The notes beneath the pieces were generated by a model. That model saw only the letters and a list, made by a program, of their open reading frames with translations. It did no database searches and was not told the DNA's origin. The position numbers were made by a program, and so were the translations under genes. A DNA stretch of 36,252 nucleotides. Source: Ardenticatenales bacterium. Lineage in GTDB: Bacteria; Chloroflexota; Anaerolineae; Epilineales; Epilineaceae. The stretch covers positions 1 to 36,252 of the forward strand of contig JADYYS010000034.1 of the NCBI GenBank assembly GCA_020853525.1, read 5' to 3'. Positions 1-36,252 of this stretch are shown piece by piece; position 1 is the stretch's first letter; the number at the start of each line of letters is the position of its first letter.

Positions 1-1
1 C

Positions 2-115
2 GAAGGCGAGTACCCCGGCGACGACTGGACGCTCCGCATCACCGACAACGGCGCCGGCGACCAGGGCAAGCTCCTGAACTGGACGATCCAACTCCGAACC
101 CGCACGAACTACTAA
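2..115 (+). CDS. C-terminal end of a P-domain (proprotein convertase P/Homo B) protein, 5' truncated
   Basis: Only the last 37 codons are in the window, ending in TAA at 113-115. They read as the end of a P/Homo B domain: the segment DDWTLRITDNGAGDQGKLLN followed by WTIQL matches the family signature 'G-x-W-x-L-x-(V/I)-x-D-x-x-x-x-D-x-G-x-L-x-x-W'. In bacteria this jelly-roll domain usually sits at the C-terminus of secreted subtilisin-like or metallo-proteases and other exported proteins. The catalytic part, if any, lies outside the window, so the full protein cannot be named. No anchor or sorting signal follows the domain. Confidence 0.8.
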   Translation, partial: EGEYPGDDWTLRITDNGAGDQGKLLNWTIQLRTRTNY

Positions 116-211
116 CCCCAGCGACGAAAGCCCCAGCGACGAGAGCCCCGACGCCGCCACCGCCGCCGAACGGGAACGGCACGCGCACTCTCACGCACCA
201 CACGACGACAC

Positions 212-238
212 GGACCACACGGACCACACGGACCACAC
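212..238. repeat. 9-bp tandem repeat, three exact copies
   Basis: GGACCACAC is repeated exactly at 212-220, 221-229 and 230-238, with degenerate flanking copies (CACGACGACA before, GACG after). It is non-coding and lies 97 bp downstream of the P-domain gene stop. Confidence 0.85.
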
Positions 239-295
239 GACGCGACAACATCGCACGGTTTGACCGATCGACCTCCGACACCTGATTCGATCGAC

Positions 296-334
296 CACCG
301 CGGCCCCCTCGACACCAACGAGGGGGCCGCGGTG
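296..334. terminator. Perfect 16-bp stem hairpin, terminator-like
   Basis: The arm CACCGCGGCCCCCTCG (296-311) is exactly complementary to 319-334, with a 7-nt loop (ACACCAA). It lies between convergent genes and could end transcription from either side. It has no T-tract on either strand, so it is not a canonical intrinsic terminator; U-less hairpins are common in very GC-rich genomes. Confidence 0.6.
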
Positions 335-406
335 CATGTGCCACCGACGCCCGTGATCCCCGCCCATGATGCCGGACCGCCGCGTCCCCATCCGACGTCC
401 GCGTGG

Positions 407-426
407 GGGCGACGCATGCGTCGCCC
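407..426. repeat. 20-bp perfect palindrome, dispersed repeat copy A
   Basis: GGGCGACGCATGCGTCGCCC is its own reverse complement. An 18-base stretch recurs with one mismatch at 19769-19786, and structurally similar palindromes occur at 28541-28558 and 28576-28593. All lie in or at the edges of intergenic regions. It looks like a small dispersed palindromic element family. Confidence 0.7.
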
Positions 427-712
427 GCGGGCCGCCCGCAATGCATGGTGCGCGGGACACGCGTCGGCGATGGCGTCGCGGCGGCGTTGCCGGCGATGTT
501 GGCGACGCGCACGGTCAGGATCCGCTCGGTGTCCCGCATGTGCGCCATCGCCCGCCGGTGGGCGTCGTCGATGTCCGCAAGCGCCTCGGTGTGCCGGGCG
601 GCCCGAAATCACCTCTGAATGACCTCCCGGTACGCATGCGTACTTCGACGCAGTCCGCCTGCCGAATCGGGGCGGGTCCACCAGCCGAATCGGGCCCCAT
701 CCCGCCGTGCCG

Positions 713-2638
713 TCAGCGATCGCGCAGGGTGAGCGGCAGCGCGAGACCGGGCGGCACGGCGCTGGCGAAGATCCGCTCGAGCCCGGCGTCGGCGCGCAGG
801 ATCCGGAAGCGCGGAACGCCCAGCCGCAGCGTCACGACGACGAGGCCGTCGTCGGCCGGGAAGATGCGCAGCGGGCGACCGTCGATCGTGCGCTCGCCGA
901 TAACCTTCCAATCGGATCCCCACGCCCGCACGCGCGTGCCCTCGGCAGCGCGGGTGATCGTGAACAGTCGACCCGCCTGCCAGGCGGCGTCGTCGATCCG
1001 CGTCGACAGGTTGCGGATCTGCCGCAGCCCGATCGCTTCGTAGACGTCGCCCGTGCCCAGCACGACGACGCTCCCGTCCGGCGCGACGCGCACCGGGTGG
1101 TCGACTTCGAACTCGCTGTGATACGGCGATTCGAACTCGCCGGCGATGCGACCGAACTCGTCGATCTCCTCGGCGAGGAGCTCGCTCGGGATCGTGTAGT
1201 CGTCCAAGTAATACATCCGCCGTCGGACGGCGCTCCAGACGTACGCGTCGGAGAGCTCGTTCCACTCATGCGCGCTGATCCGGCCCCCGTTCGGCGCGAA
1301 TACGAAGTGCGTCGTGTGGCGCCCGCCGCTGCGGTCGCTGGCGAAGAGGAACGGTCCGGCCACGGCCAGGCCCTGGGTGGGCAGCGGGGTTTGCGCGAAC
1401 GGCCGTTCGGCTGCGTCGTCGTCCGGGAGGATCCGGGAGATCGAACCGTCGGCGTAGGCCAGGAAGAGCCGCCGCGGATCGTCGCCGTACGCCATGTGTT
1501 CGGGCGCATCGAGGAGCGGGATCGCGGCCACGTAACTCCGCCCCGGCACGGACCACCGGAACACGTTGCGGTGCGCCTTGGACAGCATGTAGAGGACGCC
1601 GTCGCGGCCGGCGGCGATGGCGTCCGGCGTGTATGCCAGGCCGCTCGGGTCGACGGTCGGCGCGGGCGGGCGGGGCCGGAACGCGCTCAGGGGCACGGCG
1701 GTCGCGGCCACGCCGCGCGGCGCGGCCACGGCGAAGGTGTACACGACGTCGCCGTCACTCGCCACGGCCAGCGCCGGCGCTTCCGGCACGAAGCGTCCGA
1801 TCTCGATCAGGTCCGACGACAGCGCGACAAGCGCGTCGGGGCGCGCGAGGACGATCGTGTCGCCGAGCGCGGTCAGATCGGTGAAGGCACCGCCCAGGCT
1901 GCCCGAGTAGCCAAGTTCGGCCGTGTCGTACACGATGCCCGAGTCGTCTGCGACCAGGCGTTCGCCCGGCAGGACGAACGTGCGGGTGCCGCGGGGGTAG
2001 GCGTCGTGATAGGGGCTCTCGATCGTGCCGCCGAACGTCCCGTCCGCGTTCAGCGCGGTCCACAGGATGTCGTTCGGGATGACGCCGGTGCTGTGCCAGA
2101 AGAGCTTGCGTGCGACGGGTGCGACGGACAGCCCCGCCACGCCGGTGAACGTGGCCCGGCCGATCGGCGCCCCGGTCACCGGGTGCACGCTCGTCAGCCG
2201 TGCGTTCTCGGCCACGACAAGCGATCCGGCCACCAGGAGCAGGTCGATGACGGACCACTCGGCCGCGTACAGCGAGACCTCGCCCGTGCCGTCCGTCGCC
2301 ATCCGGACGACTCGCGGGCCGTAGGCTGCGAACAGGGCGTCGTCGCCGGCACGGAAGGCGGTCGGCGCGTCCGTCAGGGGCACGGCCGGAAGCCACGTGC
2401 CGGTCGCCAGGTCGAAGCGCTCGACCCGTGGCGGCGCCGCGAACGGGAAGTAGGCGATGCCGGCGGCGGTGCTCGCCGGCAGCCACGGCGCATCGGCCGC
2501 CGCGACGGTGCCGCGGGCTGCGTCGGCCCCCTCGACCCCGTCGTCTCGCGGCGCCGCCAGCGCGGGCGCACCGCTCGAGGTCGCCACGATGCCGAGAATA
2601 CAGGCCAGCATCAGGATGGAACGCGCTCGGCGCGGCAT
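713..2638 (-). CDS. Secreted tandem-duplicated beta-propeller-like protein
   Basis: A 641-residue exported protein. The start at 2638 gives a clean signal peptide (MPRRARS, a hydrophobic stretch to about 24, then an APALAA cleavage region). An alternative start at 2704 overlaps the stop of the upstream gene as TGATG but adds 22 charged residues before the signal, so 2638 is preferred. The mature protein is rich in short beta-strand-like repeats, as in WD40/PQQ-type propellers. It contains two homologous halves about 296 residues apart: 'GVIPNDILW...GGTIESPYH' (about 186-211) and 'YTIPSELLA...GEFESPYH' (about 481-507). No catalytic motif, anchor or sorting tail is visible. It is the last gene of the minus-strand cluster with the dikinase-like and methyltransferase/phytase-like genes, suggesting co-expression and an envelope role. 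The function is unknown; the propeller fold is an inference from repeat texture. Confidence 0.8.
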   Translation of the reverse strand: MPRRARSILMLACILGIVATSSGAPALAAPRDDGVEGADAARGTVAAADAPWLPASTAAGIAYFPFAAPPRVERFDLATGTWLPAVPLTDAPTAFRAGDDALFAAYGPRVVRMATDGTGEVSLYAAEWSVIDLLLVAGSLVVAENARLTSVHPVTGAPIGRATFTGVAGLSVAPVARKLFWHSTGVIPNDILWTALNADGTFGGTIESPYHDAYPRGTRTFVLPGERLVADDSGIVYDTAELGYSGSLGGAFTDLTALGDTIVLARPDALVALSSDLIEIGRFVPEAPALAVASDGDVVYTFAVAAPRGVAATAVPLSAFRPRPPAPTVDPSGLAYTPDAIAAGRDGVLYMLSKAHRNVFRWSVPGRSYVAAIPLLDAPEHMAYGDDPRRLFLAYADGSISRILPDDDAAERPFAQTPLPTQGLAVAGPFLFASDRSGGRHTTHFVFAPNGGRISAHEWNELSDAYVWSAVRRRMYYLDDYTIPSELLAEEIDEFGRIAGEFESPYHSEFEVDHPVRVAPDGSVVVLGTGDVYEAIGLRQIRNLSTRIDDAAWQAGRLFTITRAAEGTRVRAWGSDWKVIGERTIDGRPLRIFPADDGLVVVTLRLGVPRFRILRADAGLERIFASAVPPGLALPLTLRDR

Positions 2639-2703
2639 GGGTGGAACGCCTTCGAGGCTGTCTGCGAAGTCGACCTCAAGCCGTGATCCGCGCCGCCGCT
2701 CCA

Positions 2704-5127
2704 TCACCGATTGAGTACCCGCGGCAACCACACCGTATGGCTTGCCCCGCCCTCCGGCGTCGGCCTCGCGGTCGGCCTCGCGGTGGGCATCGCCGTCGCC
2801 CGCTCCGTCGCCCGCTCCGTCGCCCGCTCCGTCGCCACGGACGTCCGCCCCGGCGTCGGCGTCGCACCCCCCGGCTCCGTCGCCGCCCCGTCGGAGATCC
2901 ACGGCCGGGCCTGCTTGATCTCCAGGGCGTCGTCCGCGGTGACCTTGTACTCGACCTCCATGTGGAAGTTCGGGTTGGCCGCCTCGTCGTAGAGGGACTG
3001 GAACTCCGATCGGATGACGCCGAGGTAGCGCCGCATGGAGTCCAGGTGCTTGTCGGCGAGGATCTGCCGGCCATCGGCCACCTGATTGGACGGGCGCACG
3101 ATGGTGTAGCCGCTGCCTTCGGCGGCGCCCAGGAGGATCTCTTCGGGGACGGAGAGCGCGTCCGGGTTCGTCACGAGGTTCTCGCCCACCTGCGTGTTGA
3201 GGTAGTACGAGCCGGTGGTCCCGTAGATGGGGTCGGTCGTCACGCCCACGCCGTTGGCCGCCTCGTCCGCGTAGTTGGCGTGCACGAGCACGCCCATGGC
3301 CGTCTGGAAGTGGTCGACACGGTAGTACTGGCGCTCGTCGAAGGCGCGGAACGTCCAGGTGCTGGCGAAGACCTGCTTGATCGTCTCGGCGATGTGTCCC
3401 TCGTCGGGCCGGTGGGTGTACGAGTCGTAGAGGCCGGCGCCGCTGAAGCCCGGCAGATCCTCGTTGTTCGTGCTGGACCGGCAGCGGATGGGCTGGCCGA
3501 TCGGGAAGGACGCCTGCATCGTCGCCAGCGCGTCCATCATCCACTGCGGCATCGAGCCGTCCTCGATCTTGTCCCGGAACGCCGCCAGCCGCGTCTCCTG
3601 GACGTCGTAGTCGCTCTGGAACGCCGGGTCGGCGAGCATGGCTCGAACGTCGTCGTAAAAGCCGTTGTGCGTCATGAAGGCGTCGTAGAACGCGAACGGG
3701 ACCGCGAAGCCGTTCGGGATCGCGCCTTCGGGGAAGCCGAAGCGTCGCATCGCGGCCACGTTGGCGGCCTTGACGCCGAAGCGCGGCCAGTCGGCGAAGC
3801 CGATCGTGTCCAGCGGCGCGATGGCGCCGGCGGTCAGATCGCGGACCGGTGTCTGCGGCTCGGCCGGGCGGCGCGCGGCGTGGTGGGCCTCGACCTCGGC
3901 CAGCGTCGCCTCGCGCAGCACGTAGCCGGCGGCGGCCACCTTGTAGTAGACGTGCTTGCCGACCAGGCGTGTGACGGCGTCATCCTGGAGGGCATCGGCG
4001 ATGTAGGCGTTGGGGACACCGTCCTGGATGGCGCGCAGGTTCACGTGCGACAGCGGTGTCTGCGGCACGGTGGTGAGGATGCCCGCCACCCGCGGCATCT
4101 CGTTCGGCAGCGCCGCGTAGATCACGACGTCCCGCGGGTTCGGCCGCGCGTTGGGGTCCATGACCGTGAGCAGCCCGTAGCCCTCGGCCAGGTTCAGCGC
4201 GAGGTAGCGCGTCGGGCCGAAGATCTCGTCGTCCAGGATGATCTTGATGCGCGAGGCGTCGTAGAGCGCCTTCTCCTGGCGGTAGCGCGGCAGGGCCGCG
4301 TTGGGCATGGGGTAGTAGAACCAGTTGTTCTGCAGGAGCGGCATGTTCCTGGCGAAGAGCTCGTAGGCCATCTGCACGTCGGCGAACGCATAGTTGTCGT
4401 TCGGCTCGAACTCGAAGCGGTAGACGCCCATGCTCCCGCCGGGGCCTGTAACGTGGGGGTGGTAGACGATCTCGCCGCGCATCTGCCCGGGCACGCGCCC
4501 GCCCCCGCCCCGCCCACCGCCGGGGATGCCGATGGCGCGCGCGAAGCTGCCGTGGGCCCGGTGCGTGACGGAGTTCATGAAGTAGACCCTGGGTCGTTCG
4601 GTGTTCGCATCGAGGATGTAGAACTTCACGAACTCCAGGTCCTTGAGGTGACCGTCGATGGCCACCTCCTCGCCCTGGTACGACAGCGCCTCGAACGCCG
4701 CCCGGTCCGGGATGGCCACGGCGCCGTTGACGATGTCGATGGCGGGCGACGCGTTGAACGGGCCGAGCCGGCCCACGTCGTTGAACTCCGTGACGTCGTC
4801 CATCCCGTCGCCGTCCTGGTCGCCCGGCGCCGCGAGCGGATAGCGCACGACGCGGTAGTGCGCCTCGGGGTACGCCGCGAGCCCTTCGGTCAGCGTCGTC
4901 GTGCCCTCGCGGCCGAGCGCCATCGCAACCGCGTGCTCGGGGCCGGCGGGGAGGGTGTCGCGGACGTGCAGCACGTAGTACCGGTCCGGCGTCGAGGCCA
5001 CCTGGACGCGCGCCCGCCCCGCGGCGTCGACGAAGAACGCCTTCGGCGGCTGTTCGTCCTGCGCCGAGGCGCCGGTGGCCGCGAGGGCGGCGAGGAGCAC
5101 GGCAAGGATCGGGGCCACGTATTTCAT
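2704..5127 (-). CDS. Secreted dikinase-like protein: phosphohistidine-type domain followed by PEP/pyruvate-binding ATP-grasp domain
   Basis: 807 residues. A signal peptide (1-22, ending ASA before Q) begins it. A D/G-rich calcium-loop-like segment DQDGDGMDDV lies at 103-112 and a Gly-rich insertion at 203-211. A swivel-domain-like stretch, ILTTVPQTPLSHVNLRA (350-366), has His361 at the place of the phosphorylated His of PEP-utilising enzymes. Then comes a PPDK_N-type ATP-grasp region: FGVKAANVAAM (450-460), IRCRSSTNNEDLPGFSGAG (547-565), STWTFRAFDERQYYR (589-603), GVGVTTDP (626-633) and the closing EIKQARPW (736-743). In PEP synthase and PPDK the ATP-grasp domain comes first; here the histidine domain precedes it, as in glucan, water dikinases. 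No TIM-barrel PEP domain is present. The C-terminus has TERA and PTAR repeats, then HTVWLPRVLNR. It starts 63 bp after the preceding gene. Activity is inferred; acceptor and phosphate donor outside the cytoplasm are unknown. Confidence 0.85.
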   Translation of the reverse strand: MKYVAPILAVLLAALAATGASAQDEQPPKAFFVDAAGRARVQVASTPDRYYVLHVRDTLPAGPEHAVAMALGREGTTTLTEGLAAYPEAHYRVVRYPLAAPGDQDGDGMDDVTEFNDVGRLGPFNASPAIDIVNGAVAIPDRAAFEALSYQGEEVAIDGHLKDLEFVKFYILDANTERPRVYFMNSVTHRAHGSFARAIGIPGGGRGGGGRVPGQMRGEIVYHPHVTGPGGSMGVYRFEFEPNDNYAFADVQMAYELFARNMPLLQNNWFYYPMPNAALPRYRQEKALYDASRIKIILDDEIFGPTRYLALNLAEGYGLLTVMDPNARPNPRDVVIYAALPNEMPRVAGILTTVPQTPLSHVNLRAIQDGVPNAYIADALQDDAVTRLVGKHVYYKVAAAGYVLREATLAEVEAHHAARRPAEPQTPVRDLTAGAIAPLDTIGFADWPRFGVKAANVAAMRRFGFPEGAIPNGFAVPFAFYDAFMTHNGFYDDVRAMLADPAFQSDYDVQETRLAAFRDKIEDGSMPQWMMDALATMQASFPIGQPIRCRSSTNNEDLPGFSGAGLYDSYTHRPDEGHIAETIKQVFASTWTFRAFDERQYYRVDHFQTAMGVLVHANYADEAANGVGVTTDPIYGTTGSYYLNTQVGENLVTNPDALSVPEEILLGAAEGSGYTIVRPSNQVADGRQILADKHLDSMRRYLGVIRSEFQSLYDEAANPNFHMEVEYKVTADDALEIKQARPWISDGAATEPGGATPTPGRTSVATERATERATERATAMPTARPTARPTPEGGASHTVWLPRVLNR
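2794..2838. repeat. 12-bp in-frame tandem repeat in the dikinase-like gene
   Basis: CGTCGCCCGCTC is repeated exactly at 2794-2805, 2806-2817 and 2818-2829, with a partial fourth copy. On the coding (minus) strand it gives the TERATERATERAT linker. A neighbouring 12-bp repeat (CGGCCTCGCGGT, about 2761-2784) encodes PTARPTAR. Length variation between strains would change only linker length. Confidence 0.85.
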
Positions 5128-5190
5128 CGGGGGTCTCCCAGCGACGAGGGGTGCGCGTTCGTAGGCACAACGGATGGCAGCGGGGATGGG

Positions 5191-7296
5191 TTAGCGCCGC
5201 AGCGACGCCGACGGGGTCGCTGTGGCCGCCGGCCCGTCCTCGCACCGGAGTCCGGTGGCCGCCACGATGCGGTCCCAGCCGACGAGGGCGACCTCGGTGT
5301 CGTCGTTCACGGCGGCGAAGAGGCCGTCGGGATGGCCGGGCAGCGGTTGCCGGGTCGAGGCGATGCCGTCCGTGAGGCGGACGCCGTACAGGACCAGCCG
5401 ACCGAGGTGGGCCCAGCTCCGGCGGTCGAAGAACTCGAAATCGGACGCGTCGATCTTCTGGTCGGACACGATCACGAGGCCGCGGCCGTCGTCGTGCCCG
5501 TCGGGACCGCGGCACGCGTACAGGGCGATGCCCTCGGCGTCGGCCTCGAAGATGCCCCCGCCGCCGAAGTGCGCCACGCCGCCGCGCTCGAACGGGCCGC
5601 CGTCCGGGCGGTAGGCGAACACGCCGCCGTGGCGGGTCTCGTCCGGGATGTAGAGGATGTGCTCGACGTCGTCGGCCAGCAGCGTCTCCACGGCGTGCCC
5701 CGTCTGGAAGCTGCCCAGCGCCGCGCCGTCCGCCGGATCGAAGGCATACACCCGGTCGTCGGCCGAGGCGTAGAGACGCTTGGCACCGTCGGGGAGCGTG
5801 AGCAGCGCCAGGTTGGGCTCGGTGCGCAGATCCACCCGGCCCGCGGCGAGCGCGCCGAGGGACGCGAGCCGGGGCAGCGCGAAGGCCGCGATGGTGGACG
5901 ACGGCCGGGACACGGACACGTAGACGCGATCCAGGTCCTGGTCGACGACGATACCGTTGACCACCGAGCCGTCGGAGAAGCCGGGATCCTGGAGCGCGGG
6001 CCGCTCCGCGCCCTCGAACGGCCACCGCCAGACCTCGACGCGCCGGTTGCCCTTGGCGGTGACGAGCAGCAGCGTGTCCTTCGCGTCCGGCGCCTCCCAG
6101 AAGGCCAGGCTGTCGACGACGCTCCCGCTCCCGTCCAGCCGGAGCTCCGGCTCGAGCCGGACGACGCCGAAGGGCGCGAAGTCGGACGGGATCGGGCCGG
6201 CGGTGGAGGACGTCGCCGTCGGCGTGGGCGGCGCGGTCGGCGTTGCCCCGGGGATCGACGACGCCGTGGGCGTCGCCGGGGCGGGACCTGCGAACGGCGT
6301 GGCGTGCCGGGGAGTGGCGAGCCGGACGAGGAGCGGGAGGTGCACGTGCTGCCCCGGCTCCTGGGCCGACGCGATCCGGACGGCGCGGGCGGGTCCATCG
6401 GCCGCGCTGGGCCGCGCATCTCCGTGGGGCGGGTGCGGCCGGGCGGCGATCAGGGCAGGGACGAGCGCGGCGGCGAGCACGAGGAAGGTTGCTCGTGCTC
6501 GATCGGGGGCGCGCGCGCGGCCGCGGCTACGCGGCGGCCGACCTGCAGCGATCGCCCGCCGCTCCACCACGATCACGTGCGACAACCCGAACCATCGCAG
6601 CGGCGTCCGTTCCAGGCCGTACGTCACTGCCCGCGCGATTCGCCCAAGCGCCGGCCGCCGCGCCGCCAGGTTGTCGTAGCCCGGGAAGATGCAGCCGTGG
6701 TGGACGATGTCGACGTCGTCGCGGAGCGCTTCGAACAGCGCGCGCAGCGAGCGGCGGGTGTAGACGCGAACGTGGGGCGCAAGGCGGTTGCGCAGCGTGT
6801 CCGGCAGCCAGTTCACGAGCGGGATGTTGCCGAAGCGGTACCGGCCCCGCCAGATGATGCCGTGCGTCTCGAACGGCCAGAGCCGGTTCGGGACGAAGAC
6901 GATCAGCCGGCCGCCCGGCGCGAGCGTCCGGACGGCCTCGGCGGCGGTGGCGCGATCGTCGCGGACGTGCTCGAGGACCTCGTGGCTGAGGATCGCCCGG
7001 AACGTGCCGTCGGGGAAGGGCAGGTGCTCGCCCACGGCCGCCAGGACGTCGATCCCCCGCCGCCGCGCCTCGACGGCCCGCGGCCACTCGATCTCGGTGC
7101 CGATCGCCTGCGCACCCGCCTCGGCCATCCGCGCCGTGTAGACGCCGAGGCCGCAGCCGAGGTCGAGGGCGTCCCCGCCGGTGACGTCGACGAGACCGCG
7201 CAGGAGGGCGAAGCGGCGGTCCTGGCCGAAGCGCCAGACGGCGGAGGGGAGGCCGCGGAGTTCGGCGGCGTGCTCGGGAGCGTGCGTGTCGTTCAT
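5191..7296 (-). CDS. SAM methyltransferase fused through a membrane helix to an extracytoplasmic phytase-like beta-propeller
   Basis: 701 residues from ATG 7296. Residues 15-245 are a class I methyltransferase: motif I ALDLGCGLGVYTARM (43-57), the acidic motif TEIEW, and FPDGTFRAILSHEVLEHV (94-111). Arg-rich sequence (246-268) is followed by one hydrophobic helix (269-285), so topology is predicted N-inside/C-outside. Next come HVHLPLLV and a Pro/Thr-rich linker (320-370), then a phytase-type propeller (375-680) with AKGNRRVEVWRW (414-425), EADAEGIALY (584-593), GLVIVSDQ (606-613) and GHPDGLFAAVND (654-665). These resemble the SDQ and 'DGLF' positions of 3-phytase/BPP domains. No stop separates the parts, although the methyltransferase reads as complete near 245 and the next stretch resembles a signal peptide. 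An internal GTG near codon 241 or 244 could start a separate secreted protein. First gene of the minus-strand cluster. Phytate as substrate is not established. Confidence 0.78.
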   Translation of the reverse strand: MNDTHAPEHAAELRGLPSAVWRFGQDRRFALLRGLVDVTGGDALDLGCGLGVYTARMAEAGAQAIGTEIEWPRAVEARRRGIDVLAAVGEHLPFPDGTFRAILSHEVLEHVRDDRATAAEAVRTLAPGGRLIVFVPNRLWPFETHGIIWRGRYRFGNIPLVNWLPDTLRNRLAPHVRVYTRRSLRALFEALRDDVDIVHHGCIFPGYDNLAARRPALGRIARAVTYGLERTPLRWFGLSHVIVVERRAIAAGRPPRSRGRARAPDRARATFLVLAAALVPALIAARPHPPHGDARPSAADGPARAVRIASAQEPGQHVHLPLLVRLATPRHATPFAGPAPATPTASSIPGATPTAPPTPTATSSTAGPIPSDFAPFGVVRLEPELRLDGSGSVVDSLAFWEAPDAKDTLLLVTAKGNRRVEVWRWPFEGAERPALQDPGFSDGSVVNGIVVDQDLDRVYVSVSRPSSTIAAFALPRLASLGALAAGRVDLRTEPNLALLTLPDGAKRLYASADDRVYAFDPADGAALGSFQTGHAVETLLADDVEHILYIPDETRHGGVFAYRPDGGPFERGGVAHFGGGGIFEADAEGIALYACRGPDGHDDGRGLVIVSDQKIDASDFEFFDRRSWAHLGRLVLYGVRLTDGIASTRQPLPGHPDGLFAAVNDDTEVALVGWDRIVAATGLRCEDGPAATATPSASLRR

Positions 7297-7569
7297 GTCG
7301 GTCACAGGATAGGCATGGCCGGGCGGGGAGCAAGGATGGAACGACGCGCCGCCGCAGTGATCGGTGCGGAGTTCGGTGCAACGTTCGATGTGGTGACCGA
7401 TGCAGCTGCGGTCGCGCGCGAACCTCTGGACTAGAATGTGGGTAACGCTCGGCACGTCCGATGCGACGATTCAGGGGCCCGGCCGGCCCCGGCACATCGT
7501 CCGCCCTCACCCGACGCGAAGGCCCCCACGCTCTCCGGGGCTCCGCGTCTGCAGATAGGCGCGCTCCCC
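7297..7569. promoter_or_regulatory. Divergent intergenic region with a possible -10 element
   Basis: This 273-bp region separates the minus-strand methyltransferase/phytase-like gene from trxB, so it should hold both promoters. TAGAAT (7432-7437, five of six consensus bases) is a possible -10 for trxB, but no good -35 lies 16-18 bp upstream. Nothing recognisable as a riboswitch or operator was seen. Confidence 0.3.
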
Positions 7570-8514
7570 ATGTCCAGTGACATCCTCATCCACGACGTCA
7601 TCGTCATCGGCTCCGGCCCCGCCGGCATGTCCGCCGCGCTGTATGCCGCCCGCGCGAACCTGGACACCAAGGTCATCGTCGGTCCGCAGTTGGGCGGCCA
7701 GGTGTCCATTACGTACGAGATCGACAACTACCTCGGCATCTACGAGGACCTGTCCGGCGAGGACCTGACGAAGCGGATGGTCGCGCACGTCGAGAAGTTC
7801 GGTGCCGAGTTGATCTACGACGAGGTAACGGGCATCGAGCTGGACGGCCCCGTGAAGACGGTCCGTACCTACAGCGGCGAGCTGAGGGCGCGGGCGGTCG
7901 TCGTCTCGGCCGGCGCGTCGGCGACGCTGCTCGGCGTGCCGGGTGAGGTCGAGTTCACCGGACGCGGCGTGAGCTACTGCGCCACATGCGACGGCGCGTT
8001 CTTCAAGGGCCACGACGTGCTCGTGGTGGGCGGCGGCGACAGCGCGATGGAGGAGGCGCTCTTCCTGACGCGCTTCGCGAACACCGTCCGCGTGATCCAC
8101 CGCCGCGATCAGCTGCGGGCCGGGCCGCAGCTCCAGGAGCGGGTGTTCGCCAACCCCAAGATCGCATTCATCTGGAACACCGTCATCGAGTCCATCGACG
8201 GGGATCGCGACGTGACGCGCGTCCACGTCCGCAACGTCGAGACGAACGAAACGTCGACGCTGGATGCGACGGGCGTGTTCGTCTTCATCGGCCACTACCC
8301 GAACTCCAATCTGTTCAAGGGCATCCTGGACATGGACGAGCACGGCTACCTCCAGATCGACGACCGGATGCGCACGAACCTTGCGGGCGTGTACGCCTGC
8401 GGCGAGATCGCCGATCCGACGTGGAAGCAGATCAGCACATCCGTGGGTCAGGGGGCGATGGCGGGAATGGCGGTGGAGACGTGGCTGGGGGCATTGGAGA
8501 GCCTGCCGGCCTGA
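7570..8514 (+). CDS. trxB: Thioredoxin reductase (NADPH, FAD)
   Basis: 314 residues, the usual length for low-molecular-weight thioredoxin reductase, which reduces thioredoxin with NADPH in the cytoplasm. Visible motifs: FAD-binding GSGPAG (14-19), redox pair CATC (Cys137, Cys140), NADPH-binding GGGDSA (154-159), the NADPH-specificity motif HRRDQLR (177-183), and the C-terminal FAD-contact region with ISTSVGQGAMAG. At 277-280 the family's usual 'GD' is CGEI, an Asp-to-Glu change at a position that contacts FAD; some TrxB-like proteins carry this. The start at 7570 is where homology begins; longer in-frame starts add only low-complexity residues. No clear Shine-Dalgarno precedes it. No thioredoxin gene is adjacent. 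A ferredoxin/flavodoxin-dependent variant is possible but the HRR motif argues for NADPH. Confidence 0.93.
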   Translation: MSSDILIHDVIVIGSGPAGMSAALYAARANLDTKVIVGPQLGGQVSITYEIDNYLGIYEDLSGEDLTKRMVAHVEKFGAELIYDEVTGIELDGPVKTVRTYSGELRARAVVVSAGASATLLGVPGEVEFTGRGVSYCATCDGAFFKGHDVLVVGGGDSAMEEALFLTRFANTVRVIHRRDQLRAGPQLQERVFANPKIAFIWNTVIESIDGDRDVTRVHVRNVETNETSTLDATGVFVFIGHYPNSNLFKGILDMDEHGYLQIDDRMRTNLAGVYACGEIADPTWKQISTSVGQGAMAGMAVETWLGALESLPA

Positions 8515-8651
8515 GGACGTCGCATCCCCAACGGCCCACGGCCCAACCCGCCCGACACGCGGGCGGGGCACATGCTGATGGTGGCGGCGACGGGGGCGGT
8601 CATCGGAGCCGTGAACGACATCGCAGACGACGTCGCAAGAGGGAGATCACG

Positions 8652-10100
8652 ATGTCACCCACGCTCGACGCCGTCGTCGTCGGCTCCGGCCCCAACGGCC
8701 TCGCCGCCGCCATCACCCTCGCCCGCGCCGGCCGGTCGGTGCGGGTATACGAAGCCAAGGCGACGATCGGCGGCGGGCTGCGGTCCGCCGAGCTGACGCT
8801 GCCCGGCTTCCGGCACGATCTCTGCTCGGCCGTCCACCCGCTGGCCCGCTCGTCGCCGTTCTTCCGCTGGGCGGGTCTCGAGGACTACGGGCTGGAGTGG
8901 TGCGAGCCCGACGTCCAGCTGGCCCACCCGCTGGACGACGGGACCGCGGTGGCGCTCTGGCGCGACATCGCCGCGACCGCCGACGGCCTCGGCGCCGATG
9001 CACGCGCCTACACGCGCCTCATGGGGCCGTTCGTCGATGCCTGGCCGGCGCTCATGCAGGCCACGCTCGGACCCGTGACCCGCGTCCCGCGCCACCCGCT
9101 CCTCCTCGCCCGCTTCGGCGCCGTCGCGCTGCGGTCCGCCGAAGGCGTTGCGCGGCGCACGTTCGCGGGCGAGCGGGCGCGGGCGCTGTTCGCGGGCCAC
9201 GCCACACACGCCGCGCTGCCGCTGGATCGGCTCTTCACCGCATCGTTCGGCATCATCCTGGGCGCAGCGGGCCACGCCGTCGGCTGGCCGGTCGCGCGCG
9301 GCGGGTCGCAGCAGATCGCGGACGCGATGGTGCGGTGCCTGACGGCGCTGGGCGGCGAGGTCGTCACCTCGTCGCCGATCGACGACATCGACCAGCTTCC
9401 GCATGCGGGCGCCTACGTGTTCGACGTGACGCCCGACCAGCTGCTCAAGATCGCCGGCGACCGCTTCGGCGGGCGGTTCGGCGCGCACTACCGCCGCCAG
9501 CTGGGCGGCTTCCGCCGCGGCAGCGCCGTCTTCAAGCTGGACTACGCGCTGTCCGAGCCCGTCCCGTGGACCGCACCCGAGTGCCGCCGCGCCGGCACGG
9601 TCCACGTCGGCGGGACGCTATCCGAGATCGCGCGCGCAGAGCACGATGTCGGCGCCGGCCGCGTGCCCGATCGTCCGTTCGTCATCGCCGCCCAGCAGAG
9701 CGTCGCGGACGATACGCGCGCGCCGGCCGGCCGCCACACGCTCTGGGCGTATGGCCACGTGCCGTTCGGCTGCGAGGTCGACCTGACGGATGCCATCGAA
9801 CGCCAGATCGAGCGGTTCGCACCGGGTTTCAAGGACGTCGTCCTGGCCCGCGTGACCACGCCGCCCGCCGGGATCGCGGCGCGGAACCGCAACAACGTCG
9901 GTGGGGACATCGGCGGCGGGTCGCACGACGGACTGCAGCTGTTCTTCCGGCCGGCGGTGCGCTGGAATCCGTACACGACGCCCGACCCGCGGATCTTCCT
10001 GTGCTCGGCGTCGACGCCGCCGGGAGCGGGGGTGCATGGGATGGGGGGGTATTGGGCGGCCAGGGCGGTGTTGCGGGGGCTGCGGGCTCGAGGTGCGTGA
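8652..10100 (+). CDS. Phytoene dehydrogenase-like FAD-dependent oxidoreductase
   Basis: 482 residues. The N-terminal Rossmann motif VVVGSGPNGLAAAITLARAG (9-28) is followed by VRVYEAKATIGGGLRS, typical of the CrtI/amine-oxidase-like flavoprotein family. WPVARGGSQQIADAM in the middle and the closing STPPGAGVHGMGGYWAA with its paired glycines also fit the family. GGGAG at 8640-8645 lies 6 nt before ATG 8652, supporting the start. It belongs to the NAD(P)/FAD oxidoreductase group often annotated 'phytoene desaturase family', whose members act on diverse hydrophobic substrates. No carotenoid genes (crtB, crtE) are nearby, so a role in carotenoid synthesis is not supported. It follows trxB by 137 bp on the same strand and may share its transcript. 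Confidence 0.88.
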   Translation: MSPTLDAVVVGSGPNGLAAAITLARAGRSVRVYEAKATIGGGLRSAELTLPGFRHDLCSAVHPLARSSPFFRWAGLEDYGLEWCEPDVQLAHPLDDGTAVALWRDIAATADGLGADARAYTRLMGPFVDAWPALMQATLGPVTRVPRHPLLLARFGAVALRSAEGVARRTFAGERARALFAGHATHAALPLDRLFTASFGIILGAAGHAVGWPVARGGSQQIADAMVRCLTALGGEVVTSSPIDDIDQLPHAGAYVFDVTPDQLLKIAGDRFGGRFGAHYRRQLGGFRRGSAVFKLDYALSEPVPWTAPECRRAGTVHVGGTLSEIARAEHDVGAGRVPDRPFVIAAQQSVADDTRAPAGRHTLWAYGHVPFGCEVDLTDAIERQIERFAPGFKDVVLARVTTPPAGIAARNRNNVGGDIGGGSHDGLQLFFRPAVRWNPYTTPDPRIFLCSASTPPGAGVHGMGGYWAARAVLRGLRARGA

Positions 10101-10279
10101 GGAACCGGGACACGGGCGTTGCCGCGGCCTCTTCAATCGCCACCGCCCCTTCCCCCAGCCCCGCGTTGACCACTCCGCATCCCCTCGGCACAATCCGGCC
10201 CCTTCGTGCGTATAGTCCCGCCGGTGTCCGAGTTTGCCCATCTTCGCCCCCCGCCCGCAGCCCGCCCGAGGAGCCACGC

Positions 10280-13200
10280 ATGTTCGCCCCCCGCACAACC
10301 AGCACCCCCACCCGTCATTTCGCAGCTGCCCGGGGCTCGTCCCCGCGCCCGGCGCTCCACCGCCCCTTCGCCCTCGCCGCCGCCCTCCTCGCCCTCGCCG
10401 GGTTCACCGCCGCCTGCCGACCCACGCCGCCCCCCGGTGAGACGCCCGTCCCCGACGAGGGCCCGGCCGTCACGATCACCGGCGCGTGTGCCGGCGAGCA
10501 GACGATCGAGCCGGCGGCCGAGGCCGGCCCGAAGGACTGGGCCGACATCCAGCCTCCCGAGCGCACGCCGTGCTTCCGCCTGACGGCAACCGACGCCGGC
10601 GACGACGGCATGGTCGCGCCCGAGACCGCGTTCGTCCTGGAGTCGGCCGAGGCGCTGTCACCCGACGAGGTCGCGGCGCTGATCACGATCACGCCGCCCG
10701 TAGATGTCGACGTGGCCAAGGACAAGCCGGCGACGGCGGACGGCGGGCCGTCGGATGCCGCGGAGCACGTTCACGTCGCGTCCACCATCCGCTGGCTCGA
10801 CGCTCTCGCCCGCACAGCCCACGCCCAGTCCCTCGACAACCGCTACCGGATCACGCCCACGTCGCCGCTCGCTCCCGGCGTCGTCTACCGGATCGATCTC
10901 AAGCGCGCGTCGCCGGCCGCATCAAAGGCGGTGACGTCGTCGGCGGATCCAAGCGACGCCGCCCCGAGCCTCCGCAGCTGGGCCTTCCAGACCCGCGCCC
11001 CGCTGGCCGTCGTCCATACCCTCCCGACCGACAGGTCGACGTGGGTGCCGACGGACACCGGGATCGAGTTCGCCTTCAACCGTGAGGGCGTGTCGGCCGA
11101 GGCCGTCGAGGCGGCGTTCCGCATCGAGCCGGCCACCCCGGGCCGTTTCGAGCAGCACAAGCGGACGGTCGTCTTCGTCCCGACGCGCCTGCTCACGAAC
11201 ACGCTCTATACCGTGCGGCTGGCGGCCGGCGTCGCCGGGCCGGGCGATGCGCGGACCGCCGCGCCGACCGTCTTCCAGTTCCAGACCCGCCGGCCGGAGG
11301 GCGAAGACCGGGTGAACCCCAGCGTCATGCCGGCACTCGACTTCCGCCGCCCGCTCTGGGAGAGCCCGACGGACGAGGCGCCGGTCGTCGGCCTGTTCCG
11401 CCGCGTGGACGAAACCGTCGCCCTCGAGCAAGCCGACGTCCAGGTCTACCGCTATGCGTCGGCCGACGCCTTCTCGGCCGCCATCGGCCGCTTCCAGGGC
11501 CTCCCGCGCTGGGCCGACGTCGCCGCCGGCGCGACGCTCGACACCGTCGGCGCGACGCCGGTCTTCACGTTCACCGCGCCGCTCGCCCAGCAGGGCGACT
11601 TCGGCGAGCTCGCCGTCCAGTTCCCGGAGCCGCTCGAGCCCGGCAACTATCTGCTCGGCGTCACCGTCGACGGCTACCCCGTCCCGGCCGGCGGCTGGCT
11701 GCAAGTGACGGACGTGGCCGCGTACGCCGCCGTCAGCGCCGGCAAGCTGGCCGTCTGGGTGAACGACCTGGCGACGGGCGAGCCGCTCGAGGGCGCCGCT
11801 CTCACGGACGGCGACGGCGAGGCGGCCGGCGAGACGGGCACGGACGGTGTCGCGTTCGTCGACACGCCGCCGTCCGTCCTGACGACGGTCGACGCCGGCA
11901 TGGACTGGGCGCGCACCGCGACGACCGGCACGCTGTCCGTGACGGCTCCCGACGGCCGGAGCGCGGTCGTCCCGCTCGGTGACGCGTTCTTCTCGTTCGG
12001 CGGCGGGTTCCGGGACAGCTTCTTCGGCGGCCGTAGCCCCGAGGGCCGCTACTGGCGCTATCTGTACACGGATCGCCAGCTCTACCGCCTGAGCGATACC
12101 GTTCACTTCTGGGGCGTCGCCCGCGCCCGTGACGGCGCCGACGACGTCGAAACCGTGACCGTCGAGATCGCCGGCGGCGACTGGAGCGGGTTCGACTACC
12201 GCCCGATCGCCATCGCCCGGACCACCGTCGTGCCCGATGCGGCCGGCGTCTACTCGGGCGAGCTCACGTTCAGCGGCGCGTCGCCCAGCTGGTACACGCT
12301 CAAGGCGCGCGTCGACGGCCAGCTGATCAGCCAGGTGCCGATGGCCATCGAGGACATCGTCGTGCCGGCCTACCACCTGGACGTGCAGACGTCCCGCCGC
12401 GCCCTCATGGTCGGGGAGCCCTTCTCGGCCACCGTCACCGCCGCGTTCTTCGATGGCACACCGGCCTCGGGCGTCGACATCATCGCCGGCTTCGAGGGCG
12501 ACGAGCGGATGATCGCCACCGGCGCGGACGGCACCGCCTCGTGGACGCTCACCGCCCCGCAGCGGACGGACGCCGCCTGGCAGGGCTACGGGACGACGTA
12601 CCTGAGCGCCCGCGCCGCGTCCGGCGAGGAGGGCGATATCGGCGCGACCGCCTTCCTGAGCGTCTTCACCGGTGCGAACGCGCTGAAGGTCGAGGGTGCT
12701 CTCACGGCGGACGCGACGGACCCCGTCAGCCGCACCGCCGCCGTCAGCGGCACCGTTCACGCGCTCGACCTCTCGCGCCTGAACGGACACGTCCTCACCG
12801 CGCCGGACGACTTCTACGGCGACATCATGCCCGGGGCGGACGTGACGGTGCGCGTGACCGAGACCGAGCAGGTGCGCATCGAGACCGGCGAGCGCTACGA
12901 CTTCATCGCCAAGGAGGTCGTCAAGACGTACCGCTACGACTCCGTCCAGCGTGCCGTCGGCCCGTTCGCGACCACGGCGGACGAGAACGGCCGCTTCAAC
13001 CTGACGTTCCCGGCCCGGAGCGACCGCTCGTACGAGGCGATCGTGGCGGTGGCGGACGACGACGGGCGGATCACGGAGCGGCGGATCTGGATCGGTATCA
13101 CGTACCTCAGCGACCCGGGCGAGCCCTTGACCCTCATCTCCGATGCGGACGCCTCGCAGAGCAAGGTCTACCGCGTGGGCGACGAGGTATCGCTGCGCGT

Positions 13201-15760
13201 CGAGGCCGGTGGCGCGCCCGTCGAGGGCGGCCGCTTCCTCTTCCTGCGCGCCCGCAACGGCCTGCAGGACTACACGCTGACCGACGAGCCGCGCTTTGCC
13301 TTCGACTTCGAGGACACGCATGTCCCCAACGTCCACACCCTGACCGCCCGCTTCGACGGGCGGACCTACCGCGAGACCGCGTGGGGCCACGATGCGCGCT
13401 ACGACGCGTCCGAACGCCGCCTCAGCGTGGCCGTCGGCGCCGCCGAGCCGAGCTACGGCCCCGGCGACGACGCGACCGTCGGCGTGACGGTGACGAATGT
13501 CGCCGGCGATCCCGTCGCCGATGCCTCCGTCCTCGTCAGCGCGGTCGACGCGGCGATCATCCAGATGCAGGGCGCGGTCGAGCGGCCCGACCCGCTGACC
13601 GCGCTCTACGAGAGCGCGCCGGCCGGCGTGCTCCGCACCTACACGTCGCACGTCGTCCCGAAGGGCACGGCGGGCGCCGAGGGCGGCGGCGGGGGCGGCG
13701 ACCGCCAGCTGTTCGAGGACACGTCCCTCTTCGCGCGCCTGACGACGGACGAGAGCGGCCGCGCCGAGGCGACGTTCACGCTGCCGGACAACCTGACGAC
13801 GTGGGTCGTCACGAGCCTGGCCGCCACGACGGACCGCGAGGCCGGCAGCGGCTTCGGCGTCGTGACGGTCTCCAAGCCGCTGTTCGTGGACGCGACGCTG
13901 AACCGGACGTACGTCACGGCCGACGCGCCCGAGATCCGGCTGCGCGCGTTCGGCACCGGCCTGGGCGAGGGCGGCCCGGTCTCGTTCACCGTCGCCTCCG
14001 ACACGCTGCTGGACGCGCCGATCGAAGTGGGCGGCGACGCCTTCACGCCGGCGCTCGTGCCGCTCGGCGACCTCGCGCTCGGCACGCACAAGCTGCGCCT
14101 GACGGCCCGCGCCGGCGACCTCGAAGATACCCTCGTCCGCGAGGTCACCGTTCTGCCCTCCCGCCTCTCGCGCGTCGTGGCCGAGACGAAGACGCTCGCC
14201 AAGGGCGATGTGGCCGACCTCGGCGCGGCCGGCGACGGCGCCGTCCAGGTCGTCATCGCGGACGCGAACCGCGGCGGGCTGTACGGCGAAATCGCCGCGC
14301 TGGCCGACTCGCAGAGCGACCGCCTGGACGACATCGTCGCCCGCGCCGTCGCGCAGGACCTGCTGGTGGACGGCTTCGGCGAGCCGCCGGCCGTCGTGGT
14401 CGACCTGCGCTCGACGACCTACCAGACAGCGACGGGCGGCCTCAGCCTGTTCCCGTACAGCGCCCCCGACATCGCGCTCTCGGCCGATGTCGCCCTGGCG
14501 GCGCCGGACAGGTTCGGCCGCCAGGGCCTGGTCCAGGCGTTCCGCGCCGCGCTCGAGGCGCCCGACATCGCCCGCGAAGACGCGATCGTCACGCTCCGCG
14601 GCCTGGCCGCACTCGGTGAGCCCGTCCTCGCGGACGTGAAGACGCTCCTCGACGCCGGACCCGAGCTCGATGCGCCGCTCTCCCCCGTCGAGCACCTCGA
14701 CCTCGGCCTCGCCGCCGCGCTCCTGGGCGACCAGGACGCCGCCGAGAACGCCTATCGCGCCGTACTGGCCGACCACGGCCGGCTCCGTGGCCTGACGGCC
14801 CGGATCGACAACGGCGTCGATTCGGACGACGTCCTCGTGGCCACCGCCCGCGCCGCCGTCCTCGGCGCGCTGCTCGGCGACGACCTGGCGCCGGCGCTCC
14901 ACGCCCACGCCTCCGCCAACCCGGCCAAGGAGGTCGCCCTGGCTGTCTGGCACGCCGCCTACCTGCGCGCCGCGCTGCCGCGGCTGGCCACGACCGAGGC
15001 CGAGATCCGCTACGCGCTGCCCGACGGCGAGCAGACCGTCACGCTCACCCGCGGCGAGACCGTCGTCCTCCACCTCACGAAGGCGATGCGCACCGCGCTC
15101 GACCTGCGCGTCCTGGACGGCGCCGCCAGCGTCACCGTCGTCCGCCGTGAGGCGTACGTCGCCGACGCCGGCGACGCCGATCCGGACCTCGGCCTCGACC
15201 GCACCTTCGGCCACCGCGGGACACTCCCGCCGCCGGTCGGGCCCGAGGGCGAGGGCGTCGATGGCGGCGCATCCGGCGAGGGCGACGCCGCGGCGGATGT
15301 CGATGGCGACGACATCGCCGTGTCCAGCCCCGTCACGGCCACGGACGGGGTCTCGGCGACGACGGCCGCCGGCATCATGTCCGCGTTCGACGAGGGTGAC
15401 CTGCTGGTGATCACGCTCGCACCGCGCCTCGGGCCAAAGGCCGCTGCCGGGTGCTACCAGGTCAGCGACCTCCTGCCGTCCGGCCTCCGCCCGGTGACCT
15501 CCCGGCTGATCCCGGGCGGCTATGTGCCGGAGTCCGACATCGTCTACCCGTACGCCATCGAGGGCCAGCGCGTCAGCTTCTGCGCCTGGCCGGACGAGGA
15601 CGGCCAGGTCGACCCGATCCGCTACCTGGCCCGCGCCTTCGCGCCCGGCCGCTACGCCGCCGAGCCGGCGATCATCCAGGCGCAGTCCGCGCCCGACCGC
15701 CAGGCGCTGTCCAGCCCGGCGACGATCGAGATCCGGCCGCGCGGCGAAGCCGTGCCCTGA
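10280..15760 (+). CDS. Alpha-2-macroglobulin-family protein, thioester motif absent, predicted lipoprotein
   Basis: 1826 residues; GAGGAG 6 nt before ATG 10280 supports the start and a TATAGT element lies at 10211-10216. The N-terminus has a hydrophobic segment (29-42) and FTAAC with Cys46 as a likely but degenerate lipobox, then a Pro-rich spacer, so it is probably a lipoprotein. Ig-like/MG domains follow: an MG2-type start near residue 595 (TDRQLYRLSDTVHFWG), and the A2M core at about 1149-1224 (TFTLPDNLTTWVVTSLAATT, SKPLFVDATLNRTYV). At about 1338-1360, where a CGEQ/CLEQ thioester would be expected, the sequence reads AALADSQSDRLDDIVARA with no Cys. Bacterial A2Ms are thought to trap proteases in the envelope; thioester-less forms exist (YfaS-type). 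No pbpC-like partner gene is adjacent. The helical C-terminal half (about 1330-1600) is alpha-solenoid-like. Confidence 0.9.
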   Translation: MFAPRTTSTPTRHFAAARGSSPRPALHRPFALAAALLALAGFTAACRPTPPPGETPVPDEGPAVTITGACAGEQTIEPAAEAGPKDWADIQPPERTPCFRLTATDAGDDGMVAPETAFVLESAEALSPDEVAALITITPPVDVDVAKDKPATADGGPSDAAEHVHVASTIRWLDALARTAHAQSLDNRYRITPTSPLAPGVVYRIDLKRASPAASKAVTSSADPSDAAPSLRSWAFQTRAPLAVVHTLPTDRSTWVPTDTGIEFAFNREGVSAEAVEAAFRIEPATPGRFEQHKRTVVFVPTRLLTNTLYTVRLAAGVAGPGDARTAAPTVFQFQTRRPEGEDRVNPSVMPALDFRRPLWESPTDEAPVVGLFRRVDETVALEQADVQVYRYASADAFSAAIGRFQGLPRWADVAAGATLDTVGATPVFTFTAPLAQQGDFGELAVQFPEPLEPGNYLLGVTVDGYPVPAGGWLQVTDVAAYAAVSAGKLAVWVNDLATGEPLEGAALTDGDGEAAGETGTDGVAFVDTPPSVLTTVDAGMDWARTATTGTLSVTAPDGRSAVVPLGDAFFSFGGGFRDSFFGGRSPEGRYWRYLYTDRQLYRLSDTVHFWGVARARDGADDVETVTVEIAGGDWSGFDYRPIAIARTTVVPDAAGVYSGELTFSGASPSWYTLKARVDGQLISQVPMAIEDIVVPAYHLDVQTSRRALMVGEPFSATVTAAFFDGTPASGVDIIAGFEGDERMIATGADGTASWTLTAPQRTDAAWQGYGTTYLSARAASGEEGDIGATAFLSVFTGANALKVEGALTADATDPVSRTAAVSGTVHALDLSRLNGHVLTAPDDFYGDIMPGADVTVRVTETEQVRIETGERYDFIAKEVVKTYRYDSVQRAVGPFATTADENGRFNLTFPARSDRSYEAIVAVADDDGRITERRIWIGITYLSDPGEPLTLISDADASQSKVYRVGDEVSLRVEAGGAPVEGGRFLFLRARNGLQDYTLTDEPRFAFDFEDTHVPNVHTLTARFDGRTYRETAWGHDARYDASERRLSVAVGAAEPSYGPGDDATVGVTVTNVAGDPVADASVLVSAVDAAIIQMQGAVERPDPLTALYESAPAGVLRTYTSHVVPKGTAGAEGGGGGGDRQLFEDTSLFARLTTDESGRAEATFTLPDNLTTWVVTSLAATTDREAGSGFGVVTVSKPLFVDATLNRTYVTADAPEIRLRAFGTGLGEGGPVSFTVASDTLLDAPIEVGGDAFTPALVPLGDLALGTHKLRLTARAGDLEDTLVREVTVLPSRLSRVVAETKTLAKGDVADLGAAGDGAVQVVIADANRGGLYGEIAALADSQSDRLDDIVARAVAQDLLVDGFGEPPAVVVDLRSTTYQTATGGLSLFPYSAPDIALSADVALAAPDRFGRQGLVQAFRAALEAPDIAREDAIVTLRGLAALGEPVLADVKTLLDAGPELDAPLSPVEHLDLGLAAALLGDQDAAENAYRAVLADHGRLRGLTARIDNGVDSDDVLVATARAAVLGALLGDDLAPALHAHASANPAKEVALAVWHAAYLRAALPRLATTEAEIRYALPDGEQTVTLTRGETVVLHLTKAMRTALDLRVLDGAASVTVVRREAYVADAGDADPDLGLDRTFGHRGTLPPPVGPEGEGVDGGASGEGDAAADVDGDDIAVSSPVTATDGVSATTAAGIMSAFDEGDLLVITLAPRLGPKAAAGCYQVSDLLPSGLRPVTSRLIPGGYVPESDIVYPYAIEGQRVSFCAWPDEDGQVDPIRYLARAFAPGRYAAEPAIIQAQSAPDRQALSSPATIEIRPRGEAVP

Positions 15761-16732
15761 AGAGCGCGCGGCGCCGCTGCCGCCGCGATCGTCCCGCGCC
15801 CGGCCGGCGCGCCGCCTGACACGCGCGCGCTGGCCGAGGCGCGATTCGCCGCCGCCCGCCTCGGCTGGCCCTCGCCGGCCGGCTGCCGCGTCGTCGTCGT
15901 ACCGCACCACGATCTGGCCGGGTCGCTCATCGCGGCGGGGCTGCGGTCGGTGCTGGGGGATGGCGGGGCGTCGGGCGGTGCCGTGTCGAACAGGGTTGGC
16001 CCGACACCGGGCGCCGGCCCGACATCGAGTGTTGACGCGACATCGAGTGTTGGCGCGACAACGGACGCGGCATCGACGTCGTTCCCTGCCGCGAAGTACC
16101 GCATCGTCCTCATCGGCGTCGACCACGCGCGCGCCAGCCCCGCCACGGCCGCGACGAGCGCGCGCCCGTGGCAGCTTCCGGACGGTGTCGTCGTGAACGT
16201 CGACGGCCCGATGGTGGGCGGGCTCATCACGTCGCGCGCGTCCGTCGAGGCGGGCGATCTGCTTGCGGCGGAGCACTCGATCTCGGGGCTGGTGCCGTTC
16301 GTCGCCGCGGCGGCGCCGGGGGCGGTGATCGTACCGCTGGCGGTGCGCCCGAACGCGGCGCCGGCGGACGTGCGGGCGCTCGCGGCGGCGCTCGACATCG
16401 ACGACCCATCGACGCGCGTTGTCGCCGCGGTGGACTTCGCGCACGGCCTTTCCGTGGCCGAGACGGCGGCCAACGGCCGCACCGCCGTCGCCGTGCTGGC
16501 CGCGCTGGACGTCGACGCGGTCGGGCGGTGGGACGACGCGTACGCGGACGGGCGCGGAGCGCTGCAGCTGGCGATGGAGCTGGCCGAGCGCGCCGGCGCG
16601 ACGAGCTGGACGACGTTGGCGGTGACGGACGCGTCGGCGTTGACGGGGTGGGCCGGCGGCGGCGTGACCGGATACGTGGTGGGGTGTTGGGGGGAGAGGG
16701 CCGCAGGCGGCGCGCTGCTGCGATATCCATAG
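15761..16732 (+). CDS. MEMO-family (AmmeMemoRadiSam B-like) domain without a normal start codon
   Basis: The frame continues directly after the TGA (15758-15760) of the A2M gene and ends in TAG at 16730-16732. It shows MEMO landmarks in order: VVVVPHHDLAGSL (about 15892-15930; family 'PHAGY..SG'), IVLIGVDHARA (family 'GPNH'), AEHSISGLVPF (family 'EHSLEVQLPF') and VVAAVDFAHGLSV (family 'SSDFSHY'). The late family Cys-Gly is replaced by ADGRG. MEMO proteins are related to non-haem iron dioxygenases and often neighbour AMMECR1 and radical-SAM genes; neither is seen here. No ATG, GTG or TTG lies between the A2M stop and the HH motif; the first, GTG 15950, would delete that motif. A non-standard start, TGA readthrough or a sequence error must be invoked. 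A Ser/Thr-rich insertion with repeated SSVxAT lies near 16015-16080. The coordinates give the open frame, not a proven start. Confidence 0.65.
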   Translation, partial: RARGAAAAAIVPRPAGAPPDTRALAEARFAAARLGWPSPAGCRVVVVPHHDLAGSLIAAGLRSVLGDGGASGGAVSNRVGPTPGAGPTSSVDATSSVGATTDAASTSFPAAKYRIVLIGVDHARASPATAATSARPWQLPDGVVVNVDGPMVGGLITSRASVEAGDLLAAEHSISGLVPFVAAAAPGAVIVPLAVRPNAAPADVRALAAALDIDDPSTRVVAAVDFAHGLSVAETAANGRTAVAVLAALDVDAVGRWDDAYADGRGALQLAMELAERAGATSWTTLAVTDASALTGWAGGGVTGYVVGCWGERAAGGALLRYP

Positions 16733-16733
16733 A

Positions 16734-18283
16734 ATGCCCGTCATGGCCCTCGCCCCCCCATCCAGATCGTTTGGCTCCGCCGTGACCTGCGCGTTGCCGA
16801 CCACGCGGCGCTGCACGATGCGGCGCGGTGCGGGCCGGTGTTGCCGCTCTACGTCGTCGATCCGGCCCGGCTCCGGGAGGCCACGTTCGGCACGCGGCAC
16901 TGGGTGTTCGTCCGGGAGTGCCTGCTCGAGGTCGATGCGGCGCTGCGGGCGCTCGGCCAGCCGCTGCGCATTCGCGTCGGCCGGCCGGTGGCGGTGCTCG
17001 ACGCGCTGGCGGACGAAGTCGCACGCGCGGATCGGACCGTGGGCGCCGTCTGGGCGATGGCCGAGCCCGGGCGGCGGGCCGCCGCCCGCGACGAGGACGT
17101 CGGCGTGTGGGCCGCCGGGCGCGGCATCGGCTGGCGCGTGCGGGCCGAGGAGCCCGCGCCGGGCCGCACGACGATCCCGGCGCCGAGTCGGCTCGGCGGC
17201 GCGGCGACGGATGCCGTGGCCGCCGGCGAGCTGCCGACGGCGGAAGCCCTCGGCCTCGCGCCGGACGGCCTGACGGATCGGGTGCTCGACGCGGACGGCC
17301 TGGCATGGCTGACCGAGAGCGGCCGGCGGCGCGTGGCGGGCGGGGTGCGGGCCGGCGCCGAGCTGCTGGCGTCGTTCCTCGCCCAGCGCGGCCAAGGGTA
17401 CGGCGGCGCGGCCGACGATCCGGCCGCCGCATCGCTCGTGTGCTCGCGGATCGGGGCGCATCTGGCGTGGGGCGCGTTGTCGACGGCCGAGGTCCATGCG
17501 GCGCTGCGCGCGGCCGAGCACGCGCAGGCGCGGCGGCGGGGACAGGATCGCGCCGCCGGGCACGGCCCTGATGTCGAGGCGTGGCGCGCGTCGATGGGGG
17601 CGTTCCGGGACGCGATGGCCGCGCGGGAAGCGGCGCTGGCGCGCTTCGCGTCGCGCCCGGACCTCGAACCCGAAGCGGACGAATCGTCCGGGGACAGCGA
17701 GGGGCCGGGCGGCGGGCGCGATGCGTCCGATCGTCTCGACGCGTGGGCGGCGGGGCGGACGGGGCGGCCGCTCATCGACGCGGCGATGGCGCAGCTGCGG
17801 GCGATCGGCTGGCTGCCGTATCGGCTGCGGGCGGTGACGACGTCGTACGCCGTCCATGACCTCGGGCTGCCGTGGCCCGTCGTCGGCCGGCAGCTGGCGC
17901 GCCTGTGCCTGGACTACGACCCGGCGCTCCTGTGGCCGATCGTCCGGCGGATCGCCGGTGCGCTCGATGCCGCCGGGCCGCGGATCTACAACCCGGACCG
18001 GCAGGCGCTGGCACTCGATCTGGCGGGGCACTACGTCCGTGCCTGGCTGCCGCCGCTGGCCGCGGTGCCCGATTCGTTCGTTCACAGCCCGTGGCTCATG
18101 CCCGAGGCGATGCAGGCGGTGTCCGGCTGCACCGTCGGCGTGGATGTGCCGGCGCCGATCGAACCGCACCGCGGCGTGCGCGCGGCGGGGCGAGCGGTGC
18201 GTGCGCCCGGCGCACATCGCCCGGGCGGCGAGCCCGACGATCGCGCGGCGGACGGGCCGGTGCAGTTGCCGCTGGTCGATTAG
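16734..18283 (+). CDS. Divergent DNA photolyase/cryptochrome-family protein with an apparent frameshift in a C7 tract
   Basis: The body of the protein is open from the TAG at 16732 to 18283 but has no standard start before GTG 16838, which lies inside the domain. Residues before it (IQIVWLRRDLRVADHAALHD, from 16760) are the classical photolyase N-terminus. ATGs at 16734 and 16743 are in another frame; one extra C in the C7 run at 16753-16759 would join MALAPP to IQIVWLRRDLR. The FAD-domain core GRTGRPLIDAAMAQLRAIGW is clear near 17757, but the usual 'DxAxNNGGWQW...GTD' segment is replaced by LDYDPALLWPIVRRIAGALD, so the flavin site and tryptophan chain look altered. RIYNPDRQ and DSFVHSPWLMP fit the family end. 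An Arg/Glu/Gly-rich insertion lies at about 17570-17750. Repair activity is uncertain. It directly follows the MEMO frame. Confidence 0.8.
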
Positions 18284-18497
18284 GACCGCCGCCACGGCGT
18301 CGACGCGCGCGTCCGGGGCCGACTCGACCGTCGCCCGGAATCGGCGGATAGTTGCCAGAAGGTTGCGGAGTCAATCAAAATGGCTGCCCGTCGGCGGTTG
18401 GTCCGGTGTTATGGCCGGACTGCGGCGTTGGTCGTCCCTCGACGTCCGCACGTCCTCATGCCGATGTCTCGGCCCACGCACTTCGCAGGAGATCTCG

Positions 18498-19739
18498 ATG
18501 CGTCAGGTTCAATCGCGCTTGTCGTCGGGCCTGTTCTGGACGGCCCTCCTGCTGGCGTGCTTCTTCGGCACCGGCGTCGTCAGCCGTTCGATCGGTCGAC
18601 TGTTCGGTGAGGCCGAAGGGCTCGCGCAGACGCAGGACATCGCCCGCTGGGCAGCGCTCGCGGCGCTTGCGCTGGCGATCGTGGCCGCAGGGTGCGTGAC
18701 CATCCCGGTGGCGCTGCGCGGCGGTGGGTTCGTGCGCCGGATGGCGAACGTCGTGCCGCTCGTGGTGCTCAAGCTTCTGGCGCTCGGCGCGGTCGGTGCG
18801 TACTTCAAGATCGGCACCGTCGGCGGGCTCGTGGAGATCGAGGGGATCGGCGACGTCACGTTCGCCATCGCCTGGCTGCTCGTCTTCTGGCTGCTCGCGA
18901 TCCTCATCGTCGTCCCGACGACGGCGCGTGCGCTCGTCACGCCGCGGACGCTCCGGGCGGCCAACCTCTTCCAGATGCTCAGCACGCTGGCCGCCGTCGT
19001 CACGGCCGGCGCGATGATCGCCGCCGTCGCGATCGTGCTCCAGGCGACGGCCGCGGCGCCGGGCGGACCTCCGGGCGCAGCGGCCGGTGCCGGTGGCGCG
19101 GCGACCCCGGCGGCGCAGCTGGCCGCGCAGGCGGCGATGGCGGCCACCGCCAAGCGGAACTACGCGATCGGCGGCGGGCTGGTGGCGCTCTTCGCCCTCC
19201 TGGCGCTGCTCAGCGCCCTCGCCGCCTGGCGCGCCCGGCGCGACATGACGATCACGGCCCGCAACGCGGCCGTGCCGCAGGGCGGCTGGTCGGAGTTCGG
19301 CGGCGCGGCGGTCGCCGGCGTCGTGCTGCTGGCGGTCGTCCTGGCCGCGTTGCAGCCGTTCCGGTTCCCGATCGACAACCCGCCCGCCACGCAAGCCGCC
19401 GTATGGGATTCGCCGACGACGGCCGATCTCGTCGCCCGCACGTGCATGGACTGTCACAGCAACGAGGGCACGTGGCCATGGTACACCCGCGTGGCCCCGA
19501 TGAACTGGCTGACGGTCGGCCACGTCCGCAGCGGCCGCAAAGCCTTCAACCTCTCCGAACTCGACAAGCTCGCCCCCGACCGCCGCGCCAGCCTCGGCGA
19601 GCGGATGGGCCGCTCGCTCCAGCGCGGCAACATGCCGACGGCGGACTACAAGCTCATGCATGCGGACTCGCGGCTGACGGAGGACGAGGTGACGGCGTTG
19701 GTGGAGGGGTTCAAGGCGAGTCTGGCCGTTCAGGAGTAG
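18498..19739 (+). CDS. Polytopic membrane protein with C-terminal haem-binding (CxxCH) domain
   Basis: 413 residues; AGGAG (18487-18491) is 6 nt before ATG 18498. About seven hydrophobic helices are visible (roughly 10-28, 50-72, 85-102, 121-141, 157-180, 221-243, 268-288), with an Ala/Gly/Pro-rich loop at 185-215. The C-terminal part (300-413) matches the haem-binding domain often called Haem_bd: a c-type haem motif CMDCH (316-320) followed by SNEGTWPWYTRVAPMNW, and the downstream NMPTADYKLMH and LTEDEV segments. Met379 is a candidate axial ligand. Haem attachment would require the domain to lie outside the cytoplasm. The protein may transfer electrons in the membrane, but no partner redox genes flank it. 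The first helices (1-245) are unassigned. Confidence 0.85.
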   Translation: MRQVQSRLSSGLFWTALLLACFFGTGVVSRSIGRLFGEAEGLAQTQDIARWAALAALALAIVAAGCVTIPVALRGGGFVRRMANVVPLVVLKLLALGAVGAYFKIGTVGGLVEIEGIGDVTFAIAWLLVFWLLAILIVVPTTARALVTPRTLRAANLFQMLSTLAAVVTAGAMIAAVAIVLQATAAAPGGPPGAAAGAGGAATPAAQLAAQAAMAATAKRNYAIGGGLVALFALLALLSALAAWRARRDMTITARNAAVPQGGWSEFGGAAVAGVVLLAVVLAALQPFRFPIDNPPATQAAVWDSPTTADLVARTCMDCHSNEGTWPWYTRVAPMNWLTVGHVRSGRKAFNLSELDKLAPDRRASLGERMGRSLQRGNMPTADYKLMHADSRLTEDEVTALVEGFKASLAVQE

Positions 19740-19768
19740 GGCGGCGAATCTCGCGCGGCAGGCACTAA

Positions 19769-19796
19769 GGGCGACACATGCGTCGCGGGCGACGCA
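19769..19796. repeat. Palindromic repeat copy B, between convergent genes
   Basis: GGGCGACACATGCGTCGC (19769-19786) matches 407-424 at 17 of 18 positions. An 8-bp stem follows: TGCGTCGC (19779-19786), a 2-nt loop and GCGACGCA (19789-19796). It sits in the 67-bp gap between the stops of the haem-binding protein and the VWA protein and may act as a bidirectional terminator. Confidence 0.6.
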
Positions 19797-19806
19797 CGCA
19801 CCGCCC

Positions 19807-21168
19807 CTATCGGCAACCGCACGCCCACACGACCCCGTTCGCCACCGGGTGGTACGCCATCCCCGGCCGGGACAACCGCATGCTCTGGCGCAGCGGGTTC
19901 GCAGGGCCGGCGGGCTGGTTCGTGCTGCAGCGCAGGCCCCAGCCGGACACGCGCTCGGGATGGGCGAGGGCGGCGGCGATAACGTCGGCCGGCACGGCGG
20001 AGCGGGTGGCGGGGCAGATGCGGGCGTCGGTGAAGGTGGGGTCGACGACCTCGATGCTGGCGGGCGGGAAAGCGACGGTGCCGCGGGCGGCGCGCGCGTC
20101 CGTGAAGGCGGCGGTGGCGCCGAGGCTGACGGGCCAGAGGCCGATGGCGGTGGGGCGGAGGCGGTAGGTGACGGTGATGGCGGCGGCGGGGTACGTGATC
20201 GTCGCCGGTAGCTGCCAGCGCAGCGTGCGGCCGTCGGGCGACGTGGCGTCCGGGGGCGGGTCGACGGTCGCGGGGTCGAGTGTGAAGGCGGGAGCGATGG
20301 TCTCGGTGATAACGATGTTGACCGGGCGCGACGCGTCGCGGTCGATCGGGTGATGAACGTAATCAATGACAATGCGATCAAAGATATGGGACAGCTGGTC
20401 AACTTGGCGCGATTCGAAGAAGTAGCGCGGCGACGTGGCGATACGTCGCATGCAAAGTACGCTGCCGCTTGCGGATGGCCCCGAGAAGACGCTGATGACC
20501 AAATAGCCCTCGGCCTTTGCACGTGCAGCGGCGGACAGGGCGTCGGTGCAGCTGCCATCCTTTCCAGCCGCCCAGGCGGCACTTGAGAACAGGATCAGGA
20601 CCTCGCGCATGGCATCCCGCTCTTGCCCCCGCCGCCCTCGATGCAGCTCCCCACGTGCTCGATCGAGGCCGCGGTCCACGGCAGCCCCCGCCGGCCCTCG
20701 CGCGCGGCGAACAGCACCGCGGACCCGCTGGTCATCGTTCGTGGGCCCGACCAGCGTCTGGACGGCGACTCCGAAGCTGACGACGGCTACCTTCGTGGTC
20801 GGGTTGGCGGGCATATCGAACGTCGTCAAAAGTCCGTCGATGGCGGCGCGTACATTGCCCACATCGTCGTTCTCGCCGAGGTGGTTGTCGAGTATCAACG
20901 CGACGTGAAGCGGGTAAGCAGGTTGTACACACCCGAACACCGTCAACGTCACCCCCACCGTGTCCGTCAGCCCCACCCGCGCTCCGTCGACCTCTCGCGC
21001 CGTCTCCACCCGACACCTCGACCGCGTCGTCACGCTCGGTGGTGTCGCCGTAGGTTCGGCGCGGCGGGCGAGGGCGGCAGACGTGGGAGTGTGGTGCAAC
21101 GTTGCGACGGCCAATGCCAGCGCGATCGCAGCGGTCGTGAGGGCGAAACCAGGCAATCGACGGTTCAT
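19807..21168 (-). CDS. Secreted VWA-domain-like protein with a degenerate metal site
   Basis: 453 residues. The signal peptide is MNRRLPGFALTTAAIALALA with probable cleavage near TSAALA (about 33). A von Willebrand A-like domain starts near residue 85 (YPLHVALILDNHLGENDDVGNVRAAIDG...) and continues through TTKVAVVSFG and MREVLILFSSA. The metal-site DxSxS motif reads DNHLG and the usual 'TDG' strand end reads FSSA, so metal binding is probably lost. The C-terminal 150 residues contain strand-rich segments (VNIVITETIAPAF, AAITVTYRLRPTAIG) resembling DUF11/CARDB-like domains. It ends in WACGCR with no anchor. Local GC falls around 20340-20460. It faces the haem-binding gene across repeat copy B. 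The role is unknown; a surface binding protein is plausible. Confidence 0.75.
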   Translation of the reverse strand: MNRRLPGFALTTAAIALALAVATLHHTPTSAALARRAEPTATPPSVTTRSRCRVETAREVDGARVGLTDTVGVTLTVFGCVQPAYPLHVALILDNHLGENDDVGNVRAAIDGLLTTFDMPANPTTKVAVVSFGVAVQTLVGPTNDDQRVRGAVRRARGPAGAAVDRGLDRARGELHRGRRGQERDAMREVLILFSSAAWAAGKDGSCTDALSAAARAKAEGYLVISVFSGPSASGSVLCMRRIATSPRYFFESRQVDQLSHIFDRIVIDYVHHPIDRDASRPVNIVITETIAPAFTLDPATVDPPPDATSPDGRTLRWQLPATITYPAAAITVTYRLRPTAIGLWPVSLGATAAFTDARAARGTVAFPPASIEVVDPTFTDARICPATRSAVPADVIAAALAHPERVSGWGLRCSTNQPAGPANPLRQSMRLSRPGMAYHPVANGVVWACGCR

Positions 21169-21305
21169 CGTGGGCTCCAGCGCGGGTCGTGATGGCGCAG
21201 TCCACCACTATCAACAGCCGACGACCCCGCCCATGGACTACCGACATCCCGCCGACTCGTTCTCCCTCTCCCCCCGCGCCACCCCCCCTCGTGTACCATT
21301 CCCCC

Positions 21306-23513
21306 ATGTCCCTCCTCTCCGCCAACGGCTTGGCCATGCGCTTCGGCGCCGACGATCTCTTCGGCGGCGTCACCGTCAGCGTGCCCCACGGCGCCCGGAT
21401 CGGTCTCGTCGGGCCGAACGGGATCGGCAAGACGACGTTGTTGCTGATCCTGGCCGGTGAGATGTCGCCGAGCGCCGGCAGCATCGCCGTCGCCAAGGGG
21501 GCGCGGATCGGCTATCTCAAGCAGGAGGCGATGGCCGCGTTCGGCGACCGCGGCGGCGTGCTGTACGACGAGATGCTCGCGCCGTTCGCCGCGCTCCGGG
21601 CGGACGAGGCGCAGCTGGCCGAGCTCGAGCACGCGATGGCCGACGCACATGCAGAGTCGTCCGGCGACGCGCCGGCCGATGCGCTCGCCAACGACGCGCT
21701 CGTCGAGCGCTACGGGCGGCTGCAGGCGGCGTTCGAGCTGGCGGGGGGCTACACGTACCCGCAGCGCATCCGGCACGTCCTCCTCGGGCTCGGCTTCGGC
21801 GAGAGCGCGTGGCAGCAGCCGCTCGCCCAGCTGTCCGGCGGGCAGAAGACGCGGGCGCTCCTCGCTCGCCTCCTGCTCGAGGCGCCCGACCTCCTCATCC
21901 TCGACGAGCCCACGAATCACCTGGACATCCGCGCGATCGAGTGGCTGGAGGGGATGCTCGCCGGCTGGCCGGGCGCCGTCGTCGTCGTCAGCCACGACCG
22001 GTTCTTCCTCGACCGCGTCGTCGGGCACATCTGGGAGCTCGGCCGGGGCGGGATGGAGACGTACCGCGGCAACTACAGCGCCTACGTTCAACAGCGCGAG
22101 GCGCGCTGGGAGCTGCGGCGCAAGCAGTACAAGGCGGTCAAGGAGCGCTTCGAGAAGGAGATCGACTACATCAAGCGCTTCATCGACAGCCAGAACACGG
22201 CGCAGGCGATCGGGCGGCTGAGGCGGCTGGGCCGCGAGGTCGAGGCGCTGCACGCCGGCGGGATCGAGATGGCGGCGGCGATCGAGGGCAAGGGCTGGGC
22301 GCGGGCGACGGGCGACCTCGACCTCGGGCGCTCGTCGATGAACGTCGACTACGTCGCGATGCGCGTCGGGCAGCTGCGCGAGCCGTCGGGGGCGCTGGAG
22401 CGGATGCGCCTGAAGATCAAGGCCGGGCCGCGCGGGCCGGACATCGTCGTGCGGAGCCGTGCCCTCGTCGTCGGCTATCCCGGCGCGCCCCTCGTCACGC
22501 TGCCCGACCTCGAGCTGCGCCGCGGCGCGCGTGTCGGCGTCCTCGGCCCGAACGGCGCCGGCAAGACAACGCTCCTCAAGACCGTCCTCGGCCAGTTGCC
22601 GCCCCTGGAGGGCGATCTGAAGGTCGGCGACAGCATCGTCGTCGGCTACTTCGCGCAGGCGCGCGACGACCTGGCGGACGACGACACCGTGATCGACACC
22701 GTGCTCAACCGCTCGCAGTTCTCACCCGGCGAGGCGCGGAACTGCCTGGCGGGGTTCCTGTTCCGGGAGGACGACGTCTTCAAGAAGGTCAGCGCGCTGT
22801 CCGGCGGCGAGCGTGGCCGGCTGGCGCTGGCCGTGCTGGCGCTGCAGGGCGCCAACCTCCTCGTTCTGGACGAGCCGACGAACCACCTCGACATCCAGGC
22901 CCAGGAGGTGCTCGAGGACGTCGTGAACGGCTTCCAGGGCACGGTGCTCCTGGTCACGCACGACCGTTACCTCGTCGATCGGCTGGCGACGATGCTGTGG
23001 TGGGTGGCGGATGGCCGTCTGACGGTTCACGACGGGACGTACGCGGACTGGCAGGCGCGGCAGGCGGGCCAGGCGGGCCGGACGGGCCAGGCGACGGCGG
23101 CCGGCGCGCCCGGCGCCGGATCGAACGGCCGCGGCGCCTCGCGCGCCGCCGGCCCGCCCGCATCGCGCGCCGCAACCGACCGCGCCGCGTCCGGCGGTGG
23201 CCGCAACGCCACCGCCGCCGACCGCGACGCCGCGCTCGTCGACGGGATCCGCCGCGCCGCCACGGCCGGTCCGCCGCCGCGCAGCAAGAACGAGCTCCGC
23301 CGCCTGGCGGACCACGTCGCGGCCCTCGAGGACGCGATCGCCGGCGCCGAAGCGCGCGCCGCGTTCCACGCCGAGGCCGTTCAGCGGGCGAGCGAGGCGG
23401 GCGACGTCGACGGAATCCGCGAGGCAACCACGGCGATGGCGGCGGCGGAGGCGGAGGTGGCGGCGCGGATGGCGGAGTGGGAGGCGGCGGCGGCGGAGTT
23501 GGACGGGGCGTAG
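21306..23513 (+). CDS. ABC-F family ATPase (duplicated ATP-binding cassette, translation-associated type)
   Basis: 735 residues, soluble, two ABC domains and no membrane segment. Cassette 1: Walker A GPNGIGKTT (36-44), signature LSGGQKTR (about 176), Walker B LLILDEPTNHLD. The inter-domain linker IDYIKRFIDSQNTAQAIGRL is the ABC-F hallmark that reaches the ribosomal P-site region in EttA/Uup-type proteins. Cassette 2: GPNGAGKTT (about 413), LSGGERGR (about 497), LLVLDEPTNHLD. A Gly/Ala-rich spacer (about 580-640) with AGQAGRTGQA repeats leads to a C-terminal coiled coil (about 660-735), as in Uup-like proteins. The start at 21306 is where cassette 1 begins; no Shine-Dalgarno is seen, but TACCAT at 21294-21299 could be a -10 giving a nearly leaderless mRNA. 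Its exact role (ribosome rescue or antibiotic protection) cannot be told from sequence. Confidence 0.93.
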   Translation: MSLLSANGLAMRFGADDLFGGVTVSVPHGARIGLVGPNGIGKTTLLLILAGEMSPSAGSIAVAKGARIGYLKQEAMAAFGDRGGVLYDEMLAPFAALRADEAQLAELEHAMADAHAESSGDAPADALANDALVERYGRLQAAFELAGGYTYPQRIRHVLLGLGFGESAWQQPLAQLSGGQKTRALLARLLLEAPDLLILDEPTNHLDIRAIEWLEGMLAGWPGAVVVVSHDRFFLDRVVGHIWELGRGGMETYRGNYSAYVQQREARWELRRKQYKAVKERFEKEIDYIKRFIDSQNTAQAIGRLRRLGREVEALHAGGIEMAAAIEGKGWARATGDLDLGRSSMNVDYVAMRVGQLREPSGALERMRLKIKAGPRGPDIVVRSRALVVGYPGAPLVTLPDLELRRGARVGVLGPNGAGKTTLLKTVLGQLPPLEGDLKVGDSIVVGYFAQARDDLADDDTVIDTVLNRSQFSPGEARNCLAGFLFREDDVFKKVSALSGGERGRLALAVLALQGANLLVLDEPTNHLDIQAQEVLEDVVNGFQGTVLLVTHDRYLVDRLATMLWWVADGRLTVHDGTYADWQARQAGQAGRTGQATAAGAPGAGSNGRGASRAAGPPASRAATDRAASGGGRNATAADRDAALVDGIRRAATAGPPPRSKNELRRLADHVAALEDAIAGAEARAAFHAEAVQRASEAGDVDGIREATTAMAAAEAEVAARMAEWEAAAAELDGA

Positions 23514-23643
23514 GCGCGTGCGATGCCGCACGCCTAATGGATGGCGAGCCACGACGCACCGGTTTGCGGGCGTCGCGGCGCCCGGGTAGGACAACCACCG
23601 ACACCTCGTCAGTCCAGTCCCACGGGCAGTGCGGCCGCCGGCC

Positions 23644-23672
23644 GATAACGGATTGGCACGGGTCCCGTTATC
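23644..23672. promoter_or_regulatory. 8-bp inverted repeat upstream of the CsbD-like gene
   Basis: GATAACGG (23644-23651) and CCGTTATC (23665-23672) are exact inverted repeats separated by 13 bp, about 100 bp before the CsbD-like start. Their AT-richness stands out locally. It could be an operator or the terminator of the ABC-F gene; there is no T-tract. Confidence 0.35.
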
Positions 23673-23769
23673 TTGAGCGCCACATTGCCGCGCCGTCCAT
23701 CGGCGCTGCAGTGGTGCCGTCCGCCCGCGCCAAGGGGCGCGTCCGCAACCCAGGCACAGGAGTCGTGCG

Positions 23770-24138
23770 GTGTTCATCCATCCTTTCAAGGGCGATTGGA
23801 GCGAGTTCACGGGCCAGGTGAAGGCAGCGTTCGACAGAGTGACGGACGACGACATCGCGATGGCCGAGGGCAATGCCGACCACATCGTCGGTGCCATTCA
23901 GAAGCGCTACGGCTACACGCGCGATCAGGCCGACCAAGTATGGCTCGCGTTCACGACGCGGCTCAGCATTGCTGTGATGAACGCCGACGATCGAGTGGAT
24001 GTCCCGGCGGATGTGATCGAGCCGCCGACGGACGGGGATGCGCCATACGACCCCGGCCACCCGCTGCTCACCCCCGCCGAGGCGCGCATTCGGGAGGAGG
24101 CGCAGATCGACGTGCGCGAACTGCGCCGGGAGTTCTAG
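23770..24138 (+). CDS. CsbD-like stress-response protein
   Basis: 122 residues beginning at GTG 23770, with CAGGAG (23757-23762) 7 nt upstream. The first 60 residues match the CsbD pattern: GDWSEFTGQVKAAFDRVTDD, then the DIAMAEGNADHIVGAIQKRYGY segment and the QADQVW helix. CsbD proteins are small general-stress proteins of unknown biochemical role, typically 60-70 residues and often transcribed by stress sigma factors. This one carries an unusual C-terminal extension of about 50 residues, acidic and Pro-rich (DVPADVIEPPTDGDAPYDPGHP), ending in a charged helix (EARIREEAQIDVRELRREF). An exact inverted repeat lies about 100 bp upstream. The next clear gene is the cupredoxin protein 128 bp downstream. 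Confidence 0.82.
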   Translation: MFIHPFKGDWSEFTGQVKAAFDRVTDDDIAMAEGNADHIVGAIQKRYGYTRDQADQVWLAFTTRLSIAVMNADDRVDVPADVIEPPTDGDAPYDPGHPLLTPAEARIREEAQIDVRELRREF

Positions 24139-24266
24139 GCCGGAAGAAATCCCAGAGGAGATCATGGACAAGAAGCGGTCGATTGCAGAGACCGGCGTCC
24201 GCTTCAATCGCACGCTACCCTCGGGCATGCCCTCATGGCCGACCCGCGCGCCACTTGGAGGTTCGG

Positions 24267-25931
24267 ATGACCAAGCGTTTCCTGGCTGGCTTGATCGCCC
24301 TCGCGGCGGCGATCACATTGATGCACATCCCTCCGCCGTCGCACGCGGCGGTGGTGGCCCCGATCACGAGCGTCGCCGACGCCGAACAGCAGATCGACTA
24401 CACGGACGTCACCGCGTTCGACGACCGGTTCGAGCCGCGCGTCGTGACGATCACCGTCGGCTCGGCGGTGCGATGGCGCAACATGGGCGTCCACCCGCAC
24501 TCGACGACGAGCGACAACGGCTACTGGAGCTGGGGCCTCGTCACCGGGTCGACGTTCAGCATTCGCTTCCTGTCGCCGGGCACGTACGGCTACCACTGCA
24601 TGTATCACCCGGGCATGACCGGCACGGTCGTGGTCCTGCCCGCTTCGGGCACGCCCGGCACGCCGGCTCCGACGCCCACCGGACCGACGCCGATCGGCCC
24701 GACTCCGACAGGTTCGTGGCCGTCACCGCCACCGCCGCCGCCCCCGCCGACATCGCCCGCCGAGGCCGGTGAGATCGTCTTCGACGACACCGCCACCGGT
24801 GTCCTGCAGGGCCAGACGGACCTGTACGCGGTCCAGCCGTCCGGCGCGGGTCGGCGGCAGCTGACGAACACGGCGGACATGGCGGAGGCCCAGCCGAGCT
24901 GGTCGCCGGACCGCCATCTCGTGGCGTACACCGCCACCGTCGTCGACAACGCGAGCCCGACGGCGTGGGGGATCTGGGTGCTGAACGTGGCAACCGGCGA
25001 GCGCCGGCAGCTGACGGTCGGGCCCGATCACTTCGAGCCGGATTGGCGACCGGACGGTTCGTCCATCCTCTTCACCAGCGTCACGCGCGCCGCCAGCGCC
25101 GTTCTCGCCGCCGAACTCGCCGTCGTGGCGCCGGACGGCACCGGGTACCGACCGATCGTCCGCCTGTCCGGCGGCGGGACGATCGGCAACCCGACGTGGT
25201 CGCCGGACGGGATGCGGATCGTGTTCACGGTGAACACCGGCTTCGGCGGCGAGCTTTACATCGCCAACGCCGACGGTACCGCCGCGCGCCGGTTGCTGGC
25301 GCACGGCGGCTGGGACGACATCGACCCTCGCTGGTCGCCGGACGGCCGCTACATCGCCTTCGCCGCGGGCATCGCCCAGCTCGGCGGCGCGTTGCACGAC
25401 ATCTGGCTGCTCGATCTCGTTACCGGCGTCGTCGGCACCGTCGCCCGCCACCCCAGCTGGGAGCTGCGGCGGCCGGCGTGGTCGCCGGACAGCCGGACGC
25501 TGGTGTTCACCGCCCGCCACCAAGTCGCACCGCCGCGCTGGGCGATCTACAGCGTCCCGGCCGTCGGCGGCGATGTCTCCGGGCCGATCACGAGCGGCGT
25601 CGAGCCTGACTGGTCGAGCACCGCGCTCGGCGGCCTGCCGACGCCGATGCCCGGCGCAACCGCCACGCTGACGCCGCCGCCCATCCCGCCGACGCCCCCG
25701 ACGTTCCCGACGTTCCCTCCGCCCGAGCCGACCGTGCCCGGTGCGACCCCGACGATTCCGGCACCGCCGACGTTCGCGCCCGTGACGCCGCCGCCGGAGG
25801 CGACGCCGACGGTCGGGCCGTCCGCGACGGCGACGTCGTTCGTGGTCGTCACACCGACGACCGTCACCGTCCGCGGACGGGCGTACCTGCCGTACGCCGT
25901 GCATATGTGGGACCTGAACGCGACGCGGTGA
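24267..25931 (+). CDS. Secreted cupredoxin fused to a TolB/WD40-like propeller
   Basis: 554 residues; GGAGG lies just upstream of ATG 24267. A signal peptide (1-27, ending SHAA) leads to a plastocyanin-like domain (about 30-125). Its copper ligands are visible: a His at 76 or 78 (GVHPHSTT), then Cys111, His114 and Met117 in CMYHPGM, a type 1 site with the compact C-x2-H-x2-M loop. A Pro/Thr linker (128-165) follows, then a PD40/TolB-type propeller (about 168-455) with five recognisable blades: WSPDRHLVAYT, WRPDGSSILFTS, WSPDGMRIVFT, WSPDGRYIAFA and WSPDSRTLVFT. A second long Pro/Thr linker precedes the C-terminal RAYLPYAVHMWDLNATR. It probably acts at the cell surface; whether copper serves electron transfer is unknown. 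The Leu-Pro tail resembles those of the 713-7296 cluster. Confidence 0.9.
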   Translation: MTKRFLAGLIALAAAITLMHIPPPSHAAVVAPITSVADAEQQIDYTDVTAFDDRFEPRVVTITVGSAVRWRNMGVHPHSTTSDNGYWSWGLVTGSTFSIRFLSPGTYGYHCMYHPGMTGTVVVLPASGTPGTPAPTPTGPTPIGPTPTGSWPSPPPPPPPPTSPAEAGEIVFDDTATGVLQGQTDLYAVQPSGAGRRQLTNTADMAEAQPSWSPDRHLVAYTATVVDNASPTAWGIWVLNVATGERRQLTVGPDHFEPDWRPDGSSILFTSVTRAASAVLAAELAVVAPDGTGYRPIVRLSGGGTIGNPTWSPDGMRIVFTVNTGFGGELYIANADGTAARRLLAHGGWDDIDPRWSPDGRYIAFAAGIAQLGGALHDIWLLDLVTGVVGTVARHPSWELRRPAWSPDSRTLVFTARHQVAPPRWAIYSVPAVGGDVSGPITSGVEPDWSSTALGGLPTPMPGATATLTPPPIPPTPPTFPTFPPPEPTVPGATPTIPAPPTFAPVTPPPEATPTVGPSATATSFVVVTPTTVTVRGRAYLPYAVHMWDLNATR

Positions 25932-26009
25932 CCTGGCGTCGCGAACGAGCACGAGGGACGGGAGCCGGGGATGGGTTCGCCCATCCCCGCCTCCTGCGTC
26001 ACAATCCGC

Positions 26010-26074
26010 GACCACTCACAGTGACCACTCACAGTGACCACTCGCCGTGACGACTCGCCGTGACGATTCGCAGT
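26010..26074. repeat. Five tandem 13-bp repeats upstream of the aldo/keto reductase remnant
   Basis: Units are 26010-26022, 26023-26035, 26036-26048, 26049-26061 and 26062-26074. The first two are identical (GACCACTCACAGT); the others drift (GACCACTCGCCGT, GACGACTCGCCGT, GACGATTCGCAGT). Each junction forms a TCAC-N-GTGA or related dyad (for example TCACAGTGA). The array ends 14 bp before the ATG at 26089, so it covers where a promoter or operator would lie. Confidence 0.85.
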
Positions 26075-26088
26075 CAGGAAGAGCGCCG

Positions 26089-26654
26089 ATGCAGACCGTA
26101 CGGCTCGGACGAACCGGACTCGACGTGAGCGTCGTCGGCCTCGGCTGCGGCGGGCACAGCCGCCTGGGGATGGCCACCGGCCACGACGAGGCGCACGCCG
26201 TCCGCAGCGTGCAGCACGCGCTGGACCTCGGCATCGGCTTCATCGACACCGCGCGCTCGTACGGCACCGAGGCGGCCGTCGGCAAGGCGCTGCGCGGGCG
26301 GCGGAGCGATGTCGTGCTCTCCACGAAGGCGTCCGAAGGCCGTGGCGCCACCTCGTCGCGCAGGGAGTGGTCGACGGCGTCGACGCGGCGGGCGTCGACA
26401 TCGGTGCTTCCCCATTCGACCCGCGCGACCCGCTCGGCTTCGTGCGCGATCACCCGGACGTGGCGTCGATCGTCCGGGCCGCGTACCGCTTCTGCCGCCA
26501 CGAGCCGGGCGCGCACGTCATCCTGACGGGGACGGGCAGGGCGGAACACCTGACGGAGAACGTCGCATCGATTCTGGCGCCGAAGCTACCGGACGAGCTA
26601 TCGGAGCAGCTCGAGCGGATGTTTGGGGGGGTGGACTCGGTCACGGGGAACTGA
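26089..26654 (+). pseudogene. Aldo/keto reductase remnant with internal deletion and frameshift
   Basis: The N-terminal part from ATG 26089 is a good aldo/keto reductase start: LGRTGLDVSVVGLGCGG, the LGIGFIDTARSYG segment with catalytic Asp and Tyr, and VVLSTKAS with the catalytic Lys. After about 85 residues the frame changes. A different frame then gives the C-terminus typical of one subfamily: FDPRDPLGFV, AYRFCRHEPGAHVILTG, AEHLTENVASIL, ending at 26654. Full-length proteins have about 300 residues or more; here the middle of the TIM barrel, with the expected His and most substrate-contact strands, is missing. The gene therefore cannot make a functional reductase. The junction lies around 26340-26370. 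It sits between a tandem repeat array and a toxin-antitoxin locus, a region that looks plastic. Confidence 0.8.
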
Positions 26655-26667
26655 ATCTGCTGGGACA

Positions 26668-26774
26668 AGTGGATTCCTTGCCCTCGACTCCACTGCAATG
26701 TGGAATCGCTTGACACGCAGGGCGCAAGGCTTCATTATGGTTCCACTTCGCATCCACTTCGCATCCACTTCGAC
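26668..26774. promoter_or_regulatory. TCCACT operator array of the toxin-antitoxin locus
   Basis: TCCACTTCGCA occurs at 26742-26752 and 26753-26763, with TCCACTTCG again at 26764-26772: three sites exactly 11 bp apart, about one helical turn. Upstream, TCCACTGCAATGTGGA (26689-26704) is an inverted pair, and AGTGGA (26668-26673) is another reverse-oriented copy. The sites flank the promoter, fitting autoregulation by the ribbon-helix-helix antitoxin, as is known for VapBC-type loci. Binding is inferred. Confidence 0.6.
26710..26738 (+). promoter_or_regulatory. Sigma-70-type promoter of the toxin-antitoxin operon
   Basis: TTGACA (26710-26715) matches the -35 consensus exactly; a 17-bp spacer leads to CATTAT (26733-26738), four of six -10 bases. 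It is the best consensus promoter in the window and lies 50 bp upstream of the antitoxin ATG. Confidence 0.7.
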
Positions 26775-26788
26775 CCGCTGGAGGTACC

Positions 26789-27028
26789 ATGGCCACGTTG
26801 ACGCTCAAGAATCTGCCTGACGCCCTCTATGAGCGTCTCAAGAAGCAGGCACTGCGGCAACGGCGGTCGATCAATCAAGAAGCGATCGTCTGCATCGAAC
26901 AGTGTCTCGGCCCCACGTACGCAGATGAGGAGCGACTGCAGGAAGCCCTGCAGGCGTTCCGGGAGCGGGCCGGCATCTATGTGACGAGGGCCGAGATTGA
27001 GGAGGCGATCGACGAGGGACGGGAGTGA
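26789..27028 (+). CDS. Ribbon-helix-helix antitoxin (VapB/FitA-like)
   Basis: 79 residues; GGAGG (26780-26784) precedes ATG 26789 by 4 nt. The N-terminus MATLTLKNLPDALYERLKKQ, then ALRQRRSINQEAIVCIEQ, is the Arc/FitA-type ribbon-helix-helix: a short strand that contacts DNA, then two helices that dimerise. The acidic C-terminal tail (EEAIDEGRE) is typical of the part that wraps around a PIN toxin. Its stop overlaps the toxin start by 4 bp (GTGA at 27025-27028), implying translational coupling. It should neutralise the toxin and repress its own promoter at the TCCACT array just upstream. Base composition is lower in GC than neighbouring genes, suggesting horizontal acquisition. Confidence 0.9.
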   Translation: MATLTLKNLPDALYERLKKQALRQRRSINQEAIVCIEQCLGPTYADEERLQEALQAFRERAGIYVTRAEIEEAIDEGRE

Positions 27029-27426
27029 CCGCTGTCGATGCGATGGTCATCGTGGCGACGATCGTCGAGGGTGATTTGCGGGCGCACGCGCAGGCTTGGC
27101 GCAATCGAGACCCGCGATGGATTGCCCCCCCTCTTTGGCGGAGCGAGGTCTGCAACGTTCTGGCAACTTGGACGCGGCGGCAACGGCTGCCGGCGGACAC
27201 AGCCATCGAGGCGATGATGTTCGCAGAGCTGCTGATGGCCGAGGGTACGCTTGAGGTTGAATCGGGACACGTGCTGCGGCTTGCCAACAGTTCGGGATGT
27301 ACTGCGTACGACTGCTCATATGTTGCAGTCGCGGAAGCGATAGGCGTGAAGCTACTGACGGATGATCGGCAGGTGCTTGCAGCCTTCCCGGGTATCGCGG
27401 TGCCGTTCGAACCGCCGAAAGCCTAA
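27025..27426 (+). CDS. PIN-domain ribonuclease toxin (VapC-like)
   Basis: 133 residues starting at GTG 27025, overlapping the antitoxin stop. The PIN-domain acidic residues are present: Asp5 (TAVDAMVIV), Glu41 ([10 protein letters not shown]), Asp96 ([11 protein letters not shown]) and Asp113/Asp114 ([10 protein letters not shown]). This set coordinates Mg2+/Mn2+ in VapC nucleases, which typically cleave tRNA or rRNA when the antitoxin is lost. The family length is about 130 residues, so it appears intact. Its TAA (27424-27426) overlaps the stop codon of the convergent epimerase gene (27423-27425, minus strand), leaving no room for a terminator between them. The target RNA cannot be predicted. 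Confidence 0.92.
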
Positions 27427-28502
27427 AACACCCGCTTCGCCACCCCCAACACCCCCTGCTTCCACGGCACCCGGTGGCTCACCCCGCTCGCACCCTCGAA
27501 GCTGGCCGCGTTGTCCAGGTACCAGCGGTAGTTGCGCAGCAGCGCGTCCTGGTTCGAGTACCGTGGCCGCCAGCCGAGCACGCGCTCGGCTTTCTCGATG
27601 CTGACGAACGAGTCCTTGGACGCCGTCTCGTACACCCACTTGTAGAGCGGCGAGACGCCCAGGCGCTCCAGAATCCGCAGCGTCCAGATCGCCGGCGCGG
27701 CGGGCAGAGGCACGATCCGCTTGCCGAAGCCGGCGGCATCGAGCACGGCCTGGTAGTCCTCCTTCATCGTCGCGAACTCCTTCGCGCCGATGTTGAACAC
27801 ATCGTCCACGACGTCGTCCGGCAGCGTGCAGCACAGCCAGATCGCGTCGCACAGGTCCTCGACGTCCAGCAGCTGGTAGCGGTTCGTGCCGTCGCCCAGC
27901 AGGGGGAAGTTGTGGCCGTCCTTGGCCCAGTCGTAGAACAGCGCGAAGACGCCGAGGCGCTCCGGGCCGACGAAGGACTTCGGACGGATGATCGGGACGA
28001 CGAGGCCTTTCGACCGCATGTCCACGCACAGATGCTCGGCGATGACCTTTGACTCGCCGTACGGCCCGACGCCGTGCAGCGTGTCGTCTTCCTTCAGCGG
28101 GTGGTGGTCCGGGATCCCGTACACGGCCGTGGACGAGACATGGACCACCCGCGGCACGCCGTGCGCCACGGCGCTCTCGAGCACATTGCGCAGCCCGTCG
28201 ATGTCCGTCGTGTAGATATCCTGCGGCGTGTAGAGCGGCAGCGCCGCCGCCGTGTGGATCACGACGTCGATGCCGGCCATGCACGCATCGACCGTCGAAC
28301 GGTGCCGAATGTCGCCCGTGACGGCCGTGATCGCATGCCGCTCGGGGTAATCGAAGTCCGCGATGTCCAGCGAGACGACGCGCTGGCCGCTCGCCAGCAG
28401 GTGGCGGATCATGTTGATCCCAAGGAACCCGGCCCCGCCGGTGACGAGCACGGTGCGCGGTCCGTCAGCGCTCGGATGTGCGCCCTTGTCGCGCATGGTC
28501 AC
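27423..28502 (-). CDS. NAD-dependent epimerase/dehydratase (extended SDR family)
   Basis: 359 residues. Start GTG 28502 has AAGGAG 9 nt upstream; ATG 28496, two codons in, is an alternative. The N-terminal NAD-binding motif is VTGGAGFLG (20-28). The SDR catalytic set is present: HVSSTAVYG (121-129) and Tyr148/Lys152 in PYGESK. Substrate-domain segments [14 protein letters not shown] and [14 protein letters not shown] fit the extended-SDR group acting on nucleotide sugars or, in relatives, 3-beta-hydroxysteroids and dihydroflavonols. The exact substrate cannot be assigned. The last residues are KRVF and the stop overlaps that of the VapC-like toxin. A pair of palindromic repeats lies just upstream, between it and the helicase stop. 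Confidence 0.9.
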
Positions 28503-28539
28503 GTCTCGAATCTCCTTCGGTCTCGGTCGGCCGCGAACG

Positions 28540-28602
28540 CCCGGCGATGCATCGCCGGCCGTTCGTCATTGTAGCCCGGCGATTCATCGCCGGCCGTTCG
28601 TC
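28540..28602. repeat. Pair of 28-bp direct repeats, each carrying an 18-bp palindrome (copies C and D)
   Basis: 28540-28567 and 28575-28602 differ at one base. Each holds CCGGCGATGCATCGCCGG (28541-28558, perfect palindrome) or CCGGCGATTCATCGCCGG (28576-28593), followed by CCGTTCGTC. The second copy runs into the helicase gene and supplies its stop codon and last residues (TNGRR). The layout CGAxxCATxxTCG resembles copies A and B. Confidence 0.8.
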
Positions 28603-30359
28603 GGCCATCCCTCCTGCGTTCGCTCCTGCAACCGCGCCAGCTCGATCTCCCCCACCATGTCATCCACCGCCAGCGTCGGCATCTCCCCCAGCCGCATCGC
28701 CATGTCGTGCCGCGCCACCAGCGTCTCCCAGCGCCGGGCGACGGCCCACAGCTTGCGGAACGGGGCGTCCATCGTCGGCGCACCCAGCTGCGGCACGAAG
28801 GCGTGGATCTCGACCGTCCGCGGCTCGGACCACAGCCGAAGGATCCGCCCGGCCCGCTGCGTCAACTCGATCGGCGTCCACGCCAGGTCGTAGCTGATCA
28901 CCGTGGCCGCGTCCTGCAGGTTGACGCCGATCCCCCAGGCGTCCGTCGTGAGGAGGACGTCGAGGTCGCCGTCGCCCGCCGAACGAACCCCGTTCGCCAC
29001 CGGCGCGAACCGCGCAACGAGTTCCCGTACTTCGCCGATCGGCCTCTGCCGGAACCGCGACGGCATCGGCGGCAACCCCGGCATCGCCGCCCGTACCTCG
29101 GACGGCGCCATGGAAGCGCCCGTCCCGACGACCGTGCACCCCACCCGCAGCCCGGGCCGCAGCGCCGCGATCGCCGCCGCCAGATAGCCCGCCGACGCCA
29201 ACCGCTCGACGAACACGACCGCCTTGCCCCCGCCCGCGCACCGCGTGTCGAGCAGCGCCAGCAGCCGCGCCAGCTTCGGGTCGTCGGCCGGCTCGTGCCT
29301 GCGCAGATCGTCGACGATGCCGGCGAGCGCCACCGCGCGCTCCTCCATGCTCTGCGCGAAGCGGGCGCGCGCGAACCCGCCCGGCCCCGGCGTCGCCAGC
29401 GTCTTGGCGACGCACTCGGCGAGCGCCCACGGCGAGCTCGTGAGCGACAGGCGGACGGTGCGCTCGATCCCGGCGGGCGAACCGTCGAGCGTGAACACGC
29501 CCGCATCGAGCGCGGCGGCGATCGCCGGTCCGGCGACGACGGGCGTGTTCGCGCGGTGCAGGTGAAGGCGCGGGAAGTAGCGGCGTTTCAGACCGAACCG
29601 GACGAACGTGCCGCCCGCGTCGTGCTCGCCGTATGCACGGGCGACGCTCGGCGTCGTGAGGACCGTGATCACGGGCAGGTGCGCGATGTCCGCCTCGGCG
29701 CCGACGTGCCAGGCACGGGCGTCGGGCACCCACTCCGGCAGGAGGGCGCGGCTCGGAGCGGTCCGCGGCAGGAGCGCGAGCTGTGCGTTCAGGTTCGCCA
29801 GGCCGCGCGAGAACGGCGTCGCGGTCATGAGGAGCACACGGCAGCCGCTGCGGGCGATGGCCGGCACGAGGCGCGCGAACGCTTCCCGCTCCCGGTCGCC
29901 GACATCGTTCCGGTCGTCCCGGCTTCCGAAGTCGCTCCGATCATCCCGACCACCCGTCGAGCGGCGGCCGCGGTTGCGCAGGAGGTGGCACTCATCGATG
30001 ACGAGGAGCGTGCGCGACTGGAGGGCGTCCAACGCCGTGAGGAGCGCGCGCGTGCCGGCGCTTCGGTCCGGGGACGCGTCGAGTGCGGCATGGTTCGCGC
30101 TTTCGAACGGCAGCCGCGCGGCCTCGAGGTGGGCCGCCCACTCGGGGCGCACCGCATTGGGGGCGATGATCAGGACGCGGTCGATGGCGCCGCCGCGCCG
30201 CAGGAGGCGCGCGGCCTCGGTGGCGATGACGGTCTTGCCGAGGCCGGTCGACGCGATGAGGAGCGCACCGCGGTAGCGGGCGAGCTGGGAGAGGATGCGC
30301 GCGACGGCGTCCTGCTGGTAGCCGACGGGATAGCGGTAGTCCGAGCGCGGCAGCGGCAC
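28584..30359 (-). CDS. SNF2-like superfamily 2 helicase
   Basis: 591 residues from GTG 30359. SF2 motifs: Q-like region YRYPVGYQQDAV (8-19), motif I ASTGLGKTV (36-44), motif II VIDECHLL (120-127, a DECH box), motif III LMTATPFSR (177-185), and motifs V/VI DAWGIGVNLQDAATVISYDL with ELTQRAGRILRLW (about residue 500), close to the SNF2/RapA pattern. An RDD/D-rich low-complexity insertion lies at 137-158. The frame stays open upstream to 30656, but there it reads as low-complexity Arg/Thr sequence opposite an acidic protein in the -1 frame, so GTG 30359 is chosen without a Shine-Dalgarno. The C-terminal residues come from a palindromic repeat. It may remodel protein-nucleic-acid complexes, for example recycling RNA polymerase as RapA does; no restriction or defence genes are adjacent. 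Confidence 0.88.
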   Translation of the reverse strand: MPLPRSDYRYPVGYQQDAVARILSQLARYRGALLIASTGLGKTVIATEAARLLRRGGAIDRVLIIAPNAVRPEWAAHLEAARLPFESANHAALDASPDRSAGTRALLTALDALQSRTLLVIDECHLLRNRGRRSTGGRDDRSDFGSRDDRNDVGDREREAFARLVPAIARSGCRVLLMTATPFSRGLANLNAQLALLPRTAPSRALLPEWVPDARAWHVGAEADIAHLPVITVLTTPSVARAYGEHDAGGTFVRFGLKRRYFPRLHLHRANTPVVAGPAIAAALDAGVFTLDGSPAGIERTVRLSLTSSPWALAECVAKTLATPGPGGFARARFAQSMEERAVALAGIVDDLRRHEPADDPKLARLLALLDTRCAGGGKAVVFVERLASAGYLAAAIAALRPGLRVGCTVVGTGASMAPSEVRAAMPGLPPMPSRFRQRPIGEVRELVARFAPVANGVRSAGDGDLDVLLTTDAWGIGVNLQDAATVISYDLAWTPIELTQRAGRILRLWSEPRTVEIHAFVPQLGAPTMDAPFRKLWAVARRWETLVARHDMAMRLGEMPTLAVDDMVGEIELARLQERTQEGWPTNGRR

Positions 30360-30399
30360 CGGGACGGCGGCGAAGCGGTCCAGCGGCGCGACGCCGTCG

Positions 30400-30684
30400 T
30401 CAGGCCTCGGGTTCTTCCTCGTCGTCTTCCCACGCTTCGTCGTCGTCGTCGGCCCAGCCCTCGTCTTCCTCGTCGTCCCAGTCGTCTTCCTCTTCGTCCC
30501 ACTCCTCGAGGTCGTCGTCCCAGGCCTCATCGTCGTCGTCATCCTCGTCGTCCGCCTCGCCGTCCTCGGGCGGCGCGGCGGGCGGCGAGGCCGGATCGAC
30601 GGACGCCGGCGCGGCGGTGCGCGCGGCGGGGCGTTCGGCCGAAGGCGATGACGCACCGGGCGAGGCGATCAGGCGGGCGGCCAT
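30400..30684 (-). CDS. Small strongly acidic protein, possibly the N-terminal part of the helicase
   Basis: 94 residues from ATG 30684, with GAGGAGG 9 nt upstream, the strongest Shine-Dalgarno in this region. The first 40 residues are Ala/Pro/Ser-rich; residues 42-94 are almost only Asp, Glu and Trp (for example DDEDDDDDEAWDDDLEEW and WADDDDEAWEDDEEEPEA). The stop (30400-30402) lies 40 nt before the helicase GTG. Codon use fits this frame better than the overlapping helicase-frame extension, which is Thr/Arg low complexity. It may be a separate protein that mimics nucleic acid or binds basic proteins, or an acidic N-terminal domain of the helicase cut off by a frameshift near 30400. No domain is recognised. 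Confidence 0.65.
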   Translation of the reverse strand: MAARLIASPGASSPSAERPAARTAAPASVDPASPPAAPPEDGEADDEDDDDDEAWDDDLEEWDEEEDDWDDEEDEGWADDDDEAWEDDEEEPEA

Positions 30685-30994
30685 GGCGGACAACCTCCTC
30701 GAGACCTGGCGAGGCGCAGGCGGACGGCGCGGACCGGCGGCAGGCGTGTCGACCGCGCGGTCGGGCGGTGAGGATAGGGGGCGACGGCGGCCGGTGTCAA
30801 GACGGTGAACGGGGTCGTCGTCCGCCCGGCGAGGTCGGTGCGGACTTGCGTTATACTCTCACCCGGACCGCCGTCCGCGACCGCCGCGTCCGCACGCCGA
30901 GCGGGTCGGCCGGCGACCCGGCGGCCGGCCGAACGGACAGCCGCCTGAGTCCGACCGCACGACCGATCCGCACGCAAACCACGGGAGCCCATCC
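30685..30994. promoter_or_regulatory. Divergent intergenic region with a -10-like element
   Basis: 310 bp between the acidic protein (minus) and the hydrolase (plus). TATACT at 30852-30857 matches five of six -10 bases and faces the hydrolase; the -35 region (about 30829) is poor. The leader of about 135 nt is GC-rich with several GGCCGGC-type inverted segments (30900-30930). No coding sequence is supported. Confidence 0.4.
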
Positions 30995-31804
30995 ATGGAC
31001 ACCGCAAGCGACAACGGCAGCGAGCCGCGCATCTTCCTGTCGTATGCCGACAACTTCCCCGAGCACGTCGTCCTCTTCATCCACGGCTACCCGCTCTCCA
31101 GCCAGATGTGGGTTCCGCAGCTCGAGGGCCTGGCCGGGACGGTCTGGGGTGTCGCCCCCGACCTGCGCGGCTGCGGCGAGTCCGGCACGCCGGGCGGCGC
31201 CGTGACGATGACCGACTATGCCGAGGACTGCGTGGCGCTCCTCGACGAGCTCGGCCTCGAGGATCCGGTCGTCGTGTGCGGCCTCTCGATGGGCGGCTAC
31301 GTGGCCCTCGAGCTCTATCGCCTCCACCCGGACCGCGTCTCCGCGCTCGTCCTGGCCGCCACGAAGGCCGGCGCCGACACGGACGAGGGCAAGGCCGGGC
31401 GCGACAAGAACGCGCAGATCGCGCGCGACGAAGGCGTCGAGGCGATCGCCAGCGCCATGATCCCCAAGATGTTCGCGCCGCAGACCGTGGCCGACGACCC
31501 GGAGCTCGTGGCCGAAGTGCGCGAGATCATGACGTCCGGGAGCGTCGAGGGCGTCGTCGGCGCGCTCGAGGCGATGCGCGACCGCATCGACTCGACGCCG
31601 ACGCTGGCCACGATCGGTGTTCCGACGCTGATTCTGCACGGCGCCGACGACCAGCTGATGCCGCCGGCCGAGGGCGAGAAGCTCAAGGCCGGCATCCCCG
31701 GTGCCGAGCTCGTCCTGATCGAGGGGGCCGGGCACCTGCTGAACCTGGAACAGCCGGACCTCTTCAACGACGCGCTGCTGGACTTCCTGTCGACGTTGCC
31801 GTAG
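30995..31804 (+). CDS. Alpha/beta-fold hydrolase
   Basis: 269 residues; GGGAG (30983-30987) lies 7 nt before ATG 30995. Oxyanion-hole strand VVLFIHGYPLSS (25-36), nucleophile elbow GLSMGG with Ser98, catalytic acid Asp218 or Asp219 (LILHGADD), and His247 in GAGHLLNLEQP complete the triad. The arrangement and length fit the haloperoxidase/esterase-like group (family 'G-x-S-x-G'); the segment DLRGCGESGTPGG is the usual 'DxRGxGxS' motif. The substrate is unknown. No signal peptide, so it is cytoplasmic. It is followed after 15 bp by the AI-2E family permease, so the two form an operon. A TATACT -10-like element lies about 140 bp upstream. Confidence 0.92.
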   Translation: MDTASDNGSEPRIFLSYADNFPEHVVLFIHGYPLSSQMWVPQLEGLAGTVWGVAPDLRGCGESGTPGGAVTMTDYAEDCVALLDELGLEDPVVVCGLSMGGYVALELYRLHPDRVSALVLAATKAGADTDEGKAGRDKNAQIARDEGVEAIASAMIPKMFAPQTVADDPELVAEVREIMTSGSVEGVVGALEAMRDRIDSTPTLATIGVPTLILHGADDQLMPPAEGEKLKAGIPGAELVLIEGAGHLLNLEQPDLFNDALLDFLSTLP

Positions 31805-31819
31805 TCGTCAGGGGATGTG

Positions 31820-33148
31820 ATGGCCGACCCGACCGCCCCAATCCAGACCGCCGCACCCGGCGCCGATGACGGCGTCGAGGCGGTGGCGCGGGCGCTCCCC
31901 AGGACGCCGCGCCGGGGGCTCGTCGTCCTTTCCACCGAGCGGATCGAGCGGGTATGGCTCGTCGTGCTCGTGTTGGTCGTCGCCTACACGTTCTACCACA
32001 TCGTCGACATCTTCCTGGTGCCCATCGTCGTCGCGGCGGTGTTCGCCAGCCTCGGCTATCCGATGCACAGGGAGTGGCTGCGGATCACGCGCAACCGCGC
32101 CGGCATTGCGGCGATGCTGTCGACCCTCACCGTCATCGTCCTGGCGATCATCCCGATCTATCTCGTGGCGGCGCTGATCACCACCGAAGCGCGGTCCCTC
32201 TTCGCGGGCGCCGAGAGCGGCGTCGTCGGGTTCATCGAACGGACGTCCGGCTGGCTGCAGGCCGTCGCGGCGGGCGGTGAGGGCAGTCCTTTGGGGCGGC
32301 TGCCGTTCTTCGGCTGGCTGAAGAACGTCCCGTTGGATCAGCTCATTCAGGGCGATCAGGTCCGGCAGCTCCTCAGCAGCGCCGGCAGCACCGCCACCTC
32401 GATCATCAGCTTCACCGGCGCCGGAGCGCTGGCGCTGGCGCTGAACCTCGTCATCGCGTTGTTCACGATGTTCTACTTCTTCCGGGACGGCGAGACGATC
32501 CTGCAGCGTGTGATGTACCTCAGCCCGCTGGACAAGCGCTACGAGCAGATGTTCGTCGACCGCCTCATCTCGGTGTCGCGCGCCACGCTCCGCGGCTCGT
32601 TCATCGTCGGCCTCGTGCAGGGCAGCCTCGGCGCGCTGACGCTGTGGGCGGTCGCTGCGCCGGCGCCGGTGCTATGGGGCGTCGTCATGGTCTTCCTGGC
32701 GATGATCCCGGTGCTCGGCACGTGGATCATCCTCTACCCGCATGCCATCGTGCTGTACTCGCAGGGCGAGGTTCTGCGCGGCACCGTTGTGCTGTTCATG
32801 ACGGCCGTCGTCATCACGAATCTGGACAACCTCATTCGCCCGCGGCTCGTCGGCAAGCGCGCGCGGATGCACGACCTGCTCGTCTTCTTCTCGACGCTGG
32901 GCGGGATCGCGGTGTACGGCCTGTTCGGCTTCATCATCGGGCCGATCGTCGCCGCGCTGCTCATGGCGCTGCTCGAGATCTACGCGCTCGAGTTCAAGCA
33001 CCAGCTCGACCTGTCCGACGCCGACGGCGGGTCACCCTCCGACGCCGCGCCGTCCGAGACCGCTCAGGCAGCCACCACTCCGGCGGCCGCCGCTCCGCCC
33101 CCGGTCAGTCCGCCGCCTGGTCCGCCTGCCACGCCCGCGCGCACCTGA
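31820..33148 (+). CDS. AI-2E family transporter (PF01594-type permease)
   Basis: 442 residues from ATG 31820, with AGGGGA just upstream; a GTG one codon earlier is also possible. Hydrophobic segments include VWLVVLVLVVAYTFYHIVD, LVPIVVAAVFASLGYP, TLTVIVLAIIPIYLVAALI, and a C-terminal cluster. The family-typical segments ALNLVIALFTMFYFFRDGE, PVLGTWIILYPHAIVLY, NLDNLIRPRLVGKRARMH and LLVFFSTLGGIAVYGLFGFI are clear. Family members include TqsA and Na+/H+ antiporters, so the true substrate is open. The C-terminal 50 residues are a cytoplasmic Ala/Pro-rich tail. The 3' end overlaps the convergent RNase D-like gene by 44 bp. Confidence 0.93.
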   Translation: MADPTAPIQTAAPGADDGVEAVARALPRTPRRGLVVLSTERIERVWLVVLVLVVAYTFYHIVDIFLVPIVVAAVFASLGYPMHREWLRITRNRAGIAAMLSTLTVIVLAIIPIYLVAALITTEARSLFAGAESGVVGFIERTSGWLQAVAAGGEGSPLGRLPFFGWLKNVPLDQLIQGDQVRQLLSSAGSTATSIISFTGAGALALALNLVIALFTMFYFFRDGETILQRVMYLSPLDKRYEQMFVDRLISVSRATLRGSFIVGLVQGSLGALTLWAVAAPAPVLWGVVMVFLAMIPVLGTWIILYPHAIVLYSQGEVLRGTVVLFMTAVVITNLDNLIRPRLVGKRARMHDLLVFFSTLGGIAVYGLFGFIIGPIVAALLMALLEIYALEFKHQLDLSDADGGSPSDAAPSETAQAATTPAAAAPPPVSPPPGPPATPART

Positions 33149-34274
33149 ACGCGTCCAGCGACGCGCCGAGCTCGGCCCACTGCCAACGCCGCACGCCCGG
33201 CGCGTCCGGATCGTCCAAGTCGGCCAGCGGCGCGGCGGGGTGCAGTGCCAGTCGCTCGAGGTGGCCCATCGGCCAGATGATCCCGGGATCGAGGCCGAGG
33301 CGCGCGGCCTCACCCTTGCGCCACGTCTTGAGCTCGAGGAGCCGCTCGCGCGCCGCCGGCGTCCACGGGTTCGTCGCCGTCCGCCGCGGCCAGTGCACCG
33401 GCCCGGCGTCGCGCCCGCGCTGGATCGCCGCCCGCAGCCGCTCGCGCCCCGCCCCACGCACCGCGGCGCCGACGCCCCCGACGCGTTCGAGGCGCTCGTC
33501 CGGCCGGCTGGCGATCGCGATCAGCGCCTCGTTGGACAGCACGTGGTGCGGCGGACGGCCGACACGCAGTGCCTCGGAATCGCGGTAGACCACGAGTTCG
33601 CGCAGCACCGCCCGCGCCGGCGGTGTCAGCTCGCGCGCGCCGCGCACGCGCCAGAACGCTTCGGCGGGCGGCACGGGCGGCTCGTGCCGGGCCGACTCGG
33701 CGCGCCGGCACTCCTCGTCCAGCCAGGCCAGCCGGCCGAGCGCGGCGAGGCGCGCGGTGAGCGCGTCGGCCAGGGCCAGCAGGTGGATCACGTCGCCGGC
33801 GGCGTAGTCGAGCGCCTCGTCCGGCAGCGGACGGCGCGACCAGTCGAAGCGCTGCAGCCGCTTGGGCTTGGGCAGATCGACGCCGAGCACCTCCAGCAGC
33901 ACGTTGCCGAGTCCGAGCTGCGTGCTCCCGGCCAGCTGCGCGGCGATCGAGGTGTCGACGAGGCCGGCGATGTGGAAGTCGAAGTCACGGTCCAGCGCGC
34001 GGACGTCGTAGGACGACGAGTGGACGATGATCGGCACCGCCGGATCGGCCAGCGCGGCGCCGAGGGCGTCGAGATCGGGCAGCGCCAGCGGATCGAGGAG
34101 GAGGACGGAGCCGTCGGGCAGCGCCAGCTGAAGGAGCGCCGTTTGCTCGGGGTAGCGGTGGAAGCCGTCGGCCTCGAGGTCGAGCGCCAATCGTTCCGCG
34201 GCGGCAATCCGCGGCCCGGCCGCCGCCCATGCCGCCTGCGTGTTGACGAGCACCCCCGCCGACGCTGCGGTCAC
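33105..34274 (-). CDS. RNase D-like 3'-5' exonuclease with HRDC domain
   Basis: 389 residues, start GTG 34274. The DEDDy active site is visible: Asp32 and Glu34 (ALDLEAD), Asp90 (SSSYDVRAL), and Tyr157 with Asp161 (YAAGDVIHL). The order and spacing match the RNase D family, which trims tRNA and other structured RNA 3' ends. The C-terminal half (about 210-300), with RELVVYRDSEALRVGRPPHH and ALIAIASRPDERLERVGG, fits an HRDC domain. The rest is helical. Start and the HAD gene's stop overlap by 4 bp (GTGA on the minus strand), so the two are translationally coupled. The 3' end runs 44 bp into the AI-2E gene on the other strand. Confidence 0.9.
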   Translation of the reverse strand: MTAASAGVLVNTQAAWAAAGPRIAAAERLALDLEADGFHRYPEQTALLQLALPDGSVLLLDPLALPDLDALGAALADPAVPIIVHSSSYDVRALDRDFDFHIAGLVDTSIAAQLAGSTQLGLGNVLLEVLGVDLPKPKRLQRFDWSRRPLPDEALDYAAGDVIHLLALADALTARLAALGRLAWLDEECRRAESARHEPPVPPAEAFWRVRGARELTPPARAVLRELVVYRDSEALRVGRPPHHVLSNEALIAIASRPDERLERVGGVGAAVRGAGRERLRAAIQRGRDAGPVHWPRRTATNPWTPAARERLLELKTWRKGEAARLGLDPGIIWPMGHLERLALHPAAPLADLDDPDAPGVRRWQWAELGASLDAFRCARAWQADQAAD

Positions 34275-34966
34275 GGCACGCGCGCCGCATCCAGCAGGCC
34301 GTGCGCCAGGAGCGCCTCGCGCAGCGCGGCGGCGGTGGTGAAGACGACCGTCGCCATTCCGATGCGCTCCGCGGCAGCGGTGTTGCGCACCCGGTCATCG
34401 ATGAACAGGATGCGCTCCGGCGCAACGCCCAACGCCGCCGCGGCGCCGAGGTAGGCGGCCGCGTCGGGCTTGCGGCGGCCGACGCGGTGCGAGAAGCACG
34501 CGGCGTCGAACCGCGGCGCGAAGGCGGCGAGGGCGGTGTCGTGATCGGCGCAGCTGTTCGAAAGGAGCCCGACCTTCATCGGTCCGTCCGGCGTCGGCAC
34601 CGCCCTGAGCGCGTCGACGAGCGCGAGGATGTCGGGATCGATGTCGGCCCACCACGCGCGCGACAGCAGCCCCGCCAGCGCATCGAGGCGGGCATCGTCC
34701 GCCGTGCGGCCGAGGGCCTCGATGACGGCCCTCCAGTACGTTCGGCCGTCGATCGCGCCGACGGAGTAGCGCTCCCACAGCGGGTACAGCGCCGCGCCGT
34801 CGCGCGCCGCCTCGACTTCGTCGCGCCTCAGGCCCGGCCACAGGGTCGCGAAGCCGTGCGCCAGCGCGTCGTCGTCGGGATGGGCGATCACGCCCTCCAC
34901 ATCGAACAGCACCGCCTGTGGGCGATCGGGGCGATCGGGGCGGTCTGGGCGGCTGGACGCGGACAT
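34271..34966 (-). CDS. HAD-superfamily hydrolase
   Basis: 231 residues; AGGAGG lies 4 nt before ATG 34966. HAD motifs: motif I AVLFDVEGVI (Asp22; the second acid is Glu24 rather than the usual Asp), motif II GLLSNS (Ser136), motif III Lys166 in GRRKPDAAAY, motif IV FIDDRVRNTAAAE (Asp190/Asp191). A cap domain of about 80 residues follows motif I, as in the haloacid dehalogenase/epoxide hydrolase-like subgroup with DxEG or DxGG in motif I. The N-terminus carries RPDRPDRPDRP, encoded by a 9-bp DNA repeat (GCGATCGGG, about 34921-34940). The substrate is unknown; sugar phosphates or nucleotides are typical. Coupled to the RNase D-like gene downstream, so an RNA or nucleotide link is possible but unproven. 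Confidence 0.9.
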   Translation of the reverse strand: MSASSRPDRPDRPDRPQAVLFDVEGVIAHPDDDALAHGFATLWPGLRRDEVEAARDGAALYPLWERYSVGAIDGRTYWRAVIEALGRTADDARLDALAGLLSRAWWADIDPDILALVDALRAVPTPDGPMKVGLLSNSCADHDTALAAFAPRFDAACFSHRVGRRKPDAAAYLGAAAALGVAPERILFIDDRVRNTAAAERIGMATVVFTTAAALREALLAHGLLDAARVP

Positions 34967-35047
34967 CGGGCCTCCTGCAGGGACGGACGCGGGAGTATAT
35001 GCGGGCGGGGTGTGGGTCGCCAATGGGACCGGCCTACCGCGCACGGA

Positions 35048-35080
35048 GCCGTCCGTGCGCCGGCCCGATGCACGGACGGC
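35048..35080. terminator. 11-bp stem hairpin after the CAP-domain gene
   Basis: GCCGTCCGTGC (35048-35058) pairs exactly with GCACGGACGGC (35070-35080) across an 11-nt loop. It begins 18 nt after the CAP-gene stop on the minus strand, the position expected of a terminator. It lacks a T-tract. Confidence 0.5.
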
Positions 35081-35097
35081 GTCCATCCGTCCCGACC

Positions 35098-35541
35098 TCA
35101 CGGCGCCCCCAACACCGCCGTCCAGCGCGCGTCCGACCCCTCGGCGCCCAGGGCCACGCCCACCCCAACCGTTTTGTAGGCGCGCCCGAGGAGGATGTCG
35201 CGGTGGGCATCCGAGTCCAGCCACTGCTCCACGGCCGCCTTCGCGGACGCCGAGCCGCAGGCCACCACCTCGCCGTACCGCGCCAGCACGACCCCCACGG
35301 CCGCCAGCCGATCTTGAAGGCTTGACCCGTCGCTGCCCTCATGGCTGCACCGGGACGTCGCCCGCAGATCCTCACTGTGGGCACGTGCGGCGCGCGCGAG
35401 AGGCGCCGAGACGCGCAGTGCGGGCAGTCGCTTGGCCTTGCGCGCACGGTTCATCGCCGCGAACAGGGCCTCCTCCGCCGCGTTCATCCCCACGTCGCTC
35501 GCCCCGCGGCGTGGCGTCGCCTCGCGTTCAGCCGTCCCCAC
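35098..35541 (-). CDS. CAP-domain (SCP/PR1-like) protein without an evident signal peptide
   Basis: 147 residues from GTG 35541; ATG 35487 would give 129 and keeps the whole domain. The CAP pattern is clear: AAMNRARKAKRLPALRVSAPL, ARAHSEDLRATSRCSHEGSDG (His of the CAP cavity), YGEVVACGSAS, AVEQWLDSDAHRDILLG (second His region), and VGVGVALG with WTAVLG. Two cysteines (SRCSH, VACGS) could form a disulfide. CAP proteins are normally exported, but no signal peptide is seen with either start, so export may need another route or the N-terminus is misjudged. It follows the LPKTG protein by 16 bp and is probably in the same transcript, ended by the hairpin at 35048-35080. The function is unknown; bacterial members may bind lipids or cell-wall polymers. 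Confidence 0.8.
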   Translation of the reverse strand: MGTAEREATPRRGASDVGMNAAEEALFAAMNRARKAKRLPALRVSAPLARAARAHSEDLRATSRCSHEGSDGSSLQDRLAAVGVVLARYGEVVACGSASAKAAVEQWLDSDAHRDILLGRAYKTVGVGVALGAEGSDARWTAVLGAP

Positions 35542-35557
35542 GGGGGTCGTGATCCCG

Positions 35558-36252
35558 TCAGGAAGCGCGCGACGCCGAGCGTTCGAGCCGGCGGCGCAGC
35601 ACGACGACGGCAGCCGCCAGCGCGAAGCCGATCACCCACCACGCCGCCGCCGGGTTGCTCGTGCGCGCCGCCGGCGGGCCGAAGCCGGTCTTTGGCAGCG
35701 CCTGCGGCTGCTCCATCGGCACCTGGGTCACGGCGTACAGCCCCATGTCCTGTTCGGCCGCATCCGCCGCCTTGAGCACGAGCCCCAGCGGCACGCGGAC
35801 GGTGAGGGTTCCCGTGGAGACGTTCTTCAGCATCAGCGTCCCCGAGCCGTAGTACGGCGCGTCCGACGGCAATGCCTTGGGCGCGTCCACCACCTGCCAA
35901 CCGTCGACGGTCGCGGTCACGCGGCCGTCGGTGATCGCCTTGTCGAGCGCCACGCCCTCGTCTACCAGCGGGCCGGTGCCCTCGTTGGCAGCCGCCGCGA
36001 CGAGTGCCTGGGCCGTGGCCATGTCGACATCCTTGTCCTTGTAGCCCCACTTGCCCTCGATCTGGTGCCAGATCGCGATCTGGGTCTGCAGGACGTCCAA
36101 CGCGGCGCTGCGGGCCGCTGCCTTCATGGGGTTCCGGTAGTATTCGGACAAAAACGTTGGATAAGGAACCCCAAGTACGGGTTGGGGCTCTCCAACGGCG
36201 CGATCCAAGACCACGGTGGCCAAGCACCTGGAGGCCGCGAAGATCGCCGGCG
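35558..36252 (-). CDS. LPKTG cell-wall-anchored surface protein, 5' end outside the window
   Basis: The frame is open to the window edge without a stop, so the N-terminus and any signal peptide are missing; TTG 36223 is an internal candidate only. The C-terminus is a complete sortase signal: LPKTG, a spacer, the hydrophobic stretch WWVIGFALAAAVVVL, then RRRLERSASRAS. Further upstream, VLQTQIAIWHQIEGKWGY fits the Gln-containing motif (hydrophobic-Q-x-x-hydrophobic-aromatic) of bacterial thioester adhesin domains; the matching Cys would lie beyond the window. The middle (SGTLMLKNVSTGTLTVRVPLG) looks like a beta-sandwich. A sortase should attach the protein to an envelope polymer. The first gene here of the run LPKTG protein, CAP protein. 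Anchoring is well supported; the adhesin reading is a hypothesis. Confidence 0.85.
   Translation of the reverse strand, partial: PAIFAASRCLATVVLDRAVGEPQPVLGVPYPTFLSEYYRNPMKAAARSAALDVLQTQIAIWHQIEGKWGYKDKDVDMATAQALVAAAANEGTGPLVDEGVALDKAITDGRVTATVDGWQVVDAPKALPSDAPYYGSGTLMLKNVSTGTLTVRVPLGLVLKAADAAEQDMGLYAVTQVPMEQPQALPKTGFGPPAARTSNPAAAWWVIGFALAAAVVVLRRRLERSASRAS

Follow-up and report, generated by a model that had tools for sequence, protein, structure and literature searches.

Three adjacent genes on the minus strand of the window, which is the whole 36,252-nucleotide stretch of DNA analysed here, raise the question of whether they act together in an extracytoplasmic phosphate system with a phytase propeller, as proposed in an earlier note on this DNA, or whether one of them has to be considered on its own. 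Gene A (5191–7296) encodes a 701 aa protein that displays a methyltransferase, a hydrophobic segment and a weakly phytase-like propeller; gene B (2704–5127) encodes an 807 aa exported dikinase-like protein, which is the core of our finding; and gene C (713–2638) encodes a 641 aa exported-looking protein that is duplicated and propeller-like. The A–B gap is 63 bp (5128–5190) and the B–C gap 65 bp (2639–2703), and the coordinates agree with the earlier description of three adjacent minus-strand genes separated by 63–65 bp. No match was obtained in the plasmid records that were searched.

Domain order and active site of protein B

The protein encoded by gene B opens with a signal-peptide-like start as judged by a hydropathy rule (MKYVAPILAVLLAALAATGASAQ, residues 1–23, minus strand 5059–5127), followed by a predicted beta-sandwich in the AlphaFold2 model (residues 24–100, 4828–5058) and by a calcium-binding TSP3-like motif recognised from sequence (DQDGDGMDDVTEFN, residues 103–116, 4780–4821); weak TSP3_bac matches were found in 3 of 22 family members, with a best E-value of 0.0078. 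Residues 130–303 (4219–4740) correspond to a family-specific domain that is conserved across A1/A2 and is a candidate acceptor site, and Foldseek and VIA gave no fold match for residues 118–303 (model mean pLDDT 69) beyond the His domain. Then come a swivelling phosphohistidine domain (residues 304–407, 3907–4218), identified by structure alignment and carrying H361 in the motif QTPLSHVNLRA, and a PPDK_N ATP-grasp domain (residues 433–747, 2887–3831), identified by both Pfam and structure alignment. The Pfam match covers residues 450–745 with an E-value of 5.6e-27 and 95.3 bits against a gathering cut-off of 27, and PPDK_N was found in all 22 A2 members. Finally, residues 748–807 (2704–2886) form a Thr/Pro-rich tail of low confidence (pLDDT under 30) that ends in HTVWLPRVLNR.

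The AlphaFold2 model, built from six sequences, has a mean pLDDT of 70 and a pTM of 0.56. Within it, the ATP-grasp domain aligned with that of PEP synthase (2ols) with a Z-score of 28.0 and an rmsd of 2.5 over 288 residues, and with that of rifampin phosphotransferase (RPH) with a Z-score of 27.5. Residues 304–407 were re-predicted in a separate fragment before alignment and matched the His domain of RPH (Z 11.4, rmsd 2.5, 97 residues), enzyme I (Z 9.0) and PPDK (Z 8.6–8.9) in VIA-align. The PPDK_N match, the His domain and the signal-peptide-like start all bear out the earlier view of a secreted protein with swivelling-His and PPDK_N-type ATP-grasp domains.

The active site is complete. H361, K453, R548, R550, E556, D557, E726, K728, Q739 and R741, which were equated by motif with the catalytic residues of PPDK and PEP synthase, are invariant in 26 aligned proteins spanning five phyla and three subfamilies, two of the latter being more distant subfamilies of exported type. 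The loss of ATP-site residues, named beforehand as an observation that would weigh against the proposal, was not seen. One of the two distant subfamilies has a representative, carrying Lcl_C domains, in the genome that encodes protein B. Besides gene B, this genome holds a second exported-type PPDK_N protein at G000:C53:86013–87431 (L021:7114–11523, minus strand), whose frame of 1470 residues has two Lcl_C domains before the His domain and the ATP-grasp; a relative of it occurs in the same-family genome G401 (L033).

Protein B shares with PEP synthase and PPDK the ATP-grasp fold, the swivelling His domain and the catalytic residues, but its domain order is reversed, with the N-terminal domains followed by the His domain and then the ATP-grasp; it is also exported, and neither profile nor structure comparison detected a PEP/pyruvate-binding domain. 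RPH, a dikinase whose acceptor is not pyruvate (PMC4844700), also resembles protein B in both domains, while its own order is ATP-grasp, acceptor domain, His, in contrast to the N-terminal domain, His and ATP-grasp of the exported protein B. The earlier assignment to the PPDK/PEP-synthase type holds in that the enzyme is PPDK-type and its ATP site is intact, but not for the domain order, which is that of the plant starch-phosphorylating enzyme alpha-glucan water dikinase (GWD) and had been overlooked.

In GWD, a phosphohistidine domain precedes a C-terminal PPDK_N ATP-grasp and a PEP domain is absent. The B family, like GWD and phosphoglucan water dikinase (PWD) of plants and algae, has this order, lacks the PEP/pyruvate domain, carries a His motif of the SH-V-x-x-RA type and gives subthreshold matches to the GWD1_pHisD model (PF22973). 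In protein B the match lies at 3904–4089 with an E-value of 0.3 and 12.5 bits, while one homologue reaches 6.4e-5; 4 of the 22 members match (best E-value 1.3e-4), and every match is under the curated cut-off of 27, the best being 25.2 bits in a paralogue. In genome searches this model hit mostly the His region of B-family proteins, in many genomes carrying B, and gave weak matches also in 5 of 14 control genomes. Unlike GWD and PWD, B-family members are exported bacterial proteins of about 650–1600 aa; no starch-binding domain was found in protein B, no Pfam carbohydrate-binding model matched it, and its N-terminal part is unrelated as far as tested. The family offers bacterial homologues that are compact and keep the domain order of GWD. 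The conserved catalytic His of GWD has been reviewed (PMC12892837), and the same 2026 review states that a high-resolution structure of GWD or PWD does not exist (PMC12892837).

Distribution and export of the B family

The B family is sparse, with members in the window's phylum, Bacteroidota (Saprospiraceae/Chitinophagales), Verrucomicrobiota, Planctomycetota and Chlamydiota. In a sample of 400 genomes from the window's phylum, a full-length B was found in four, its own included, and two further matches were partial. Full-length relatives were also found in one genome each of Saprospiraceae, Verrucomicrobiales, Phycisphaerae and Parachlamydiales; the Verrucomicrobiales genome has seven near-full-length copies, and about 15 of 199 genomes from the order of the Saprospiraceae match carry full-length relatives. 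In the tree, where many deep forks are weakly supported, protein B groups with its two relatives from the same family, and the remaining sequences of its phylum fall on different branches. This branching is compatible with sparse inheritance accompanied by loss or transfer but does not prove it. Copies may lie close together: L059 has two a few genes apart, L087 has two in tandem, and in L084 (G570) the B gene is convergent with a divergent paralogue, with about 100 bp between them.

According to the hydropathy rule, a signal-peptide-like start is present in nearly all family members whose N-terminus is intact: a short positively charged stretch leads into a hydrophobic core, and small residues, often AQ or SQ, close the segment. 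No clear signal start was detected by this rule in L016 and L017, and L063 is cut. A Por_Secre_tail domain, associated with type IX sorting, is present in 3 of the 22 members; others contain the adhesin-type domains CARDB and SprB. These sequence features support export of the family in several phyla. The exported dikinase family is real and conserved, and an exported family with a complete ATP-to-histidine active site in the GWD order has apparently not been described before. A search of the open-access literature returned no paper on exported PPDK_N proteins or on bacterial dikinases with the GWD order; this absence is weak evidence because open-access PMC only was covered.

In the window's family, B proteins end in a Thr/Pro-rich or short linker and a hydrophobic LP motif, namely VWLPRVLNR in the window (within 2704–2886) and LYLPLAWNAQP and VFLPLAVRG in the B proteins of L031 and L032. 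A C-terminal sorting tag of the LPL type was considered for this genome and is unsupported in that form, the strict codon pattern LPL-V-x-R-stop having given 0 matches across the genome.

Possible role of protein B outside the cytoplasm

Because the family is conserved and exported and its active site is complete, one may ask which phosphoryl donor and which acceptor exist outside these bacteria. The answer that we tentatively prefer, while giving it somewhat less than an even chance, is that protein B is an exported, stand-alone dikinase that would pass phosphate from ATP via phosphohistidine to an extracytoplasmic acceptor, most probably a glycan hydroxyl. After Sec export, the ATP-grasp domain would bind ATP and load the beta-phosphate onto His361 in the swivelling domain ahead of it, with release of AMP and phosphate; the phosphohistidine domain would then swing to the N-terminal family-specific domain, from which the acceptor would receive the phosphate, and all of this would be achieved by a stand-alone gene product. 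The likeliest acceptor would be a hydroxyl group on a polymer at the surface or outside the cell, and a glycan is favoured because GWD and PWD have the same domain order and likewise no PEP domain, which is an argument by analogy only. Catalysis, the direction of transfer, the acceptor and the source of ATP are all points that we infer. The dikinase reading draws on the PPDK_N match, the ATP-grasp and His alignments of the predicted model, the invariant residues, the export signals and the stand-alone gene; while the requirement for extracytoplasmic ATP, the subthreshold GWD1_pHisD scores, the failure to identify a carbohydrate-binding domain and the N-terminal fold without a match speak against it. 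The phosphoryl donor is the main difficulty, since an ATP pool outside the bacterial cytoplasm is not established; we know of no ATP-rich extracytoplasmic compartment in bacteria, and the PPDK-type dikinases known to us act inside a cell or organelle, where ATP is present. An extension of this reading, in which a family of dikinases exported in several phyla would phosphorylate polysaccharides of the surface or the environment with extracytoplasmic ATP, as an extracellular counterpart of the starch-phosphorylating GWD, appears unlikely at present.

A different outcome of the same chemistry would be phosphate scavenging, in which exported protein B would consume extracellular ATP to yield AMP and phosphate; the phosphohistidine would in the end be discharged to water, and an adjacent phosphatase propeller could assist. 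The dikinase half-reaction of PPDK, PEP synthase and GWD does free phosphate and AMP, the protein has a signal-peptide-like start and a weakly phytase-like propeller adjoins it in this genome; however, the propeller is not conserved as a neighbour, and a conserved swivelling His together with a large conserved N-terminal domain exceeds the needs of an apyrase, which makes scavenging distinctly improbable. We give a similarly low probability to a non-catalytic protein B with a structural or nucleotide-binding role at the surface. This would remove the puzzle of extracellular ATP, of which no extracytoplasmic pool is known, and agrees with the fusion of some homologues to CARDB and SprB adhesin-type domains, but it sits poorly with the strict conservation of the His and of all tested ATP-site residues over five phyla and three subfamilies. 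Lower still is the chance that protein B resembles the prodigiosin ligases PigC and RedH, which are of the PPDK_N type, in activating an acceptor for ligation with no stable phosphate left behind, and thereby cross-links or modifies envelope material: the PigC and RedH models match its ATP-grasp region (E-values 1.4e-12 and 6.8e-11), but they match PEP synthase-type domains generally and protein B scores far under their cut-offs.

Genes A and C as neighbours of gene B

The stand-alone dikinase that we prefer leaves genes A and C to be accounted for. Protein A matches Methyltransf_11 at residues 44–133 (Pfam, E-value 7.6e-17) and has a hydrophobic segment at about residues 271–285, so that the earlier layout of methyltransferase, membrane helix and propeller stands, while "phytase-like" is a weak assignment because the scores fall under the cut-offs: 19.8 bits against 21 for Pfam Phytase (E-value 4e-4) and 36 bits against 440 for NF045638 (E-value 3e-9). 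Its resemblance to beta-propeller phytases is a weak match across part of the propeller, phytases of the B. subtilis type being matched only marginally in the PDB (E-value 0.02), and unlike in those enzymes its catalytic residues are putative. Protein C has two halves that are 27% identical (E-value 3e-11 in the internal duplication comparison) and looks exported, as expected from its description as a secreted duplicated propeller; it received no Pfam assignment.

In the two same-family genomes, G400 and G401 (84 and 81% complete), B is present with 70% and 68% identity. It lies at a contig edge in both, leaving only the upstream, or A, side open to comparison, and no relative of A was found upstream in the approximately 12 kb (G400) and 7.7 kb (G401) examined. 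Neither half of A nor C has a homologue beside B in the loci examined from other phyla, and an all-against-all comparison of flanking frames revealed no conserved neighbour of B, shared neighbours being confined to pairs of related genomes. No homologue of C was found at an E-value of 1e-5 in 40 relatives, G400 and G401 included. The neighbourhood of A, B and C homologues for which the earlier note had proposed to look was absent from the loci tested, for which a conserved three-gene system is rejected, and as a conserved unit it is largely refuted.

When the 40 relatives were searched, the methyltransferase half of A matched, in most of them, a free-standing protein of about 250 residues; for the propeller half the set contains a single weak relative, encoded on a G401 contig without B. 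Among these relatives the two halves are joined in this genome only, as a single open frame in the assembly, and A is considered a fusion limited to this genome because its methyltransferase half stands alone elsewhere and its propeller half is nearly without relatives. That A, B and C form an extracytoplasmic system of phosphate transfer and removal is therefore very improbable: the shared strand, the gaps of 63 and 65 bp and the phytase-like signal in A are set against the lack of A upstream of B in both same-family relatives, the lack of A and C at all other B loci examined, the lack of C homologues and the local origin of the fusion. The grouping is one of ordinary proximity and local fusion, and we propose that A and C are incidental neighbours of B or a lineage-specific addition.

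An adjacent frame has a stop at the usual end of the methyltransferase, which makes a frameshift in the assembly or in evolution possible; the fusion may stem from the loss of a stop codon or from an error of assembly. Elsewhere in the window, a plus-strand frame (8897–15760) encodes a large protein, probably a lipoprotein, in which Big_5, alpha-2-macroglobulin and bait-region domains were recognised.
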